Below are positions 1 through 64,000 of a DNA stretch of 64,000 bases, piece by piece. This stretch comes from Brachyspira intermedia PWS/A (GTDB taxonomy: Bacteria; Spirochaetota; Brachyspiria; Brachyspirales; Brachyspiraceae). The position numbers and the translations under genes are program-made. Numbering within the stretch: the first letter of the stretch is position 1; each line of letters begins with the position of its first letter. Location: positions 1 through 64,000 of the forward strand of contig NC_017243.1 in NCBI RefSeq assembly GCF_000223215.1. Reading direction: 5' to 3'. The notes beneath the pieces were generated by a model. That model was not told the origin of the DNA. It saw only the letters and a program-made list of their open reading frames with translations, and ran no database searches.

Positions 1-62
1 TATTATGTTAATTATTTTTTAATGTAATAGTATACAAATATGATATTCAAGGAAATATAATT

Positions 63-674
63 ATGAAAAAAATATTTTTACTTATGTCAGTAGTTATCCT
101 AGCAGCTGCATGTAAAAGTGCCCCTGTTGCTACTGGTCCAGAAGATAATAGCGGATTCAAAACAACTGAAGCAAATAATCAAAATGCTAAAGGCCTTAAC
201 CTTCCTGATGGAGCTAGCGTAAGAGAAACTCCAAGAGGAAAAGTATTAGTACTTCATGATCCTAAATCTAAAGCTGATGTTGGTAAGCCTGGTTCTACTT
301 ATGATGTAAAATTTGGTTTTGATAACACTATAGAAATAGGAACTTATAAAGAGGCTTATAATTTAGTTTATCAAATAATAAATAATAATCCTGGTGTAAG
401 AATAATGGTAGAAGGAAATTCTAGTAAAGAAGGTCCTGCTCCTTATAATTATACTCTATCTCAAAGAAGATCTGATAAAAGCTTCAACTATATAATAAAA
501 TTAGGTGTAGAAAACAGCAAATTATTAAAAAATGCTTTCGGAGAGGCTTTGCCTGAATATCCTACTCTAAAAGAAAATAGAAGAAGCGAATTTATAATAA
601 TAATGACTGAAGATGATTTGAAAAAGTATAACGATTTTGCTAAAACTGTCGACATTAATAAAGAAACAAATTAA
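63..674 (+). CDS. OmpA-domain lipoprotein (Pal-like)
   Basis: A 203-residue exported lipoprotein. Residues 1-17 form a lipoprotein signal peptide with lipobox LAAAC and acylated Cys17, followed by a polar linker. Residues about 80-190 resemble the OmpA/MotB peptidoglycan-binding domain: a hydrophobic strand (VKFGFD), a VEGNSSKEG segment in place of the usual EGHTD, LSQRRSDKSFNYII, and an NRRSEFIII end. The expected role, from the family, is anchoring the outer membrane or periplasmic face to peptidoglycan. It ends one base before the next gene opens, and that gene encodes a paralogue, so the two are probably co-transcribed. The D and R residues that normally contact diaminopimelate are only partly recognisable, so peptidoglycan binding is inferred. 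Confidence 0.8.
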   Translation: MKKIFLLMSVVILAAACKSAPVATGPEDNSGFKTTEANNQNAKGLNLPDGASVRETPRGKVLVLHDPKSKADVGKPGSTYDVKFGFDNTIEIGTYKEAYNLVYQIINNNPGVRIMVEGNSSKEGPAPYNYTLSQRRSDKSFNYIIKLGVENSKLLKNAFGEALPEYPTLKENRRSEFIIIMTEDDLKKYNDFAKTVDINKETN

Positions 675-694
675 TGTCGAGGTTTAAGCAAATA

Positions 695-1348
695 ATGAAA
701 AAAGTTTTATTGATTTTTAGTTTATTGATCTTTGTCATAGCATGTAAAAGTACGCCTACAAATACAACACCTGAAGATGTAGTAATAGCAGATGAGCCTC
801 AAGCTGTAGAAGAAGAAAAACCTAAGCCTGAAGAAGTAGTAGCTGACACAAATACACAATCAGACACAGAAACATTGGCATCTGGTTCTGAAGAGCTTTA
901 TCTTCCTATGGATACTTCTATAAGAGATACTGAAAGAGGAAGAATATTAGAAACTACTCCAAAGGTAATATTCAAATTCGTAGAAACTAATATGCCTCCA
1001 TATGTTGAAATGTCATTCAATCAGGTTGTAGAGTTTTTAGAAAAGAACCCTAATGTGAATATAGTTTTGGAAGCTCATACTAGCAACAGAGGAAAGGCTT
1101 ATCCTTATAATTATAATCTTTCTGTTGTAAGAGCTAAAAACGGTAAGGCATACTTATTGGCTAAAGGAATACCTTCTGAAAGAGTTATAGAAAGTCCCCT
1201 TGGTGAAGCTCTTCCTGAATATCCTACTCAAAATGAACTTAGAAGATATGAGTTTGTTATAATAGCCAATGATCAAGACTTAGTAAAATATAATACTTAC
1301 ATTTCTAATTTGGATGTAAGAAGCGAAAGTACATATCAGGGAAATTGA
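695..1348 (+). CDS. OmpA-domain lipoprotein, paralogue of the preceding gene
   Basis: About 217 residues from the ATG at 695. An earlier in-frame ATG at 674 would put seven residues in front of the typical MKK signal peptide, so 695 is preferred; GAGG at 679-682 can serve as ribosome binding site. The signal peptide ends at a lipobox FVIAC. A Glu/Pro-rich acidic linker (about residues 30-70) precedes an OmpA-like domain with VVLEAHTSNRG, LSVVRAKNGKAYL and LRRYEFVII. Both this protein and its upstream neighbour carry a GEALPEYPT segment, which shows recent duplication. A rho-independent terminator follows at 1373-1412, so the pair looks like a closed transcription unit. Confidence 0.78.
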   Translation: MKKVLLIFSLLIFVIACKSTPTNTTPEDVVIADEPQAVEEEKPKPEEVVADTNTQSDTETLASGSEELYLPMDTSIRDTERGRILETTPKVIFKFVETNMPPYVEMSFNQVVEFLEKNPNVNIVLEAHTSNRGKAYPYNYNLSVVRAKNGKAYLLAKGIPSERVIESPLGEALPEYPTQNELRRYEFVIIANDQDLVKYNTYISNLDVRSESTYQGN

Positions 1349-1372
1349 TTGTATTATAAAATAGCAAAAAAC

Positions 1373-1412
1373 AAACCTCCTTTATTATTTATATTTTAAG
1401 GGAGGTTTTATT
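1373..1412 (+). terminator. Rho-independent terminator
   Basis: AAACCTCCTT pairs with AAGGGAGGTTT (one bulged G) and is followed by a short T-rich stretch. It closes the OmpA-lipoprotein pair. Confidence 0.75.
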
Positions 1413-1439
1413 ATAAACTTTAAGGAAAATTTTTATTTT

Positions 1440-2594
1440 ATGAGAAATATTATTGTTTGCACTTTATTATTAACTATTCTAATTAATTTTAAAGCCTTTC
1501 CAGAAAGTCCTACTAATGAAGCTCCTACAGCTCCTACTGTTTCAACAAATACTTCAACTACAGAATCATCCGGACTTATCAATGCTGAATATGAAAAGGC
1601 TTTTAAATTTGGAACTCCTACTCAAAAAATAGCCACTATTGCCAAAATAAAAAGAACAAAAAATGAAGCTGATATTGCAATGCTTGCAAGTCATTATCCT
1701 GAAGAAAAAAATAACAGAGTAAAAAGCGAGATTATCAATTTCTTTAAACAAAATAAAAATGATAATGCAAAATCTATAATAGAATATGCCATTAAAGATG
1801 AAAATGACAGTGTAAGAAAAGATGCTTATTATCTATGTTCTATTTATCCTGACATTCAATATGAAGTTCCTATAATGTCAGAAATTACAAATGCTTCAGG
1901 GCTTGTATTAGACAGTATGGTAAATGCTTTGGGTGCTATAAAATCAGAGATGGCGGCAGATTATTTATTAGAGATATATACAAATAATACTGTTGGATCA
2001 AGTACTAAAGTTGAGATATTAAGATATTTCAGTATAACTAAAAACACTAAAGGTGAAAAGATTTGTCAGAATGCGGCTCAAAATGCTGGAGAACCTGCTT
2101 TAGTTAGATATATGGGTGTTGTTGCATTGGGTGCTTATCCTAGTGCTGAAAACTATGAGATACTTCAAAAACTTCTTGCTGAAGATTTACCTGAAATTAC
2201 AGCAAGGGTTATTTATGTACTCCCAGAGTATAGTGCTTATGGAGATGTAAAAAAGGATGTAATAGAGGCTGCTAAAAATGATAGTGATTCTGTACGTATT
2301 TATGCTATTAAGGCTTTATCAAATTATAAATCTGAACCTGAAATAGAAGAGCTTCTAATTTACAGACTTAAAAATGATAATTCAGAAGCGATCACTATGG
2401 AAATACTTAATTTATATAAAGAATCAGCACCTACAGGAAATATGTATGAAGCTATAAAAACATTAGCCACTTCATCTGCCAGCGATAAAATAAAGAATCT
2501 TGCAAAATCTGTTATAGGAGAAGAAGGAACATCTTCAGATACAACCATAGAAGAATCTCTAACAGGTATAAAAAACGATTCTGCTGCTAATTAA
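1440..2594 (+). CDS. Exported HEAT-repeat protein
   Basis: A 384-residue protein with a hydrophobic N-terminal signal sequence (about residues 1-20, ending near FKAFPES), a Thr/Ser/Pro-rich linker, and then repeated helical pairs of the HEAT/armadillo type from about residue 50 to 360. Repeats can be seen in segments such as ENDSVRKDAYYLCSI and NDSDSVRIYAIKALSNY. There is no catalytic motif. It is likely a periplasmic or surface scaffold or binding protein, and no partner can be named. It lies alone between two terminators. Confidence 0.7.
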   Translation: MRNIIVCTLLLTILINFKAFPESPTNEAPTAPTVSTNTSTTESSGLINAEYEKAFKFGTPTQKIATIAKIKRTKNEADIAMLASHYPEEKNNRVKSEIINFFKQNKNDNAKSIIEYAIKDENDSVRKDAYYLCSIYPDIQYEVPIMSEITNASGLVLDSMVNALGAIKSEMAADYLLEIYTNNTVGSSTKVEILRYFSITKNTKGEKICQNAAQNAGEPALVRYMGVVALGAYPSAENYEILQKLLAEDLPEITARVIYVLPEYSAYGDVKKDVIEAAKNDSDSVRIYAIKALSNYKSEPEIEELLIYRLKNDNSEAITMEILNLYKESAPTGNMYEAIKTLATSSASDKIKNLAKSVIGEEGTSSDTTIEESLTGIKNDSAAN

Positions 2595-2614
2595 AAGTTA
2601 TATATATTTTTATT

Positions 2615-2651
2615 AGGCTTGCTGTTATATTATAATAGTAAGCCTTTTTTA
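2615..2651 (+). terminator. Rho-independent terminator
   Basis: AGGCTTGCT / AGTAAGCCT hairpin followed by a T run, directly after the HEAT-repeat gene. Confidence 0.75.
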
Positions 2652-2663
2652 TTTTAAAAATTT

Positions 2664-2799
2664 ACTCTGCCCGCCCACCCTCCCCTAACTTCATTTAAAA
2701 TATTTATACTATACCCCGCACGCAGAACAAAATTTATAATATAGTTTAATTTACAATTATGATTTAAATTTATTATATAAGAGGCATTCACCGTGCGTA
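2664..2799. repeat. Mosaic palindromic repeat, copy 1 (collapsed)
   Basis: C-rich CCCGCCCACCCTCCCC (2670-2685) is a fusion of the family's B' and C' boxes. It is followed by an A-module hairpin with arms CGCACG (2717-2722) and CCGTGCG (2791-2797). It lies between two convergent genes. Confidence 0.7.
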
Positions 2800-2829
2800 A
2801 ATTAAAACAAAAAATTTAATGATGACTAT

Positions 2830-2879
2830 TTAGATTCAAAGCAGTATTGATGAGGTTTATAAGAAAATTGATAGTTAAA
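2830..2879. repeat. Direct repeat flanking the DUF4145 gene, copy 1
   Basis: About 49 bp, matching 3500-3548 with about six mismatches. The shared core contains GGTTTATAAGAAAATTGATA. It overlaps the 3' end of the DUF4145 gene. Confidence 0.75.
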
Positions 2880-3444
2880 TATCATCATCTGTAAATTCAT
2901 AATTATTTAACAATAAATGTTCTGTCAATTTAAAAACATTCTCCGCTGTTTCTTTTGTAATAGATTCTATTTGGTGATTGGCTTCATTTCCAACAATACG
3001 AATTTTATCTATTAGTGATTTTTGCTTTTTATGTATAAGATTTTCGTTATATAAAAAATTAATATAATATTTAAAAGTTTCTCCATTTTCAGCTCCATTA
3101 TCCACAGATATATTCATTAAAATTTTTCTTAAAAGCATAACAGCACCTGTATATGCTTCTACTTGCATGCTTTTTCTAGCTTCATCATAAATATTTTTTA
3201 TACCTGCTGGTAATTTTTTTATATCTCTACCATAAAGCGGTTTTACTAAATTATATCCATTAGGAAGTATTATATTTGGAGCATTACAATATGGACATAT
3301 TAAAACAGAAGAATGTCCGTTATCAGATGAAATCCCCCTTTCAGAAGCAACATTATTTTCACAATTCCAACATACAAATCCTTTAGATACTATTTTATAT
3401 GTTGAATGCCAAAAATCAAAATTTCTCATAATATTTATTTCCAT
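2875..3444 (-). CDS. Zinc-ribbon DUF4145 protein (HEPN-like fold)
   Basis: 189 residues; Met6 is an alternative start. An N-terminal zinc ribbon is formed by two CxxC pairs (Cys25/Cys28 and Cys50/Cys53). The C-terminal half (about residues 85-185) matches the DUF4145 pattern: IYDEARKSMQVEAYTGAVML, then RKIL, then IRIVGNEANHQ. DUF4145 belongs to the HEPN-like helical group and is often fused to, or placed next to, restriction or other defence genes. No nuclease or partner gene is adjacent, so the function is unknown. It is a solitary gene bracketed by 49-bp imperfect direct repeats, as if inserted as a cassette. Confidence 0.65.
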   Translation of the reverse strand: MEINIMRNFDFWHSTYKIVSKGFVCWNCENNVASERGISSDNGHSSVLICPYCNAPNIILPNGYNLVKPLYGRDIKKLPAGIKNIYDEARKSMQVEAYTGAVMLLRKILMNISVDNGAENGETFKYYINFLYNENLIHKKQKSLIDKIRIVGNEANHQIESITKETAENVFKLTEHLLLNNYEFTDDDI

Positions 3445-3499
3445 TTATATTTTATTAAATTATGATATAACATATTTTATTATTTTCAACTATCGTTAT

Positions 3500-3548
3500 T
3501 AGATTAAAATAAATATTGATGTGGTTTATAAGAAAATTGATAATTAAA
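3500..3548. repeat. Direct repeat flanking the DUF4145 gene, copy 2
   Basis: Matches 2830-2879 in direct orientation with about 43 of 49 bases identical. It lies in the short leader upstream of the DUF4145 gene. Confidence 0.75.
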
Positions 3549-3578
3549 AAATGCTAGACTTAATTTATATATATTGAA

Positions 3579-4175
3579 TCATATATCCAAATGAACAGAG
3601 CCCTGACGAAGTACTTTATTTTCTAAGCAGTCATAAAGTGTGGAAGGCATTTTATTTTCTAATACTCCGGCATTAACTATTAAATCGGCTTTGTCTTTGT
3701 AAAGCTCTGCTAATTCATTGCCATCAAGTATAACACCGTAACCGCTCGGATTAGCTGAAGGAGCTACCAAAGGATTAGTGCCTTTTAATATAAGCTGCAT
3801 ATATTTATCATTCGGTATTCTTAAGGCTACAGTGTCTTTTAAATATGTGAATCTATTTTTTAACTCTTCTAAAAGAGGAACAATGAAAGTTAATTCTCCA
3901 GGTATATTCTTTTTTATTATATCAGGAACTTCTTTATTAGAAAATTTTTTTACGCTTTCTAAATCTTTTGATAATATTAAAAGAGGCTTATTCTTCTCTC
4001 TATCTTTTATAGTATATATTCTATTTATAGCATCAGTATTGAAAGCATCGGCAAGCATTCCATAAACCGTATCTGTTGGGGATACAACTATTCCGCCACC
4101 ATTAATAACTTTTATAACCTCATTAGCTGCATACTCTATACTTTCAGAATTATTTTTATCGAGATTGATTATCAT
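3579..4175 (-). CDS. tsaC: L-threonylcarbamoyladenylate synthase (Sua5/YrdC/TsaC)
   Basis: A 198-residue protein of the YrdC family. The family makes threonylcarbamoyl-AMP from threonine, bicarbonate and ATP, the first step of t6A37 modification of ANN-decoding tRNAs. Visible features are the N-terminal GGGIVVSPTDTVYGMLADAF motif, the IKDREKNKPLLIL segment with the substrate-binding K-R pattern, and PSANPSGYG. The length is that of the short TsaC form, without the Sua5 extension. It starts 16 bp downstream of the receiver/GGDEF gene on the same strand, so the two probably form an operon, although no functional link is evident. Confidence 0.9.
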   Translation of the reverse strand: MIINLDKNNSESIEYAANEVIKVINGGGIVVSPTDTVYGMLADAFNTDAINRIYTIKDREKNKPLLILSKDLESVKKFSNKEVPDIIKKNIPGELTFIVPLLEELKNRFTYLKDTVALRIPNDKYMQLILKGTNPLVAPSANPSGYGVILDGNELAELYKDKADLIVNAGVLENKMPSTLYDCLENKVLRQGSVHLDI

Positions 4176-4191
4176 ATAATGCCTTTAAATA

Positions 4192-5214
4192 TTATTTCTT
4201 TATCAAAGTAGGATGTACAAATAAACTAGCAAATCCACGTCTTTTAGCATTATGAAGAGCTAATAATACAGGTGCTATTTCTTTCTCCATACCTTCTATA
4301 TGATAATTCTTTTTATATGCTGTATACGATATTCCGGCTGATATTGTATACTTAATTATAATACCGTTATATTCAAGTTCATTCTTATCAACAAAGCTTC
4401 TTATCTCTTCTAACTTTTTATCATATAATCTTATATTCATTCTATTGAAGGCAACCATAAACTCATTATTATCAAATCTAGCTAAAATGTCTTCCCTTCT
4501 AGTTGTCCTTCTAAGAACCTCTGTGAATTTAAGCATTATTTCTTCGGCTGCAATTATTCCATACTCGCTTATAATACTATCAAGTCCGTCTATAGAAAAG
4601 CATGCAAGCACTATGGTTTCTTCATGCCTTACTGTTTCATAAAGAAGCCTTGAAAACTGTTCATAAAACTCTTTTTTATTCCAAAGACCTGTTTCCAAAT
4701 CTACATTCAATATATCATCATATTTTTTCTGTGCATCTTTATACGACTGATAATTTCTATTAGAAACTTCTGTCATATCAGCTAAAGAATTCTGAAGATA
4801 ATCTGCCTGTTTAATTAGCTTCTGATGTTCTACATATAATTTTCTATACTTTAAACAGCTATTAACCCTTACAACAAGCTCCATCTCATCAAAAGGTATA
4901 AATATAAGCCCATCAATTCCCAAATTTATAGCTTCCTCTATAAATTCCATTTTTCTATAAGGAGTACTTAAAAGAATTACAGGAGTTCCTTTGGTTGATT
5001 CCTGATTTTTGAAAGTATCAAGAAGCTGTAAACCTTGAGAGTCCCCAATATCAGCATCCAAAAGTATCAAATCTAATGTACTTTCATTGGAAATATTAAC
5101 TGCCTGTGCTCTGGATTTAGTTGCTATAGGATTATAATGTCTTTCTCTTAATATATCGACAAACCTATCCAAAAGGTCTGCTCTATGCTCTACTACTAAA
5201 ATATTCTCATTCAT
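4192..5214 (-). CDS. Degenerate receiver plus degenerate GGDEF protein
   Basis: 340 residues. Residues 1-120 form a CheY-like receiver. Asp53 (ILLDAD) is a possible phosphosite, but the acidic pocket reads VVEHR instead of VVDD, and the usual Lys before PF is Ile (IFIPFD). A helical linker (about 125-175) leads to a GGDEF domain in which the signature is DNNEF, so cyclase activity is unlikely. The inhibitory-site RxxD (RRED) is kept five residues upstream. By family logic the protein may bind c-di-GMP and act as an effector rather than a synthase. Phosphorylation control is doubtful. It is the first gene of a short leftward unit with tsaC. Confidence 0.75.
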   Translation of the reverse strand: MNENILVVEHRADLLDRFVDILRERHYNPIATKSRAQAVNISNESTLDLILLDADIGDSQGLQLLDTFKNQESTKGTPVILLSTPYRKMEFIEEAINLGIDGLIFIPFDEMELVVRVNSCLKYRKLYVEHQKLIKQADYLQNSLADMTEVSNRNYQSYKDAQKKYDDILNVDLETGLWNKKEFYEQFSRLLYETVRHEETIVLACFSIDGLDSIISEYGIIAAEEIMLKFTEVLRRTTRREDILARFDNNEFMVAFNRMNIRLYDKKLEEIRSFVDKNELEYNGIIIKYTISAGISYTAYKKNYHIEGMEKEIAPVLLALHNAKRRGFASLFVHPTLIKK

Positions 5215-5712
5215 AATTAATTACGTCTTCAAAGTATATGATTCTTATATTAGAGTATCGTAAATTTACAAAATTTATTAAATAAAAAATAGAGTCATAT
5301 TAATAATATAAATTAGAGTTATTAAAAGAATAAATACTGTTATTTTATATAGTTTTATGCCAATTTCAAATTAATACAACGCACGGTAAGCAGAATTTAT
5401 ATTATTAACTACACTATTATTTTTTAATTTTTATATAATCAAAAATACAACTATGCGTGCGGTAAGTTAATCAAAAAATAAATAAATCTTGGGCGGGTGC
5501 TATAAATTCTAATTAAGTAATAAAAAATTAAAAATTAAAATTGCAGATTGATGTTTAAAAGTATTGGGGGCGGGCATATGTAATTAAATTTTAAAATCTT
5601 ATTCAACTACCCTACCCTTTTATATTTAATTTAGCTTTGAAAAAAAAATCTCATAAAACTACTGATATATAATCATTGATTTTTAGACTATTTTAATATA
5701 ATATTAAATGCT
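5215..5712. repeat. Intergenic region with mosaic palindromic repeat, copy 2
   Basis: No gene is seen in this divergent intergenic region. It holds an A hairpin (CGCACGG 5380-5386; CGTGCG 5456-5461), a B box (TTGGGCGGGTGC 5489-5500) and a C palindrome (5565-5622, GGGGCGGG to CCCTACCCTTTTA). The module order is A-B-C-C'. The remaining AT-rich ends probably contain the two divergent promoters, which I could not place with confidence. Confidence 0.7.
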
Positions 5713-6588
5713 ATGATTAACGATTCAAATAATAATATAAAATTAGGTTCTTTATTTATAATATTTTCTGCACTTTCATTTAGTATAATGGAAATAGCGG
5801 TAAAAATTTCAGGCTCTAATATACCAGTAATGGAACAGGTTTTTGCCCGTAACTTTATAACATTATTTATAAGTGCCTTTGTTATGATTAAAGATAAAGA
5901 AAGACCTTTTCCAAATAAAAGCAATATTTTATCAATAGTATGCAGAAGTGTTTCAGGATATTTAGGTATTATATGCTATTTTTATGCTACTAATAATATG
6001 GTGCTTGCTGATGCTTCAGTACTTCAAAAAACCTCCCCTTTCTGGTCTAGTTTTTTTGCTTTTATTTTGATCAAAGAAAAGGTTTTAAAAATGCAATGGC
6101 TTGGAATGATTATTGCTGCAATAGGATCTATATTTATAATAAAGCCTACTATGAACTCAAATGTTTTTCCAGCTGTTATCGCTTTATCTGCTGCTATGTT
6201 TGCAGGTATTTCTTATGCTATAATAGGCTCTCTAAAAGGAAAAGAAAGCAACTCATTAATAATATTTTATTTTTCTTTATTTTCATGTATATTCTCATTA
6301 TTCTTTGTGAAAAGTTTTGTAGTACCTAATTTGTTTGAAGTGTTATTACTTTTGCTTATAGGAATATTTGCAGGATTTGGACAATTCTTTTTAACTATAG
6401 CATATAAAAAAGCCCCTGTTTCTGCTGTAAGCATATATAATTATACTGGTGTAATATTCTCATATATTTTCAGTGTATTTTTATTTAAAGAAAGAGTAGA
6501 TATTTATTCTGTAATAGGAATGCTGCTTACAATATTCGCTGCATTATTAGTTTACTTTTATAAAAATAAGATTTATATTAAAAATTAA
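5713..6588 (+). CDS. EamA/DMT-superfamily transporter
   Basis: A 291-residue integral membrane protein with about ten hydrophobic segments in the two five-helix EamA halves. The halves are marked by SALSFSIMEIAVKI near the N-terminus and, in the second half, IGIFAGFGQFFLTIAYKKAP and VIFSYIFSVFLFKERV, typical of DMT metabolite exporters. The protein ends in a short Lys-rich cytoplasmic tail. The substrate cannot be predicted. It is likely transcribed alone or with the following VIT1-like gene, 64 bp downstream. Confidence 0.85.
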   Translation: MINDSNNNIKLGSLFIIFSALSFSIMEIAVKISGSNIPVMEQVFARNFITLFISAFVMIKDKERPFPNKSNILSIVCRSVSGYLGIICYFYATNNMVLADASVLQKTSPFWSSFFAFILIKEKVLKMQWLGMIIAAIGSIFIIKPTMNSNVFPAVIALSAAMFAGISYAIIGSLKGKESNSLIIFYFSLFSCIFSLFFVKSFVVPNLFEVLLLLLIGIFAGFGQFFLTIAYKKAPVSAVSIYNYTGVIFSYIFSVFLFKERVDIYSVIGMLLTIFAALLVYFYKNKIYIKN

Positions 6589-6658
6589 TTTATTACTATA
6601 TACTATATTTTTATTATATATTATAATATAATAATAAAATATTTTATTGGAAATGAAA

Positions 6659-7540
6659 ATGGATAATAATATTTCTAAAAGCACTATGAAACTTTTATTA
6701 GAAATGCAGCAAAATGAGGTTACTGAACATGCTGTTTATTTAAATCTTGTTAAGTTTGTAAAAAAAGAAGATGATAGAAAAGTATTGGAAAACATTGCAA
6801 AAGAAGAATATGCTCATTCAAAAATATTAGAAAAATACACAAATAAAAAATTAAAGCCTCAAAGATTAAAAGTATTAAAATATTTTATATTGAGTTTTAT
6901 ATTAGGATATACATTTGTAATAAAGATAATGGAAGGAGGGGAGAAGAACGCAGAGAATATATACTCAAAAATAGTGTCCGAAGTTCCTGATGCCAAAAAG
7001 ATAGCTTTTGATGAAGATGAGCATGAAAACAAACTTATATCCATATTGGATGAAGACAGGCTTAAATATGCAGGTTCTATGGTTTTGGGATTGAGTGATG
7101 CTTTAGTTGAGATAAGCGGTACATTGGCAGGTTTAAGTTTCGCATTACAAAATAATAAATTAGTTGCATTATCAGGAATCATAACAGGAATATCAGCTAC
7201 ATTATCTATGGCTTCTTCTGAATATTTATCTGCTAAAGCCGAAGGTGATAAAAATGCTTTTAAATCATGTTCATACACAGGGATAATGTATTTAATAACT
7301 GTAACACTCTTAATATTGCCTTATCTTATTTTTCCAAGCAATCATTATCTATATGCTTTAATTACTATGCTTTGTATAGTTGTATTAATAATATTTTTCT
7401 TCACTTATTATATATCTGTTGCTAAGAGTTTACCTTTCAAAAAAAGATTTATTGAGATGGCTGGAATTAGTTTAACAGTTGCAGGAATAAGTTTTTTAAT
7501 AGGGCTTTTAGTTAAGCAGTTTTTAGGTATAGATATTTAA
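6659..7540 (+). CDS. Ferritin-like/VIT1 (CCC1) membrane metal transporter
   Basis: About 293 residues from the ATG at 6659, with GGAA at 6649-6652 as ribosome binding site; upstream TTG and ATG codons are less well placed. The N-terminal 120 residues form a rubrerythrin-like four-helix domain with carboxylate/His ligands (NEVTEHAVY, EEYAHSKIL, DEDEHENKLI). The C-terminal part holds about five membrane helices of the VIT1/CCC1 type, with GLSDALVEISGTLAGLSFAL and SEYLSAKAEGD. The architecture matches membrane-bound ferritin (MbfA-like) proteins, which export or store iron or manganese. Iron detoxification is inferred from the family. Confidence 0.85.
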   Translation: MDNNISKSTMKLLLEMQQNEVTEHAVYLNLVKFVKKEDDRKVLENIAKEEYAHSKILEKYTNKKLKPQRLKVLKYFILSFILGYTFVIKIMEGGEKNAENIYSKIVSEVPDAKKIAFDEDEHENKLISILDEDRLKYAGSMVLGLSDALVEISGTLAGLSFALQNNKLVALSGIITGISATLSMASSEYLSAKAEGDKNAFKSCSYTGIMYLITVTLLILPYLIFPSNHYLYALITMLCIVVLIIFFFTYYISVAKSLPFKKRFIEMAGISLTVAGISFLIGLLVKQFLGIDI

Positions 7541-7960
7541 TCAGCTTACTATACTTTCTAGTTCATCTATAATATTTGATATTATTTCATTATATTCTTT
7601 GAACCAGCCGCTATTGGTAAGAGTATCCCAAGTGCTGAATTTTAAATCTTTAGTATCTCCGGTACTATTATTTATAAGTTTAGTATTAGAAAAGTTAACG
7701 ATAAATTTATCATATTCCAAATGAAAATTTATATCAAAGCATAATGAATTATTATTTATTACATTATTAGATACAAAGAATAAATAAACAAGTCCATTAT
7801 CATAGCTGCTGAATTTATTATTTCTGGCTTCATTTTTTACCCATTTAAGAATCTCTTTTCTTAAATCATTACCTTTTAATTTGGTAGATACAAATATTTT
7901 CTGTTCGGCTACAGCTATTGTATAAATACTTAGGAAAAAAATTAATATTATCTTTTTCAT
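7541..7960 (-). CDS. Small secreted protein, unknown
   Basis: 139 residues with a clear signal peptide (residues 1-18, ending AVAEQ) and no Cys lipobox. The mature part is beta-rich, with a FDINFHLEYDKFIVNFSN stretch suggestive of a lipocalin-like or DUF4468-type barrel, but I do not recognise a family. It is 12 bp downstream of the next leftward gene, so the two are probably co-transcribed, and its stop codon abuts that of the VIT1-like gene on the other strand. Confidence 0.6.
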   Translation of the reverse strand: MKKIILIFFLSIYTIAVAEQKIFVSTKLKGNDLRKEILKWVKNEARNNKFSSYDNGLVYLFFVSNNVINNNSLCFDINFHLEYDKFIVNFSNTKLINNSTGDTKDLKFSTWDTLTNSGWFKEYNEIISNIIDELESIVS

Positions 7961-7972
7961 TTAAAGTTTATA

Positions 7973-8503
7973 TTATAACTCTCTTATTGTAGATAAAATA
8001 TTATTAATCTGTTTAAATTGTTTTTTATTATCATTTTTTATTAAAGCAACCATAACTTGATGATAATAATTCTCTGTTTCCAATGTATATAAAAGATAAT
8101 GAACTAATGTATTTTCATAATATGAATCAAATTCTGTTATATACATTTCTTTGTTATTAACTTTAATTTTATTAGAATATATAATATTTTCTCCATTTAT
8201 GCTATGCAGAATATTTGTATTATATTCTTCTAAACTAATATTATTTAAGTCTTCTTTAGATTTAGAGAACATTATAAAACATACACCGTTTTTATTATTT
8301 ATAGCTTCTAAATTAGAATTCTCATTCAGCTCATTTTTTACTTTAGATAATTTCCATTCATTATTAAATATCAAAGCAAATTTTCCGTCATAACTTTTGA
8401 TAAAAAATTCGCCTTTGCCGTTTCTTCTTTTTAATACTATTAAAGCTGCTGATACTGTGATTATTGTACTGCTTAAAATGATTAGAGGAAGTTTTTTACC
8501 CAT
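7973..8503 (-). CDS. Membrane-anchored protein of unknown function
   Basis: 176 residues from the ATG at 8503, preceded by AGGGG; a GTG nine bases upstream is less likely. A single N-terminal membrane segment (about residues 5-24, LPLIILSSTIITVSAALIV) is followed by positive residues, so the anchor may be uncleaved. The extracytoplasmic part (about 35-175) has the alternating strand/helix look of PsbP/DcrB-like domains (YDGKFALIFNNEWKL), but the match is only by eye. It precedes a small secreted protein in the same direction. Confidence 0.5.
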   Translation of the reverse strand: MGKKLPLIILSSTIITVSAALIVLKRRNGKGEFFIKSYDGKFALIFNNEWKLSKVKNELNENSNLEAINNKNGVCFIMFSKSKEDLNNISLEEYNTNILHSINGENIIYSNKIKVNNKEMYITEFDSYYENTLVHYLLYTLETENYYHQVMVALIKNDNKKQFKQINNILSTIREL

Positions 8504-9053
8504 AGCGATCACCCCTATATTTTATTCATAATAATAGGCTATAATATTTTAGTTAAAAAATCAAGGAATTGTATAAAATTATTTACTTTTATTTATTAAA
8601 AAATATTATAATAAACGCACGGTGTAAAGACTGTAACATTTAATTTTACTTTAATCATAAATCAAATAACAATTATAATAGCATTAATCGTGCGGTATAT
8701 AAACAATAAATTTAAATAAAACTTGGGTGGGTGTTATAATGACTGAAAAAGTTTTTAAAGAAAAATATCATAAAAATAACTTAAAAAATTAAAAAGCATA
8801 AAGGGTGGGGTAGTGATAATAAAGTTTTAAAACTTAATTACATTTGCCCGCCCTTTATACTTATAGTTCTATTATTAATATTAACTTTAATTTATCTTAA
8901 TAATCTAATTAGAATTTATTAGCTGCCCACCCAGGTATTTTTTATATTTAAAGCGAATATACACGCACGTAGAATAAAATTTAGAATTATAATTTAAACT
9001 ATAAATAATAGTTTTACTAACCGTGCGTTAGGAAAAATAATTTTAAATTAAAA
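8504..9053. repeat. Intergenic region with mosaic palindromic repeat, copy 3 (complete)
   Basis: This is a complete symmetric element at 8616-9027. It comprises an A hairpin (CGCACGG 8616 to CGTGCGG 8689), B (TTGGGTGGGTG 8723-8733), C (AAAGGGTGGGG 8800-8810), C' (CCCGCCCTTT 8847-8856), B' (TGCCCACCCAGG 8924-8935) and an A' hairpin (CGCACG 8964-8969, CCGTGCG 9021-9027). No gene is seen. It lies between two leftward genes, immediately after argS. Confidence 0.8.
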
Positions 9054-10643
9054 TTATTCTTCAGACCACATTCTCTCTACTTTAGATATTCCTATTATGT
9101 CGAAGCATAAACCAAGTATTTTTTTAACCGCTTTAATAAGAGTTAGTCTTTCCTGCCTTATCTCTGCATTTTCTTCTAGTACAATATTATCATAATAGAA
9201 TCTATGCAATGCACCAGCTATCTCATAAGTATAATTAATTAGAGTATAAACTTCTAAAGATTTAGCAGCCTCATATATTTCATCAGGGAATCTTAATATT
9301 ATTTTAGCTAGTTTTAAAGAACTTTCATTAGCAATTTTTGAAATATCAAAAGCCTTATTATCATCATAAGACATATTTTTTTCTTCCAGCTTGAAGAATA
9401 TATTACAAATTCTAGCATAAGCATATTGAACATAATAAACAGGATTATCATTGTCTTTTTTCTTAGCAAGCTCTAAATCAAAATCTAATGAACTAGAATA
9501 TGAACGCATAAGTAAGAAGTATCTTGTAGGATCAACGCCTATTTCATCAATAACATCTTCAAGACTAATCATATCCCCAGTTCTTTTGCTCATTCTTACA
9601 AGTTCATTTCCCCTATAAAGACGAACTAACTGACCAAGTATAACCTTCAAAGAAGCTGTATCTTTACTAACAGCCCTAACAGCAGCAGTGATTCTAGGTA
9701 CATAACCATGATGATCAGCACCTAATATATCTATTAAATAATGATATCCCCTGTCGATTTTATTTTTATGATATGTAATGTCCGGAGCGAAGTAGGTATA
9801 TGTACCATTGCTTTTTTTGACAACTCTGTCTTTATCATCGCCGTATTTAGTACTTTTAAACCAAACAGCATTATCCTCTTCAAATAAAAGTCCTTCCTTA
9901 TCAAGAAAGTCCATAGTTTTTTCTAACTCTCCGCCCTCACGTATCTTTAATTCGGAAGCATAATTGTCCATATGAGTGCCGAATCTTTCTAATAGTTTTT
10001 TCTGACTTTCTAGTATAATATCTTTAGGTACTCCGTCTTGTTTGGCAACATCTTTTATATATTCGCCATGATAACCATCTTCAGGAATCTCTCTGCCTTC
10101 TTTAACAGCCTTAACGCTTTCGTTTAATTTAGTTATCTGTTCTCCTGCATCATTAACATAAAACTCTTGATAAACTTCATGCCCTGCATATTTAAGTATA
10201 TTAGATAATGCACTTCCAATAGCAGCCCATCTTCCATGCCCTATATGAAGAGGTCCTGTAGGATTCGCACTAACATATTCTACTAATATTTTCTTTTTAT
10301 CTTCAACTGTGTTTTTACCATAATCATCATTGCTTATAAGATCATTTATACATTCATTTATATAATTATATGATAATGTTAAATTGATGAATCCGGGTTT
10401 TGCAACTTCTATCTTGTCAAAATATTTTTTATCTATTTTCTCTGTTATAGAGTTTGCTATTTCAAGCGGGTTTTTCTTTAAAACTTTAGCAAGCCTCATA
10501 GCAACAGGACAAGCATAATCGCCGAACTTATCATCTACTGCATATCCTATTTCTATATAAGATTCTATATCTTTTACATCAGTATCTTTTAAATATTCTT
10601 TTAAAGCTTCTTTTAGGATATTTGAGATAATTTTTTTAAGCAT
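9054..10643 (-). CDS. argS: Arginyl-tRNA synthetase
   Basis: A 529-residue class I synthetase that charges tRNA-Arg. The N-terminal Add-1 domain (about 1-105) is followed by the HIGH motif in [13 protein letters not shown] and by the KMSKS equivalent VRMSKRTGD. The C-terminal DALR anticodon-binding domain (about 410-529) ends in [10 protein letters not shown]. Length and motif order are normal for the family. It is transcribed alone, and its upstream side faces a 1 kb non-coding region with DnaA-box-like sites. Confidence 0.95.
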
Positions 10644-10989
10644 ATGCTCTCCGTAAAAATTAAAAATATTTTTTAGATATAAAGTATATCAAAGATTATA
10701 ACTTCTGCAAGTACAATTTCAAAGGTATTTACAAATTATTTTGATCACCATTATTAACGGCATAAACATTATGTTTTAAAGCATTGTTTTTAAAATAATT
10801 CTATATGATAAAAATTATAACTTATAAATAATATAAAGCTATATACTTGTACAATAATAAGTAATCAGCCGCATATATAGTTGGCTATCCATAATGATTT
10901 GCAATATCGTACGGAAAGGCTATATTTGAACTTAAATGTAATAAATTATTTTACTTGTAAGACAATTTTAGTATTATTTAGTAATAATT

Positions 10990-11072
10990 TTATACTTGCA
11001 CTTTTTGCAACTTTTTGCGGCGGGAAAAAGTTGACTAAAAAATGACAAACTTAAAAATTTTTAGTATAAACT
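10990..11072. repeat. Dispersed hairpin repeat, copy 1
   Basis: A segment of about 83 bp nearly identical to 58811-58893. Its core is a 9-bp stem, CAACTTTTT (11008-11016) and AAAAAGTTG (11025-11033), with the G-rich loop GCGGCGGG. Flanking sequence such as TTTTTAGTATA is also shared. Confidence 0.75.
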
Positions 11073-11154
11073 AAATTGATCTATAGTATAAGCATATATA
11101 TTTAATAGTCTTTTGGAAAAATTTTACTATCATACAGAAGAGTAGGGGAGTTAA

Positions 11155-11640
11155 AATAAAATTAGTTGATAAGATGTTAATAAATGATGAAAAAATATTA
11201 ACATTGCAAACAAATTCATATTTTATGAAAAATTTGAATTTCAAAGTAAAATTTATTATTTTTGAATATTTCTATATTCGTTAATATCAACATAGTTATC
11301 AACATCATATTTATACCATTTTTTTAATTTCTTCTTATATGCAAAAAGTTATCAACATATCAACAGCTTAATAATAATAAAAAATTTATTTAAAAATTTA
11401 AATATATAATATTATTATATAATACAAATTTAAAAGATACTTCAAAATTTGAATTTTAATATATAAAATATAATGAATTCAATTATTTTAGTAATGTTAA
11501 TAACTTGTTGATAATGTTGATAAATTTGAATAAAAAATACTGTATAAATTTCAATATAAAATTTAGTATATGAATTTTGATTATGAATTCAAATTTTGAA
11601 TTCATATTCTATAATTAGCATTTTTAATAATTATATGTTA
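11155..11640. other. Candidate replication-origin-like region (DnaA-box-like cluster)
   Basis: This extremely AT-rich non-coding DNA lies between divergent argS and the kinase-like gene. It has four DnaA-box-like nonamers: TTATCAACA at 11296-11304 and 11349-11357, and the complementary TGTTGATAA at 11506-11514 and 11515-11523, so the pairs face each other. Palindromes built on TTTGAA/TTCAAA lie among them (11233-11245, 11441-11453, and a perfect 11-1-11 palindrome at 11583-11605). dnaA and dnaN are not nearby. The origin role is inferred. Confidence 0.45.
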
Positions 11641-11657
11641 TAATAATCTAAAATATT

Positions 11658-12452
11658 ATGTTTATTCTGGATAGTACTATGAAACAGAATTTTTATATTA
11701 ATAGTAAGTTAAAAGATTTAATTTCAAACATAATTTATGATGTACAAAATTACAATAGTATAATAACTAAATATATAGACTTAGAAAGATGTGCCAATAA
11801 TTACTGCAGTGAATCAAGAGCCACAATAGTAAGACAATCTTTTCTAATAAATAGAACTATGGAATCTTTAAGCGACTTTAATGATATAAATTCTGACTCT
11901 TTTAAACTTAATATGAATTTTGAAAATATATCAGTTATTATAAATGAAGCTTTAGACAGCGTATTTGATTTATTTAAATCTAAAAGGACTAAAATAAAGC
12001 TGGATGATAAAATACTAACAGAATGCATAGTTTTAATGGACAGGGATAAAATAAAGAGAAGTATTCTTAATATATTTTCTTTTATATATAGTTTAATAAA
12101 AGTAAATACATCTATGAATATATCTTATAGTTTGATAAATTATGGTGAAGATAAAGAGTTTTTATTAATGAACGGCGTTGATAATATAAGTGAGAAAGAT
12201 GAGAAGATACTTGATTTAAATGAGGAATGTATAGATATATCTATAACTTTTGAATGCGATAATATACCTGATGATATAAAAAGAATGCTATTTAAAACGC
12301 CTTTAATATCTTATGATAATTTCAATTTTAACAATCTATATTTATATACAGCCTATAGGATAATAAGAGAACATTATGGTAATATATGGCTTGAATCTTT
12401 AAAAAACGAACAAAGGATTAATATAATATTTCCAGCTAAGAATAAGTTATGA
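11658..12452 (+). CDS. Degenerate histidine-kinase-like protein
   Basis: 264 residues with no predicted membrane segment. An N-terminal helical region (about 15-85, LINRTMESLSDF) stands where a DHp dimerisation domain would be, but there is no clear phospho-His motif. The C-terminal part looks like a GHKL ATPase fold: DRDKIKRSILNIFSFI recalls the N-box with its Asn kept, and AYRIIREHYGNIWLESLKNE recalls the G2 region, while the DxGxG motif is absent. It overlaps the next gene by four bases (ATGA), so the two are translationally coupled. It is probably a non-catalytic partner of the LuxR regulator that follows. I give the family at moderate confidence. Confidence 0.55.
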   Translation: MFILDSTMKQNFYINSKLKDLISNIIYDVQNYNSIITKYIDLERCANNYCSESRATIVRQSFLINRTMESLSDFNDINSDSFKLNMNFENISVIINEALDSVFDLFKSKRTKIKLDDKILTECIVLMDRDKIKRSILNIFSFIYSLIKVNTSMNISYSLINYGEDKEFLLMNGVDNISEKDEKILDLNEECIDISITFECDNIPDDIKRMLFKTPLISYDNFNFNNLYLYTAYRIIREHYGNIWLESLKNEQRINIIFPAKNKL

Positions 12453-13408
12453 ATTATGTATTAGGATATATTCTTTTAATTGCCTATTTATTTGCTTTTA
12501 TAATAGGTTTTTCTACAATACTTTTTTCTATTATCTATTATATAATAGAGAGAGTTGCATGGCTTAAATATTATATAATATTTTTATTTACATTTGCTTT
12601 TCTTCTTTTAATAAGGGCTATAAAACTTTTAAGTTTCTTAACAGTCCCGTATTTTATGTCCAATAATATTTTTAATACTTTATATTTCTTTAGCTTCTCT
12701 ATAGCAATGTCATTGATGCTTTATTTTATACCAGCATTTTTATATAGATTTCTTAATATAAAGTGGACTTTTAAACAAAATATAGCCTATATTACAATAT
12801 CTATAATTCATTTTATTTTAGGCATATTGGGAATATTGATAAAATTTGATATGTATATAATAAGCAGTATTATTTTCTATATTTCTATAATAGTAATATT
12901 TATAATAGGGGCTGTGAACTATAAAAATATAGAAGATAAAACTATGAAGTTGATAGTGAAGATATTAGGACTTATAACTATAATAATATATCCGGTTCTT
13001 ATATATCAGCTTATAATTTATAGAGTAGAAGCAGCTGATATAGGTTCTATGGATATAACATTGGTATTATTTTATATATGGTGGAATTTAGTTATGCTTG
13101 GTTATTTATCATGGTATTTCATTAATATAGTTAATAATAAAATGGCTAATTCCAATAATATGAAAAATGAAAAGACTATAAAAGATGATATTAAAACAGA
13201 AAATGAATCCTCAAAAGAAATAGAAATAAATTTAACTAGAAGAGAAAAAGAAATATTATCATATCTTCTTGACGGTAAAACTAATAAGGAAGTATCATTA
13301 ATATTAAGTATATCGCTTAATACGGTAAATAATCATGTGGCTAATATATATGAAAAGTCCGGCGTGAAAAATAGGGTAGAATTGGTTAATAAGTTTTCTA
13401 AGAATTGA
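12449..13408 (+). CDS. Membrane-anchored LuxR-family transcriptional regulator
   Basis: 319 residues. About seven hydrophobic helices fill residues 1-225 (beginning VLGYILLIAYLFAFIIGFS). A charged linker follows, then a C-terminal LuxR-type helix-turn-helix (about 255-319) with LTRREKEILSYLLDGKTNKE and SLNTVNNHVANIYEKSGVKN, the classic DNA-recognition pattern. The organisation, a polytopic sensor fused directly to an HTH, points to a one-component membrane regulator, possibly helped by the degenerate kinase encoded just upstream. Its signal and targets are unknown. A terminator follows at 13447-13479. Confidence 0.8.
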   Translation: MNYVLGYILLIAYLFAFIIGFSTILFSIIYYIIERVAWLKYYIIFLFTFAFLLLIRAIKLLSFLTVPYFMSNNIFNTLYFFSFSIAMSLMLYFIPAFLYRFLNIKWTFKQNIAYITISIIHFILGILGILIKFDMYIISSIIFYISIIVIFIIGAVNYKNIEDKTMKLIVKILGLITIIIYPVLIYQLIIYRVEAADIGSMDITLVLFYIWWNLVMLGYLSWYFINIVNNKMANSNNMKNEKTIKDDIKTENESSKEIEINLTRREKEILSYLLDGKTNKEVSLILSISLNTVNNHVANIYEKSGVKNRVELVNKFSKN

Positions 13409-13446
13409 TTATGTATATAATTACTTGCTTATGATAACTAGTTTTT

Positions 13447-13479
13447 AAAAATAGTAAGTTTTTTATTCTTACTATTTTT
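13447..13479. terminator. Bidirectional terminator
   Basis: AAAAATAGTAAG pairs perfectly with CTTACTATTTTT and is flanked by T and A tracts, between the convergent luxR-type and flgM genes. Confidence 0.7.
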
Positions 13480-13521
13480 AAGATTAGAATTTTGAAATAA
13501 TTAAATTATAAAAGAGTCTTA

Positions 13522-13815
13522 TTATTCTATAGGCATAGAATCTATTATAGAGTTAGCCAAAGAGTTTAGAACCTCTTCTCTTAGGGCACCATCTTGCATA
13601 TATAATTCTAATCTTTTTTTAGCTTCGGCTATCTTTTCTTCTCTTACATCAGGAGCTTCTTTGATAATGTTTACTAATTTTTCATTTTGCAAAGCTAATC
13701 TTGATTCATTAGAAATTTCTATTCTATCTGAACCCATTTTAGAAACTTTTTCATTATATTTAATGTTAGATTTCTGTTGTATATTTGATGTGCCGCCTAT
13801 TTTATCAATTGTCAT
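13522..13815 (-). CDS. flgM: FlgM-type anti-sigma-28 factor
   Basis: About 97 residues from the ATG at 13815, chosen because AAGGAG sits seven bases upstream; a longer open frame to 13881 lies inside rsmI. The C-terminal half has the FlgM pattern: DRIEISNESRLALQ, then VREEKIAEAKKRLELYMQDG, which in the family binds and inhibits the flagellar sigma factor FliA. The N-terminus (MTIDKIGG) also fits FlgM. It overlaps the 3' end of rsmI by 11 bases, so it is probably co-transcribed and coupled. Control of late flagellar genes is inferred from the family. Confidence 0.75.
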   Translation of the reverse strand: MTIDKIGGTSNIQQKSNIKYNEKVSKMGSDRIEISNESRLALQNEKLVNIIKEAPDVREEKIAEAKKRLELYMQDGALREEVLNSLANSIIDSMPIE

Positions 13816-14650
13816 AGTCTGACTCCTTACATGAATTATTTTCGGCATTAGCCCCGCATACTTTAGATTTTCTATTATCAATTATAATACAAAATTCACC
13901 TTTAGTTAGTATACTACCATCTGTAAAAAAATCAAGGATATTTTTAGCCTCTGATCTTATTATTTGCTCGAACTGTTTAGTTATTTCTCTTCCGATAACA
14001 ATATCCGTTTTTTCTCCAAATATGTTAACAATATCTTCTATGCATTCTTTTACTCTGTATACAGATTCATATATTACTATTATTGTTTTTTGATTATTAT
14101 ACAAGTCTTTTAATTGATTTCTTCTCTTACCAGATTTATTAGAAAGAAATCCCACGAACAAAGTATTTCCTGAAATTCCAGAAACAGAGAGTAGTGAAGT
14201 AAATGCAGATATTCCGCCTACAGGTACTATTTTTATATTTTTCTCTATTGCTAATTTTATAATGCTTACACCGGGGTCGCTTATACAAGGTGTGCCTGCA
14301 TCACTTACTATAGCAGCGGAGTTTCCATCTAATATTTCATTTATATATTCATTGATTCTATATTCAGATGAATGGCTATGATAAGAAAATAGTTTATTTT
14401 TAATATTATAAAAGTTTAGAAGTTTCAAAGCCACTCTAGTATCTTCAGCCAATATAAAATCTACATTTCTAAGAATTTTCAAAGCTCTTATAGTTATATC
14501 TTCCATATTTCCTATAGGAGTAGCAACTACATATATAACGCCATTTTCAACAGCATTTTTATTATTATCATTACTTGTTATTTCTTCTATAAATTCTTCA
14601 TCGGTTTTAAAATCATTATTATTGATGATTTCTTTATTATTCTTTTTAAT
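13805..14650 (-). CDS. rsmI: 16S rRNA (cytidine-1402-2'-O)-methyltransferase, probable ATT start
   Basis: A tetrapyrrole-methylase-fold enzyme that uses SAM to 2'-O-methylate C1402 of 16S rRNA. Visible features are LAEDTRVALKLLNFY, VSDAGTPCISDPGVSII, VPVGGISAFTSLLSVSG and FVGFLSNKSGKRRNQL. The first ATG (14506) would remove the invariant N-terminal strand. The frame stays open upstream and encodes it (VIYVVATPIGN), back to a stop near 14669. No ATG, GTG or TTG lies in that extension. ATT at 14648-14650 is preceded by GGAG with a seven-base spacer and gives MKKNNKEII, so a rare ATT start is the best reading. A point mutation or sequence error is the alternative. Confidence 0.7.
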   Translation of the reverse strand: MKKNNKEIINNNDFKTDEEFIEEITSNDNNKNAVENGVIYVVATPIGNMEDITIRALKILRNVDFILAEDTRVALKLLNFYNIKNKLFSYHSHSSEYRINEYINEILDGNSAAIVSDAGTPCISDPGVSIIKLAIEKNIKIVPVGGISAFTSLLSVSGISGNTLFVGFLSNKSGKRRNQLKDLYNNQKTIIVIYESVYRVKECIEDIVNIFGEKTDIVIGREITKQFEQIIRSEAKNILDFFTDGSILTKGEFCIIIDNRKSKVCGANAENNSCKESDYDN

Positions 14651-14725
14651 AGTGATTCTCCAGTATTAGATTTATTTTTATTATATATTAAACTTTTCAT
14701 TAATACAATAATCATGGATCAAAAA

Positions 14726-14741
14726 TGTTTCACATGAAACA
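14726..14741. promoter_or_regulatory. parS-like site 1
   Basis: TGTTTCACATGAAACA, one mismatch from the parS consensus. A ParB/Noc-type binding site is inferred. Confidence 0.65.
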
Positions 14742-14870
14742 TTTTTAAACTAGTATATTCAATGGCTATTAAATGTATACAATATATATTTGTAAAGTTA
14801 TGAGTTTTGATAAATACTAAAATTATTTAATATTTTTCTACTATCTTAAATAAGTCATTAAAATACTAAT

Positions 14871-14886
14871 GTTTTCACGTGAAACT
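14871..14886. promoter_or_regulatory. parS-like site 2
   Basis: GTTTTCACGTGAAACT, with the parS core TTTCACGTGAAAC intact and the outer bases changed. Confidence 0.55.
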
Positions 14887-15129
14887 TAAAAATATTAGAC
14901 TTGTTTCAAAACTAATATATTCAAATATAACTTTATTAGTTTTTATTAAAATCATTACAAAACTTTTGTTCTTTTTCCCGCCAAAAAAATGTACTATTAT
15001 AACAATCAGCTATAATTAGCCAATTTTTGAATAGTATATTTTGTTTATTAGATATTTCCTCATTATTATATTAATTTTTTAAATGGCTATATTATTATAG
15101 AATAAAAAGCTTCATGTAAAATATTTTAT

Positions 15130-15233
15130 CGCACGGTTAGTAAGTTAATAATATATTGAATCTGCTTTTTATATATTTGCCTTAAATTTAAATTAAATAA
15201 ATCGTGCGTTATATTTGGGGTGGGAGGGCGGGC
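15130..15233. repeat. Mosaic palindromic repeat, copy 4 (collapsed, G-quadruplex motif)
   Basis: A hairpin with arms CGCACGG (15130-15136) and CGTGCG (15203-15208), followed at once by GGGGTGGGAGGGCGGG (15217-15232). That string is four G-runs with one-base loops and looks like fused B and C boxes. Confidence 0.7.
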
Positions 15234-15315
15234 TTAATAAAATTTATTTAATTAATAAAATTATATCTAAAAGCTAAATAGTCTATATTAATAATTAATA
15301 CTTCAATAAATAAAA

Positions 15316-15331
15316 TGTTTCATGTGAAACA
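15316..15331. promoter_or_regulatory. parS-like site 3
   Basis: TGTTTCATGTGAAACA, one mismatch from the parS consensus. Confidence 0.65.
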
Positions 15332-15466
15332 TTTTTTAAATTTAAATAAATTCTTATCAATTACGATATTTAGCATCTAATAATTTTAAAAATAATATTT
15401 TATTTTAAAGCTTTTAATATGTTTTAAAACTTGTAAAATATATTAATTAAATATAAAATTAATCTT

Positions 15467-16393
15467 ATGGATATAAAAGAAAAGATTTCTAATATAAAAA
15501 AGAAATTAATAAAAAGAAAAGATATACTATTTTCTGTTATAGTATCTTTTATACTACATATATTTTTATTCAGCTTTATAAATACTTCTATAATGCAGGA
15601 AGTTTTTGCTTATGAGAAAGCTAAAAAAGAAGCAGAAGAAAGATATAAAAAAGATAATTATATGTTTTTGGTGGAAACTCCTGAAGTAGAGGAGGAAGAA
15701 AGTAAAGAAGATACTCCTTTTGCATCTGATAAAACATTGAGATCGAAAGGTCAAACAGATGTTAAGCCTTCAAAAGTATTTTCTGATACTTCTGTTTTTT
15801 CTTTCTTAGGAGATGGAGCGAATAGTCCCATAATAGAAAGAAGACCTACTGAAAATATAAAGCCTAATAATAATCAAATTCAGCCTAAAGAAAAAAAAGA
15901 ATTAGGGAACGAAATATCAAGAGATAAAGTAGAAACTTATAAACCTAAAAATCCGGGAATAAAAGGTGATACTAAAATACCAGCCTCATTTGAGGAAGGT
16001 GCTGACAGAGCAGTTGTTTTTTCAAGTGAAACAGGAAGCATGCAGCTTGGTACTAAGGCTCAGGAATATTTTTGGTATTTCTATGCATTAGTTGGCTCTA
16101 TAAGAGATTCTTGGTATCTTACTATTCCTAATCAGGCTCATTATTTAGGGCTTATAAGGACAGATGAAGTTGAGGTACTGCTTTCTATAGATGAGGAAGG
16201 AAATATAGAGTTTGAAAAATTCTTGAAAACATCTATAAATGGTCAAACTAGTTTGGATAATTCATGCTCAAAGGCTATTGAGTATGCTAAGAAATTAAAA
16301 CCACCTCCACAGGGTTTATGGGATGATTATGCTGAGAATGGTAAGATTTATATACCATTCAAATTTATATATCAGAATTTTAGCAGAGAATAA
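15467..16393 (+). CDS. TonB/TolA-like energy-transducing protein
   Basis: 308 residues with TonB architecture. A short cytoplasmic Lys-rich start leads to one membrane helix (about 20-40, ILFSVIVSFILHIFLFSFI, with an in-membrane His). A long acidic/Lys/Pro periplasmic linker (45-190) follows, then a C-terminal TonB-like domain (about 205-305) with VEVLLSIDEEGNIEFEKFLK, SLDNSCSKAIEYAKKLKPPP and IYIPFKF. By family it couples inner-membrane proton motive force to outer-membrane receptors or envelope integrity. No ExbB/ExbD genes are adjacent. It is a single-gene unit after the parS-like region. Confidence 0.7.
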   Translation: MDIKEKISNIKKKLIKRKDILFSVIVSFILHIFLFSFINTSIMQEVFAYEKAKKEAEERYKKDNYMFLVETPEVEEEESKEDTPFASDKTLRSKGQTDVKPSKVFSDTSVFSFLGDGANSPIIERRPTENIKPNNNQIQPKEKKELGNEISRDKVETYKPKNPGIKGDTKIPASFEEGADRAVVFSSETGSMQLGTKAQEYFWYFYALVGSIRDSWYLTIPNQAHYLGLIRTDEVEVLLSIDEEGNIEFEKFLKTSINGQTSLDNSCSKAIEYAKKLKPPPQGLWDDYAENGKIYIPFKFIYQNFSRE

Positions 16394-17329
16394 TATATAA
16401 AATTATTTTATATTTAATATATCTATATAGCATTCTATTACTTCATGAAAAGCATATATTTTATCTTCTGTACATTTTTTATAATTCTTTATAATGTATT
16501 ATTTAAATTTTTAAAATCATAATTTTTATCATTTGTCTTTTCTATATAATTATTATTTTACGATAAATTTATTACTTGTTAATACTACTTTAAATATAAT
16601 TCAGTTGCAGTAATTTTGTTGTTATGACTTACAATATATGTACTAATGAAATGTTATAAATATATGCTTGTTTCTAAATACTTAGATTTAAATTAATGTT
16701 AATGTATTATATAAATATATAGTTTGAAATATTTATATATTCTTTAATTATGTATAGTTGTTATAATAGTTTTATAGAATAGAAAAAATGCAATAATTTT
16801 ACTATAAAAAATACTGGATAGATTTATTATAAATGTTGTAATATTAATATATTAGTCTGTGAATATGCTTACAAATAAAAATTCATTTATATTATTCTTT
16901 TTGTAATGCAGTGAGAGATTTAGTTAGAAACTTCATATAAATCAAATTTATTAATAATAGTAAAGTAAGCCTATATACTTTATTCATTCTTATAACACAG
17001 TTGAAATATTTTAAAAATAATAAAACTAAAAACTATTATATATATCATGTTTGATAATAGCTTATGTGATTCAACTTCTAGTATTCAGTTTATAATTGTG
17101 GTATTATGACATTAATTGCAATTTAGAAAACATATTAGTGATTATACTTTGTATCTTCAGTTATACATGAACTTAAAAACTATGATGCTTAATAAAATGA
17201 TTATATCTTTATTGTTCGTATATATACAGAAAATAAGTAGAAAAGTGAATGTAAATATAAGTTATGAGATAGAATAATCTTTTATTATACTTTTTTATCA
17301 TAAAATTTAAATAATTTATGATAATATAA
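16394..17329. other. AT-rich region without a gene
   Basis: About 0.9 kb of very AT-rich DNA. I see no credible coding frame on either strand, no tRNA, no long inverted repeat and no member of the dispersed repeat families. Confidence 0.5.
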
Positions 17330-17357
17330 TTGACAAAAATTCTATAAATGTTATAAT
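17330..17357 (+). promoter_or_regulatory. Sigma-70-type promoter of the alcohol dehydrogenase
   Basis: TTGACA (17330-17335), a 16-base spacer, then TATAAT (17352-17357); AGGAG (17381-17385) lies eight bases before the ATG at 17394. All three are perfect or near-perfect, suggesting strong expression. Confidence 0.75.
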
Positions 17358-17393
17358 AAAGAACAATAAAGAGATATTGCAGGAGATTAAATA

Positions 17394-18563
17394 ATGTCAA
17401 GATTTACAATTCCAAGAGATTTATACTACGGCGATAATGCTATGGAGGAATTAAAGAACTTAAAAGGTTACAAAAAAGCTATAATTGTTACAGGTGGTTC
17501 TTCTATGAAAAGAGGAGGCTTCCTTGATAAATGCGAAAAAATATTAAAAGATACTGGTTTGGAAGTTAAAATATTTGACGGAGTTGAACCAGATCCTTCT
17601 ATAGAAACAGTTTACAGAGGTGCTGAAGCTATGAGAGAATTTAATCCTGATGTAATAGTTGCATTGGGCGGAGGTTCTGCTCTTGATGCTGCTAAGGCTA
17701 TGTGGGTGTTCTATGAATATCCTGAGAAAAAATTCGATGATATTAAAACTCCTTTCACTATGCCTAAACTTAGAAAGAAAGCAATATTTGCAGCTATACC
17801 TTCTACAAGCGGTACAGCTTCAGAGGTTACTGCTTTCTCAGTTATAACTGATTACTCTACTAACATCAAATATCCATTAGCAGATTTTGAGATTACTCCG
17901 GACATTGCTATACTTGATTATTCAATACCTATGACAATGCCTGAAACAGTTTCTGCTGATACTGGTATGGATGCACTTACTCACTCTATAGAGGCTTATG
18001 TTGCAGGACTTAGAACTGATATAACAGATGCTTTAGCTATGAAAGCAATTGATATGATTGTTCATAATATAGAAAAAGCAGTGAAAGGTGATAAAGAAGG
18101 CAGAGCAAAACTTCATGTTGCTCAATGTTTAGCTGGTATGGCTTTCTCAAATGCTTTACTTGGTATAGTACATAGTTTGGCTCATAAAACAGGTGCTGAA
18201 TTCCATATTACTCATGGAAGATGCAATGCTATACTTCTTCCTTATGTTATTCAATATAATTCAAAAGTTTGTGCTGACAGATTTGCTGATATAGCTAGAA
18301 TGCTTAAACTTTCTGGAAATACTAATGAAGAGCTTACAGCTTCTTTAGTAAATAAAGTTAAAGAATTGAATAGTAAATTAGGAATTAAACAAACTTATAA
18401 AGATAACGGCGTAACTGAAGATCACTTCAAAGAAAAATGTGATGATATAGCTAAAAATGCCGTTGCTGATCCTTGTACAGGCTCTAACCCAAGAGAGACT
18501 GACGTTTCTAATATGAAAAAAGTATTAGAAGCAGCTTACTATGGAAATGATGTCAACTTTTAA
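17394..18563 (+). CDS. Iron-containing alcohol dehydrogenase
   Basis: A 389-residue group III (Fe-dependent) alcohol dehydrogenase, the NAD(P)H-linked aldehyde/alcohol interconversion enzyme of fermenting anaerobes. The nucleotide site is PDVIVALGGGSALDAAKAMW. Metal-ligand regions are DTGMDALTHSIEAYV and LLGIVHSLAHKTGAEFHITH, carrying the Asp and three His ligands. The length is the usual stand-alone form. It has a strong promoter and its own terminator and is probably a highly expressed fermentation gene. The substrate (ethanol, butanol or 1,3-propanediol type) cannot be told from the sequence. Confidence 0.9.
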   Translation: MSRFTIPRDLYYGDNAMEELKNLKGYKKAIIVTGGSSMKRGGFLDKCEKILKDTGLEVKIFDGVEPDPSIETVYRGAEAMREFNPDVIVALGGGSALDAAKAMWVFYEYPEKKFDDIKTPFTMPKLRKKAIFAAIPSTSGTASEVTAFSVITDYSTNIKYPLADFEITPDIAILDYSIPMTMPETVSADTGMDALTHSIEAYVAGLRTDITDALAMKAIDMIVHNIEKAVKGDKEGRAKLHVAQCLAGMAFSNALLGIVHSLAHKTGAEFHITHGRCNAILLPYVIQYNSKVCADRFADIARMLKLSGNTNEELTASLVNKVKELNSKLGIKQTYKDNGVTEDHFKEKCDDIAKNAVADPCTGSNPRETDVSNMKKVLEAAYYGNDVNF

Positions 18564-18588
18564 TTAATATATTCTAATCATAGTTTTT

Positions 18589-18622
18589 CCCCAAGCGTTA
18601 TTATATAATGCTTGGGGTTTTT
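18589..18622 (+). terminator. Rho-independent terminator
   Basis: CCCCAAGC / GCTTGGGG hairpin followed by TTTTTA, after the alcohol dehydrogenase. Confidence 0.85.
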
Positions 18623-18675
18623 ATTGTTTATACTTTAATTAATACTTTTTTGCATAAAAGTACTCTTTTAGTTCC

Positions 18676-19194
18676 TTGACAATTTTATCAATATATATAT
18701 ACTATAACTTATATGTACTTATATTTTTTATATTTGTATATATTGTTTTGCCGATTATCACTATTATAGGGTATCTTTTTATGAAAAGAAGAGGCGAAGT
18801 AAATATAGTTGTGGCTGATTATTTAGATAATAAATTTATTCCAGATACAGTTGATATTAATATAACTTCTTATGATTTAAGACATATAATAATATCAAGA
18901 TGGTATTATGGAGTTTATCTAATAGCCAAAAATTATTTAATAAACAATTTAATATGTACTGATGATAAAAAAAATTTTCATCATAAAACAAATGAGGACA
19001 AACATATATTTAGTATTTGGCATAGGATAGCAAATACTAATAATGGAAATTTTCATAGCGATTTAATACAAGGCGAAAAACTTGCTGAATTAAGAGAATA
19101 TTATGAATATTCTGGTAATTTATGCAATGACACAGATTTTGATAACGCTAGAAGAATATTTAATGAAATTTACGAAATTTTAAATACATTTTAA
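18676..19194 (+). CDS. Membrane-anchored HEPN-like protein (candidate toxin of a SecB-linked cassette)
   Basis: 172 residues if the TTG at 18676 is used; 138 from the ATG at 18781. The longer reading adds a membrane helix (about 13-33, VLIFFIFVYIVLPIITIIGY) followed by KRR, a plausible positive-inside anchor, but TTG lacks a ribosome site and overlaps a possible TTGACA promoter element. The remaining domain resembles HEPN proteins: ISRWYYGVYLIAKNYLINN is like the SRxYYAxF helix, a His-rich stretch follows, and LAELREYYEYSGN resembles the LRxxxExxDY helix. The RNase motif R-x4-6-H is not evident. It is the first of three tightly linked genes ending in a SecB-like chaperone. Confidence 0.5.
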   Translation: MTILSIYIYYNLYVLIFFIFVYIVLPIITIIGYLFMKRRGEVNIVVADYLDNKFIPDTVDINITSYDLRHIIISRWYYGVYLIAKNYLINNLICTDDKKNFHHKTNEDKHIFSIWHRIANTNNGNFHSDLIQGEKLAELREYYEYSGNLCNDTDFDNARRIFNEIYEILNTF

Positions 19195-19207
19195 ATATGG
19201 AGATATT

Positions 19208-19681
19208 ATGATGTTTATACAAGATGAATACGATGCTATAAATCATTATGTAAATAAATTAAAAGAGAATGGTTTAGGTGAATTGAAAATAGTTGATAAA
19301 GAAGACTACTATGTAATTTATATTTTTATAAAAAGAGATTTAAATATAAGAAAAATTATAAATAAAATTTCTTATGAAGTACATAATAAATTTAAAATAT
19401 ATAAAACAATACAATGTCAGTATTTTTATGATTGGTATAAGGATATAAAAGATTTTGAAGATCTTTTAAAGAAAGAAAATATAAGAGATATTACAGATTC
19501 GTTTATATTTAATGAAATTAATTATAATTATAAAAAGATAGAAATTGTTAAATATAAATTATTAGAAACTAATAAATTTGATAATTATATACCAAATTTT
19601 GATATTTATAATGATATAGAGAATTCTAATATTATGTATATTAATGAATTAGGAGAAATAAATGGAGCTACAGCAGCCTAA
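19208..19681 (+). CDS. Unknown protein, middle gene of the HEPN/SecB-like cassette
   Basis: 157 residues, no signal peptide or membrane segment. GGAG about six bases before the ATG supports the start, 13 bp after the HEPN-like gene. The N-terminal half alternates strand and helix (YYVIYIFIKRDLNIRKIINK, then KFKIYKTIQCQYFYDWYKDI). The C-terminal third is Asn/Tyr-rich and ends in a probably flexible tail (MYINELGEINGATAA). No family recognised. Its position between a HEPN-like gene and a SecB-like gene, overlapping the latter by 20 bases, is that of the antitoxin in toxin-antitoxin-chaperone systems, in which the tail is bound by SecB. That role is inferred. Confidence 0.5.
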   Translation: MMFIQDEYDAINHYVNKLKENGLGELKIVDKEDYYVIYIFIKRDLNIRKIINKISYEVHNKFKIYKTIQCQYFYDWYKDIKDFEDLLKKENIRDITDSFIFNEINYNYKKIEIVKYKLLETNKFDNYIPNFDIYNDIENSNIMYINELGEINGATAA

Positions 19682-20092
19682 AAAATCCTCAGTGTCTGTT
19701 AAATCTGTAAAACTCACTCAATTAAATTTTATACAAAAAGATAATCCAATTAACATGGAAACTATAGGTATTGGTTTGGGATTCAATGCCTCTTATAGTA
19801 TATTAGATGATAATAATACAATACAGTTTAATTTAGGTATTCAATTAAAACTTTTTCAGGAAGATGACAACAAAAATAAAATAGATTTAGGAATTATGCA
19901 GTTTCGTTTAGCTGGTATTTTTTCTTTTAAAAATGGAATAGATAAAAATTATTTATAAATTTAATATCTATACTTTATTCTTATTTAAGACCTATAGCTG
20001 CTCAAATTTCAGTTATGGCTAAACTTCCTCCTATAGATTTGCCTATTTTAAATTTTAGTGATATTGATCCTAATAGTATAGAGGAAGAGTAA
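19662..20092 (+). pseudogene. SecB-like chaperone gene, disrupted by one frameshift
   Basis: The first frame (19662-19958, 98 residues) has the SecB beta-sheet pattern: QLNFIQKDNP, TIQFNLGIQLKLFQED and IMQFRLAGIFSF. It then stops. The SecB C-terminus continues in the -1 frame to a stop at 20092: NLISILYSYLRPIAAQISVM, then LPPIDLPILNF, matching the family's LFPYARE and PINF motifs. Reading the A at 19955 twice restores one frame of about 143 residues, so a one-base loss is likely; no classic slippery heptamer is visible. AGGAG (19651-19655) precedes the ATG. A stand-alone housekeeping SecB is unusual in spirochaetes, so a cassette-linked chaperone is more likely. Confidence 0.65.
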
Positions 20093-20162
20093 TATTATTG
20101 ATATACTAGTTTCAGAAGTGTTATTATATAATACTTTTTATTATTTAAGTTTTGATAAAATA

Positions 20163-20200
20163 AAGGGCTTCACTTTTAATCAAGTGTAAGCCCTTGTCAT
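20163..20200. terminator. Bidirectional terminator
   Basis: AAGGGCTTCACTT pairs with AAGTGTAAGCCCTT (one bulge), followed on the + strand by a T-rich run, between the SecB-like gene and the convergent symporter gene. Confidence 0.75.
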
Positions 20201-20220
20201 TTTTATTAGATTAATTTTGT

Positions 20221-21633
20221 TTAATTGTTTTTATCATCCCATTGAGTGATAGCATCATCTGTTTTTAATTCTTCTATAAGGTTTTTATGGAATGTAGGCT
20301 CTTTATGTTCTTTTAATTGACTTACATAATGTTTAGTAAGCAAGTACACAGGCTTATTAAGTATTACCATAACTATGATGTTTAATAAAGCCATAAATCC
20401 CATAAACATATCGCCTGCTCCCCATATAGTTTTGAACTCAGCCAATGATCCGGCAAACACCATTACTATAGTCATAAGTCCTACTATTATATAGGCTATA
20501 AAATTATCTTTTACAGCAGCAGCACCAGTTTTTATATAGAAGAAATTTCCTAATATAGAACTGTAAGAGAAGAATAGTATACATACTGTAATAAATATAG
20601 AACCAAAACTTCCCAAATGTGATTCCATAGCATATTGGAATAAATTAATACCTTCCATATTTTTAACTTCATTCATAGCTTCTGGAGATAATAGAAGTAT
20701 GAATCCAGAAATAGAACATATTAATATAGTATCAGTAAATACTGAGAACATCTGTATTAAACCCTGTTTGCAAGGGTGAGAAGTATGAGCAGCAGCAGCA
20801 GCATGAGGAGCACCTCCCATACCAGCCTCATTTGAGAATAAGCCTCTTTTTAATCCGTTTGAAATTGTAATTCCTACAGCACCGCCAAAAACTGCACTAG
20901 GTTTGAATGCCTGCACAAATATATTTTGAAATGCCAAAGGTACTGAAGGCAAATTGCTGAAAAATATAAAAAGTCCTATCAATATATAAGGTATTGCCAT
21001 AACAGGTACTATAAATACACATGCATGAGTTATAGTATCTCTCTTTTTACTGAATAATATTATTCCTGTGATGATTGTTAAAATTATGGCTGTGATATAA
21101 ACAGATACATTATATTTTGATAAAGCATTTGATATTGTATTGGCCTGAACTCCATTAAAAGTTGTATATGTGAATATCATACATAAAGCAAATAATATTG
21201 CTAGTATTGGTTTTTTTAATCTGCTTTTTATATAGAAGGAAGCTCCTCCTATAAACTTTCCTTGAGAATCTTTTTCTTTATAAAGCTGTGCTAATGTACT
21301 TTCTGAAAAAGCTAAACTTCCGCCTAAAAGAGCCATTATCCACATCCAAAATAAAGCACCAGGTCCGCCTGCTGAAACAGCCCCCATAACTCCTGTAATG
21401 TTTCCTGTACCAACTCTTGAAGCTGTACTTATACAAAAACTTACAAATCCTGAAACGCCATCTCCTTTTTCATGTTTAGAAAATAGAAGTTTTAATGCAT
21501 GTATAGAATGCGAAATTTGTATTCCCTTCAATCTTATAGTAAAGAAAACAGAAATAACAAAGAATACCGCCAATAATAAATAACCATACATTACATTATT
21601 GGTATTTGTTATTATACTATTAATAATTTTCAT
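20221..21633 (-). CDS. Alanine/glycine:cation symporter (AGCS family)
   Basis: A 470-residue membrane protein with about eleven helices. Family signatures are ASRVGTGNITGVMGAVSAGG and GLKRGLFSNEAGMGGAPHAA, which in AGCS proteins line the amino acid and sodium sites. It ends in a charged cytoplasmic tail rich in Lys and Asp. It is expected to take up alanine or glycine with sodium. The length matches the family. It is transcribed leftward, downstream of a TPR protein gene with about 60 bp between them. Confidence 0.92.
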   Translation of the reverse strand: MKIINSIITNTNNVMYGYLLLAVFFVISVFFTIRLKGIQISHSIHALKLLFSKHEKGDGVSGFVSFCISTASRVGTGNITGVMGAVSAGGPGALFWMWIMALLGGSLAFSESTLAQLYKEKDSQGKFIGGASFYIKSRLKKPILAILFALCMIFTYTTFNGVQANTISNALSKYNVSVYITAIILTIITGIILFSKKRDTITHACVFIVPVMAIPYILIGLFIFFSNLPSVPLAFQNIFVQAFKPSAVFGGAVGITISNGLKRGLFSNEAGMGGAPHAAAAAHTSHPCKQGLIQMFSVFTDTILICSISGFILLLSPEAMNEVKNMEGINLFQYAMESHLGSFGSIFITVCILFFSYSSILGNFFYIKTGAAAVKDNFIAYIIVGLMTIVMVFAGSLAEFKTIWGAGDMFMGFMALLNIIVMVILNKPVYLLTKHYVSQLKEHKEPTFHKNLIEELKTDDAITQWDDKNN

Positions 21634-21696
21634 TTTTTATTCCTTTATAGTATTTTCTCGATTATACAATAAATATGTTTTTTGTATACATAATAA

Positions 21697-22908
21697 TTAT
21701 ATTTTCAATTTATCAAGTTTTTTTGTTATATCATTTCGTTTTTTTATGTATTTATCGTACAGTACTGGATTAGGCTTTTCATTATTGATTATATAAAGAT
21801 TATAATTAATAGCCTCAAGAAGTTTATTGTAATAGATTTGTGCATTATATTTATCACCAAGATTTTCGTATATACCTGCTAATTCTTCTAAAGCCTCATC
21901 ATCATTTTTATTTATATCAATAATCTTCTTTAAATATTCTATTACTAAATTTCCATTTTTATTCATATCTCTTTTAAGTAAATAAACAGCATCTTTTATT
22001 AAAGCAGTGTCTTTATCATAAATTTTTATAGCTTCATTATAAGACTTTGAAGCATTATCATAATCATTTTTGAGTATATAAGCATTAGCAAGTTTTTTAT
22101 AATATATGTAATTATAATTTTTAGCATTTACTGCTTTTGTATAATTTTCTATGGCTGTTTCTATATCTTCATTTTCAACATTGATTTTATATTTACTGTA
22201 GTATAAATCTCCTAAAGCAGATAAATAATAATGATTATTTTTATCCAAAGATTTTTCCATGTTTTCTACTATTATATTCATATCATTAAAAGAATTTCTA
22301 TTTCCTTTTTCTGTGAGGTATTCTAAATAATCCATATTAAAATAAATATTGTCTTTGTAGAAATTAAAAAACATTTCATAAATTTTTTTCTCATCATTAT
22401 TATTTTCATTACTATTGACTATTTGAGTATAATACCCTATAAGAGGAATATATTCATTTTCTGTTATAAGATTATTATTTTTTTGGGAATAGGAACATAT
22501 ATCTTCTAATACTTTATTAATAGATTCAAAGAAATTTTCTTCTTTGGAATATATATTTTTTTCTTTCCATTCATTAGGTTTTTCTCTGTTAAATATTACA
22601 TAGTTAAGTACAAGTCCGTTTTTATATTTAAATAGATCATAGGTTATTGATAAATCTGCATTATTATTTAATGTGAGTTCTTTAATTTTAGATTTTATTT
22701 CTTTATAATTATTTTTTTTATAAGGCATATAAGGTATTATACGAAAATCAGAATTAACGAATAAGTTTTTTATTATAATATCTTTAACAGCATAAGAGTT
22801 ATAATTATTACTATAGTCTGTTTCAAATATTATTATTTTTTTCTGAGCAAATGACATGCTGCTTATAGTTATGGCAGTAAAAAAGATAATGAATATTTTT
22901 TTTATCAT
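21697..22908 (-). CDS. Exported tetratricopeptide-repeat protein
   Basis: 403 residues with a signal peptide (residues 1-21, ending SMSFAQ). The region 20-170 is unrecognised alpha/beta sequence (KKIIIFETDYSNNYNSYAV). Residues about 195-375 contain several TPR units, for example ENYTKAVNAKNYNYIYYKKL, then ANAYILKNDYDNASKSYNEA and LAGIYENLGDKYNAQIYYN. It is likely a periplasmic protein that assembles or binds other proteins. The partner is unknown. Confidence 0.7.
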   Translation of the reverse strand: MIKKIFIIFFTAITISSMSFAQKKIIIFETDYSNNYNSYAVKDIIIKNLFVNSDFRIIPYMPYKKNNYKEIKSKIKELTLNNNADLSITYDLFKYKNGLVLNYVIFNREKPNEWKEKNIYSKEENFFESINKVLEDICSYSQKNNNLITENEYIPLIGYYTQIVNSNENNNDEKKIYEMFFNFYKDNIYFNMDYLEYLTEKGNRNSFNDMNIIVENMEKSLDKNNHYYLSALGDLYYSKYKINVENEDIETAIENYTKAVNAKNYNYIYYKKLANAYILKNDYDNASKSYNEAIKIYDKDTALIKDAVYLLKRDMNKNGNLVIEYLKKIIDINKNDDEALEELAGIYENLGDKYNAQIYYNKLLEAINYNLYIINNEKPNPVLYDKYIKKRNDITKKLDKLKI

Positions 22909-23014
22909 AGTTAAATAATATACAATATAAATATTAAAAAATCTATACTTGTATTTTATTTTACGGCATTATATTATTATAAAAAGCAACAATATAATTT
23001 TATTAGGAGTTTAT

Positions 23015-23860
23015 ATGTCTGATATTTTAGATGGAAGAGAATTAGCAAAAGAGATAAAAGAGAGAATAAGGAAGGAAACAGAACTTTTTGAAAAGAAACC
23101 AAGAATAGATTTTCTATATTTTGAAGATGATAAATCTACAGAGGTTTATTTTACAAGAGCAAAGAAGCAGGCTGAAAGTGTGGGAATGATAGGTTCTTTG
23201 CATAATCTTCCTGTAACTACAACAGAGAAAGATTTTTTAACATTGATAGAATATTTAAATAAAGAAAAAGAAACAAGCGGAATAATGATTCAAATGCCGC
23301 TTCCTAAACATATATGCAAGAAAAAAGTTTATGAAACTATTTCAATAGAAAAGGATGCGGATGCAATATCTCATGTTAATTTGGGAAGGATATTTATAGG
23401 GGATAGCAATTTAGCTCCATGTACTGCAAAGAGTGCTATGGCTTTAATAGAGAAGTCTGGAATAAATATAGAAGGTGCTAATGCTGTTGTTATAGGAAGG
23501 AGTGAGATAGTTGGTAAGCCTTTAGCTCATTTACTTTTACAAAAGTCAGCTACTGTAACAATAGCACATTCAAAGACTAAGAATTTAAAAGAGCTTTGTA
23601 AGAATGCTGATATATTATGCGTATCTATAGGAAAGGCAGAATTCATCACAGGAGAATATATAAAGGAAGGAGCTGTTGTTATAGATATAGGTATAAATGT
23701 ATTAGAGGACGGTTCTTTAAAAGGAGATGTTAATTTTGAGGAGGCTTCAAAGTTAGCTTCTTATATTACTCCTGTGCCTAATGGTGTTGGAAGCGTTACT
23801 GTTTCTATGCTTTTAGATAATGTGCTTTATCTTCATAAAAATATTATGAACAAAAAATAA
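23015..23860 (+). CDS. folD: Methylenetetrahydrofolate dehydrogenase / cyclohydrolase
   Basis: 281 residues from the ATG at 23015, chosen because AGGAG (23005-23009) precedes it and MSDILDGRELAKEI is the normal FolD beginning; a longer frame reaches 22949. The bifunctional enzyme converts 5,10-methylene-THF to 10-formyl-THF using NAD(P). Motifs are VYFTRAKKQAESVGM with the catalytic Lys region, GIMIQMPLPKH, KDADAISHVN, the Rossmann segment VVIGRSEIVGKPLAHLLL and TPVPNGVGSVTVSMLL. Length and motif order are normal. Confidence 0.93.
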   Translation: MSDILDGRELAKEIKERIRKETELFEKKPRIDFLYFEDDKSTEVYFTRAKKQAESVGMIGSLHNLPVTTTEKDFLTLIEYLNKEKETSGIMIQMPLPKHICKKKVYETISIEKDADAISHVNLGRIFIGDSNLAPCTAKSAMALIEKSGINIEGANAVVIGRSEIVGKPLAHLLLQKSATVTIAHSKTKNLKELCKNADILCVSIGKAEFITGEYIKEGAVVIDIGINVLEDGSLKGDVNFEEASKLASYITPVPNGVGSVTVSMLLDNVLYLHKNIMNKK

Positions 23861-23916
23861 TTCATTATCAAAAACATAATACTAAAAACACTATATTAAA
23901 AATTAAAGGCTTTTCT

Positions 23917-24354
23917 ATGGATATTATTTTTGCATTATTATCATCAATATTTGCATCTCTCACTGCTATACTTATAAAGATAGGTTTAGCTGGAATTAAT
24001 TCAAATTTAGCAACTGCCATAAGAACTATTATAATATTAATAATGTCTTGGGTTATAGTTTTTTATACAAATTCTGTGAACTCTATAAACACAATAGAGA
24101 CTATAAAAAATCTCAATACAAAGACTATTATATTTATAGTATTATCAGGCATAGCGACAGGTTTATCATGGCTTTTTTATTTCAAGGCTTTACAGATTGG
24201 AAATGTTAACAAGGTAATAGTTATAGATAAACTTTCTATAGTTTTTACCATAATATTAGCAGCAATATTTTTAAAAGAGGCTTTGAATATAAAAATCATT
24301 ATAGGTGTGCTTTTTATAGTGGCAGGTACATTGATAATAAGTCTTCAGTCATGA
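23917..24354 (+). CDS. EamA-type half-size transporter
   Basis: 145 residues with five predicted membrane helices, equal to a single EamA domain: FALLSSIFASLTAILIKIGL at the start, SGIATGLSWLFYFKALQIGN in the middle and the conserved end VIDKLSIVFTIILAAIFLKE. Single-domain EamA proteins are thought to work as dimers. It is 56 bp after folD and may be co-transcribed. The substrate is unknown. Confidence 0.8.
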   Translation: MDIIFALLSSIFASLTAILIKIGLAGINSNLATAIRTIIILIMSWVIVFYTNSVNSINTIETIKNLNTKTIIFIVLSGIATGLSWLFYFKALQIGNVNKVIVIDKLSIVFTIILAAIFLKEALNIKIIIGVLFIVAGTLIISLQS

Positions 24355-24894
24355 AAAAATTCTACAGTATAAATAAAACTTGGGCGGGCGTTATAATTTC
24401 AGTATTGGCATATAAGAATAATTAAGCAGAAATTTCTAAATTGTATTTTATAGAAAAAAGGGCGGGGTATATAATTAAGTTTTAAAGCTTTATTTTCACT
24501 CCCCACCCTTTATATTTATAATTTAAATCTGAATTCAAACTTTTAATTTTCTTAATGACTCAATTAGAATTCATTAGCATCCCACCCAAGATTTTTTTAA
24601 ATTTGTTACTTTCTCACCGCCGGTTTAATACGCTTAAAATATATGCTGTTTTTTAATTATAATTTAATCAATAAATTATAGTCTTACTAAACGGCGTTGA
24701 AAAGACTATAAATTTGAATAAAGTTTGGGCGGGCGTTATAATTTCAGTATTGGCATATAAGAATGATTAAGCAGAAATTTCTAAATTGTATTTTATAGAA
24801 AAAAGGGCGGGAATTAGAATAAAGTCTTATATATTATAATTATGCTTGAAAAAAATATAAGTTATACTAAAATAATAATATATTTAATGAGAGA
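24355..24894. repeat. Intergenic region with mosaic palindromic repeat, copy 5
   Basis: No gene is seen. Modules run B (TTGGGCGGGCG 24380-24390), C (ends 24467), C' (CCCCACCCTTTA 24501-24512), B' (CCCACCCAAG 24581-24590), a variant A hairpin (CCGCCGG 24617-24623 / ACGGCG 24691-24696), B (24725) and C (ends 24811). The B-to-C stretch is duplicated: 24380-24466 and 24725-24811 match at 86 of 87 bases. The last C half ends in GGGCGGGAATTAGAATAA with no C' partner. Confidence 0.8.
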
Positions 24895-24903
24895 GTGGGA
24901 TTT

Positions 24904-26238
24904 ATGAAAAAATTTAATAATATATTGATAATGCTTTTTTTGGGCATTTTTATTTTTTCTAATTATTTATATTCTAAAGATGGTAAAGTTTATGTTATAA
25001 AAAAACAGGAATTTCAAGAGATAAATAGATGGTATGCCGGATATTTAAAGAAAGCCATAGATGAAGCAAATGATAAAAAAGCAGATTTGATTATATTAGA
25101 ACTTGATACACCGGGAGGACTTCTTTCTTCAGCTTTATCTATAAAAAATTATATTATGGAAAGCAATGTACCTGTAGTGGTTTATATTAATAAGAATGCA
25201 TTATCTGCTGGGGCTTTGATATCATTGAGTGCAAAAGAAATTTATATGTCTGATGGAAGTGTTATAGGTGCGGCAACTCCTGTATATTTAAATGGCAATG
25301 AACCTAAAAAGGCAGGAGAAAAAGAGGTTAGTGCCATGCGTGCTGCAATGAGATCATCTGCAGAAACTACAAAAAAGAATGCTAAAGCTGCTGAATCTAT
25401 GGTTGATGAAACTATAGTTTTAACTAAGAAAAGTGATGGTATAGATTTAGATGATAAAACTTTACTTACATTAAGTGCTGATGAGGCAGTCTCCATAAAT
25501 ATAGCTGATAAAAAAGCTAATTCTATAAATGAGATACTAGAATTAAAAAATATGAGTAATGCTGAAATAGTGAATATAGAAGAAGAAGGTTATGATTCAG
25601 TATTGAAATTTCTTTTGAATCCTTTAGTTTTAAGTATATTAATGGCTATAGGAGTAGCTGGTATATATATTGAAATAAAAACTCCTGGGTTTGGTGTCGG
25701 AGGTGTGACAGCTATAATAGCTTTTGCTGTATTTTTCTTTATTCAATTTTTTTCAGGAAGCAGCACATTTTTGGCACCTGCTATATTTGTACTTGGTGCT
25801 ATTCTTCTTTGTGTTGAGCTATTTCTTATACCGGGTTTTGGAATTACAGGAATACTTGGAATAATTGGAATTGTAGCCGGAGTGTTTATTTCTTTCGGAA
25901 TACATAATATAGCTGTAGCTTCTTTTGTGATATTTATTTCTTTATTAATAGATATCATACTTATAATATTGATTGCAAGGTTTATGACTAAATCAAAAGA
26001 TTTTAAAGATAAAATTACATTAGATAGTGATACTTCTGGATATCATTCAAGTGTTTCTTATGATGATTTAATTGGCAAAGAGGGAGTGGCCGATACTTTT
26101 TTCAGACCTTCAGGATATATAGTCATAGATGGAAAGAAGTATGATGCTGTTAGTGAAGGCGAATTCATAAATAAAGGCAGCAGTTTAAAAGTTATTCTTG
26201 TAGAAGGCAACAGAATAGTAGTAAAGAAATCTAGTTAA
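24904..26238 (+). CDS. Membrane ClpP-class serine protease with NfeD domain
   Basis: About 444 residues from the ATG at 24904; a GTG at 24895 lies just upstream. A signal/anchor (about 5-22) is followed by a SppA/ClpP-like protease domain (30-200): LDTPGGLLSSALSIKNYI, then NALSAGALISLSA with the nucleophile Ser in SAG, and SVIGAATPV. Residues about 230-370 carry several membrane helices, and an OB-fold NfeD domain (about 385-444, LIGKEGVADTFFRPSGYIVI) closes the protein. This is the long NfeD (STOPP) architecture, usually partnered with a flotillin or stomatin; none is adjacent here. A role in membrane-protein quality control is inferred. Confidence 0.87.
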   Translation: MKKFNNILIMLFLGIFIFSNYLYSKDGKVYVIKKQEFQEINRWYAGYLKKAIDEANDKKADLIILELDTPGGLLSSALSIKNYIMESNVPVVVYINKNALSAGALISLSAKEIYMSDGSVIGAATPVYLNGNEPKKAGEKEVSAMRAAMRSSAETTKKNAKAAESMVDETIVLTKKSDGIDLDDKTLLTLSADEAVSINIADKKANSINEILELKNMSNAEIVNIEEEGYDSVLKFLLNPLVLSILMAIGVAGIYIEIKTPGFGVGGVTAIIAFAVFFFIQFFSGSSTFLAPAIFVLGAILLCVELFLIPGFGITGILGIIGIVAGVFISFGIHNIAVASFVIFISLLIDIILIILIARFMTKSKDFKDKITLDSDTSGYHSSVSYDDLIGKEGVADTFFRPSGYIVIDGKKYDAVSEGEFINKGSSLKVILVEGNRIVVKKSS

Positions 26239-26251
26239 ATAAAATATTATT

Positions 26252-26280
26252 AAGCTGGAAGTTTAAATTCCAGCTTTTAT
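26252..26280. terminator. Rho-independent terminator
   Basis: AAGCTGGAA / TTCCAGCTT perfect 9-bp hairpin followed by TTAT, after the NfeD-protease gene. Confidence 0.75.
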
Positions 26281-26371
26281 ATACTAATATTCAACATAGA
26301 ACTATCCTTACAAAAAATATTTCTAATGTATAAATGTTTACATAATATAAAAATAATACAAAAAATATATT

Positions 26372-26611
26372 TTAAGCTAATGAACTAAAAGCTCTTACAG
26401 AAGATATATCTATTCTAAGCTGTAAAACGTATCTTTTACCATCGCGTCCTATTGCATAAGTGTATCTGCTTGAAAGAGGAGACATACCGCTTCCTTGCTG
26501 GCTTATCTTTTGTATATTAGTAGGATTTTGAGCTGCAATATTTTCTTTAGGAGCAGGCATTTGAACTTGTGCTGTTTGCTGTACATTGTTATTTATTCTA
26601 TTTATAGTCAT
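26372..26611 (-). CDS. Small protein with a YTYAIGRDGKRY motif
   Basis: 79 residues, with AAAGGAG upstream of the ATG. The first half is Gln/Asn/Pro-rich and probably disordered. The end holds SSRYTYAIGRDGKRYVLQLR followed by IDISS, which resembles the short YTYxxGPDGKxY-x-VDIS segment of SprA-type putative metalloproteases, but the HExxH part is absent. The start MTINRINNNVQQ is reminiscent of the FlgM-like protein at 13522-13815. No function can be assigned. Confidence 0.5.
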   Translation of the reverse strand: MTINRINNNVQQTAQVQMPAPKENIAAQNPTNIQKISQQGSGMSPLSSRYTYAIGRDGKRYVLQLRIDISSVRAFSSLA

Positions 26612-26641
26612 ACTAATAACTCCTTTTTTAGTAATTAACTG

Positions 26642-27147
26642 CTCATATTAACGGTAATATAAAAAAACCTTAAGGAATTTATTTAATGCATTTAAAGTTA
26701 TTTATTTTGTAATTTTTTATAAAAGTGACAATTTTTGTCATTAATATATGTTATAATTAAAAATTTTATTTACATACCCCACCCTTTATGCTTTTAGGTA
26801 TTTGTTTTGAAATCGCACTTTTTCTTTCTTTTATGTTTATTAAGAAATGTTAACACCCACCCGAGTGGTTTTTAAAATTATAGCTTAAACAACGCACGCT
26901 AAGTTAAGCAAAAAATATAAATCAATTAATAATTCAAATATTATTTATATTTGAGAATTTGTTTACCGTGCGTGAAGCTAGTTGTAAATCTAATTAATAC
27001 TAGGGTGGGCATGCTTTTATAATTGAATCATTAAATATAAATAGATTTTTAATTTTAAATTGATATAGAAAATATAAAGGGTGGGAATTAGAATAAGGTT
27101 TTGAAATATTTAATTATATGTTATAATACTATGGCTATAATGAATAT
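26642..27147. repeat. Intergenic region with mosaic palindromic repeat, copy 6
   Basis: No gene is seen. Modules run C' (CCCCACCCTTTA 26777-26788), B' (ACACCCACCCGAG 26853-26865), A hairpin (CGCACGC 26893-26899 / CCGTGCG 26966-26972), B (GGGTGGGC 27003-27010) and C (AAAGGGTGGG 27076-27085), ending in GGGAATTAGAATAA. The element is thus centred on the A hairpin, in contrast to copies 3 and 8. Confidence 0.75.
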
Positions 27148-27162
27148 ATGAGGATATTTATA

Positions 27163-28101
27163 ATGAAAAGAATTATTGTAACAGGCGGAGCCGGTTTTTT
27201 GGGCTCTCATTTATGTGAAAGATTATTAAAAGAAGGAAATTATGTAATATCCATAGATAATTTCTTCACAGGCAGTAGAGAAAATATAGAACATTTATTG
27301 GATAATAAAAATTTTGAAAGTATAAGACATGATATAACAGAGCCAATACATATAGAATGCGATGAAATTTATAATTTTGCTTGTCCTGCTTCTCCTATAC
27401 ATTATCAAAGAAATCCAGTTCATACTTTTAAAACAAGCGTTTTCGGTATACTTAATATGCTTAATTTAGCAAGGGATTGTAATGCTAGAATACTTCAGGC
27501 TTCAACTAGTGAGGTATATGGAGATCCTTTAGAACACCCTCAAAATGAAAGCTATTGGGGACATGTTAATCCTAATGGCATAAGAAGCTGTTATGATGAG
27601 GGTAAAAGAAGTGCTGAAACTCTGATGATGGATTATTACAGGGAGTATAAAACGGATATAAAGATAATTAGAATATTTAATACCTATGGACCTAGAATGA
27701 ATGAACATGATGGTAGGGTAGTTTCAAATTTTGTTATACAGGCGCTTCAAAATATTCCTATTACAGTTTATGGAGATGGAAGCCAAACTAGAAGTTTTTG
27801 TTACTGCGATGATTTGATAGATGGTGCTGTAAAAATGATGAATGCAGATAACTTTATAGGCCCTGTAAATTTGGGAAATCCAGCTGAAATGACAGTGTTA
27901 GAATTTGCTCAGAAAATAATAGAAATGACTAATTCAAAATCAGAAATAGTTTTCAAAGATCTTCCTAAAGATGATCCTATAAAAAGACAGCCTAATATCA
28001 CATTGGCTAAAGAAAAACTTAATTGGAAGCCAGAATATAAATTGGAAGATGGTTTGAAAAAGACTATAGAATATTTTGATAATTATTTAAAAAATAAATG
28101 A
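27163..28101 (+). CDS. NAD-dependent epimerase/decarboxylase, UDP-xylose synthase type
   Basis: About 312 residues from the ATG at 27163, preceded by GAGGA. An extended short-chain dehydrogenase: Rossmann motif [16 protein letters not shown], then [32 protein letters not shown], the catalytic Tyr-x3-Lys in [10 protein letters not shown], and [16 protein letters not shown]. The ACPASP and DDLI features are characteristic of UDP-glucuronate decarboxylase (UXS), which makes UDP-xylose. A related nucleotide-sugar epimerase is the alternative. It stands alone, with no glycosyltransferase neighbour. Confidence 0.87.
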
Positions 28102-28396
28102 TTTAATATAAAAGTATAATTTGTATTATAAATTATTTGATTAGTATAAATAATTTCGTTTTTTATTTTTCTTTATATTTTATGTATTTTTACAGTGATA
28201 TATATAATTTTATCATTTAGTAAAAATACATTACTATTATATGATAATTTTCAACAAAATTCTTAAATTTATTAGTTTTATCCTTATTAATGTAAATTTA
28301 GTTTGATATTTTATAATAAATATATTATGAAATAAATTTTTACTTTTTATATATAAATATTATATTTAGTATATAGAAAATATAAGGAAATAAAAA

Positions 28397-29032
28397 ATGA
28401 AATCAAAAATATTTTTAATTATAATGATAATTTTATTTGCTGTATCATGTGCAAAGAATAACCCTGCAAATCCTGTTCAAAACACTAATAATGTAACAAA
28501 AAATACAGAAGATAACTCTAATTCAGGAAGTACAGACAATAATTTAGATAATACTTCTTCTGATAATAATGGTAATAGCGGTGAAAATGAGTCTACTGAA
28601 CCAAATAATCATGGTAATAGCAATGATAATGAAACTGTAGGAGGAGATAATAATATAGATTCTAAACCTAATGAGCCGCCTATTGGAATATTAGATGGTA
28701 TTGTAGAATACGGCGGAAAAGCTCAATTAACTACTAAAGGTTTAGATGGAGTTCCTCTTACAGGTCCTGAAGATATACAGATATATGTTGATATTTATCA
28801 AGAAGAAAAAATAGCTTCAGTACATATTAGAAATATTTTCCATTTTGATAATATTCAGTTGGATAATGAGAAACATACATATTATACAATTGATGATAGA
28901 GGTGATTATACATTGACAATGAAAGTTGGAGATGATTCTATAACAGACTTTAATATTATAATATTATTTAAAGGTGAGAATTACAGATATTACATCACAG
29001 CTGAAAAATTGGAAAAAATTAGAAGAAATTAA
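28397..29032 (+). CDS. Lipoprotein with Asn/Asp-rich linker
   Basis: 211 residues. The signal peptide ends in a lipobox FAVSC (Cys18). Residues about 20-95 are low-complexity Asn/Ser/Asp/Glu repeats, probably an unstructured surface linker. The C-terminal domain (about 98-211) is beta-rich (IVEYGGKAQLTTKGL, then IQIYVDIYQEEKIASV) and not recognised. A terminator follows at 29054-29090. It is probably surface-exposed and possibly variable in the linker. Confidence 0.65.
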   Translation: MKSKIFLIIMIILFAVSCAKNNPANPVQNTNNVTKNTEDNSNSGSTDNNLDNTSSDNNGNSGENESTEPNNHGNSNDNETVGGDNNIDSKPNEPPIGILDGIVEYGGKAQLTTKGLDGVPLTGPEDIQIYVDIYQEEKIASVHIRNIFHFDNIQLDNEKHTYYTIDDRGDYTLTMKVGDDSITDFNIIILFKGENYRYYITAEKLEKIRRN

Positions 29033-29053
29033 TTATATTATGAAATAAGTTAA

Positions 29054-29090
29054 AAATAGGCTTTATATTGATATATAGCCTATTTTTTAT
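29054..29090 (+). terminator. Rho-independent terminator
   Basis: AAATAGGCT / AGCCTATT hairpin followed by a T-rich run. Confidence 0.75.
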
Positions 29091-29221
29091 TTATTTTTTA
29101 TATATACCCATACACCCTACTTGAATTTTATTAAAAATTTATTATAATTATATTGTTAGATTGTTGTAACATTTTGTGAAAAATAGTAAAATGAAATATG
29201 TTTTTATACAGGGGTTTATAT

Positions 29222-31498
29222 ATGAAAATGACTTTAAAAATAGGAGGCATGCATTGTGCTGCATGTTCAAGGGCAGTAGAAAGAGCTTTGAAAAAAACAG
29301 AAGGTATTGAAGATGCCAATGTTAATATAGCTACTGAAAAAGCTGTATTCAATTACGATGAAAAAAAGCTTAAGTATGATGATATAGTGAATGTTGTAGT
29401 AAAGGCAGGATATCAGGTTTTAGCTAAAGAAGAAGATCCGGCAATCGTAAAAGCAAGAGAGATAAAAGAGCAGAAAATAAGACTTATAGTATCAGCAATA
29501 TTTTCCATACCTTTATTTTATATATCAATGGCACCTATGGTAAGTTTCGTTAAATTTCCAATACCTAGTTTTTTGGTGCATCATATTAATCCTCAAGTTT
29601 TTTCTATAGTAGCAATATTTTTATGCGTACCTGTTATGATATCAGGATATAAATTTTATACATTAGGTTTTCCTGCGCTTTTCAGAGGTTCACCTAATAT
29701 GGACTCGCTTGTGGCAATAGGAACAACTGCGGCATTCAGTTATAGTATTTATTCTACTGTTTTGGCATTTATGGGACTCAATCCTCATGGTGAAAATCTT
29801 TATTATGAGTCAGCTGCTGTTATAATAACATTAGTACAGTTTGGAAAATATTTAGAGGCTAGAAGCAAAGGAAAGACAGGCGAGGCAATAAAAAAACTTA
29901 TGGGACTTCAGCCTAAAACTGCTACTATAATAAAAGACGGAGAAGAAAAAGAGATAAAGATTGCAGACGTAAAAGTTGATGATATAGTATTAGTTCGTCC
30001 GGGAGAGAAGATTCCTGTTGATGGGGAAATAATAGAAGGATACAGCAGTGTTGATGAATCCATGCTTACAGGGGAGAGCATACCAGTTGAAAAGAGTGTA
30101 GGGGATAAAGTAGTTGGTGCTTCTATAAATAAAACAGGAAGTTTCAAATTCAAAGCTCAAAAAGTAGGAGCTGACACAGCATTAGCACAGATTATAAAAC
30201 TTGTAGAAGATGCACAAGGTTCAAAAGCTCCAATAGCACATATTGCTGATGTTGTTTCTTCATACTTTGTTCCTGCTGTAATAACTATAGCTTTGATATC
30301 TGGTATAATTTGGTTTATAGCTCTTCATAATTTTGTATTTTCTTTAACAGTATTTGTATCTGTACTTGTTATAGCTTGTCCTTGTGCTTTAGGACTTGCT
30401 ACACCTACAGCTATAATGGTTGGTACTGGAAAAGGTGCTGAACTAGGAATACTTTTTAAAAATGCTGAAGCCTTAGAAGTTTCTGAAAAAATAAATGCTG
30501 TTATGTTCGATAAGACAGGTACTCTTACAGAGGGAAAGCCTTATGTTACAGATATTATTTCTGATGATAAAGATAAACTTCTTTTAATAGCGGCAAGTGC
30601 TGAAAATGGGAGTGAACACCCTTTAGGCGAGGCAATAGTAAGAGAGGCCAAAGAAAAAAATATTAAACTTCTTAATATAGAAAATTTTAAAGCCATAGCT
30701 GGTTTTGGTATAGAAGTATTTATTGATAACAAAAAAGTTTTAATGGGCAATGACAAACTCATGAATAAAGAAAATATCAACACAGAAAATTATAATTCAT
30801 ATATGGATAAACTTTCAAAAGAAGGTAAGACTCCTATGTATGTTGCCTACGACAATAAACTTTTAGGAATAATAGCAGTTGCTGATAAATTAAAAAAAGA
30901 AAGCATTGAGGCAATAAACAGACTTCACAAACTTGGAATAAAAACCGCAATGATTACAGGAGATAACAAAAACACAGCTAATTCAGTTGCTAAAGAAGCT
31001 GGTATTGATATTGTATTTGCAGAAGTATTACCTGAAGAAAAATCTAATGAAGTAAAAAAACTTCAGGATCAAGGTTTAACTGTTGCTATGGTAGGCGATG
31101 GTATAAATGATGCACCTGCTTTGACTCAGGCTAATGTTGGTATTGCCATTGGAAGCGGCACTGATGTTGCTATTGAAAGTGCTGATATAGTATTAGTAAA
31201 ATCAAATACAAATGATGTTGTAACTGCCATAGAATTAAGCAAGGCAACTATGAGAGATATAAAACAAAATTTATTCTGGGCTTTTTGCTACAATGTTATA
31301 GGCATACCAATAGCGGCAGGAGTTTTGCATGTATTCAGAGAGCCTTTAATAGCTTCTTCCATAGGAGGTTTTTTAACTGCTATTATGGGTAAGGATTTAC
31401 TTTTGAATCCTATATTTGCTGCTCTTGCTATGAGTTTAAGTTCTGTTTCTGTTGTTACTAATGCTTTGAGATTAAACTTTTTCAAACCAAGCAAATAA
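29222..31498 (+). CDS. copA: Copper-exporting P1B-type ATPase
   Basis: 758 residues from the ATG at 29222, the natural start before the metal-binding domain; an open frame begins at 29198. One N-terminal HMA domain has the GMHCAAC metal site (Cys12/Cys15). Further features are the TGES actuator motif, the membrane CPC motif in [12 protein letters not shown], the phosphorylation site DKTGT, the HP motif in [10 protein letters not shown], and the TGDN and [10 protein letters not shown] hinge motifs. This is the Cu(I) exporter organisation. No separate chaperone or CopY/CsoR regulator is adjacent. Confidence 0.94.
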
Positions 31499-31544
31499 TT
31501 TTCATTTTTATTTATATACTAAGTTTTTTCAATCATATTTACTC

Positions 31545-31590
31545 TAGAGTCCATAGAAATTATATTCCTAATTTCTATGGATTTCTTATT
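31545..31590. terminator. Hairpin, probable terminator after copA
   Basis: CATAGAAATTA / TAATTTCTATG stem followed by ATTTCTTATT. The rest of the 31499-31807 gap is AT-rich with no gene seen. Confidence 0.5.
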
Positions 31591-31807
31591 ATTGCTAGCA
31601 ATGACTTTATTATATATAAAAAATCTCGCTTTAAAAAATTATATCATAACAATAATAAATAATAAAAAAATATATAAATTTTTTTACAAAAAATAAATTA
31701 TAGGAAACTTTTAACAAATTAATTCGTCTAATAAAGTAAATAGCATGCTATATTATTTTAATAATTGAGATGATTGACTAATTTTGTAAATAGGGGGAAA
31801 ATTATAG

Positions 31808-32470
31808 ATGAGAAATAGGATTAAAATAATTATAGATATAATAATGACAGTTCTTTATTTCGTTTTGATGGGATATCATTTTACAGGACGAACTATACAT
31901 GAATATTTAGGCTTTTTAATTTTTGTATTTTTTATACTTCATAATGTAATGAATATTAATTGGTATAAAAATCTGCCTAAAGGAAAATATAATTTAAATA
32001 GATCGCTTAATACATTTATAAATGTTATGCTTTTTATATGTATGTTTGGATTAGTTATAAGCGGTATATTATTTAATAGAGATTTAGTAGAGTTTCTTAA
32101 TCTTAGCAGTATCAAAGTATTTAATAAAAAAATGCATATAGTTTGCAGTTATTGGGGATTTATATTGATGTCTGTACATTTGGGAATGCATTGGGGAATA
32201 TTTATAAACATGAGCAAAAAAATTATAAATATAAAAAAACAAATATATATATTGATAGGTTTGATAATAGCAGTATATGGAGTAATTTCTTTTATAAAAA
32301 GAGGTTTTTATATTAATATGTTTGTAATTGCCAAAGTTCCTAAAGCTGAAGAAGCTGCAATATTTTTCTTTATGGATCATGTTGCTGTAATGGGGGTTTT
32401 TATATTCATTACTTATTACTTACATAGATTAAGCAATAAATTAAATAAGATGAGTATACAACAACAATAA
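31808..32470 (+). CDS. DUF4405 cytochrome b-like membrane protein
   Basis: 220 residues with about five membrane helices. Pairs of His in helices (HEYLGFLIFVFFILHN; KMHIVCSYWGFILMSVHLGM) resemble the haem-ligating pattern of cytochrome b561-type / DUF4405 proteins, so a haem-binding electron carrier is possible but inferred. It follows copA by 309 bp. A ribosome binding site (GGGGG) lies just before the ATG. Confidence 0.65.
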   Translation: MRNRIKIIIDIIMTVLYFVLMGYHFTGRTIHEYLGFLIFVFFILHNVMNINWYKNLPKGKYNLNRSLNTFINVMLFICMFGLVISGILFNRDLVEFLNLSSIKVFNKKMHIVCSYWGFILMSVHLGMHWGIFINMSKKIINIKKQIYILIGLIIAVYGVISFIKRGFYINMFVIAKVPKAEEAAIFFFMDHVAVMGVFIFITYYLHRLSNKLNKMSIQQQ

Positions 32471-32700
32471 TCAGTTTATAATTTTCAAAGTGCGGGCATA
32501 GATGTAATTAAGTTTTAAAACTTATTTACATACCCCGCCCTTTATTCTTTATTATTTAATATGTAATTTTTACTTTAATTTATCTTTCTGTTTTTATTAT
32601 AAATTACAGCACCCGCCCAAGTTTTTATTATATTAGCAATTTATTTAACCGCATTTAATCTTATAATTATTTATTAATAAGTATTTTTTAATTAAACATT
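32471..32700. repeat. Mosaic palindromic repeat, copy 7 (partial)
   Basis: C (AAAGTGCGGGC 32487-32497), C' (CCCCGCCCTTTA 32533-32544) and B' (GCACCCGCCCAAG 32609-32621), then a decayed A module. It lies just upstream of the metN promoter. Confidence 0.7.
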
Positions 32701-32709
32701 TTATCAGTA

Positions 32710-32762
32710 TTGACAGATATATTTAAAAATATATAATTGAAAAAATGGGTTTTATTTTCAAT
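32710..32762 (+). promoter_or_regulatory. metN promoter with overlapping inverted repeat
   Basis: TTGACA (32710-32715), a 16-base spacer and TATAAT (32732-32737). An inverted repeat ATTGAAAA (32736-32743) / TTTTCAAT (32755-32762) covers the -10 end and start region, where a repressor could bind. No SAM riboswitch or T-box fold is visible. Confidence 0.55.
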
Positions 32763-32793
32763 AAATTTTATAATCTAATTTTCAGGATAATAG

Positions 32794-33846
32794 ATGATAG
32801 TTTTAGAAAATGTCAGTAAAGTATTTAAAACTGCTAAGAATAAACAGCTCAATGCAGTTAATAATGTATCTTTAAAAATAAACAAAGGCGAGATATACGG
32901 CATAATAGGTTTTTCTGGGGCGGGAAAATCAACTTTAGTAAGATGTATAAACTTATTAGAAAGACCTACATCAGGAAAAGTTTATGTAGGCGGAGAGGAA
33001 TTAACATCTTTAAAACCTAGAGAGCTTAGAGAAAAAAGAAAAAAAATAGGCATGATATTTCAGCAGTTTAACTTATTCGGTTCAAGAACAGTATTTAAAA
33101 ATGTTGCATACCCATTAAGATACAGAGGACTTTCAAAAGAAGAAATAGAAAAAAAAGTTATGTCTTTACTTGAACTTGTAGATATAAAAGAAAAGGCATA
33201 TGTTTATCCTTCGCAATTAAGCGGCGGACAAAAACAAAGAGTTGCAATAGCTAGAGCTTTAGCTAATGATCCGCAAATACTTTTATGCGATGAAGCTACC
33301 AGTGCTTTAGACCCGCAAACAACATCATCTATATTGAAGTTATTAAAAAAATTAAATGAAGAACTTGGAATAACTATAGTTGTAATAACTCATGAGATGG
33401 GTGTTGTAAAAGAATTATGTCATAGAGTGGCAGTTATGAATAAAGGCTGTTTAATAGAAGAAGGTAATATATTTGAAGTATTCTCTCATCCTCAAAATCA
33501 AATCACTCAGGATTTTATAGATACTACTTCAAATGTATCTAAGATATACACACTTATAGAAGAAAAACATAATATAACAGAATTAAAACAAGGTGAATGT
33601 ATAGTAAGATTAAAATATAAAAAAGATTCTGTAGGAGAGGCTTTAATATCTCATATTTCAAGAAAGTTTAATGTTGATGTCAATATAATATTTGGAAATG
33701 TTGAGCTTATAGATGAAAGCCTTTTAGGGGGACTTGTTGTTATACTTCATGAAAAAGAAAAACATGGTATAACAAAAAGCATAGAGTTTCTTAATGAACA
33801 AAATGTAGATGTAGAGGTAATAAAAGATGCTAGATATGATGAATAA
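32794..33846 (+). CDS. metN: Methionine ABC transporter ATP-binding protein
   Basis: A 350-residue ABC ATPase. Walker A is GFSGAGKST (residues 39-47), followed by the Q-loop FQQFNLFG, the signature LSGGQKQR, Walker B ILLCDEATSALDP and the H-loop THEMG. A C-terminal NIL (ACT-like) domain (about 265-345) is typical of MetN and senses methionine. It energises uptake of D/L-methionine with MetI and an NlpA/MetQ lipoprotein. The next gene (metI) overlaps it by 20 bases. Four NlpA-type lipoproteins lie 1.8 kb downstream. Confidence 0.93.
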   Translation: MIVLENVSKVFKTAKNKQLNAVNNVSLKINKGEIYGIIGFSGAGKSTLVRCINLLERPTSGKVYVGGEELTSLKPRELREKRKKIGMIFQQFNLFGSRTVFKNVAYPLRYRGLSKEEIEKKVMSLLELVDIKEKAYVYPSQLSGGQKQRVAIARALANDPQILLCDEATSALDPQTTSSILKLLKKLNEELGITIVVITHEMGVVKELCHRVAVMNKGCLIEEGNIFEVFSHPQNQITQDFIDTTSNVSKIYTLIEEKHNITELKQGECIVRLKYKKDSVGEALISHISRKFNVDVNIIFGNVELIDESLLGGLVVILHEKEKHGITKSIEFLNEQNVDVEVIKDARYDE

Positions 33847-34507
33847 TTTAATGCCTAATGTTATGGCTGATTTACCTAGACTTTATCAAAGTATAATACA
33901 AACTTTTGTAATGCTTTTTTATTCTGGAATAATATCATTTTTCATAGGCGGATTTTTAGGAGTACTTTTAATAGTTACTAAAAAATTTGGAATAATGGAA
34001 AATATATTGTTATATGAAGTGCTAAGTAAAGTAATTAACTTTTTCAGAGCAATACCATTTATAATACTTCTTGCTATGTTAGTACCTCTTACAAGATTTA
34101 TAATGGGTACTGCAATAGGGGTAAAAGGAGCTATTATACCATTAATATTCGGAACTGTTCCTTTCTTTGCAAGACAGATAGAAAGTGCATTATCCGAAGT
34201 TAATCCGGGATTGGTAGAGGCTGCACAGTCTATGGGATCATCTCCTATAGCTATTATTTTTAGAGTATATTTAAAAGAAAGTATTGCTCCTATAGCAAGA
34301 GGAACTACTATAACAATAATTAGTTTAATAGGACTCACTGCTATGGCTGGAGCTGTAGGTGCAGGCGGACTTGGAACTTATGCTATACAATCAGGATATT
34401 ATAGAAATAAATTAGATATTATATATGTATCTGTAATACTTCTTGTAATACTTGTTGGAATTATACAGGCTATTGGAAATTTTATAGTAAAAAAATCTAC
34501 GCATTGA
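33827..34507 (+). CDS. metI: Methionine ABC transporter permease
   Basis: 226 residues, five membrane helices and the EAA loop in LVEAAQSMGSSPIAIIFRVY. RAIPFIILLAMLVPLTRFIM and the LIGLTAMAGAVGAGGLG end are typical of MetI. The start may be 33827 or 33836; GAGG about ten bases before 33827 favours the first. It overlaps metN, so the two are coupled. Confidence 0.92.
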   Translation: MLDMMNNLMPNVMADLPRLYQSIIQTFVMLFYSGIISFFIGGFLGVLLIVTKKFGIMENILLYEVLSKVINFFRAIPFIILLAMLVPLTRFIMGTAIGVKGAIIPLIFGTVPFFARQIESALSEVNPGLVEAAQSMGSSPIAIIFRVYLKESIAPIARGTTITIISLIGLTAMAGAVGAGGLGTYAIQSGYYRNKLDIIYVSVILLVILVGIIQAIGNFIVKKSTH

Positions 34508-34538
34508 TAAAAAATAATATATAGGAATTGAATTGTTC

Positions 34539-35495
34539 ATGGAAACTTTATTAAAAAGAAGAAAAGCTGTATTGATAGGGGCAGGACATGTAGGTTCGCA
34601 TGTTGGGTATGCATTGGCGGCTCAAGGTTTAGTTGAAGAAATAATTTATATAGATATAGACGAGAAGAAGGCATTCGCTCAGGCTTTAGATATATTTGAC
34701 TCTACAGTTTATTTACCTCATAGAGTGGAAGTAAAAGCTGGAAGTTATAAAGATATAGATGATGCTGATATAATGGTGGTATGTGCCGGACCTTTGCCTA
34801 ATATGAATCAAACTAGAATGGATACTTTAGGTGCTACAATAGAGGTTATGAAAGATATAACATCTAAAATAAAAAATACAAAGTTTTCAGGAATCATAAT
34901 TAATATTTCTAATCCTGCTGATGTTATAACTCATTATTTACAAAACAAATTGAATTATGATCCTAAGAGAATAATATCCACAAGCACCACATTAGATTCT
35001 GCAAGATTAAGAAGAGCCATATCAGAGGCAATTAATGTTGATCAGAAATCAATATATGCTTATGCTTTAGGCGAACATGGAGAAAGTCAGATGGTGGCAT
35101 GGTCAGCAGTTACTATAGCAGGAAAGCCTTTATTTGAGCTTATGAAAGAAAAAGATAAATACTCAAAACTCGATTTAAATGAATTGGCTTATAAAGGAAG
35201 AAGAGGAGGATGGGATATTTTAGAAGGTAAAGGCTCTACAGAGTTCGGAATAGGTACTGCTTTAGCTGAAGTTGCACGTGCTATACTTTGTGATGAGCAT
35301 AGGGTTCTTCCTGTTTCAGTGTATCTAAATGGAGAATACGGACAAAATGATGTTTATGCTTCTGTTCCTGCTGTGCTTGGAAGAAATGGAGTTGAAGAGA
35401 TAATTGAATTAAATATGAATGATGAAGAGAAAAAATTATTTAATGAATCTTGCAGTGTGATGAAAAAGAATTATGAATTAGCTTTGAATATGTAA
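34539..35495 (+). CDS. Lactate/malate-type 2-hydroxyacid dehydrogenase
   Basis: About 318 residues of the L-lactate/malate dehydrogenase family. The NAD site is VLIGAGHVGSHVGYALA with IDIDEKKA. Catalytic-loop features include NQTRMDTLG, NISNPADVITHYLQ, STTLDSARLRRAIS and the catalytic His in GEHGESQMVAWS. L-lactate dehydrogenase or L-2-hydroxyisocaproate dehydrogenase fits better than malate dehydrogenase because the substrate loop carries NQTR rather than the doubly Arg pattern of MDH. TTG at 34533 has a better-spaced ribosome site (AGGAA) than the ATG at 34539, so the exact start is uncertain. It interrupts the metNI-blp cluster. Confidence 0.82.
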   Translation: METLLKRRKAVLIGAGHVGSHVGYALAAQGLVEEIIYIDIDEKKAFAQALDIFDSTVYLPHRVEVKAGSYKDIDDADIMVVCAGPLPNMNQTRMDTLGATIEVMKDITSKIKNTKFSGIIINISNPADVITHYLQNKLNYDPKRIISTSTTLDSARLRRAISEAINVDQKSIYAYALGEHGESQMVAWSAVTIAGKPLFELMKEKDKYSKLDLNELAYKGRRGGWDILEGKGSTEFGIGTALAEVARAILCDEHRVLPVSVYLNGEYGQNDVYASVPAVLGRNGVEEIIELNMNDEEKKLFNESCSVMKKNYELALNM

Positions 35496-35611
35496 TAATA
35501 TTTTTATAGTATTATATGTATTCATAAATATTATATACTTAATATATTAAAACAAATTCTCAATTATAAAATTTATTAAAGAGAATTGTATTATATAAAA
35601 ATGATAATGCT

Positions 35612-36409
35612 ATGAGAAGAATAATTTTATTTTTTATTTTTATATTTTCTGTTTCATGCTCTAATGCAGATAAAAATGTTCATATAGTGAGAGTGGGATA
35701 TATAGGAGAATCGGATAAAATTATTTGGCAAGAGGTGATGAAAAAAGTTTCTAATGATAATATAGAAATAGAATTGGTATCATACATTAATTATTCTTCT
35801 CCTAATAAGGCTCTTAATGATGGGGAGATAGATTTAAATAATTTTCAGCATTATGCATTTTTTAATAAGGAGTTGGAAGATAAAGGATATGAATTAACTG
35901 CTATAGCAGATACATGTTTAGCAGCTATGAATATATATTCTGATAATATAACAAATATTAATCAGATTAAAGAGAATGATAAAGTTGCTATACCTAATGA
36001 TGATTCTAATAGAGGCAGAGCTTTAAAAGTATTAGCAGCTGCTGGGTTGATAAAATTAAAAAATATATATAAACAAAATCCTACTATTAATGATATAAAA
36101 GAAAATAAATTAAATTTAGATATAATTGAAGTTGATGCTGGAACTATATATGGTTTGCTTCCAAATATAGCATGTGCAGTTATTAATAGTAATTTTGCTT
36201 TAAACTTTGGACTTGATCCTTATAGAGATTCTATATTTAAGGATAATCCAAGTAATTATACTGATAAAAATTATATAAATATTATAGCAGTTAGAACAGA
36301 AGAAAAAGATAATGAAATATATAAAAAAATAATAAAAGCATACCAATCTGATGAAGTTAAGGATATATATGATAAAAATTTTAAAGGAGTATATATAGCA
36401 GTTTGGTAA
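35612..36409 (+). CDS. blpG: NlpA/MetQ-family lipoprotein, blpG-like
   Basis: 265 residues. The signal peptide ends at lipobox SVSC (Cys16). The mature protein is an NlpA-type solute-binding protein: VRVGYIGESDKIIWQEV, then NDGEIDLNNFQHYAFF, with the ligand-site His, KVAIPNDDSNRGRALKVLAA and VDAGTIYGLLPNIACAVIN. It is the first of four paralogues in a row; this matches the Brachyspira blpGFEA locus, and the symbol is assigned by order. The family binds methionine or methionine-like ligands; in Brachyspira these are described as outer-membrane lipoproteins. Confidence 0.82.
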   Translation: MRRIILFFIFIFSVSCSNADKNVHIVRVGYIGESDKIIWQEVMKKVSNDNIEIELVSYINYSSPNKALNDGEIDLNNFQHYAFFNKELEDKGYELTAIADTCLAAMNIYSDNITNINQIKENDKVAIPNDDSNRGRALKVLAAAGLIKLKNIYKQNPTINDIKENKLNLDIIEVDAGTIYGLLPNIACAVINSNFALNFGLDPYRDSIFKDNPSNYTDKNYINIIAVRTEEKDNEIYKKIIKAYQSDEVKDIYDKNFKGVYIAVW

Positions 36410-36424
36410 TTTTATAGTTTTTAG

Positions 36425-37225
36425 TTGGGGGGAAACTATGAAATATTTATTAAAATTTTTTTATTAATCAATATTATTTCTTGTGAAACTCCTGAGCCTG
36501 AAGTTGTAACTGTAGGGCATATAGGAGAATTTGATTATGATATATGGAGGCAGATAGACGAGGAGCTTAGAATCGAAAATACTAAGTTAGAACTTGTGTA
36601 TTTTCAGGATTATGAGCTTTTAAATAAGGCATTAGATGATGGAGAGATAGATTTGAATTCTTTTCAAAACTATATTTACTTTGTGAATGAAACTAATAAG
36701 TATAATTATGATCTTCATATTCTAGGCAAAACTTTTGTTGCACCTATGAATATATATTCAAAATTTATTACGAATATAAATCAGATATCGTCAAATGCTA
36801 AAATAGCTATTCCAGATGATGAAGTAAATTTATCAAGGGCATTGCAAGTATTAGAAGTGGCTAATATTATAAAGCTTGAAAGGTTTGATAATAATTTTTA
36901 TAGTATAACTAATATTATAGAAAATAATTTGAATATTCAGTTTATACCTATGGATGCAAGTATAATTTACTTTAATATGGATAAGGTTGATGCGGCAGTT
37001 ATAAATTATGGATTTATTTCAGACTATATAAATTATAAGATTATATTTTATGATGATATATCAAAATATTCGCATGCTGGTTTGATGTCCTATGCTAATT
37101 TGATTGTATGCCGAGAAAAAGATAGAAATTCTAATCTTTATAAGTTTATAACAGAAAGCTATAGACAGAAGATGAAGAAAAATATAGATAAAAATATATT
37201 AGATGGTCTTATTGCGATTGACTAA
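36425..37225 (+). CDS. blpF: NlpA/MetQ-family lipoprotein, blpF-like, out of frame with its start
   Basis: The body is an NlpA-type lipoprotein (lipobox INIISC; VGHIGEFDYDIWRQIDEEL; DGEIDLNSFQNYIYF; AAVINYGF). The only good start, ATG at 36438 with GGGGGG just upstream, gives MKYLLKFFY and then a stop at 36465-36467. Adding one T to the seven-T run at 36456-36462 joins this start to the lipobox frame (MKYLLKFFLLINIISC). The upstream in-frame TTG at 36425 has no ribosome site. The gene therefore looks phase-off or mutated. Compared with blpA it also carries substitutions in the ligand region (ASIIYFNMDK for the usual AGAIYG). Confidence 0.72.
   Translation: MGGNYEIFIKIFLLINIISCETPEPEVVTVGHIGEFDYDIWRQIDEELRIENTKLELVYFQDYELLNKALDDGEIDLNSFQNYIYFVNETNKYNYDLHILGKTFVAPMNIYSKFITNINQISSNAKIAIPDDEVNLSRALQVLEVANIIKLERFDNNFYSITNIIENNLNIQFIPMDASIIYFNMDKVDAAVINYGFISDYINYKIIFYDDISKYSHAGLMSYANLIVCREKDRNSNLYKFITESYRQKMKKNIDKNILDGLIAID
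36456..36462 (+). repeat. T7 homopolymer in the blpF signal sequence
   Basis: Seven T after four A, at codons 7-9 of the expected signal peptide. Eight T would restore the frame, so this is a candidate slipped-strand phase-variation tract. Confidence 0.6.
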
Positions 37226-37249
37226 TAATTATATATAGGGATTCATATA

Positions 37250-38038
37250 ATGAAAAAATTATTATTTATTTTATTTTTATTACTATTTATTATTTCTTGT
37301 AATTGTAAAAAAGAGGAAGTGGTAAAAATAGGATATATAGGCGAACTTGATATGAGTATATGGGAATATGTGTCTAATGAAATGAAAGAGCAGAATATTT
37401 TATTAGAATTGATACAGTTTTCAGACTATTCTATAATAAACAAAGCTTTAAATAGTGGTCATATAGATTTGAATCATTTTCAGCATTACGCTTATTTTGT
37501 TAATGCTACAAATAAAAATGATTATTATTTGAGTATTATAGATAAAACTTTTATAGCGGCTATGAATATGTATTCAGAAAATTTAACTAATTTATCTCAG
37601 TTAAAATTACATTCAAAGATAGCAGTACCAAAAGATGAAGTAAATTTATCAAGATCATTAAAAATATTGGAATCTATAGGATTATTAAGATTAACTAAGA
37701 AGAATAATGTTAATTACAATTTTACTACAAATGATGTAAGAGAAAATTATTTACAATTAGAGTTTGTAGCTGTAGAGGCTGATGATGTTTATTCTGTTAT
37801 GTCTTTTGTTGATGGGGCTTTTGTTAATCTCAATCTTAATTTTGATTTTAAAGATTCAAATATTTTATATTATGATGATCCTAGTAAATATGAATCAGAT
37901 ATGTATATTAATCTTATAGTGGCAAGATTGGAAGATGAGGATAATGGTGTTTATAAAAAAATAGCAGAAGCTTATAAAAAAAGAATAAAAGAGGTTGTTG
38001 AATCAGGAAAATTAAAGGGAATTATCATCAATTATTAA
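37250..38038 (+). CDS. blpE: NlpA/MetQ-family lipoprotein, blpE-like
   Basis: 262 residues with a long hydrophobic signal peptide ending FIISC (Cys17). NlpA features are KIGYIGELDMSIWEYVSNEM, SGHIDLNHFQHYAYFV, IAVPKDEVNLSRSLKILESI and a divergent late ligand loop (VEADDVYSVMSFVDGAFVN). It shares DEVNLSR with the blpF product, where blpA and blpG have DxSNxGRA, so E and F form one subgroup and G and A another. Different ligand preference is possible. Confidence 0.82.
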   Translation: MKKLLFILFLLLFIISCNCKKEEVVKIGYIGELDMSIWEYVSNEMKEQNILLELIQFSDYSIINKALNSGHIDLNHFQHYAYFVNATNKNDYYLSIIDKTFIAAMNMYSENLTNLSQLKLHSKIAVPKDEVNLSRSLKILESIGLLRLTKKNNVNYNFTTNDVRENYLQLEFVAVEADDVYSVMSFVDGAFVNLNLNFDFKDSNILYYDDPSKYESDMYINLIVARLEDEDNGVYKKIAEAYKKRIKEVVESGKLKGIIINY

Positions 38039-38047
38039 TAGTTTTTA

Positions 38048-38074
38048 TTGAAATTATTCAAAAAATAATATAAT
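38048..38074 (+). promoter_or_regulatory. Possible separate promoter for blpA
   Basis: TTGAAA (38048-38053), a 15-base spacer and TATAAT (38069-38074); a strong AAAGGAG ribosome site follows before the ATG at 38117. It could let blpA be expressed more than its paralogues. Confidence 0.5.
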
Positions 38075-38116
38075 CTAGATAAACTAATTTAATTAAAATT
38101 TTATAAAGGAGCGACA

Positions 38117-38932
38117 ATGAGAAAAATTTTATTATTGATATCATCAGCTATATTATCATTGATGATATTATCATGCGGAAATACTTCTTCTGGTGATCAA
38201 AAAATAGTTAAAGTTGGTTTTGCAGGAGAGTCTGATTATCAAATTTGGAATCCTATAGTAGAAAAATTAGCTGAGGAAGGAATAAAAGTAGAGTTAGTAT
38301 CTTTCTCTGATTATACTATACCTAATCAGGCTTTAAATGATGGAGAGATTGATTTGAACGCTTTCCAACACTATGCATACTTTAATGATGAAGTATCAAA
38401 TAAAGGATATGATTTAACTGCTATCGCTGATACTTATATATCTGCTATGAATATTTATTCTACTAATATTACAGATGTAAAACAATTAAAAAACGGCGAT
38501 AAAATAGCTATACCTAATGACCCTTCTAATGGTGGAAGAGCTTTAAAAGTTCTTCAGGCTGCTGGAATCATTAAAGTAAAACCTGAGGCAGGAGATACTC
38601 CTAGCGTAAGCGATATAATAGAAAATCCTTTAAATGTTGAAATAGTAGAAATGGATGCTGGTGCTATTTATGGTGTTTTACCTGATGTTGCTTGTGCTGT
38701 TATCAATGGAAACTATGCTATAGACTTCGGTTTGAATCCTGGTTCTGATTATATATTCAAAGATGACCCTTCTATTTACAGCGGAAAATCTTTTGTTAAT
38801 TTAATAGCTGCAAGAACTAAAGATAAAGATAATGAATTATACAAAAAAGTTGTAGCAACTTATCAATCTGAAATAGTAGAAAAAGTTTATAATGAGAATT
38901 TCTTAGGTTCTTATCTTCCTACTTGGAAATAA
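38117..38932 (+). CDS. blpA: NlpA/MetQ-family lipoprotein, BlpA/BmpB
   Basis: 271 residues. The signal peptide ends ILSC (Cys20). NlpA signatures are KVGFAGESDYQIWNPIVEKL, NDGEIDLNAFQHYAYFN, IAIPNDPSNGGRALKVLQAA, MDAGAIYGVLPDVACAVING and SFVNLIAARTKDKDNELY. It is the last and most canonical of the four paralogues, with the strongest ribosome site and its own terminator, matching the dominant 29.7-kDa Brachyspira lipoprotein BmpB. It is probably the main binding partner of MetNI. Confidence 0.87.
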   Translation: MRKILLLISSAILSLMILSCGNTSSGDQKIVKVGFAGESDYQIWNPIVEKLAEEGIKVELVSFSDYTIPNQALNDGEIDLNAFQHYAYFNDEVSNKGYDLTAIADTYISAMNIYSTNITDVKQLKNGDKIAIPNDPSNGGRALKVLQAAGIIKVKPEAGDTPSVSDIIENPLNVEIVEMDAGAIYGVLPDVACAVINGNYAIDFGLNPGSDYIFKDDPSIYSGKSFVNLIAARTKDKDNELYKKVVATYQSEIVEKVYNENFLGSYLPTWK

Positions 38933-38961
38933 TAATTGAATAATATTTGAATTATAAAAAT

Positions 38962-39000
38962 AAAAGCATGAGATAATAAAAAAATCTCATGCTTTTTTAT
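38962..39000. terminator. Bidirectional terminator
   Basis: AAAAGCATGAGAT / ATCTCATGCTTTT perfect 13-bp stem with T run, between blpA and the convergent PTS operon. Confidence 0.85.
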
Positions 39001-39015
39001 CTTATACTAAGTTAA

Positions 39016-39444
39016 TCAATCTAAATCTATATCATCATCTTCTTCACTTAATGAAGGCTCTAATATAGCATCTTTACCTGTGCTGATTATATCATTAACT
39101 AATTCATTAATATCTTCTTTATCAGATGAAAAATATTCTAATATCATAGCGAAATTCATTCCAGCTATTAATCTTATATTGAATTTATTTTTTTCTTTTT
39201 TTGAAAATATATTTCCTATATTAAAAGGAGTTCCGCCATATAAATCAGCCAATATTATAATATCTTTTGCATCTTCAATTTCATTAAGACAGCTTTGTAA
39301 TTTTCTAGAAGTTCCTTCAAATCCGTCTTCAGCAGCCATACATACAGTATGATATCCTGCAACTTCTCCTAATATCATTTTAGCGGATTCCATTATTTCA
39401 TGTGCAAAATTTCCATGACTCATAAGTATTAAACTAGGTTTCAT
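39016..39444 (-). CDS. PTS mannose-family EIIA component
   Basis: 142 residues of the EIIA-Man fold: the phosphorylatable His10 is in LMSHGNFAHEI, and ILADLYGGTPFNIG follows. It receives phosphate from HPr and passes it to EIIB. It is the last gene of the leftward operon. Its ATG directly abuts the stop codon of the serine hydrolase gene, with GGAGG inside that gene's end, so translation is coupled. The C-terminus is acidic (EEDDDIDLD). Confidence 0.88.
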   Translation of the reverse strand: MKPSLILMSHGNFAHEIMESAKMILGEVAGYHTVCMAAEDGFEGTSRKLQSCLNEIEDAKDIIILADLYGGTPFNIGNIFSKKEKNKFNIRLIAGMNFAMILEYFSSDKEDINELVNDIISTGKDAILEPSLSEEDDDIDLD

Positions 39445-40407
39445 TTATTCCTCCATAAATATTTTATTTAATTCTTCTCTTAATTCTAAATATGCATTAT
39501 TATTTCTGTTTGGGTGAATTCTGTTTGTGAGAATTATCATAGCTTCTTTAGAGTTTAAATTTATCAATATAGAAGTTCCTGTAAAACCGGTATGATATAA
39601 AGTATATTTTCCGTATCTCTTATCCCAGCCTAAAGTTCTTTCTCCGATATTAATGTCTATTAGTTTTTTTATTGATTTATGAGATAAGACTTTTTCATCA
39701 TCATTTAATATAGAGCGGGCAAAAATATTTAAATCTTCAAGTGTAGAAAATAATCCAGCACTTCCTATCTCTCCCAAAGCATGAGCTTTAGAGTCATGAG
39801 CTTCTGAGCAAATTATTCCTCTTTTATCTGTAATTTCAGTTGGAATGCAGTAGTCTTTATTAGAAGGGTAGTATGAAGTATTATTCATATTGGCTGAATT
39901 AAAAATATAATCTTTAAATGCTTTATCCAAATTGAGATTTGTAATATTTTCTATTATAAAGCCTAATATAATAAAGCCTATATCAGAGTATATTGTTTTA
40001 TGATAGTTTTCTTTATTTATAATAGTGTTTTCAAATATTTTATTTCTATCTATATTGGTTTTATCATCTAAATCTGCTTTAAGTCCGGAATTATGAAGCA
40101 GCAATTCTTCTATAGTGGTATTATTATCTTTGAAATTACTGCAGAATTTGACAGCTTTATCATCTAAATTTATTTTGCCCAAATCTAATAATTTAAGCAT
40201 CATTGAGGCAGTACCTATAACTTTTGTAAGAGAAGCCAAATCATAAATGCAATTATGATCAACTTTATTAGAATTATTAGTTCCGTATATACCTATATAA
40301 TTATTTTTAATATCATCATTTTTTATAAAACTATATGAGACATTATATATTATATTTTTTTCTAAAGCCTCATTTAACATAGATGATATAGTGTCAAATT
40401 TATTCAC
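39445..40407 (-). CDS. Class C beta-lactamase-like serine hydrolase
   Basis: 320 residues of the penicillin-binding/beta-lactamase fold. The catalytic Ser59-x-x-Lys62 is in DLASLTKVIG, the second motif is YSD (YSDIGFIILGFII) instead of YxN, and the third is HTG (YHTGFTGTS). No signal peptide is evident, so it is probably cytoplasmic. Next to murQ and a PTS it may act on peptidoglycan-derived sugar peptides (esterase/amidase), as reported for serine hydrolases in other murQ operons. Antibiotic hydrolysis is unlikely. The role is inferred from context. Confidence 0.75.
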   Translation of the reverse strand: MNKFDTISSMLNEALEKNIIYNVSYSFIKNDDIKNNYIGIYGTNNSNKVDHNCIYDLASLTKVIGTASMMLKLLDLGKINLDDKAVKFCSNFKDNNTTIEELLLHNSGLKADLDDKTNIDRNKIFENTIINKENYHKTIYSDIGFIILGFIIENITNLNLDKAFKDYIFNSANMNNTSYYPSNKDYCIPTEITDKRGIICSEAHDSKAHALGEIGSAGLFSTLEDLNIFARSILNDDEKVLSHKSIKKLIDINIGERTLGWDKRYGKYTLYHTGFTGTSILINLNSKEAMIILTNRIHPNRNNNAYLELREELNKIFMEE

Positions 40408-40438
40408 AGTAATTTCCTTTTATAAACTAAAAATATTT

Positions 40439-41347
40439 TTAAGCATTTTTAGCTTTTTCTATAGCTATTCTCACCATGTTATTAGATTCTTTTAAAAGTT
40501 TCTGAGCTTTATCTTTATCTATAGAAGCCTTATTCATTATTATTGAAACGGCAACAGATTTTCCTGATTCTTCAAATAATTTAGAAGACTTTTCTATATC
40601 AAGACCTGTTATTGAAGATATCATTCTTATAGCTCTAGTTTCCAACTTTTTATTTGTAGGAAGCACATTAACCATGTAGTTTCCATAAACCATTCCTGAT
40701 TTTATCATTACACCAGTTGAAATACTATTTACAACCATTTTAGCGGCAGTTCCTGATTTCATTCTAGTAGAACCGGATATTACTTCAGCACCCACTATAG
40801 GAGTAATAACTATATCTGCAGATTTCTCAACATTTTCATTTCTGTTTGATGATATCATCACAGTTAATGCTCCTACTTCTTTGGCATAATCCAATCCACC
40901 TAATACATAAGGAGTTCTTCCGCTTGCTGCTATTCCCACAACGCAATCTAAATTAGTAAGTTTGCAATTTACTAAATCTTCTTTTCCTAATTCTCTGGAA
41001 TCTTCAGCTCCTTCAACGGCTCTGTACATAGCTTCCTTTCCGCCTGCTATGAGTCCGAAAGCTCTTTCAGGTGAAACATTGTATGTAGGAGTAAGCTCTA
41101 CAGCATCTAAAGTACCCATTCTTCCAGATGAACCAGCACCTATATATATTAATCTCCCACCTTTTATATATCTTTTTGCTATTTCATCTATAGCTTTTGC
41201 AATATTTTCACTTTCTTTTCCTACTGCTTCAGCAACTTTAACATCTTCAGAATTTATTATTTTAACCATTTCTATAGTACTTAAAGCATCTATATTTTTA
41301 GAATTTTCATTTACAGATTCTGTTACAAGATTATCCAAATTTTCCAT
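40439..41347 (-). CDS. murQ: N-acetylmuramic acid 6-phosphate etherase
   Basis: A 302-residue SIS-domain lyase that cleaves MurNAc-6-phosphate into GlcNAc-6-phosphate and D-lactate. Signatures are YIGAGSSGRMGTLDAVELTP with the sugar-phosphate loop, IAGGKEAMYRAVEGAEDSRE carrying the catalytic Glu, GIAASGRTPYV and GSTRMKSGTAAKMVVNSIST. The length is normal. It is 31 bp upstream of the serine hydrolase gene and downstream of an RpiR regulator in a PTS operon, which points to MurNAc as the imported sugar. Confidence 0.95.
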   Translation of the reverse strand: MENLDNLVTESVNENSKNIDALSTIEMVKIINSEDVKVAEAVGKESENIAKAIDEIAKRYIKGGRLIYIGAGSSGRMGTLDAVELTPTYNVSPERAFGLIAGGKEAMYRAVEGAEDSRELGKEDLVNCKLTNLDCVVGIAASGRTPYVLGGLDYAKEVGALTVMISSNRNENVEKSADIVITPIVGAEVISGSTRMKSGTAAKMVVNSISTGVMIKSGMVYGNYMVNVLPTNKKLETRAIRMISSITGLDIEKSSKLFEESGKSVAVSIIMNKASIDKDKAQKLLKESNNMVRIAIEKAKNA

Positions 41348-41366
41348 ATTTTATAACTCCATATAC

Positions 41367-42224
41367 TTATTCTTCATCATCTAATTTTAATTCTCTAGTT
41401 AGAATGCTTGTATTTATGAGATTATCTTTTATATTTTCAAAGTCTTTCTGTATAGCACCAAAGTATAAAAGATCGCTCACAATAAGAGATGAATATTTTG
41501 AAGTAATAGCACCCATTCTAGTAAGCTCTTCATTGTTAGGAACAGTGATCAAAACATCAGCCATTTTAGAAAGATTATTTGTCTTCTTCCTTGTTACGGC
41601 TATTATAGATGCTTTTTTTGCAGAAGCTATTTTCACAGGATAAATAACTTCATTAGTTCTGCCGCTATATGAAAAGGCTATAACTACATCTTCTTCTGTA
41701 AGATAATTAAAAAACTCAGCATTCAAATGTGCATCTTCATAGAAGAAAGCATTGAAATTTGCTCTTTTAAGTTTATGAAATAAATCATAAGCCGATAGAG
41801 ATGAAGCTCCTATACCAAGCATATATATATTTCTTGCATTTCTTATAAGTTTAAAAGCTTTCTCCAATGCATTTTTATCTAATTGATAGAAAAAATCTTC
41901 ATTAGATGATTTTATTAAGAGCATAATTTTATCGCATAATTCTTCTACATTATCATCAGCTGATATTATAGTATTGATATTGTATTTATTATCATCATCA
42001 CCATTTTTACTTGCTATAGATATTTTAAGTTCATCTAATCCCTTGAATCCAAGATCTTTAGCAAATCTCACCACAGAAGCAGATGAAACCCCGCAGTTTT
42101 TTGAAATATCCAAAGCTGTTAATTTAATAACTTCTTTAGGATTTGACAAAATATAATTAGATATTTTCTTGTATGCTTTACTAAAATCTTCGTATTTATC
42201 TCTTATTATTAAATATGCATTCAT
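41367..42224 (-). CDS. RpiR-family transcriptional regulator
   Basis: 285 residues. The N-terminal HTH_6 domain (about 1-75) includes LTALDISKNCGVSSASVVRF; the SIS sugar-phosphate-sensing domain (about 115-250) includes IYMLGIGASSLSAYDLFHKL and AFSYSGRTNEVIYPV. It lies within the operon it presumably controls. Two identical palindromes TGTAAT-N3-ATTACA upstream of the first gene resemble the published operator of the RpiR-family protein HexR. The effector is probably MurNAc-6-phosphate or a related hexosamine phosphate. Confidence 0.88.
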   Translation of the reverse strand: MNAYLIIRDKYEDFSKAYKKISNYILSNPKEVIKLTALDISKNCGVSSASVVRFAKDLGFKGLDELKISIASKNGDDDNKYNINTIISADDNVEELCDKIMLLIKSSNEDFFYQLDKNALEKAFKLIRNARNIYMLGIGASSLSAYDLFHKLKRANFNAFFYEDAHLNAEFFNYLTEEDVVIAFSYSGRTNEVIYPVKIASAKKASIIAVTRKKTNNLSKMADVLITVPNNEELTRMGAITSKYSSLIVSDLLYFGAIQKDFENIKDNLINTSILTRELKLDDEE

Positions 42225-42239
42225 TTTATTTTACCACTC

Positions 42240-42716
42240 TTATTTTAAATATGCTTCTATAGATTGATCGGATTCATTTGGAAGCATTTGAGCAGTTACA
42301 TTTATACCATCAGCTATCATACTTTTTATTAAAGCTATATCATCTTCTGTGAGATTTACAGATTTTTTTATTTGTACAGAGCCTTCTTTTTTGGCTACAT
42401 TACCAATATTAACAGTTTTTATAGGTACGCCGTTTTTTATTATTTCATTCATATCCTCTATATTTTTTGTTATTAGGAATATTTTATCTTCGTCATATAC
42501 TCCTTCTTTAAATTTTTCTGCAGCTTTTGCTTTTGATAATATTGATAATTTAACTCCGGCAGGTTTTGATATTTTTAAAGCGGCTATTATAGTTTCATCT
42601 TTTACAGCCTGATCATTAACTACAGCTATTCTTGTAGCTCCTACAGTATTTGTCCATACCATAGCAACTTGTCCATGTATCAATCTTTCATCTACTCTAG
42701 CATTTACTATACTCAT
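42240..42716 (-). CDS. PTS mannose-family EIIB component
   Basis: 158 residues. The phosphorylation His14 is in ARVDERLIHGQVAMVWT, the hallmark of EIIB of the mannose/fructose/sorbose family, and the rest of the domain is intact (IFLITKNIEDM, IKTVNIGNV). It transfers phosphate from EIIA to the incoming sugar. It lies between EIID and the RpiR regulator gene. Confidence 0.93.
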   Translation of the reverse strand: MSIVNARVDERLIHGQVAMVWTNTVGATRIAVVNDQAVKDETIIAALKISKPAGVKLSILSKAKAAEKFKEGVYDEDKIFLITKNIEDMNEIIKNGVPIKTVNIGNVAKKEGSVQIKKSVNLTEDDIALIKSMIADGINVTAQMLPNESDQSIEAYLK

Positions 42717-42747
42717 AATTATTTCTCCTTTTTATATATTAAAAAAA

Positions 42748-43575
42748 TTATTTACTGAATAAACCAATAACAAAATCAAGCATTCCTTGAGAATTACCCA
42801 ATACCATTCCTATTGCTATTATTACAACAATCAAATGAGTAGAATTAAATTTCTTCTTACCCAAAAGCCAATAAGAGAATAATACTACAAGAAGCGGTAT
42901 TAAAGAAGGCATTATCTTATCAAGCATTGACTGTATATCCAAAGAAACTTCACCTAAAGTGAATGTAAGATTAAGTTTATAAGTTATAACAGATGCTATT
43001 AATCCGCCTACAACTGTTAATCCTAAAATTGCAGCTCCTTCTGTTATAGGTGCTATAGAATTGGCAAAACCTACAGCTAATTTTTTACTTTGATTATAAC
43101 CTATATAAGTAAATTTATATCTTAAAAAAAGTACAGCTAAACATGCAAATACAGGAACTATTAATCCTATAGCATTACCGTCTAAAGCTATATAAGAAGC
43201 AATGGAGAATACTATTGCTCTGTATATAGCAAGGAATAAAGTATCTCCAACACCCGCGAAAGGCCCCATTAATCCTGTTTTTAAACTAGATACAGCCTCT
43301 TCAGATTTTTCTCCTAAACTCTCTTCCAAAGCCATATCAGCACCTATGATAAGGTGAGACATTGCAGGAGTAGTATTGAAATAACCTAATTGCATTTTTA
43401 AAGCTTTTTTCATTCCTTCAGGATTATTTTTATATATTCTTTTTAAGGCAGGCATTATTACCCAAGCATATCCTAATCCTTGCATTTTCTCATAATTCCA
43501 ACCCCATTGAAATCCGAATAAATTTCTAACATATACTTTATTAATATCACTTTTAGTTAATTTATTATTTTCCAT
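42748..43575 (-). CDS. PTS mannose-family EIID component
   Basis: 275 residues. The cytoplasmic N-terminal half has RNLFGFQWGWNYEKMQGLGY and TTPAMSHLIIGADMALEES; GLMGPFAGVGDTLF is the conserved EIID motif. The C-terminal half carries membrane helices. With EIIC it forms the membrane channel of the permease. Confidence 0.93.
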   Translation of the reverse strand: MENNKLTKSDINKVYVRNLFGFQWGWNYEKMQGLGYAWVIMPALKRIYKNNPEGMKKALKMQLGYFNTTPAMSHLIIGADMALEESLGEKSEEAVSSLKTGLMGPFAGVGDTLFLAIYRAIVFSIASYIALDGNAIGLIVPVFACLAVLFLRYKFTYIGYNQSKKLAVGFANSIAPITEGAAILGLTVVGGLIASVITYKLNLTFTLGEVSLDIQSMLDKIMPSLIPLLVVLFSYWLLGKKKFNSTHLIVVIIAIGMVLGNSQGMLDFVIGLFSK

Positions 43576-43606
43576 TTATTAACTCCTATATAATTAATAT
43601 AAATTC

Positions 43607-44410
43607 TTATCCGTCTATTTCTATTTCATCATCATCAGAAGCCGCTCCAGCAGTTTCTTTTATAGCTCCTTTTTCCATTGTTCTGTGATAATTAAGAGCA
43701 GCAAAAGCAAATCCTAATAAAGCCACAGCCAATACACTCATGTTTCCTCCGCTGAATGCTATTGCTACAAAACCTATTATGAAATAATAGAAATATTTTT
43801 TAAGAGGCAAATATCTCATAAGTATCGCAATACCCATTGCAGGAAGTAAAGCTCCGGCAGCCTTTAATCCGTTCATAAACCAGCCCGGTATGAAATTATT
43901 TATAGTTTGTATTACTGTTTCTCCGAAAAATAATCCTATAAATACAGGTATTACTCTTGATAATACCCATGGTAAAATACCCAATACATTACACATCTCA
44001 ACGCCTCTGTAATTGCCTTCATCAGCGTATCTATCTGCTTTATGTTGAAATATTAAGTTAGTCATTCTTCCTAAAATATCCAACTGAGTCAATAAAAGTC
44101 CTATAGGAACCGCTATAGCTATTCCATATTCAGCACCTTTTTGCGAAATTATAGCATAAGAAGTGCCTATTATAGCTCCGGATAAATAATCAGGAACAGT
44201 GGCTCCTCCATAAGTTGCTACACCTAATGTGGCTAATTGCAAAGTAGCACCTATAAATAGACCAGACTTTAAATCCCCCAATAAAAAACCTGTGAAAGCA
44301 GCAGCAAATAATGGTGTATATACGCCTATTTGTATAGAAATTTGATCTAATACGCCTATGACAGTATATATACATAGTATTAGAATTACTATAGCAGATA
44401 ATTCTTGCAT
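43607..44410 (-). CDS. PTS mannose-family EIIC component
   Basis: 267 residues, polytopic, with GFLLGDLKSGLFIGATLQLA and GGATVPDYLSGAIIGTSYAI of the EIIC-Man family. It ends in an acidic cytoplasmic tail (SDDDEIEIDG). It is the first gene of the leftward operon EIIC-EIID-EIIB-RpiR-murQ-hydrolase-EIIA, with two candidate RpiR operators upstream. Confidence 0.93.
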   Translation of the reverse strand: MQELSAIVILILCIYTVIGVLDQISIQIGVYTPLFAAAFTGFLLGDLKSGLFIGATLQLATLGVATYGGATVPDYLSGAIIGTSYAIISQKGAEYGIAIAVPIGLLLTQLDILGRMTNLIFQHKADRYADEGNYRGVEMCNVLGILPWVLSRVIPVFIGLFFGETVIQTINNFIPGWFMNGLKAAGALLPAMGIAILMRYLPLKKYFYYFIIGFVAIAFSGGNMSVLAVALLGFAFAALNYHRTMEKGAIKETAGAASDDDEIEIDG

Positions 44411-44434
44411 AAAACATACTCCTATAAATATTCT

Positions 44435-44449
44435 TGTAATTATATTACA
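44435..44449. promoter_or_regulatory. Candidate RpiR-family operator, proximal
   Basis: TGTAATTATATTACA, a TGTAAT-N3-ATTACA palindrome 25 bp upstream of the EIIC start. Confidence 0.6.
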
Positions 44450-44475
44450 TTTATTAACATTTTATCAAATTAAAA

Positions 44476-44490
44476 TGTAATTTCATTACA
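44476..44490. promoter_or_regulatory. Candidate RpiR-family operator, distal
   Basis: TGTAATTTCATTACA, the core of an 11-5-11 palindrome at 44470-44496. Its centre is 41 bp (about four helical turns) from the proximal site. Confidence 0.6.
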
Positions 44491-44652
44491 TTTTAATAGT
44501 ATATATAAAAAAATATCTATTGCAAGTTATTTATTCAAAAAAACTAGAAATTATCATAATTTTTTATGAAAAATCAGATGAATTTTAATATAATAAAGTA
44601 AATTTTATAGTATGAAATTATATATAGAATTATATTGTTAATTGGTATTGAA

Positions 44653-45077
44653 CGCACAATAAATAAAACTAAAATATAGATTAATTTATAATTCAAATTT
44701 TATTATATTCTTAATTTTGTTCACCATGCGTTAAATATATTTTTAACCTAATAACCGTTTGGGTGGGTGCTATAATTTCTAAATTAAACAATAGAAAAAA
44801 GAAAAATTAAAATTGCAAGATAAATTAAAAAGCCTATAGGGTGGGCAAATGTAATTAAATTTTAAAACTTAATTTACATACCCCGCCCTTTAAAATTTAT
44901 TGCTATACTTTAAATATAAACATCAATTATATTTAAAGCCTCATTAGAAATAAAGCACCCGCCCAAGCATTTTTTAAATTTAAAGTCTACTCAACGCACG
45001 GTTAGAAAAACTTAAATAATATAATTAAATTATAATTAAAAAATGAATATATATTTTTGACTTTGCTCTCCGTGCGG
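44653..45077. repeat. Mosaic palindromic repeat, copy 8 (complete)
   Basis: A symmetric 425-bp element: A hairpin (CGCAC 44653 / CCATGCG 44723-44729), B (TTTGGGTGGGTGC 44758-44770), C (AGGGTGGGC 44838-44846), C' (CCCCGCCCTTTA 44881-44892), B' (GCACCCGCCCAAG 44955-44967), A' hairpin (CGCACGG 44995-45001 / CCGTGCGG 45070-45077). No gene is present in the 44411-45104 gap. Confidence 0.8.
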
Positions 45078-45104
45078 TATTTAAAATTCAAAGTAAAAAA
45101 TAAA

Positions 45105-46487
45105 TTATATATTACTCTGCATACTTTTTAAATGCTTTATTTCTATAGTTACCATTATAATAGTAACTATTAAAGCAGCTCCGTCAGCAATAGGACCGGC
45201 ATACATTACGCCATCTATACCGAATATTCTAGGAAGTATTATTATAAGAGGAAGAAGAAATAAAGTCTGCCTAGTTACAGCAAGAAATGCCCCCTTAAAT
45301 GCTTTACCTAAAGAACTAAAGAATGTTCCAGTTACAGGCTGAGCAGCATTGATTATCATAAGCATCATAAATATTCGCATGTACTTTTCAGAGAATTGAA
45401 AATAAAGCTCGCTTCCGTCCCCGAATATAGAAACAATTTGTCTAGGGAAGAATTGAAATAATAAAAATGCAATGAATGTTATGATGCTTGTTATTATGAT
45501 AGTATATTTATATGTTTCAATAACTCTTCCGTAATTTTTTGCCCCATAATTAAAACCTATTATAGGCTGACTTCCTTGAGAAGCTCCTATTACAAAAGAC
45601 ATTACTAGCATATTAACTTTTGCTACTATTCCGGAAACTGCTAAAGGTATATTACCTCCATATATAGAGTTGCTTCCATAGTAGCTAAGTACATTATTCA
45701 TAACAATTTGAAGAATCATCATAGATAAGTTGCTGAATCCTGCAGAAGCACCTAATGCAAATATTTTTAATATTGATTTGAATTCAGGTATAAAGCTTTG
45801 TTTTTCAAATTGAATATTTTTGAATTTAAATATGTATGCGAAAGCTATAAAGAAAGATACATACTGTCCTATAACTGTGGCAAGTGCAGCACCGGCAATA
45901 CCCATTTTAAATACGAATATAAATAAAGGATCTAAAATAGTATTAACAATAGCACCGCTTAAAACTGAAGCCATAGAATATTTGGGACTACCGTCTGCCC
46001 TTATAGTATAACTCATAACCATAGAAAATATATAAGCTGTAAATCCAAAAGAAGTTATATCGGTGTATATTACTGCATAATCTAAAACTTCTTTTGTTGA
46101 TCCGAATGCTATCATTAATTTTGTATTAAATATCTTTACAACTATTGATAATATAATACCAAATACAAAAGATAAAGTAATGCTGTTTCCTATGATAATA
46201 GATGCATGTTTATTTTCGCCTTTTCCTAATAGTATGCTGTAAAGCGAAGCTCCTCCAACACCTAGAAACAATGATATAAATATGCATATTATAGTGAGAG
46301 GGAAGGCCACATTAGTTGCGGCATTCCCATTAATTCCCACACCCTGTCCTATAAATATTTGATCTACTATATTATAAAGAGAGCCCACAAGCATTGATAT
46401 AATACTTGGAGTTCCATATTTAAATAGAAGCCTATGTATCTTTTCATAATACAAAGGGTTTGATGAAACTGACATACATAAATCCAA
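45105..46487 (-). CDS. MATE-family efflux transporter
   Basis: Up to 460 residues; the start may be the Met at 46475 (MSVSSNPLYY). Twelve membrane helices and MATE signatures: FKYGTPSIISMLVGSLYNIV, DQIFIGQGVGINGNAATNVA, and the duplicated second half with QGSQPIIGFNYGAKNYGRV. These are Na+- or H+-driven drug/metabolite antiporters. It is highly similar along its whole length to the next leftward gene, a tandem duplication. Confidence 0.9.
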   Translation of the reverse strand: MDLCMSVSSNPLYYEKIHRLLFKYGTPSIISMLVGSLYNIVDQIFIGQGVGINGNAATNVAFPLTIICIFISLFLGVGGASLYSILLGKGENKHASIIIGNSITLSFVFGIILSIVVKIFNTKLMIAFGSTKEVLDYAVIYTDITSFGFTAYIFSMVMSYTIRADGSPKYSMASVLSGAIVNTILDPLFIFVFKMGIAGAALATVIGQYVSFFIAFAYIFKFKNIQFEKQSFIPEFKSILKIFALGASAGFSNLSMMILQIVMNNVLSYYGSNSIYGGNIPLAVSGIVAKVNMLVMSFVIGASQGSQPIIGFNYGAKNYGRVIETYKYTIIITSIITFIAFLLFQFFPRQIVSIFGDGSELYFQFSEKYMRIFMMLMIINAAQPVTGTFFSSLGKAFKGAFLAVTRQTLFLLPLIIILPRIFGIDGVMYAGPIADGAALIVTIIMVTIEIKHLKSMQSNI

Positions 46488-46552
46488 TAAACATATTAAA
46501 TAAATTCATTATTTATAAAGTATATTTATTTTTCTTACATTTGCAACTTTTT

Positions 46553-47935
46553 TCAATTACTTTTATTCTTTTCAAGTATTTTTAATTTTTTTATTTCTTT
46601 GCTTACCAATATAACAGTAACTATCAAAGCCGCTCCGTCAGCAACAGGTCCGGCATACATTACTCCGTCTATGCCTAATATTCTAGGAAGTATTATTATA
46701 AGAGGAAGTAAAAATATGATTTGTCTTGTCATAGATATAAATGCCCCTTTGAATGCTTTTCCTAAAGAAGTGAAGAATGTACCAGTTACAGGCTGAATAC
46801 CATTTATCACCATTAATGCCATATATATTCTCATGTATTCTTCAGCAAAATGAAAATACAATTCGCTTCCGTCCCCAAATATTCCTACAATCTGTCTTGG
46901 GAATAATTGAAATAAAAGAAAAGCTGTAAATGCCATTATAGTTGTTATTGTTATAGTAAGTTTATATGTCTTTATAACTCTGTCATAATTTTGAGCTCCA
47001 TAATTAAAACCTATTATAGGCTGGCTTCCTTGAGATGTACCTATTATAAAAGCCATTACAAGCATATTGACTTTTGATATGATGCCTGCTACAGCCAAAG
47101 GAATATTTCCTCCGTATATGGAATTAGTACCATAATAGCTAAGTACATTATTCATAGTGATTTGAACGGCCATCATTGCTAATTGATTAAAACCTGATGA
47201 TGAACCTAAAGAAAATATTTTCAATATGTTTTTAGGATCAACTTTAAAATTATCTCTTTCAAAAGTTATATGCTTGAATCTGAATAAATATCTGAAAACT
47301 ATAGCAAATGAAATGAACTGTCCTATTATTGTTGCAAGTGCTGCACCTGACATACCCATATCAAATTTAAATATAAAAATAGGATCTAATATAGTATTCA
47401 CAATGGCACCGCTAAGAACTGACATCATAGAATATTTAGGGCTTCCGTCTGCTCTTATTATATGGCTCATCATCGTAGAAAATATAAATGGTATAAATCC
47501 AAATGCTGTTATATTTGTATATTCAATTGCATAAGGCAAAACCTCTTTTGTAGAGCCAAACATTGTCATGAAATTTTTATTAAAAAGTTTTACTATCACA
47601 GTAAATATAAAACCTAATACAAGTGCAGATACTACGGCATTTCCTATAAATGTAGCAGCTCTTTTATTATTTCCCTGTCCTAACAATATGCTGTACATTG
47701 AAGCACTGCCGAATCCATGAAACAATGCTATAGACATACAAATTATTGTAAGAGGAAAAGCAACATTTGTAGCAGCATTGCCATTAATACCTATTCCCTG
47801 ACCTATAAATATTTGATCTACTATATTGTATAAAGAACCTACAAGCATTGATATGATACTTGGAGTAGCGTATTTAAATAGAAGTTTATATGGTTTTTCA
47901 TAGTATAAAGGATTAGAAACTACATCATTATTCAT
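46553..47935 (-). CDS. MATE-family efflux transporter, tandem paralogue
   Basis: 460 residues, aligning along nearly its whole length with the neighbouring MATE protein (shared NPLYYEK, ATPSIISMLVGSLYNIVDQI and SQGSQPIIGFNYGAQNYDRV). Differences cluster in helices 3-4, where HGFGSASMYSILLGQG replaces LGVGGASLYSILLGKG, which could shift substrate preference. It lies 65 bp upstream of its paralogue and may be co-transcribed with it. Confidence 0.9.
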   Translation of the reverse strand: MNNDVVSNPLYYEKPYKLLFKYATPSIISMLVGSLYNIVDQIFIGQGIGINGNAATNVAFPLTIICMSIALFHGFGSASMYSILLGQGNNKRAATFIGNAVVSALVLGFIFTVIVKLFNKNFMTMFGSTKEVLPYAIEYTNITAFGFIPFIFSTMMSHIIRADGSPKYSMMSVLSGAIVNTILDPIFIFKFDMGMSGAALATIIGQFISFAIVFRYLFRFKHITFERDNFKVDPKNILKIFSLGSSSGFNQLAMMAVQITMNNVLSYYGTNSIYGGNIPLAVAGIISKVNMLVMAFIIGTSQGSQPIIGFNYGAQNYDRVIKTYKLTITITTIMAFTAFLLFQLFPRQIVGIFGDGSELYFHFAEEYMRIYMALMVINGIQPVTGTFFTSLGKAFKGAFISMTRQIIFLLPLIIILPRILGIDGVMYAGPVADGAALIVTVILVSKEIKKLKILEKNKSN

Positions 47936-48085
47936 AAATAAAATCCGTTATATAAAAAATAATTCTATTAAGTATATTATTTTTTTATCGTTTTTTCAAT
48001 AAGAAAAGATTACTATAATAATAACTTGAATATTAAATAATATACAATATAATAGGAAATCTATTTTGATTTTAAGGTGCATAAT

Positions 48086-50065
48086 ATGAATATACTTGAG
48101 AATGTGAGCGAAGTTCAAAGAGAAGGAATACTGCATACAGGAACTCCTTTACTTCTTTTAGCAGGAGCAGGAAGTGGTAAGACTTTAGTTATTACTAGAA
48201 AAATAGCTTATCTTATAAATGAGCTTGAAATAGCTCCTGAAAATATAATGGCTGTAACTTTTACAAATAAAGCGGCACATGAGATGAAAGAGAGAGTATG
48301 CGATTTACTTCCGGATATTAAGCCAAGCAGATTATTTATTAGAACTTTTCACTCTGCATGTTTAAGGATATTAAAAGAGAATGCACATTTCCTAGGCTAT
48401 AAATCTAATTTTCTTATTTTAGATGAAGGCGATAAATCATCAGTTATTAAAAGAATAATGAAAGAAGAGGAAGTTCCAAAGAGTATAGGACAGAAAATTA
48501 TAACTAGATTTATATCCAATGTGAAAAATGGAATAGATGATGGTATAGTTTTCGACAGAGATATTTTTGAAAATGTTTATAAAAAATATACAGAGTATGA
48601 GCTTAATGAAAATGTAATGGACTTTGATGATTTAATTTTAAATACTATAAAATTATTTGAACAAGAAAATAAAGTTTTAAATTATTATAGAAACAGATTT
48701 AAATATATTTTGGTAGATGAGTTTCAGGACACTAATCCTCAGCAGTATAAATTGATAAAATTATTAACTCAGGAGGCAGATAATGATTTAACAGTTGTAG
48801 GCGATGATGATCAGAGTATATATGCATTCAGAGGTGCAGATGTTTTGAATATACTTGATTTTGAAAAAGATTATCCTAATACGAAGATAATTCGTCTTGA
48901 AGAGAATTACAGATGTCCTAAAGATATTGTAGAAGCTGCTTTGAGTGTAATAAAAAATAATGCTAATCGTCATGAAAAGAATGTGTTTTCAAATAAGCCT
49001 AATGAGTTTAAAATAGAAAATTGGATTTGCTACAGTGATTTAGAAGAGGCTAGAAGTGTAGTTAATGAAATAGAATCTTTATTTGATAACGGATTTGAGG
49101 CAAGGGATATTGTGGTATTATTTAGGACAAATAGTCAGTCTAGAGCTTATGAAAAGGAGTTAAGGCTTCATTCTATAAATTATAAAATAGTGGGCGGTGT
49201 AGGATTCTTTGAACGTATTGAAATAAAGGATGCAATTTCTTTTTTAAGGCTTATGACTGGTTTCGGTGATAACTTCAGTGTAAGGCGTACTATAAATGTT
49301 CCGCCTAGAGGAATAGGTGAGAAGAGCTTCAGTAATTTCGAAACTTTTGCAAATACCAGAAAATTAACTCTTTACAATGCTATTGATTATATTGATGAAT
49401 CATCACTTACAAAAAAAGTTATTTCAAATATAAAAGCATATAAAAGTATTATAGAAGAATATGCTGTGAAAATAAAAGAAGATATTATAAACGAAGAAGG
49501 TATTCATATAGAATTATTATTCTTTGAGTTTTTAAAAGATATAGATTATTTTTCAATATTTAAAGGTGATGGAAATGAGAGGGTGATAACTGCAGAAGAG
49601 AATATTAAAGAGCTTTTCAGAGGTTTTTACGATTATAAATCAATGGAGCCTAATGCCACACTTATAACATTTTTAGAAGAAAATACTTTATACAGAGATT
49701 TAACTACCAATGATGATAAGGAAGATTATGTAACATTGATGACTATTCATAATGCTAAGGGTTTGGAATTTGATGTTGTATTTATGACTGGAATGGAGCA
49801 GGGAGTTTTTCCTCATTATTTTTCGCTTGAAGAAGAGAAAGGCATTGATGAAGAGAGAAGACTTTGTTATGTAGGCATCACAAGGGCAAGGCGTAAACTT
49901 TATCTTACATACTCAAAAAAACGAAGGGTAAGCACTGGTATAATGGAGCAGATTCCTTCTTCATTCTTAATGGAGATACCTAAAAAATTAATGCTCATAA
50001 AAGAAAAGGCCAATTATTATTCCGGCAGCTATATGGATATAGACGAAGATGCTTTTGATTATTGA
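48086..50065 (+). CDS. pcrA: UvrD/PcrA/Rep-type superfamily 1A DNA helicase
   Basis: About 659 residues from the ATG at 48086, preceded by AAGGTG. Motif Q and Walker A (LLAGAGSGKTLVITRKIAYL), motif Ia TFTNKAAHEMKER, Walker B VDEFQDTNPQQY, motif III VVGDDDQSIYAFRGAD, motif IV RLEENYRCP, motif V MTIHNAKGLEFDVVFMTGME and motif VI EERRLCYVGITRARRKLYL are all present. It unwinds DNA 3' to 5' in repair and replication restart. It is shorter than typical PcrA (about 720), the difference lying at the C-terminus, and could be called Rep-like. Confidence 0.92.
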   Translation: MNILENVSEVQREGILHTGTPLLLLAGAGSGKTLVITRKIAYLINELEIAPENIMAVTFTNKAAHEMKERVCDLLPDIKPSRLFIRTFHSACLRILKENAHFLGYKSNFLILDEGDKSSVIKRIMKEEEVPKSIGQKIITRFISNVKNGIDDGIVFDRDIFENVYKKYTEYELNENVMDFDDLILNTIKLFEQENKVLNYYRNRFKYILVDEFQDTNPQQYKLIKLLTQEADNDLTVVGDDDQSIYAFRGADVLNILDFEKDYPNTKIIRLEENYRCPKDIVEAALSVIKNNANRHEKNVFSNKPNEFKIENWICYSDLEEARSVVNEIESLFDNGFEARDIVVLFRTNSQSRAYEKELRLHSINYKIVGGVGFFERIEIKDAISFLRLMTGFGDNFSVRRTINVPPRGIGEKSFSNFETFANTRKLTLYNAIDYIDESSLTKKVISNIKAYKSIIEEYAVKIKEDIINEEGIHIELLFFEFLKDIDYFSIFKGDGNERVITAEENIKELFRGFYDYKSMEPNATLITFLEENTLYRDLTTNDDKEDYVTLMTIHNAKGLEFDVVFMTGMEQGVFPHYFSLEEEKGIDEERRLCYVGITRARRKLYLTYSKKRRVSTGIMEQIPSSFLMEIPKKLMLIKEKANYYSGSYMDIDEDAFDY

Positions 50066-50310
50066 TTTTTTAATGATTTAAAAATTTAAATTAACGCACG
50101 GTGAACGGAACTTTATATATAGTTTAAATTATAATTTATAGTTAATTTATATATTTAGTTTTGCTATACGTGCGGTGTACGATCTTTAAATTTAAAATCC
50201 ACTTGGGTGGGTTTCTAAAAATTCTAATGATATAATAAAGAATTAAAAAGTTTGTATTCTATATAAAAACTATAAGTCTTGAGGGTGGGGAGTTGATAAG
50301 AAATTAAACT
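50066..50310. repeat. Mosaic palindromic repeat, copy 9
   Basis: A hairpin (CGCACGG 50096-50102 / CGTGCGG 50169-50175), B (TTGGGTGGGT 50203-50212) and an unpaired C half (GAGGGTGGGG 50281-50290). Confidence 0.7.
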
Positions 50311-50324
50311 TAAAAAATAAATAA

Positions 50325-50362
50325 AAAAGCGGTAAAGTATATCACTCTGCCGCTTTTACTTT
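50325..50362. terminator. Bidirectional terminator
   Basis: AAAAGCGGTAAAGT pairs with ACTCTGCCGCTTTT (one mismatch), between the convergent helicase and membrane-protein genes. Confidence 0.75.
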
Positions 50363-50386
50363 TTAATAATTATATATAATATTAAA

Positions 50387-50905
50387 TTATAATTTTTCTA
50401 AGACTTTTTTAGCAAATACAGCTCCAAAACCTATAACAGCAACAACAACTACTAATTGGAAAATACCTTCTATGATATCATCTAAATTATATAACATATA
50501 ATGCATTCCGAAGAATCTTGAAGAAAATATGAATAATGCTATCAATGCCAATACAGCAATTACAACCATAACTATAAATAGCCTTTTAGAAGATTTACTG
50601 TTTTTTTCTTTAACAACTATAACATCTTTTTTATTATCAGATTCACTTTCATTTGATTTTGATTCTTTATTATCTTTAGCATCTATTTTTTTGAATAAAA
50701 CAATAGCAAACATTATCATTACAGCAAATACTGCTATTTTTAATAATGCCTCTAAAACTTCATCAAAATCATGCATCAAATAAAACATATAATACTGCAA
50801 ACCTAAAAATCTTATAGCCGCTATGAGTAATGCAGCTGCCACAATCGAAGCAGAAATAATTATAAACTTTTTTGATTTTACTACTGACATTATATTATTT
50901 TTCAT
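50387..50905 (-). CDS. Membrane protein with internal duplication
   Basis: 172 residues made of two similar units of about 65 residues, each with two membrane helices separated by a short aromatic/acidic loop: RFLGLQYYMFYLMHDFDEVL in the first and RFFGMHYMLYNLDDIIEGIF in the second. A charged linker (about 75-105, DNKESKSNESESDNKK) joins them. No family recognised. It is the last of three leftward genes that all carry an acidic loop before a membrane helix, hinting at a common membrane assembly. Confidence 0.6.
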   Translation of the reverse strand: MKNNIMSVVKSKKFIIISASIVAAALLIAAIRFLGLQYYMFYLMHDFDEVLEALLKIAVFAVMIMFAIVLFKKIDAKDNKESKSNESESDNKKDVIVVKEKNSKSSKRLFIVMVVIAVLALIALFIFSSRFFGMHYMLYNLDDIIEGIFQLVVVVAVIGFGAVFAKKVLEKL

Positions 50906-50929
50906 AATTCCTCCTTTATCAAAAATAAA

Positions 50930-51487
50930 TTATCTTATTCTTTTTTTATCATCTTTTAATTTATACTCAGGTTTTAATTCATAAACTTTTTCGTATCTCG
51001 GATCATTTTCCCTGCTGTCTATATTACTTTTTACATTATTTGGAAGTCTTCTCTCTCTTCTGTCATAATCTCTCATATCATATTCATATCGCATATCTTC
51101 TTCTTTGATTCTTTCTCTTCTATTATTTCTTTCATTTCTATAATCGTCTTCATAATAGTCATAATCTCTATTACTTCTCATCCTATTATCATAATCATCT
51201 TCATAGTCATCATCATAATAATAATCATCTCTTCTTCTCATTTTTCTTCTTCTGCTTGGCTTTCTGTAATCATCATCTCTGTTACTCTTTCTTATCTTTC
51301 CTGAAGTATTGTCATCTTTCAAAACTTTTTTTATAAAGTATATCACAGCCAGTATTACAACAACCATGAGTATTAGCTTTATTATATCTTCAATAAAATC
51401 ATCTACATCATCTATTAAATCAAAACAGTATAGATTTGCAGCCATAATCAAATTGAAAATAAAAGCCTTTAATCCTAATTTTTTCAT
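50930..51487 (-). CDS. Membrane protein with highly charged Arg/Asp/Tyr-rich tail
   Basis: 185 residues. The N-terminal signal/anchor (MKKLGLKAFIFNLIMAANLY) and an acidic loop (FDLIDDVDDFIEDIIKLI) lead into a second helix. Residues about 65-185 are a low-complexity tail of Arg, Asp, Tyr and Asn (for example RRDDYYYDDDYEDDYDNR). The first 55 residues are clearly paralogous to the 69-residue protein encoded just upstream. The tail is likely disordered and might bind nucleic acid or polyanions; that is speculation. Confidence 0.6.
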   Translation of the reverse strand: MKKLGLKAFIFNLIMAANLYCFDLIDDVDDFIEDIIKLILMVVVILAVIYFIKKVLKDDNTSGKIRKSNRDDDYRKPSRRRKMRRRDDYYYDDDYEDDYDNRMRSNRDYDYYEDDYRNERNNRRERIKEEDMRYEYDMRDYDRRERRLPNNVKSNIDSRENDPRYEKVYELKPEYKLKDDKKRIR

Positions 51488-51520
51488 TACTTACTTTCTC
51501 CCATTAATTTTTCTTTTTTA

Positions 51521-51730
51521 TTATCTTTTATTATCTGTCATCAGAATTATTATCTTTTTTACATACTTTTTGAATATATATACACATGCTGCTATTATTA
51601 CTACGATACCAATTATTTTTGCCAAATCATCAAAAATAAAGTCAAAAGTATCTTCTATTAAATCAAAAGAGTATAAATTGGCAGTCATAATAAAGGCAGA
51701 TACTAAAGCCATTAAACTTAACTTTTTCAT
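51521..51730 (-). CDS. Small membrane protein, paralogue of the neighbour's N-terminus
   Basis: 69 residues: signal/anchor MKKLSLMALVSAFIMTANLY, acidic loop FDLIEDTFDFIFDDLAKIIG, second helix and Lys-rich end. A good AGGAGGT ribosome site precedes it. It is the first of the three-gene set at 50387-51730. No known family. Confidence 0.6.
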   Translation of the reverse strand: MKKLSLMALVSAFIMTANLYSFDLIEDTFDFIFDDLAKIIGIVVIIAACVYIFKKYVKKIIILMTDNKR

Positions 51731-52028
51731 ATTATTACCTCCTTATTAATCCCTTATAATTAAAGTATAGCACATTAAATAAGTTTTGTAAAGGTAAATT
51801 TAAATAAATTTTACAAAAAATATAGTATTGTAAATTAAATGTAAATTAATGTATGATACAAATAATACATTTAAATACCATTTAAAATAATTTTTTATAT
51901 ATAAAGAATAGAATTTATTTGTATATTAATTATTTTATATAAATATGTACAAATGTAAAAAAAATCATTGATTAATAGTTAATATAAAATATAATAGTTT
52001 TAAATAAAAAATATATAGGATAACAGCT
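51731..52028. other. AT-rich divergent promoter region
   Basis: About 300 bases between the divergent small-membrane-protein set and the OppA-like gene. No gene is seen, and no promoter can be placed with confidence. Confidence 0.4.
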
Positions 52029-53642
52029 ATGAAAAAGATTGTAATTATGATTTTATCCATAAGCATGATGTTATTATTTATAGCATGCGGAGGAAAGAAA
52101 AATGAGGAAGGAGCTATATATATTAATGTAGGACCTGAACCTAAAACTATAGACCCTGCTTTAAATTCTACTGTAGATGCTAATATATATATTCAGCATG
52201 TTTTTGAGGGGCTAGCTACTAGAGATAAGGATAATAAAATAGTACCGGGTGTTGCTGAAAGTTGGGATATAAGCGAAGACGGTTTAACTTATACATTTCA
52301 TATAAGAGATAATGCTAAATGGTCTGACGGTAAAAAGATTACAGCAGATGATTTTGTTTATGCTTGGCAGAGAGTAGTTGATCCTGTTACTGCAAGCGAA
52401 TATGCCTATCAATTTGAACCTGTATTAAATGCTATGGATATTAATTCTGGTAAGAAGCCGGTTTCTGAATTGGGTATTAAAGCTATAGATGAAAAAACTT
52501 TGGAAGTAAAATTGAATGCTCCTACAGCTTATTTTTTAGAGTTAGTAGCTTTTTATACTTTTTATCCTGTTAGAAAAGATATGATAGAAGAAAATGGAGA
52601 TAATTGGACACTTTCTCCAGAAACATATATAGGAAATGGACCTTTTATAATGACAGAAAGAAGAACAGATGACAGAATTGTAGTTGAAAAAAATACTAAT
52701 TATTGGAATGTTAATAATATAGTACCTGAAAAGCTAGTATTTATACTTATGCAAAACGGTACTGCTGCAGTTGCTGGAATAAAAGAAGGTTCTTTACATT
52801 TTGCTAATAATCCTCCGCTTCAGGATATTGAAAATTTAAAAAGCGAAGGTTTAATGCATATTTCTCCTTATTTGGGTACATATTATTATTGTTTGAATAT
52901 TACTAATGATATATTAAAAGATGCTAGAGTTCGCAAGGCTTTAACTTTGGCTATAGATAGAAATTATTTAGTAGAACAAGTAACAAGAGCCGGACAGCTT
53001 CCTGCAAGTGCTTGGGTTCCTAGCGGAGTAAATGATGTTGAAGGAGCTGATGGAGATTTCAGAAAGGTAGGTGGTGATTATTACAGTATAAAACCTGAAG
53101 ATTATCAAAAGAATTTGGAAGAGGCAAAACAACTATTAGCAGATGCTGGTTATCCTAATGGAGAAAATTTCCCTGTTATAGAGTTCAAATCAAATTCAGG
53201 AGAGCATATACAAATATTTGAAGCAGTTCAGCAGATGTGGAAAGAGGGACTTGGTATAGATTCTACTATAGCACAGGAAGAATGGGCTACTTTCCAAACT
53301 ACAAGACAAGAGAAAAATTATGTTATAGCTCGTCATGGTTGGATAGCTGATTATAATGATCCTATGAGTTTTTTAGGTGTATTTTTAAGCTATAGCATAC
53401 AAAATAATGGCGGTTACTCTAATAAAGCCTATGATGATAAATTAAAACTTGCTATGTCTACAATAGATCAGGATATAAGAATGAAAGCTATGCATGAGGC
53501 AGAAGATATACTTATGGAAGATATGGGATTAATACCTCTTTATTTCTATACTGATCCTATTATGGTTAGTAAGAAGTTATCTGATGTTATTTATGATCCT
53601 CTTGGAGCTCATAAATTCTACTATGCTAAATTGGCTAAATAA
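52029..53642 (+). CDS. oppA: Oligopeptide ABC transporter substrate-binding lipoprotein
   Basis: 537 residues. The lipobox is FIACG (Cys20). It is an SBP family 5 protein: VGPEPKTIDPALNSTVDANI, VFEGLATRDKDNKIVPGVAESW, DGLTYTFHIRDNAKWSDGKK and ARVRKALTLAIDRNYLVEQV. It captures peptides for an Opp-type ABC importer. The permease and ATPase genes are not adjacent, as is common for extra OppA copies. Confidence 0.9.
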   Translation: MKKIVIMILSISMMLLFIACGGKKNEEGAIYINVGPEPKTIDPALNSTVDANIYIQHVFEGLATRDKDNKIVPGVAESWDISEDGLTYTFHIRDNAKWSDGKKITADDFVYAWQRVVDPVTASEYAYQFEPVLNAMDINSGKKPVSELGIKAIDEKTLEVKLNAPTAYFLELVAFYTFYPVRKDMIEENGDNWTLSPETYIGNGPFIMTERRTDDRIVVEKNTNYWNVNNIVPEKLVFILMQNGTAAVAGIKEGSLHFANNPPLQDIENLKSEGLMHISPYLGTYYYCLNITNDILKDARVRKALTLAIDRNYLVEQVTRAGQLPASAWVPSGVNDVEGADGDFRKVGGDYYSIKPEDYQKNLEEAKQLLADAGYPNGENFPVIEFKSNSGEHIQIFEAVQQMWKEGLGIDSTIAQEEWATFQTTRQEKNYVIARHGWIADYNDPMSFLGVFLSYSIQNNGGYSNKAYDDKLKLAMSTIDQDIRMKAMHEAEDILMEDMGLIPLYFYTDPIMVSKKLSDVIYDPLGAHKFYYAKLAK

Positions 53643-53670
53643 TAAAATTAATTGATTTTTACAATATTGA

Positions 53671-53708
53671 AGGCGGATTTTCTTAAATTTTAGAAAAATC
53701 CGCTTTAT
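53671..53708. terminator. Rho-independent terminator
   Basis: AGGCGGATTTT / AAAATCCGCTTT hairpin with T-rich end, after the OppA-like gene. Confidence 0.75.
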
Positions 53709-53800
53709 TTATGTAATTTTCAATATTAGACATTTTTATAAATTTGTCTTTTTTCTAAAAAATGTTATTATATTAGTATAAAAGTATTTGGAGTTTTGTT

Positions 53801-54118
53801 ATGTTATTAAAGGATAGAAACGGACTTTATAGAGGTAAAGCAACAATAAAAAATTTTCTTAGTTTTGATATTGACATAGAGGCTTTAGTAGATGAAAAAG
53901 GAGATATAAAAGTAACTACAATAGCACCTATAGTAGGTAAGATAAGCCATAGTATATCTCTTGGTTCGGATTATGATAAAGATGATTATGACATGAAATT
54001 TGGAGAGGATATTTTTCATATAAAATTTGATTCTAATAATTCTATAGAAATAGAGCTTCCTGAAAAAATTAGCGGAAGTTTAATAGTAACTAGAAATGTT
54101 GTTTTAAATAGAGTATAA
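53801..54118 (+). CDS. Small cytoplasmic protein, unknown
   Basis: 105 residues, no signal or membrane segment. The sequence is a run of beta strands with charged turns (YRGKATIKNFLSFDIDIEAL, VDEKGDIKVTTIAPIVGKI), like a small beta-sandwich. No family recognised. It has its own terminator and stands between the OppA-like gene and the tRNA. Confidence 0.55.
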   Translation: MLLKDRNGLYRGKATIKNFLSFDIDIEALVDEKGDIKVTTIAPIVGKISHSISLGSDYDKDDYDMKFGEDIFHIKFDSNNSIEIELPEKISGSLIVTRNVVLNRV

Positions 54119-54121
54119 AAT

Positions 54122-54165
54122 AAAAATCAGTTCTTTAAAATAAGATTAAAAGAACTGATTTTTTA
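54122..54165. terminator. Rho-independent terminator
   Basis: AAAAATCAGTTCTTT / AAAGAACTGATTTTT perfect 15-bp stem followed by a T run. Confidence 0.85.
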
Positions 54166-54275
54166 TATATTTGTATAGAAAAAAGTTTTATTATAAATAA
54201 ATAATCTTATTTGCTTTATTTAACAACTGAACAACCGAGGTACAAACTATAGTAAATGATATTTAATTAGGGTAT

Positions 54276-54349
54276 TGGGCCAGCAGGGACTTGAACCCCG
54301 GACCCGATGATTATGAGTCATCTGCTCTAACCGACTGAGCTACTGGCCC
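54276..54349 (-). tRNA. tRNA-Met (anticodon CAT)
   Basis: On the minus strand the acceptor stem GGGCCAG pairs perfectly with CTGGCCC. It is followed by a D-arm (GCTCAGTCGGTTAGAGC), anticodon stem GATGA/TCATC with loop CTCATAA (CAT), variable GGGTC and a T-arm with TTCAAGT. The discriminator is A and CCA is not encoded. The body is more like elongator tRNA-Met than the CAT-type tRNA-Ile, but the lysidine-modified isoleucine form cannot be fully excluded. Confidence 0.9.
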
Positions 54350-54551
54350 CTAGTTCTTAAGAAAAATCTTCTTTCGATTTGAGTATTATAAAATAATTAT
54401 AAAAAAAGTCAATACTTAAACGATAATTTTTTTATTTTTTATATAAATAGTATATTAAATGCTTTTTTGTATATTTACTATTGACTTATAGAAATAAATT
54501 TACATAATAAGTTAATATATAGCAAAAATACATGAAGGGAGTATGTTTATT

Positions 54552-55379
54552 ATGAAGGTTGACAAAGTTTATTCAATATATTATAGTGCCACTGGTACTA
54601 CTCAAAAAATAGTTTCTTATATAGGCGAAAATATAGCAAAGAAACTCAATGTTGAATTTGAAAAGTATAATTTTACCTTACCAAAGAAAAGGGAAGGTGT
54701 ATTGGAGTTCAAGGAAAATGATTTGGTAATATGCGGAACTCCTACTTATGCTGGAAGAATACCTAATGTTATGCTTCCATACTACAAGAATAACATTAAA
54801 GCTAATGGTGCTTTAGCTATACCGGTTGTATTATATGGAAACAGAAATTTCGATGACTCTTTAATAGAACTTAGAAATACTATGCAGGAAAATGGTTTCT
54901 ATACTATAGCTGGTGCAGGCTTTATTGGTGAGCATGCTTTTTCTTATGTGCTTGGTGCTGGAAGACCTGATGACAAAGATATGGCTATTGCGGCAGAATT
55001 TGTTGACAAAGTTGTTGAAAAAATTCAAAATATGACTGACATTCCTAAAGAGCCTATTAAAGTGAGAGGAAATGATCCTATTCGTCCTTATTATATGCCT
55101 AAAGATAAAAATGAGCATGCTATAGATATATTAAAAGTTAAGCCTAAAGTAGATACTTCAAAATGCACTAACTGTAAAACTTGTGCTCATGTATGTCCTT
55201 TGGCTTCTATTGATTTTAATGATATTACACAATATGTTGGTAAATGTATCAAATGCGGTGCTTGTATAAAAAAATGTCCTGAGCATTGCAGATATTATGA
55301 TGATGAAGGTTTCTTATACCATCAGCATGACTTAGAAGATGAGTTTAAAAGAAGAGCAGAGCCTGAATTATTCTATTAA
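54552..55379 (+). CDS. EFR1-type flavodoxin/ferredoxin protein
   Basis: 275 residues from the ATG at 54552 (an ATG at 54543 sits too close to AAGGGAG). The N-terminal flavodoxin-like domain has the FMN phosphate loop in YYSATGTTQKIVSYIG and GTPTYAGRIPNVMLPY. The C-terminal part carries two 4Fe-4S clusters: CTNCKTCAHVCP and CIKCGACIKKCP. This is the EFR1 architecture, an electron carrier of anaerobes with unknown partners. Confidence 0.88.
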   Translation: MKVDKVYSIYYSATGTTQKIVSYIGENIAKKLNVEFEKYNFTLPKKREGVLEFKENDLVICGTPTYAGRIPNVMLPYYKNNIKANGALAIPVVLYGNRNFDDSLIELRNTMQENGFYTIAGAGFIGEHAFSYVLGAGRPDDKDMAIAAEFVDKVVEKIQNMTDIPKEPIKVRGNDPIRPYYMPKDKNEHAIDILKVKPKVDTSKCTNCKTCAHVCPLASIDFNDITQYVGKCIKCGACIKKCPEHCRYYDDEGFLYHQHDLEDEFKRRAEPELFY

Positions 55380-55405
55380 TTAATTTATAATCATAATAAA
55401 AAAAT

Positions 55406-55434
55406 AAGCCCTGAAATAATTTCAGGGCTTTTTA
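55406..55434. terminator. Bidirectional terminator
   Basis: AAGCCCTGAAA / TTTCAGGGCTT perfect stem with T run, between convergent genes. Confidence 0.85.
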
Positions 55435-55464
55435 TTTATCTTATATAACTTAAAACTTAAAAAA

Positions 55465-56121
55465 TTATTCTTCTTCTGATGAATCTCCGTCATCTTCTTC
55501 TGTGTTTCCGGAGGCCTCTCTCAATACTTGTTTTATGGCATCAAATATTTCTCTTGCTTTTACTTTAGTTACATCTGATGTTTTAGTTTTTTTAGTGATA
55601 GATGCTTTCTTTAATATCATATCGCCATATACATTACCTATTCCGCTCAATATTAAAGGGTTTTTTATGAGCTTTTCTACTGTAGTATCATTATCTGCTA
55701 ATAATTGACAGAATAAATTATAATTGAATTGTTTAGTAAGAGGGTCATATCCTATTTGAGGCATTGTTGTAGAATCTTTCCAAATAGGTATTATTTTAGT
55801 TATTTCATTTTTATCTTTACTATCATCTACAACAAAGAAATTGCCATGATCGGTTTCCAATTTTAATATGCTGTTTTCATAATCATCATCTTCTGTTAAT
55901 ACGAATGATCCATTAGGGCCTAAGTCTACAAGCATAGCGTCTTGAGAAAACTGAAAATGCATGTATCCGCCGTATCTTAGAACATCTATTATTTTCTGAC
56001 CTTCTATATCTTCCATTTCTTTGTATTGTTTATCTATGGCTACTATTTTATTTATATAAGAATAGCAAATTTCACCTTTTATTGAGTTTATTAATGTAAT
56101 TAAATTTGGCAGTTCTTTCAT
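55465..56121 (-). CDS. Fpg/Nei-like H2TH protein lacking the catalytic proline
   Basis: About 218 residues from the ATG at 56121 (MKELPNLITL); an open frame extends to 56169. The N-terminus aligns with the MPELPEVE start of formamidopyrimidine-DNA glycosylases, but the residue after Met, the catalytic Pro, is Lys. A helix-two-turn-helix segment is clear in EKLIKNPLILSGIGNVYGDM (family: isGIGNIYADE). No C-terminal zinc finger is present; the tail is acidic (TEEDDGDSSEEE). It probably keeps DNA-binding shape without normal glycosylase/lyase chemistry. Such proline-less relatives occur in other bacteria; their role is unknown. Confidence 0.75.
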   Translation of the reverse strand: MKELPNLITLINSIKGEICYSYINKIVAIDKQYKEMEDIEGQKIIDVLRYGGYMHFQFSQDAMLVDLGPNGSFVLTEDDDYENSILKLETDHGNFFVVDDSKDKNEITKIIPIWKDSTTMPQIGYDPLTKQFNYNLFCQLLADNDTTVEKLIKNPLILSGIGNVYGDMILKKASITKKTKTSDVTKVKAREIFDAIKQVLREASGNTEEDDGDSSEEE

Positions 56122-56169
56122 AACTTCTAATCTTCCTAATAGTATTATGTTTACTTTATATTTTAGCAT

Positions 56170-56645
56170 GAAAGAAAAAAAATCAAATTTTATAATATAA
56201 CTATAGGGGTATATTATGAATTTAGGCGAGTGTTGTAATTTCTAATAATGCAGAAAAATAAAATAAATTTAAAATTTTATAGTAAAATATTGAGTCAAGA
56301 AGGACGGGGGTATGTAAATAAGGTTTTAAAACTTTGATTACATTTGCCCACCCTTTAGATTTATTATTAAAATATGAAATTTTTATTTTTTATTTCTATA
56401 TTATTTAAATTAGATTCTTTTGAATCCCACCCAAGATTTTTTTAAATTTATTGCTGAACCTAGATTATTTGTATATTAAAATGCAATATACCGAAAGTAC
56501 ATTGTACTTTGAATAAAGAAAGTCAATACCGTTTGGGACTAGTACTGGGCGGGTGCTGTAATTTCTAAGAACGCATTAAAGATAAAATAAATTAAAATTT
56601 CATAGTAAAATATTGAAGAAAAAGGGTGGGGGAATTAGAATAAAT
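56170..56645. repeat. Mosaic palindromic repeat, copy 10 (decayed)
   Basis: Decayed B (56222-56232), C (GGACGGGGGT ending 56311), C' (GCCCACCCTTTAG 56346-56358) and B' (CCCACCCAAG 56426-56435); then a central part without clear A arms, B (CTGGGCGGGTGC 56545-56556) and an unpaired C half (AAAGGGTGGGGG 56621-56632) ending in AATTAGAATAA. No gene is seen. Confidence 0.65.
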
Positions 56646-56649
56646 TAAA

Positions 56650-56682
56650 AAGCCTGCATTTGATTAATACAAACACAGGCTT
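56650..56682 (-). terminator. Terminator of purA
   Basis: On the minus strand AAGCCTG / CAGGCTT stem followed by TTTTAATTTA, 21 bp beyond the purA stop. Confidence 0.65.
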
Positions 56683-56702
56683 AGCAATTTTTATATTATA
56701 AA

Positions 56703-57986
56703 TTAAAAAATCTTCTTAACTATTATAGTTTCATCTCTTCCAGCACCTACTGAAACAATAGATATATCTGTTTCAATAACTTCGCTTAATCTCTTGAGAT
56801 ATTTTTTAGCATTTTCCGGAAGTTTGTCATATTCTCTTATATCTCTTGTGCTAGTTTTCCAGCCTTCGAACTCTTCGTATACAGGTTCAGCCTTTGAAAG
56901 CACTTCTAAATCTGCAGGATATCCTTCCAATATTTCACCATTATATTTATAGGCAACACATATTTTTAATTTATCCAATTCATCTAATATATCAAGTCTA
57001 GTTATAGCAATAGAATCAAGTCCATTAACATAGGAAGCATATTTAACAACACAAGCATCAAGCCAACCGCATCTTCTAGCTCTTCCTGTAACAGTACCAT
57101 ATTCTCCGCCTCTATCTCTTATAAGCTGTCCCACATCATCAAAAAGCTCTGAAGGGAAAGGACCTTCTCCAACTCTTGTAGAATAAGCCTTCACTACACC
57201 AATAACATTATCAATTTTTCTAGGGCCTACTCCGGAACCTGTACAAGCTCCGCCAGCAGCAGGATAAGATGAAGTTACAAAAGGATAAGTACCATGGTCT
57301 AAGTCTAGCATAGTAGCCTGAGCACCTTCAAATAATATATTTTTCTTTTCTTTTATAGCTTTATTTAATATAGTAGTGGTGTCAGCAACAAAAGGTCTTA
57401 ATCTATCGGCATATTCTAAATACTCTTTTAGTAAGTCATCATAATTAACGCCTTCATGATTATAAAGTTTTTTGAGTAATTTATTTTTTAGCTCAACATT
57501 AAACTTTAATTTTTTAGCGAATGTTTCTTTATTCATCAAATCAACTATTCTTATACCCAAACGGCTTGATTTATCCATATAGCAAGGACCTATACCGTTT
57601 TTAGTAGTGCCGAGTTTATTTTCTCCGAGGTCCTCTTCCTGAAGCTCATCTAAAATTTTATGATAAGGCATAAGAACATGGGCTCTGTCTGATATTTTAA
57701 GATTTGATATATTAACTTTTTTCTCTATTAAAGAATCAATTTCACTTAAAAAAACTTTAGGCTCTATAACTACGCCATTACCAATTACACAAACTTTATC
57801 TTTATGAAGTATACCTGAAGGTAATAGTCTTAATTTATATTTAACATTATCCACAACAACGGTATGACCTGCATTACTTCCGCCTTGAGAACGAACAACA
57901 TATTCGCAATTTTCAGCAAGATAATCAACTATTTTACCTTTACCCTCATCACCCCATTGAGTTCCTACAATAATTACTGAAGCCAT
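56703..57986 (-). CDS. purA: Adenylosuccinate synthetase
   Basis: 427 residues; catalyses the GTP-dependent joining of IMP and aspartate in AMP synthesis. Signatures are the P-loop GTQWGDEGKGKIVDYLAENC, SQGGSNAGHTVVVD, LGTTKNGIGPCYMDKSSRLG with the IMP site, LFEGAQATMLDLDHGTYPFV and TGRARRCGWLDA. The length is normal and it is a single-gene unit. Confidence 0.96.
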   Translation of the reverse strand: MASVIIVGTQWGDEGKGKIVDYLAENCEYVVRSQGGSNAGHTVVVDNVKYKLRLLPSGILHKDKVCVIGNGVVIEPKVFLSEIDSLIEKKVNISNLKISDRAHVLMPYHKILDELQEEDLGENKLGTTKNGIGPCYMDKSSRLGIRIVDLMNKETFAKKLKFNVELKNKLLKKLYNHEGVNYDDLLKEYLEYADRLRPFVADTTTILNKAIKEKKNILFEGAQATMLDLDHGTYPFVTSSYPAAGGACTGSGVGPRKIDNVIGVVKAYSTRVGEGPFPSELFDDVGQLIRDRGGEYGTVTGRARRCGWLDACVVKYASYVNGLDSIAITRLDILDELDKLKICVAYKYNGEILEGYPADLEVLSKAEPVYEEFEGWKTSTRDIREYDKLPENAKKYLKRLSEVIETDISIVSVGAGRDETIIVKKIF

Positions 57987-58498
57987 TTTTAACTCCTTAT
58001 TCTATTATTAAAAAATAGATATTTTATGAAAATTTTTGTAATAATAAAAAATTTCTATAAAACACACAAGGGCTATTATATTAATATTTTTTAAGAATTT
58101 CAAGCGAATTTGATTAGAAATTTCTATTCATAATAATGCTATGTTGATAATTTTATAGTATGAAACAATCATTTATCATAATGGTATTTACAAGATGTTA
58201 TAGGGTAGATTTTTTAAGTTTTTTATTGTTCTTTTTATCGCGACTTTACCAAATAATATTATATCATTGATAAATTGGATACACTTTATGAAAGTGTAAC
58301 TAAAAAACTGATTATTATTGTCTATATTTTTAATTTTATTTTTTATATCAACTTTTTTTGCCAATGCTACAGCAGACTTCGTCAAGTTGCAAAAAGACTA
58401 ATAGTTTTAATATTAAAAATATTATAAACTATATATTGTTTTAATATTTCTATAATGCTTTATAATAATTAAAAATACAAAAATTAATATAGGAAAAA
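57987..58498. other. Intergenic region, no gene recognised
   Basis: 512 AT-rich bases. A weak 65-codon minus-strand frame at 58188-58385 has no ribosome site and no family likeness. A perfect 8-3-8 inverted repeat, TACACTTT-ATG-AAAGTGTA, lies at 58280-58298 and could be an operator. Confidence 0.4.
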
Positions 58499-58732
58499 AT
58501 GAATAAAACTATTGAGGCATTTAAAGACGATATACATGGCTCTTTAAAACTTAGAGAAAAAATTCTATTAAATATAAAGTTAAAAACAGAAATGATTTTA
58601 AATCAAGTTGAGCTATATTTTAATTTTGAAAAAGAGAATATTGAATTGGTTTATTTTGTTTTAGATAGTGATTATCCCAATGTAATTATTAATTTTAACG
58701 AATTAAAAGATATTATAAATAGTTTAAGGTAA
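58499..58732 (+). CDS. Small protein, unknown
   Basis: 77 residues, no signal peptide: an N-terminal amphipathic helix (IHGSLKLREKILLNIKLKTE) and a C-terminal alpha/beta stretch (LVYFVLDSDYPNVIINFNEL). The ribosome site AGGA is present upstream. No family recognised; it may be the conserved remnant of a longer gene. Confidence 0.45.
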   Translation: MNKTIEAFKDDIHGSLKLREKILLNIKLKTEMILNQVELYFNFEKENIELVYFVLDSDYPNVIINFNELKDIINSLR

Positions 58733-58810
58733 ATATAAAAGTTTTGGATAATAAGATTTAATAAATTTATCCTATATATAAAACAGTTTTAGTATGATTT
58801 AGTTCTAATT

Positions 58811-58893
58811 TTATACTTGCATTTTTTGCAACTTTTTGCGGCGGGAAAAAGTTGAATAAAAAATTGACAAACTTAAAAATTTTTAGTATATAC
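58811..58893. repeat. Dispersed hairpin repeat, copy 2
   Basis: Near-identical to 10990-11072: CAACTTTTT (58829-58837), loop GCGGCGGG, AAAAAGTTG (58846-58854), with the same flanks. Confidence 0.75.
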
Positions 58894-58907
58894 TTTTTAT
58901 ATTTAGG

Positions 58908-59025
58908 GCGTTGCCCCAACCCCTAGTTCTTTTACCGACGCTCTGCGTGCCGTAGGCAAGGTACCTTTCGGTATTGGTATAAGGCGAAGCCCACCTGCGG
59001 CGAGAACCAAAAGCACGGCATTTGA
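58908..59025. other. Unusually GC-rich intergenic segment
   Basis: A roughly 118-bp island of much higher GC than its surroundings (GGCGTTGCCCCAACCCC, GACGCTCTGCGTGCCGTAGG, AAGGTACCTT, AAGGCGAAGCCCACCTGCGG), directly after the dispersed hairpin repeat. No gene or tRNA fold recognised. The remainder of the 58733-59231 gap is AT-rich and empty. Confidence 0.5.
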
Positions 59026-59231
59026 TAAGTTCTACTATAGATATGTAAGCTTCATAAAATAATTATCAATTTTTAATGCTAGTAAACTTATTTATTATAA
59101 TCAATACCATATTAAACATTATACAAAAGTTCAATTTTAAAATACCAAAATTAATTATATATTGTTTTAATATTTTTATAATGTTTTATAATTAAGTATA
59201 TTTTAATGTAAAAAATATTTCGGATTATTTT

Positions 59232-59633
59232 ATGACTGAAGAATTAAGAACAAGAATAGAAAAACTAATAGAAGAAAAACATTTTGAAGAAGCAATAAAG
59301 CTATGCGATGAAGCCATTGAAAAATATGATAAAGATGAAGATGCATACTTTCTAAAAGCAAACTGCTATTTTGAATTAGAAGATTATAATGCTGCAATAG
59401 AAAATTTGAATAAAGTAATAGAATTAAATCCAAATAGTGAAAAAGCTTATTTTAATAGAGCTATTTCTAAAGCTAAATCAGAAATGTATGAAGAAGCTAT
59501 AAAAGATTATGATAAAGCTATAGAATTAAATTCTAATGATGAAGTGTATTATATAAATAGAGGTGTATCCAAATCAAATTTAGAGAGATATGTATCAAAT
59601 ACAAGCAATAGACCATCACACAACAGCGAATAA
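59232..59633 (+). CDS. TPR protein, probably truncated at its 3' end
   Basis: 133 residues with three TPR units (EKHFEEAIKLCDEAIEKYDK; FELEDYNAAIENLNKVIELN; EMYEEAIKDYDKAIELNSN) and the start of a fourth (YYINRGVSKSNLERY) that breaks off into VSNTSNRPSHNSE and a stop. The break is at about 59590 and coincides with the beginning of the phage-type gene region, so insertion of that region is the likely cause. Confidence 0.65.
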   Translation: MTEELRTRIEKLIEEKHFEEAIKLCDEAIEKYDKDEDAYFLKANCYFELEDYNAAIENLNKVIELNPNSEKAYFNRAISKAKSEMYEEAIKDYDKAIELNSNDEVYYINRGVSKSNLERYVSNTSNRPSHNSE

Positions 59634-59663
59634 GCGGGATTTAACGGGATAAAGCGGTATTTA
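59633..59663. repeat. Short tandem repeat at the phage-side junction
   Basis: Three adjoining units AGCGGGATTTA, ACGGGATAA and AGCGGTATTTA, immediately after the truncated TPR gene. They could be a phage-end protein-binding array or a coincidence. Confidence 0.4.
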
Positions 59664-59788
59664 GTGAAATGTAAAAAGAAAAAGAACCAACACATTATGC
59701 AATTAATTTAATAATTTTTATATATAAAACGATGAAAAAAACTCATTTTAATATATAATTTAGTCACAAAACACTAGGAAATTACATA

Positions 59789-60208
59789 ATGAAAATAAAC
59801 TACGAATTAATTAGAAATATACTTGAAGTGATGGAAGAACATAAAAATCATGAAATACTTGGAAAAGAACTATTAGATAAATTAAACATCAAAGTACCAG
59901 AAGATGATAATAATGAAGAAGAAATTTTATTATATGATAATTTAGTAGGACATATTAAAATTTTATTTGATAATGAATGTATAGATAATGATTTCAATAA
60001 TAAGGAAAATAAATATGGATTTACTTATTTGTTATCTACTAACTTTCCATTAATTAATGGAGCTTATAGAATTACAGCAAAAGGATATGATTTTCTAAGC
60101 GGTTTAAGAGAAGATAAAGTATTTTCTAAAATAAAAGATTTTTCAATCAATGTAGCCATAGAAACAGCTAAACAATTATTAGTAAAACTAGCTTTAGGAA
60201 ATTTATAA
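59789..60208 (+). CDS. DUF2513-like protein
   Basis: 139 residues matching the DUF2513 layout: an N-terminal helix (NYELIRNILEVMEEHKNHEI), a winged-helix-like middle (DNLVGHIKILFDNECID), then AYRITAKGYDFLSGLREDKV and a C-terminal amphipathic helix. DUF2513 proteins are common in prophages and mobile regions; a DNA-binding role is possible but unproven. It ends four bases from the stop of the convergent DUF2806 gene. Confidence 0.6.
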   Translation: MKINYELIRNILEVMEEHKNHEILGKELLDKLNIKVPEDDNNEEEILLYDNLVGHIKILFDNECIDNDFNNKENKYGFTYLLSTNFPLINGAYRITAKGYDFLSGLREDKVFSKIKDFSINVAIETAKQLLVKLALGNL

Positions 60209-60212
60209 ATAA

Positions 60213-61208
60213 CTATTGTATATTCTTCATTAAATCTTCATTATCATCTATAGTATGAATTATACCTTTGTCATCTATATAATCAATTTTATGTAGTGTA
60301 TAACGAACATTTTGACCAAACATATTTTTTATTATCTTAATACTATCTATAAAAAATTGATCGCTATTACATTTATTATCAATTAATTTTAATATTTCAT
60401 TGCCAGTTTTACTAACAGTAAGTATAGGTATTTGTACCATACCCATATTATTATATATTGAAAATATCAAATTATTATTAAGCATAGTTAGATTATTATT
60501 TACTATTATACCTGTATTTAAAGAACTATTTATTAATCCTATATCTATTAAGGTAACAATATAATAATGTATAACACCATATCTTTTTAATAAATCATGA
60601 TCATTAAATATATAACAATTTTTTTGTCCATCAAAAATAAAAAATTTAGCAACTTTAGTAAATAATTCTGCTTCATCAGTAGTCATATTTTTTAATGTTT
60701 CTAAAGTTCTATATGAAAAACTGCCAGGCTGTTTTATCTCTCCTGCTAATAATTTAGCCCATAAATTCTGAATATCTTCATTGCTTATATCTTGAACAAT
60801 ATTAAAATATCTAGTAAACCAATCCTTATCCACAGGTTTATCAGAAACATCCTCTTCATCTTTTAATATATCATAAGTTTTAGAAATAACATTTTGAATA
60901 TTAGAAGTTCTTGATAATTCCTGATTTACTAATCTTGCTTTTGTGTTTTCTAATAATATATTAGCATTACTTATTTCTGTTCCATTATTATTATGATTTA
61001 TATTAAGATTTGAATTTTTAGTTATAAATTCTGATATTTTTTCTATTTCATATATTTTATCATCTGTTTCTAATTTTCTTTTATAAGATTCAACATCAGC
61101 AATTCTTTTTATATGAAGCGGTTCATATATTTTCCAACCAAGACCTCTTAATAAATCAATAAATTTTTCTACAGCTTTACCAATGCCAGCTATATCATTG
61201 ACATCCAT
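60213..61208 (-). CDS. DUF2806-type protein, candidate phage-exclusion factor
   Basis: 331 residues. An N-terminal helical region with IKRIADVESYKRKLETDDKI leads to the conserved core (about 130-185): DWFTRYFNIVQDISNEDIQN, LWAKLLAGEIKQPGSFSYRT and LETLKNMTTDEAELFTKVA. This matches DUF2806/Abi-alpha-related proteins, which are linked to abortive infection in some annotations. It is the only leftward gene in the phage-type region, a position typical of morons or immunity genes. Function is inferred. Confidence 0.6.
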   Translation of the reverse strand: MDVNDIAGIGKAVEKFIDLLRGLGWKIYEPLHIKRIADVESYKRKLETDDKIYEIEKISEFITKNSNLNINHNNNGTEISNANILLENTKARLVNQELSRTSNIQNVISKTYDILKDEEDVSDKPVDKDWFTRYFNIVQDISNEDIQNLWAKLLAGEIKQPGSFSYRTLETLKNMTTDEAELFTKVAKFFIFDGQKNCYIFNDHDLLKRYGVIHYYIVTLIDIGLINSSLNTGIIVNNNLTMLNNNLIFSIYNNMGMVQIPILTVSKTGNEILKLIDNKCNSDQFFIDSIKIIKNMFGQNVRYTLHKIDYIDDKGIIHTIDDNEDLMKNIQ

Positions 61209-61352
61209 AATAACTCCCTATAAACTATTATAATAAATGATAAATCTTTAATATTTTTTGTCAATATATATGAAAAATCTAAAAATCTTTAGTCTATAAA
61301 AGTTCATTAAAAATCTATAATCTGAATATAATTAAATGAAGGCAGGTATATA

Positions 61353-61964
61353 ATGCTTACAAAAGATATTCTTAAAAAATCAGGAATAAATCAAAAATGG
61401 TATGAAGTATTAAGTAAAAGTTTTGATGAATATAATATATGCAAATCTGATAACAAAGAAGAAAATATAAATGAATTAGCTATGTTTTTGGCACAATGCG
61501 GACATGAAAGCATTAATTTCACAAAATTAGAAGAAAATCTAAATTATTCAGCAAATACATTATTAAAAATATTTCCAAAATATTTTAAGGATATTGATGA
61601 AGCCAAAGAAGTTGTAAGTAAGGGTAAAGAAGCTATAGCAAATAGAATATACGGAGGCAGACTAGGAAACAGTAAAAATGAAGGATACAAATATAGAGGC
61701 AGAGGCATTATACAGCTTACAGGAAAAAATAATTATAAAAAATACGGAGAAAAATTAGGGATTAATTTGGTTGATAATCCAGATTTAGCATCATCAGAAT
61801 TAATAGCATCAAATATAGCATGCTGCTATTGGATAGAAAGAGGTTTACAGCCATTTGCAAGAAAAGGCGATGTAAAAACAGTAACAAAAATGATAAATGG
61901 AGGCTATAACGGACTAGAGGACAGGGAAAAAAGATTTGATAAAATATTAAAAATATTAAGATAA
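61353..61964 (+). CDS. GH19 chitinase-like phage endolysin
   Basis: 203 residues of the glycoside hydrolase 19 fold: FLAQCGHESINFTKLEENLN with the catalytic Glu, then YKYRGRGIIQLTGKNNYKKY with the substrate-cleft pattern, and VTKMINGGYNGLEDREKRFD. There is no signal peptide, so export relies on the holin genes that follow. It cuts the glycan of peptidoglycan at lysis. It starts the rightward lysis cassette. Confidence 0.87.
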   Translation: MLTKDILKKSGINQKWYEVLSKSFDEYNICKSDNKEENINELAMFLAQCGHESINFTKLEENLNYSANTLLKIFPKYFKDIDEAKEVVSKGKEAIANRIYGGRLGNSKNEGYKYRGRGIIQLTGKNNYKKYGEKLGINLVDNPDLASSELIASNIACCYWIERGLQPFARKGDVKTVTKMINGGYNGLEDREKRFDKILKILR

Positions 61965-61983
61965 ATGTTTATCAGGAGTGAAA

Positions 61984-62394
61984 ATGCCAAGAACAACTAT
62001 AAGTGATTTAGATAAAAGAACAGCTAGTATATGTCATAGAATAGGAATAAATGAAGACGGCAGTTCAAACGGCAATGGTTTAATTAATACTATGAAAGAA
62101 ATTAAAGAACAATTAGATTCTCATGAAAAATATTTAGATAATCTTTCAGAGGATATGGTAAAAATAGATTATAGATTAGAAAAATTAGAAAGTTTAGCTA
62201 AAGTAAATAATGAAGAACAGCAAAAAATTATTAATGAAATGAAAGAGATTAAAAAAAATATAGATGATAGTATTACAAGTACAAAAATAAAAAAAGCCGC
62301 AAATTTTATATTGCTTTTGGCAGGAGTTACTACAGCATTTGGCACTATATTAGGTACAATATATTTTTTTACTAATCATTTTATAGGAAAATAG
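61984..62394 (+). CDS. XhlA-like membrane-anchored coiled-coil protein
   Basis: About 136 residues from the ATG at 61984 (CAGGAG five bases before; a GTG at 61978 is embedded in it). Coiled-coil segments (about 28-95, MKEIKEQLDSHEKYLDNLSE) are followed by a C-terminal membrane helix (FILLLAGVTTAFGTILGTIY). This is the layout of XhlA/haemolysin-type accessory lysis proteins. It directly precedes the holin gene. Confidence 0.65.
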   Translation: MPRTTISDLDKRTASICHRIGINEDGSSNGNGLINTMKEIKEQLDSHEKYLDNLSEDMVKIDYRLEKLESLAKVNNEEQQKIINEMKEIKKNIDDSITSTKIKKAANFILLLAGVTTAFGTILGTIYFFTNHFIGK

Positions 62395-62395
62395 T

Positions 62396-62689
62396 ATGAA
62401 AAAGTTATTTGGTTTCTTAGATGCTAAAGGCTTGGGCAAAAAAACAAGCTGGTTTACAAGCATAGGAGCTTTTGCTTTTGGAATTATTATGACAAGTTTC
62501 ATAATGATAACTCAAAAAAGATTTCCTAATTATAATGAATCTATTGCAATAGTTATAATAATGTGGGGTGCTAGCTTGGTAACTGGCACCACTGATTTAA
62601 GCATTATTATAAATAATTTCTTTAAGGCAAAATATAATTACAAAGAAAATTATAAAGAAAATGACAGTAATAATCAGCATAATAATTAA
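62396..62689 (+). CDS. Putative holin
   Basis: 97 residues, two membrane helices (SIGAFAFGIIMTSFIMI and SIAIVIIMWGASLVTGTTD) with charged ends, the class II holin layout. Its position, one base after the XhlA-like gene and overlapping the spanin-like gene, supports the role. Confidence 0.65.
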   Translation: MKKLFGFLDAKGLGKKTSWFTSIGAFAFGIIMTSFIMITQKRFPNYNESIAIVIIMWGASLVTGTTDLSIIINNFFKAKYNYKENYKENDSNNQHNN

Positions 62690-63038
62690 TTTTTTTAAGA
62701 CAAAACTATTAAGTTTTTTGAAATCAAAATATTTTATATATTTTTTGATTGCAGGTATTTTACTTGGATATATAAGTTTTTTGAATTGTACAATAAAAAT
62801 CAAAAATAAGAAAATCAAATCTTTAGAAAAAGAAATATATACAACAAAATTGAAGATTTCAAATATTATACTAGAAAAAGAAATTATTTTTTACAATGAA
62901 AGAAAAATAATGCTTGAAAGTTTCAGAAATAGTAATGAAGCTATAGAAAATATAAAAGAAAGTTATCTTAAAAGCGATGAAATAAATGCATTAAATGCAA
63001 TTATTAATAATTATTATAGAAATATTCAAAAGGAGTAA
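62661..63038 (+). CDS. Putative inner-membrane spanin (Rz-like)
   Basis: 125 residues: one N-terminal membrane helix (about 24-45, YFIYFLIAGILLGYISFLNC), then a long periplasmic helix with heptad character (IKNKKIKSLEKEIYTTKLKI). This is the Rz i-spanin layout. It overlaps the holin gene by 29 bases. A small lipoprotein that could be the matching o-spanin is encoded at 63427-63588. Confidence 0.6.
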   Translation: MTVIISIIINFFKTKLLSFLKSKYFIYFLIAGILLGYISFLNCTIKIKNKKIKSLEKEIYTTKLKISNIILEKEIIFYNERKIMLESFRNSNEAIENIKESYLKSDEINALNAIINNYYRNIQKE

Positions 63039-63041
63039 ACA

Positions 63042-63440
63042 ATGATTAAAAAAATAATATCAGAAATATGGGAAAAAATCAAAAAATACAGAGCTGCTAT
63101 TATTATGTATTTAGTTATGCTTGCAGTAAGCATAGTAAGTGATATTTTCTTTGGAGGCTTTAATATTCTAAAATATATTTCTTATGCAGTATTGCTCACT
63201 ATCTTTATAATTATAATGATAATATATAAAGATAAGATTAAAGAAACTATAGATAATTTAGAAGATAAAATTGACAGCTGTATTAATAAGCAATATTTAT
63301 TAGATAAAGGCAATAATAGAGAAGAATTAATTTATAATTTAAGTAATTTACAAGAAGAAATAAAAAAAGATATAGTTAATAATTTAGATAATATAAATAA
63401 TCCTAAAATAGAAGTAAAAATTACAGATGAAAAGAATTAA
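63042..63440 (+). CDS. Membrane protein of the lysis cassette (second holin-like)
   Basis: 132 residues with two membrane helices (AAIIMYLVMLAVSIVSDIFF and ISYAVLLTIFIIIMIIY) followed by a coiled-coil-prone C-terminus (DKIKETIDNLEDKIDSCINK). It could be a second holin or an antiholin. It starts three bases after the Rz-like gene and overlaps the start of the small lipoprotein gene by 14 bases. Confidence 0.55.
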   Translation: MIKKIISEIWEKIKKYRAAIIMYLVMLAVSIVSDIFFGGFNILKYISYAVLLTIFIIIMIIYKDKIKETIDNLEDKIDSCINKQYLLDKGNNREELIYNLSNLQEEIKKDIVNNLDNINNPKIEVKITDEKN

Positions 63441-63588
63441 ATATTTAATACTAATGGTTATATTTTTAGTAAGCTGTACTGCTAAATATATAACCATACC
63501 ATTATCACAGCCGCCTAGTTTTTATAAACCTAATAATAATATAAATACAAGTAAAGAACTTATTAAAGAATATCAAAAAGTATTATAA
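63427..63588 (+). CDS. Small lipoprotein, putative outer-membrane spanin (Rz1-like)
   Basis: 53 residues: a signal peptide MKRIKYLILMVIFLVSC with lipobox LVSC (Cys17), then the short mature chain beginning TAKYITIPLSQPPSFYKP. The small size, lipobox and Pro-rich start are the marks of Rz1 o-spanins, which with an Rz-type protein join and disrupt the outer membrane. It overlaps the preceding gene by 14 bases in another frame. Confidence 0.6.
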   Translation: MKRIKYLILMVIFLVSCTAKYITIPLSQPPSFYKPNNNINTSKELIKEYQKVL

Positions 63589-63660
63589 AAATATCAGAAT
63601 GGCAGATTTGGTATAATATACAGATAGGAAGTAATTACTATAAAATAAGAGGCAGTAATA

Positions 63661-64000
63661 ATGGCACCTAAAAGCAACATAGATAAACTTGATAAAAAAA
63701 CAAAAGAAGAAATTATAGAACTTTTGCAAGACAGTACGGTAAGATATATTGATATTGCTAATATTATCAATGAGAAATTGGGAAAAAAAGCAGTATCAAA
63801 ATCTGGTATATCAAGATATAAAAAAAGATTTGATAATTTATTGGATAAGAAAAAAGAAATAGAGGCAATAGCTTCAGCTTGGAAAGATAAAACAGGCGAT
63901 GAATTAGGCAATATTTTAGGCAAGCAGACTATGGAAGAAATAAGAATGCTTATCTATGATTTTGTAGGTTCATTGCAGGAGATACAAAACAGCGAGGTAG
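63661..64000 (+). CDS. Mu gp27-like (DUF3486) small terminase subunit, partial
   Basis: The first 113 residues of a gene cut by the window end. APKSNIDKLDKKTKEEIIEL, QDSTVRYIDIANIINEKLGK and SKSGISRYKKRFDNLL match the DUF3486/Mu gp27 N-terminus, a helix-turn-helix DNA-binding domain thought to be the small terminase of Mu-like phages. In Mu the large terminase gene follows, beyond this window. Confidence 0.7.
   Translation, partial: MAPKSNIDKLDKKTKEEIIELLQDSTVRYIDIANIINEKLGKKAVSKSGISRYKKRFDNLLDKKKEIEAIASAWKDKTGDELGNILGKQTMEEIRMLIYDFVGSLQEIQNSEV

Follow-up and report, generated by a model that had tools for sequence, protein, structure and literature searches.

The closest described systems are those of the RpiR-family regulators HexR, RccR and MurR. 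HexR of Vibrio and its relatives governs many central carbon metabolism genes; in the accessible part of the source the Vibrio motif is given as TGTAATTAAATTACA, and repression is the presumed outcome when HexR binds downstream of a promoter (PMC11906056). RccR of Pseudomonas is likewise a wide regulator. It recognizes a 15-bp pseudo-palindrome (TGTAGT/ACTACA), two copies of which lie upstream of aceE according to the available portion of its description (PMC5489143), and it uses 28-bp sites as well. E. coli MurR controls the MurQ-based catabolism of N-acetylmuramic acid (MurNAc; murQ-murP-yfeW operon). In the available text on this system, a MurR tetramer was proposed as a bridge between two neighboring sites that are separated by 17 bp and together span 47 bp, and binding of the effector, N-acetylmuramate-6-phosphate, lowers DNA affinity (PMC12713135). 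Searches of the available literature collection for Brachyspira together with RpiR, or with N-acetylmuramic and phosphotransferase, returned nothing relevant.

We analyzed a 64,000-nucleotide stretch of Brachyspira intermedia PWS/A (referred to as the window) which carries a minus-strand operon of seven genes. The first three encode the EIIC (43607-44410; Pfam EII-Sor, 1.1e-71), EIID (42748-43575; EIID-AGA, 4.7e-84) and EIIB (42240-42716; PTSIIB_sorb, 5.8e-48) components of a mannose-family phosphotransferase system (PTS). They are followed by an RpiR-family regulator (41367-42224; HTH_6, 1.3e-18 and SIS, 1.1e-22), the N-acetylmuramic acid 6-phosphate etherase MurQ (40439-41347; TIGR00274, 359.6 bits, passing the equivalog cut-off of 302), a serine hydrolase with a beta-lactamase fold (39445-40407; Pfam Beta-lactamase, 1.1e-30) and EIIA (39016-39444; EIIA-man, 5.7e-18). 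The serine hydrolase is weakly PBP4B/YfeW-like, with 79 bits against NF002968 (cut-off 385). An AGGAG ribosome-binding site (44419-44423, minus strand), read from the sequence and conserved in the upstream alignment described below, lies 8 nt before the EIIC start codon. Elsewhere in the window, two adjacent and similar NlpA-type lipoprotein genes are found at 37250-38932, with a third relative beside them at the corresponding locus of a second Brachyspira genome (G007), and a tandem pair of closely similar multidrug-exporter-like genes (MATE-type, named by eye) is located at 45105-47935.

Enterococcus faecalis has an operon of identical gene content and order (IIC-IID-IIB-RpiR-murQ-serine hydrolase-IIA; V2I04_RS11935-RS11905), with protein identities to Brachyspira ranging from 38 to 73% (IIC 73%, IID 70%, IIB 61%, MurQ 53%, RpiR 44%). 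The E. coli system shares MurQ-based MurNAc catabolism, and the position of yfeW after murP is comparable to that of the Brachyspira serine hydrolase. However, murR and murQ are arranged divergently in E. coli whereas the RpiR gene lies inside the operon in Brachyspira, and the two regulators are only 28.5% identical. Further, E. coli MurP is glucose-type while the Brachyspira operon encodes a mannose-family PTS.

An earlier reading of the window, made from the sequence only, had assigned the operon regulator to the RpiR family, described there as the family of HexR. The RpiR assignment held, with an N-terminal HTH_6 domain at 67.1 bits (cut-off 28.3) and a C-terminal SIS domain at 80.7 bits (cut-off 25), but the HexR label needs refinement, as the protein scored 127 bits against the HexR model NF008451 (cut-off 296). 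Scores were also below the cut-offs of E. coli MurR (NF012026, 105.4 against 408 bits) and PRK11557 (155 against 355 bits). The SIS domain aligns with the solved E. coli MurR SIS domains (7en5/7en6), and the gene directly adjoins murQ (41367-42224 beside 40439-41347), the gene position of a MurR-type regulator. In the E. coli murR-murQ stretch, the operator motif described below had no match even at 3 mismatches. Because of this and of the three sub-threshold scores, we refer to the protein only as the RpiR-family regulator of the PTS/murQ operon, even though its mode of action would probably resemble theirs.

Upstream of EIIC, the palindrome TGTAAT-N3-ATTACA occurs twice in exact form. The predicted distal operator O1 (TGTAATTTCATTACA as plus strand) lies at 44476-44490 and the predicted proximal operator O2 (TGTAATTATATTACA as plus strand) at 44435-44449. 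Their centres (44483 and 44442) are 41 bp apart, which corresponds to 3.9 turns at 10.5 bp per turn and thus places both sites on nearly one face of the helix. O1 additionally forms the core of a 29-bp perfect palindrome with 13-bp arms and a 3-bp centre. Both copies, their common helix face and the lack of any other exact copy in the window had been pointed out in the sequence-only reading; all three statements are borne out, the last one now extending to the entire 3.3-Mb genome. The likeness to the HexR operator proposed there is also real, since the Vibrio motif, as given in the accessible part of the source, fits TGTAAT-N3-ATTACA exactly (PMC11906056). The RccR site differs by one symmetric base, and the operon palindromes match the published sites of both regulators (TGTART-type pseudo-palindrome).

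Scans at different stringency showed where the signal resides. At up to two mismatches, 19 matches were found in the window compared with 16.8 expected, so that the exact form alone is informative. Genome-wide, 31 matches at up to one mismatch were no more than the 31 in a reversed-letter control, and the signal therefore consists of the exact pair and not of a general excess. The exact motif gave 2 forward matches in the genome and 1 in the control; across 26 Brachyspira genomes there were 11 matches against 26 in the control, with 6 of the 11 belonging to three pairs of the kind described here. In Markov simulations the exact motif reached a density of 0 to 0.67 per Mb, and three simulated runs of 6 Mb contained no two sites within 60 bp of each other. 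A genome scan for spread of the motif to unrelated genes had been suggested earlier as a way to refute the operator proposal; within the B. intermedia genome, the exact motif turned out to be confined to the operon promoter.

To characterize the upstream footprint, the corresponding regions of three genomes that are close relatives at this locus were aligned (G000, the genome of the window itself, G007 and G011). All 24 columns of the operator arms are invariant and the 41-bp spacing is kept, O1 being identical in the three genomes and O2 varying only in its centre. In the 26-bp spacer between the operators (44450-44475), by comparison, only 12 of 26 columns are invariant and 8-13 of 26 positions differ pairwise, without any indel (arms versus spacer, one-sided Fisher test treating columns as independent, P = 1e-5). 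Pairwise divergence at four-fold degenerate sites of the operon amounts to 22-29%, indicating that there was enough time for divergence. As the spacer has diverged while its length remained constant, the spacing itself seems to be selected.

Besides the two operators and the ribosome-binding site, the invariant blocks upstream of EIIC comprise TTGCAA-16-TATACT, whose hexamers and spacing are unchanged in all three genomes. This predicted operon promoter (44498-44525, minus strand; TTGCAA at 44525-44520, TATACT at 44503-44498; 9 of 12 consensus positions) lies upstream of both operators. The usual gap between a -10 box and the transcription start is 6-8 nt. Based on this gap and the conserved -10 box, transcription is predicted to start near 44491, with O1 at about +1 to +15 and O2 at about +42 to +56 of the transcript. 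Both operators would then lie inside the 5' leader, downstream of the predicted promoter. The earlier placement of the sites just upstream of EIIC is therefore correct in position but incomplete.

The motif pair and the operon were found together. Out of 392 phylum genomes, three (G000, G007 and G011) contain two exact motifs 15-45 bp apart. Among the 26 Brachyspira genomes, the regulator (95-100% identity) and MurQ (97-100% identity) are likewise found in these three only, i.e. pair and RpiR/MurQ operon occur in exactly the same genomes. An HTH_6 search returned one match each in 9 of the 26 genomes; in the three genomes carrying the pair this match is the operon regulator, which is the sole HTH_6 (RpiR-type) protein found in its own genome. 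The other exact Brachyspira sites (G016, G017 with two on separate contigs, G018 and G020) are single, are located in or beside other genes, and none of them adjoins a PTS/murQ operon. In addition, exact TGTAAT-N3-ATTACA sites occur as pairs with a gap of 15-45 bp on 11 viral contigs from IMG/VR; several of these contigs have a second such pair at a distance of about 1.6 kb from the first.

Sites with one mismatch were examined for a wider regulon, which was rejected. The B. intermedia genome holds 29 such sites; a simple ORF caller places 24 of them inside ORFs, and the other 5 are intergenic. With neighbours judged from their opening residues, none of the 29 lies beside a recognized amino-sugar gene and none could be tied to Entner-Doudoroff or central carbon genes. 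Whereas HexR governs many central carbon genes, the exact motif points to one target promoter for the Brachyspira regulator, the only exact sites being those next to the PTS/murQ operon. Of the 30 phylum loci with RpiR relatives that were scanned (25 outside Brachyspira and 5 within the genus), only those of G002 (L017, 1411-1425) and G020 (L018, 1408-1422) have a one-mismatch site, the remaining loci showing no site or scattered two-mismatch sites. G002 and G020 carry a different RpiR gene (ca. 27% identical), and the site follows directly after a TATACT -10 box (by eye), which is the same predicted design as that of the PTS/murQ operon.

Taken together, it is quite likely that the twin palindromes are operators of the RpiR-family repressor encoded in the same operon, which would be subject to autogenous repression relieved by a sugar phosphate. 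What can be read from sequence is the exact and conserved sites, their fixed spacing, the conserved promoter upstream, the strict co-occurrence with the regulator and the uniqueness of the pair in the genome. We link the operators to the operon regulator based on their co-occurrence in the same three genomes, the invariant arms, the presence of a single HTH_6 protein and the RpiR-type half-site. As long as substrate is lacking, O1 and O2, which lie about four helical turns apart, would be occupied by dimers of RpiR or by a single tetramer that bridges them, and RNA polymerase would be stopped during initiation or early in elongation. The regulator would thereby limit its own operon, resulting in autogenous and operon-dedicated control. 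A cell-wall sugar entering through the mannose-family PTS would be phosphorylated, most likely to the MurQ substrate MurNAc-6-phosphate or a near product, and binding of this sugar phosphate to the SIS domain would release the DNA and induce the operon. That MurNAc-6-phosphate is the effector seems probable from gene content.

Two observations outside the phylum, where the footprint comparison covered E. faecalis and E. coli, count against this interpretation: the E. coli murR-murQ stretch is without the motif, and the E. faecalis operon of the same gene order lacks the 41-bp pair, its upstream region containing a single two-mismatch site (TGTAATTTCATTTAA). This may mean that the arrangement with two sites is particular to Brachyspira. 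Two adjacent sites are a feature shared with E. coli MurR, but those in Brachyspira are 26 bp apart and span 56 bp compared with the 17 bp and 47 bp given in the available text for MurR (PMC12713135).

Alternative interpretations differ in how much of this model they would change. The same regulator and sites could act on another promoter, TTGATA-18-TATAAT (44468-44439), which comes closer to the consensus than any other candidate in the region (11 of 12). O2 would then overlap the -10 box and O1 would lie just upstream of the -35 box. The promoter would be flanked by the operator pair, and O1 might serve as an activator site. Such an arrangement would resemble E. coli MurR, whose sites are described in the available text as overlapping -35 and -10 (PMC12713135). 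Nevertheless, G007 differs at the -35 hexamer and G011 at both, the changed O2 centre in the latter abolishing TATAAT, while TTGCAA and TATACT are conserved in all three genomes. We consequently rejected TTGATA-18-TATAAT as the operon promoter and consider this variant unlikely.

Replacing the regulator or the mode of action altogether is harder to reconcile with the data. Short AT-rich palindromes suit many regulator families, yet the motif matches a published RpiR-family half-site and the pair is present exactly where the RpiR gene is, making a binder from another family very improbable. With a start near 44491 both palindromes would be transcribed and could pair with themselves or with each other, acting as 5'-leader hairpins in attenuation, translation or mRNA stability. 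The leader, however, folds no better than shuffled sequences (z = -0.64; 48 of 200 shuffles as good), no terminator-like site was found in 44380-45110, the invariant arms offer no compensatory changes, and the fixed length of a diverged spacer suits protein-DNA contact. The RNA hairpin was rejected for its lack of stability beyond shuffles, and we assign this possibility an equally small chance. Finally, occurrence by chance in AT-rich DNA, which would fit the near-expected number of two-mismatch matches, has close to no probability: the exact pair is unique in the genome, did not appear in the simulations and is conserved in three genomes.

Autogenous repression by the operon regulator, the interpretation favored here, would make the locus a twin-operator sugar switch, a well-supported case of an ordinary and known kind of regulation that is new for Brachyspira. 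It provides a concrete candidate operator-regulator pair for a spirochaete genus, and a two-site layout with a spacing unlike that of E. coli MurR can help in studying DNA recognition by RpiR tetramers. For the few gut Brachyspira concerned, the operon may represent an inducible route to use cell-wall sugar shed by neighboring bacteria.

The distribution of the operon also bears on its history. Genes upstream of it differ among the three genomes, and on the upstream side conserved DNA extends only some tens of bp beyond the promoter (ending at 44566 and 44543 of the window). Between G000 and G011, four-fold sites differ by 29% in the operon, 57% in pcrA and 12% in pgk (the pgk figure leaves out two comparisons at locus L099, and ungapped counts on the downstream side were omitted as indel-distorted), with identities of 71% for pcrA, 95% for RpiR, 97% for MurQ and 96% for pgk. 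It is likely that the operon, together with its control region, was recently transferred between species, with the baseline formed by two genes that disagree. More tentatively, and with some doubt on our side, operon, promoter and twin operators may travel between Brachyspira species as a self-regulated cassette in which an RpiR tetramer spans two sites separated by four helical turns. With both sites downstream of the promoter, repression would then come about through looping or through obstruction of the first 60 bp of the transcript, and not through occupation of -35 and -10 as proposed for E. coli MurR.

The upstream DNA further contains a dispersed short repeat, AACGCAYGGTRAACNAA, at 44716-44732 (minus strand), with additional copies in the window at 5378, 26958 and 50093 (4 matches at up to two mismatches, 0.06 expected). 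Exact copies number 11 in the B. intermedia genome, 10 in G007 and 1 in G011, with 0 in the reversed control. The repeat is located upstream of the operon in both G000 and G007 despite their differing upstream genes.
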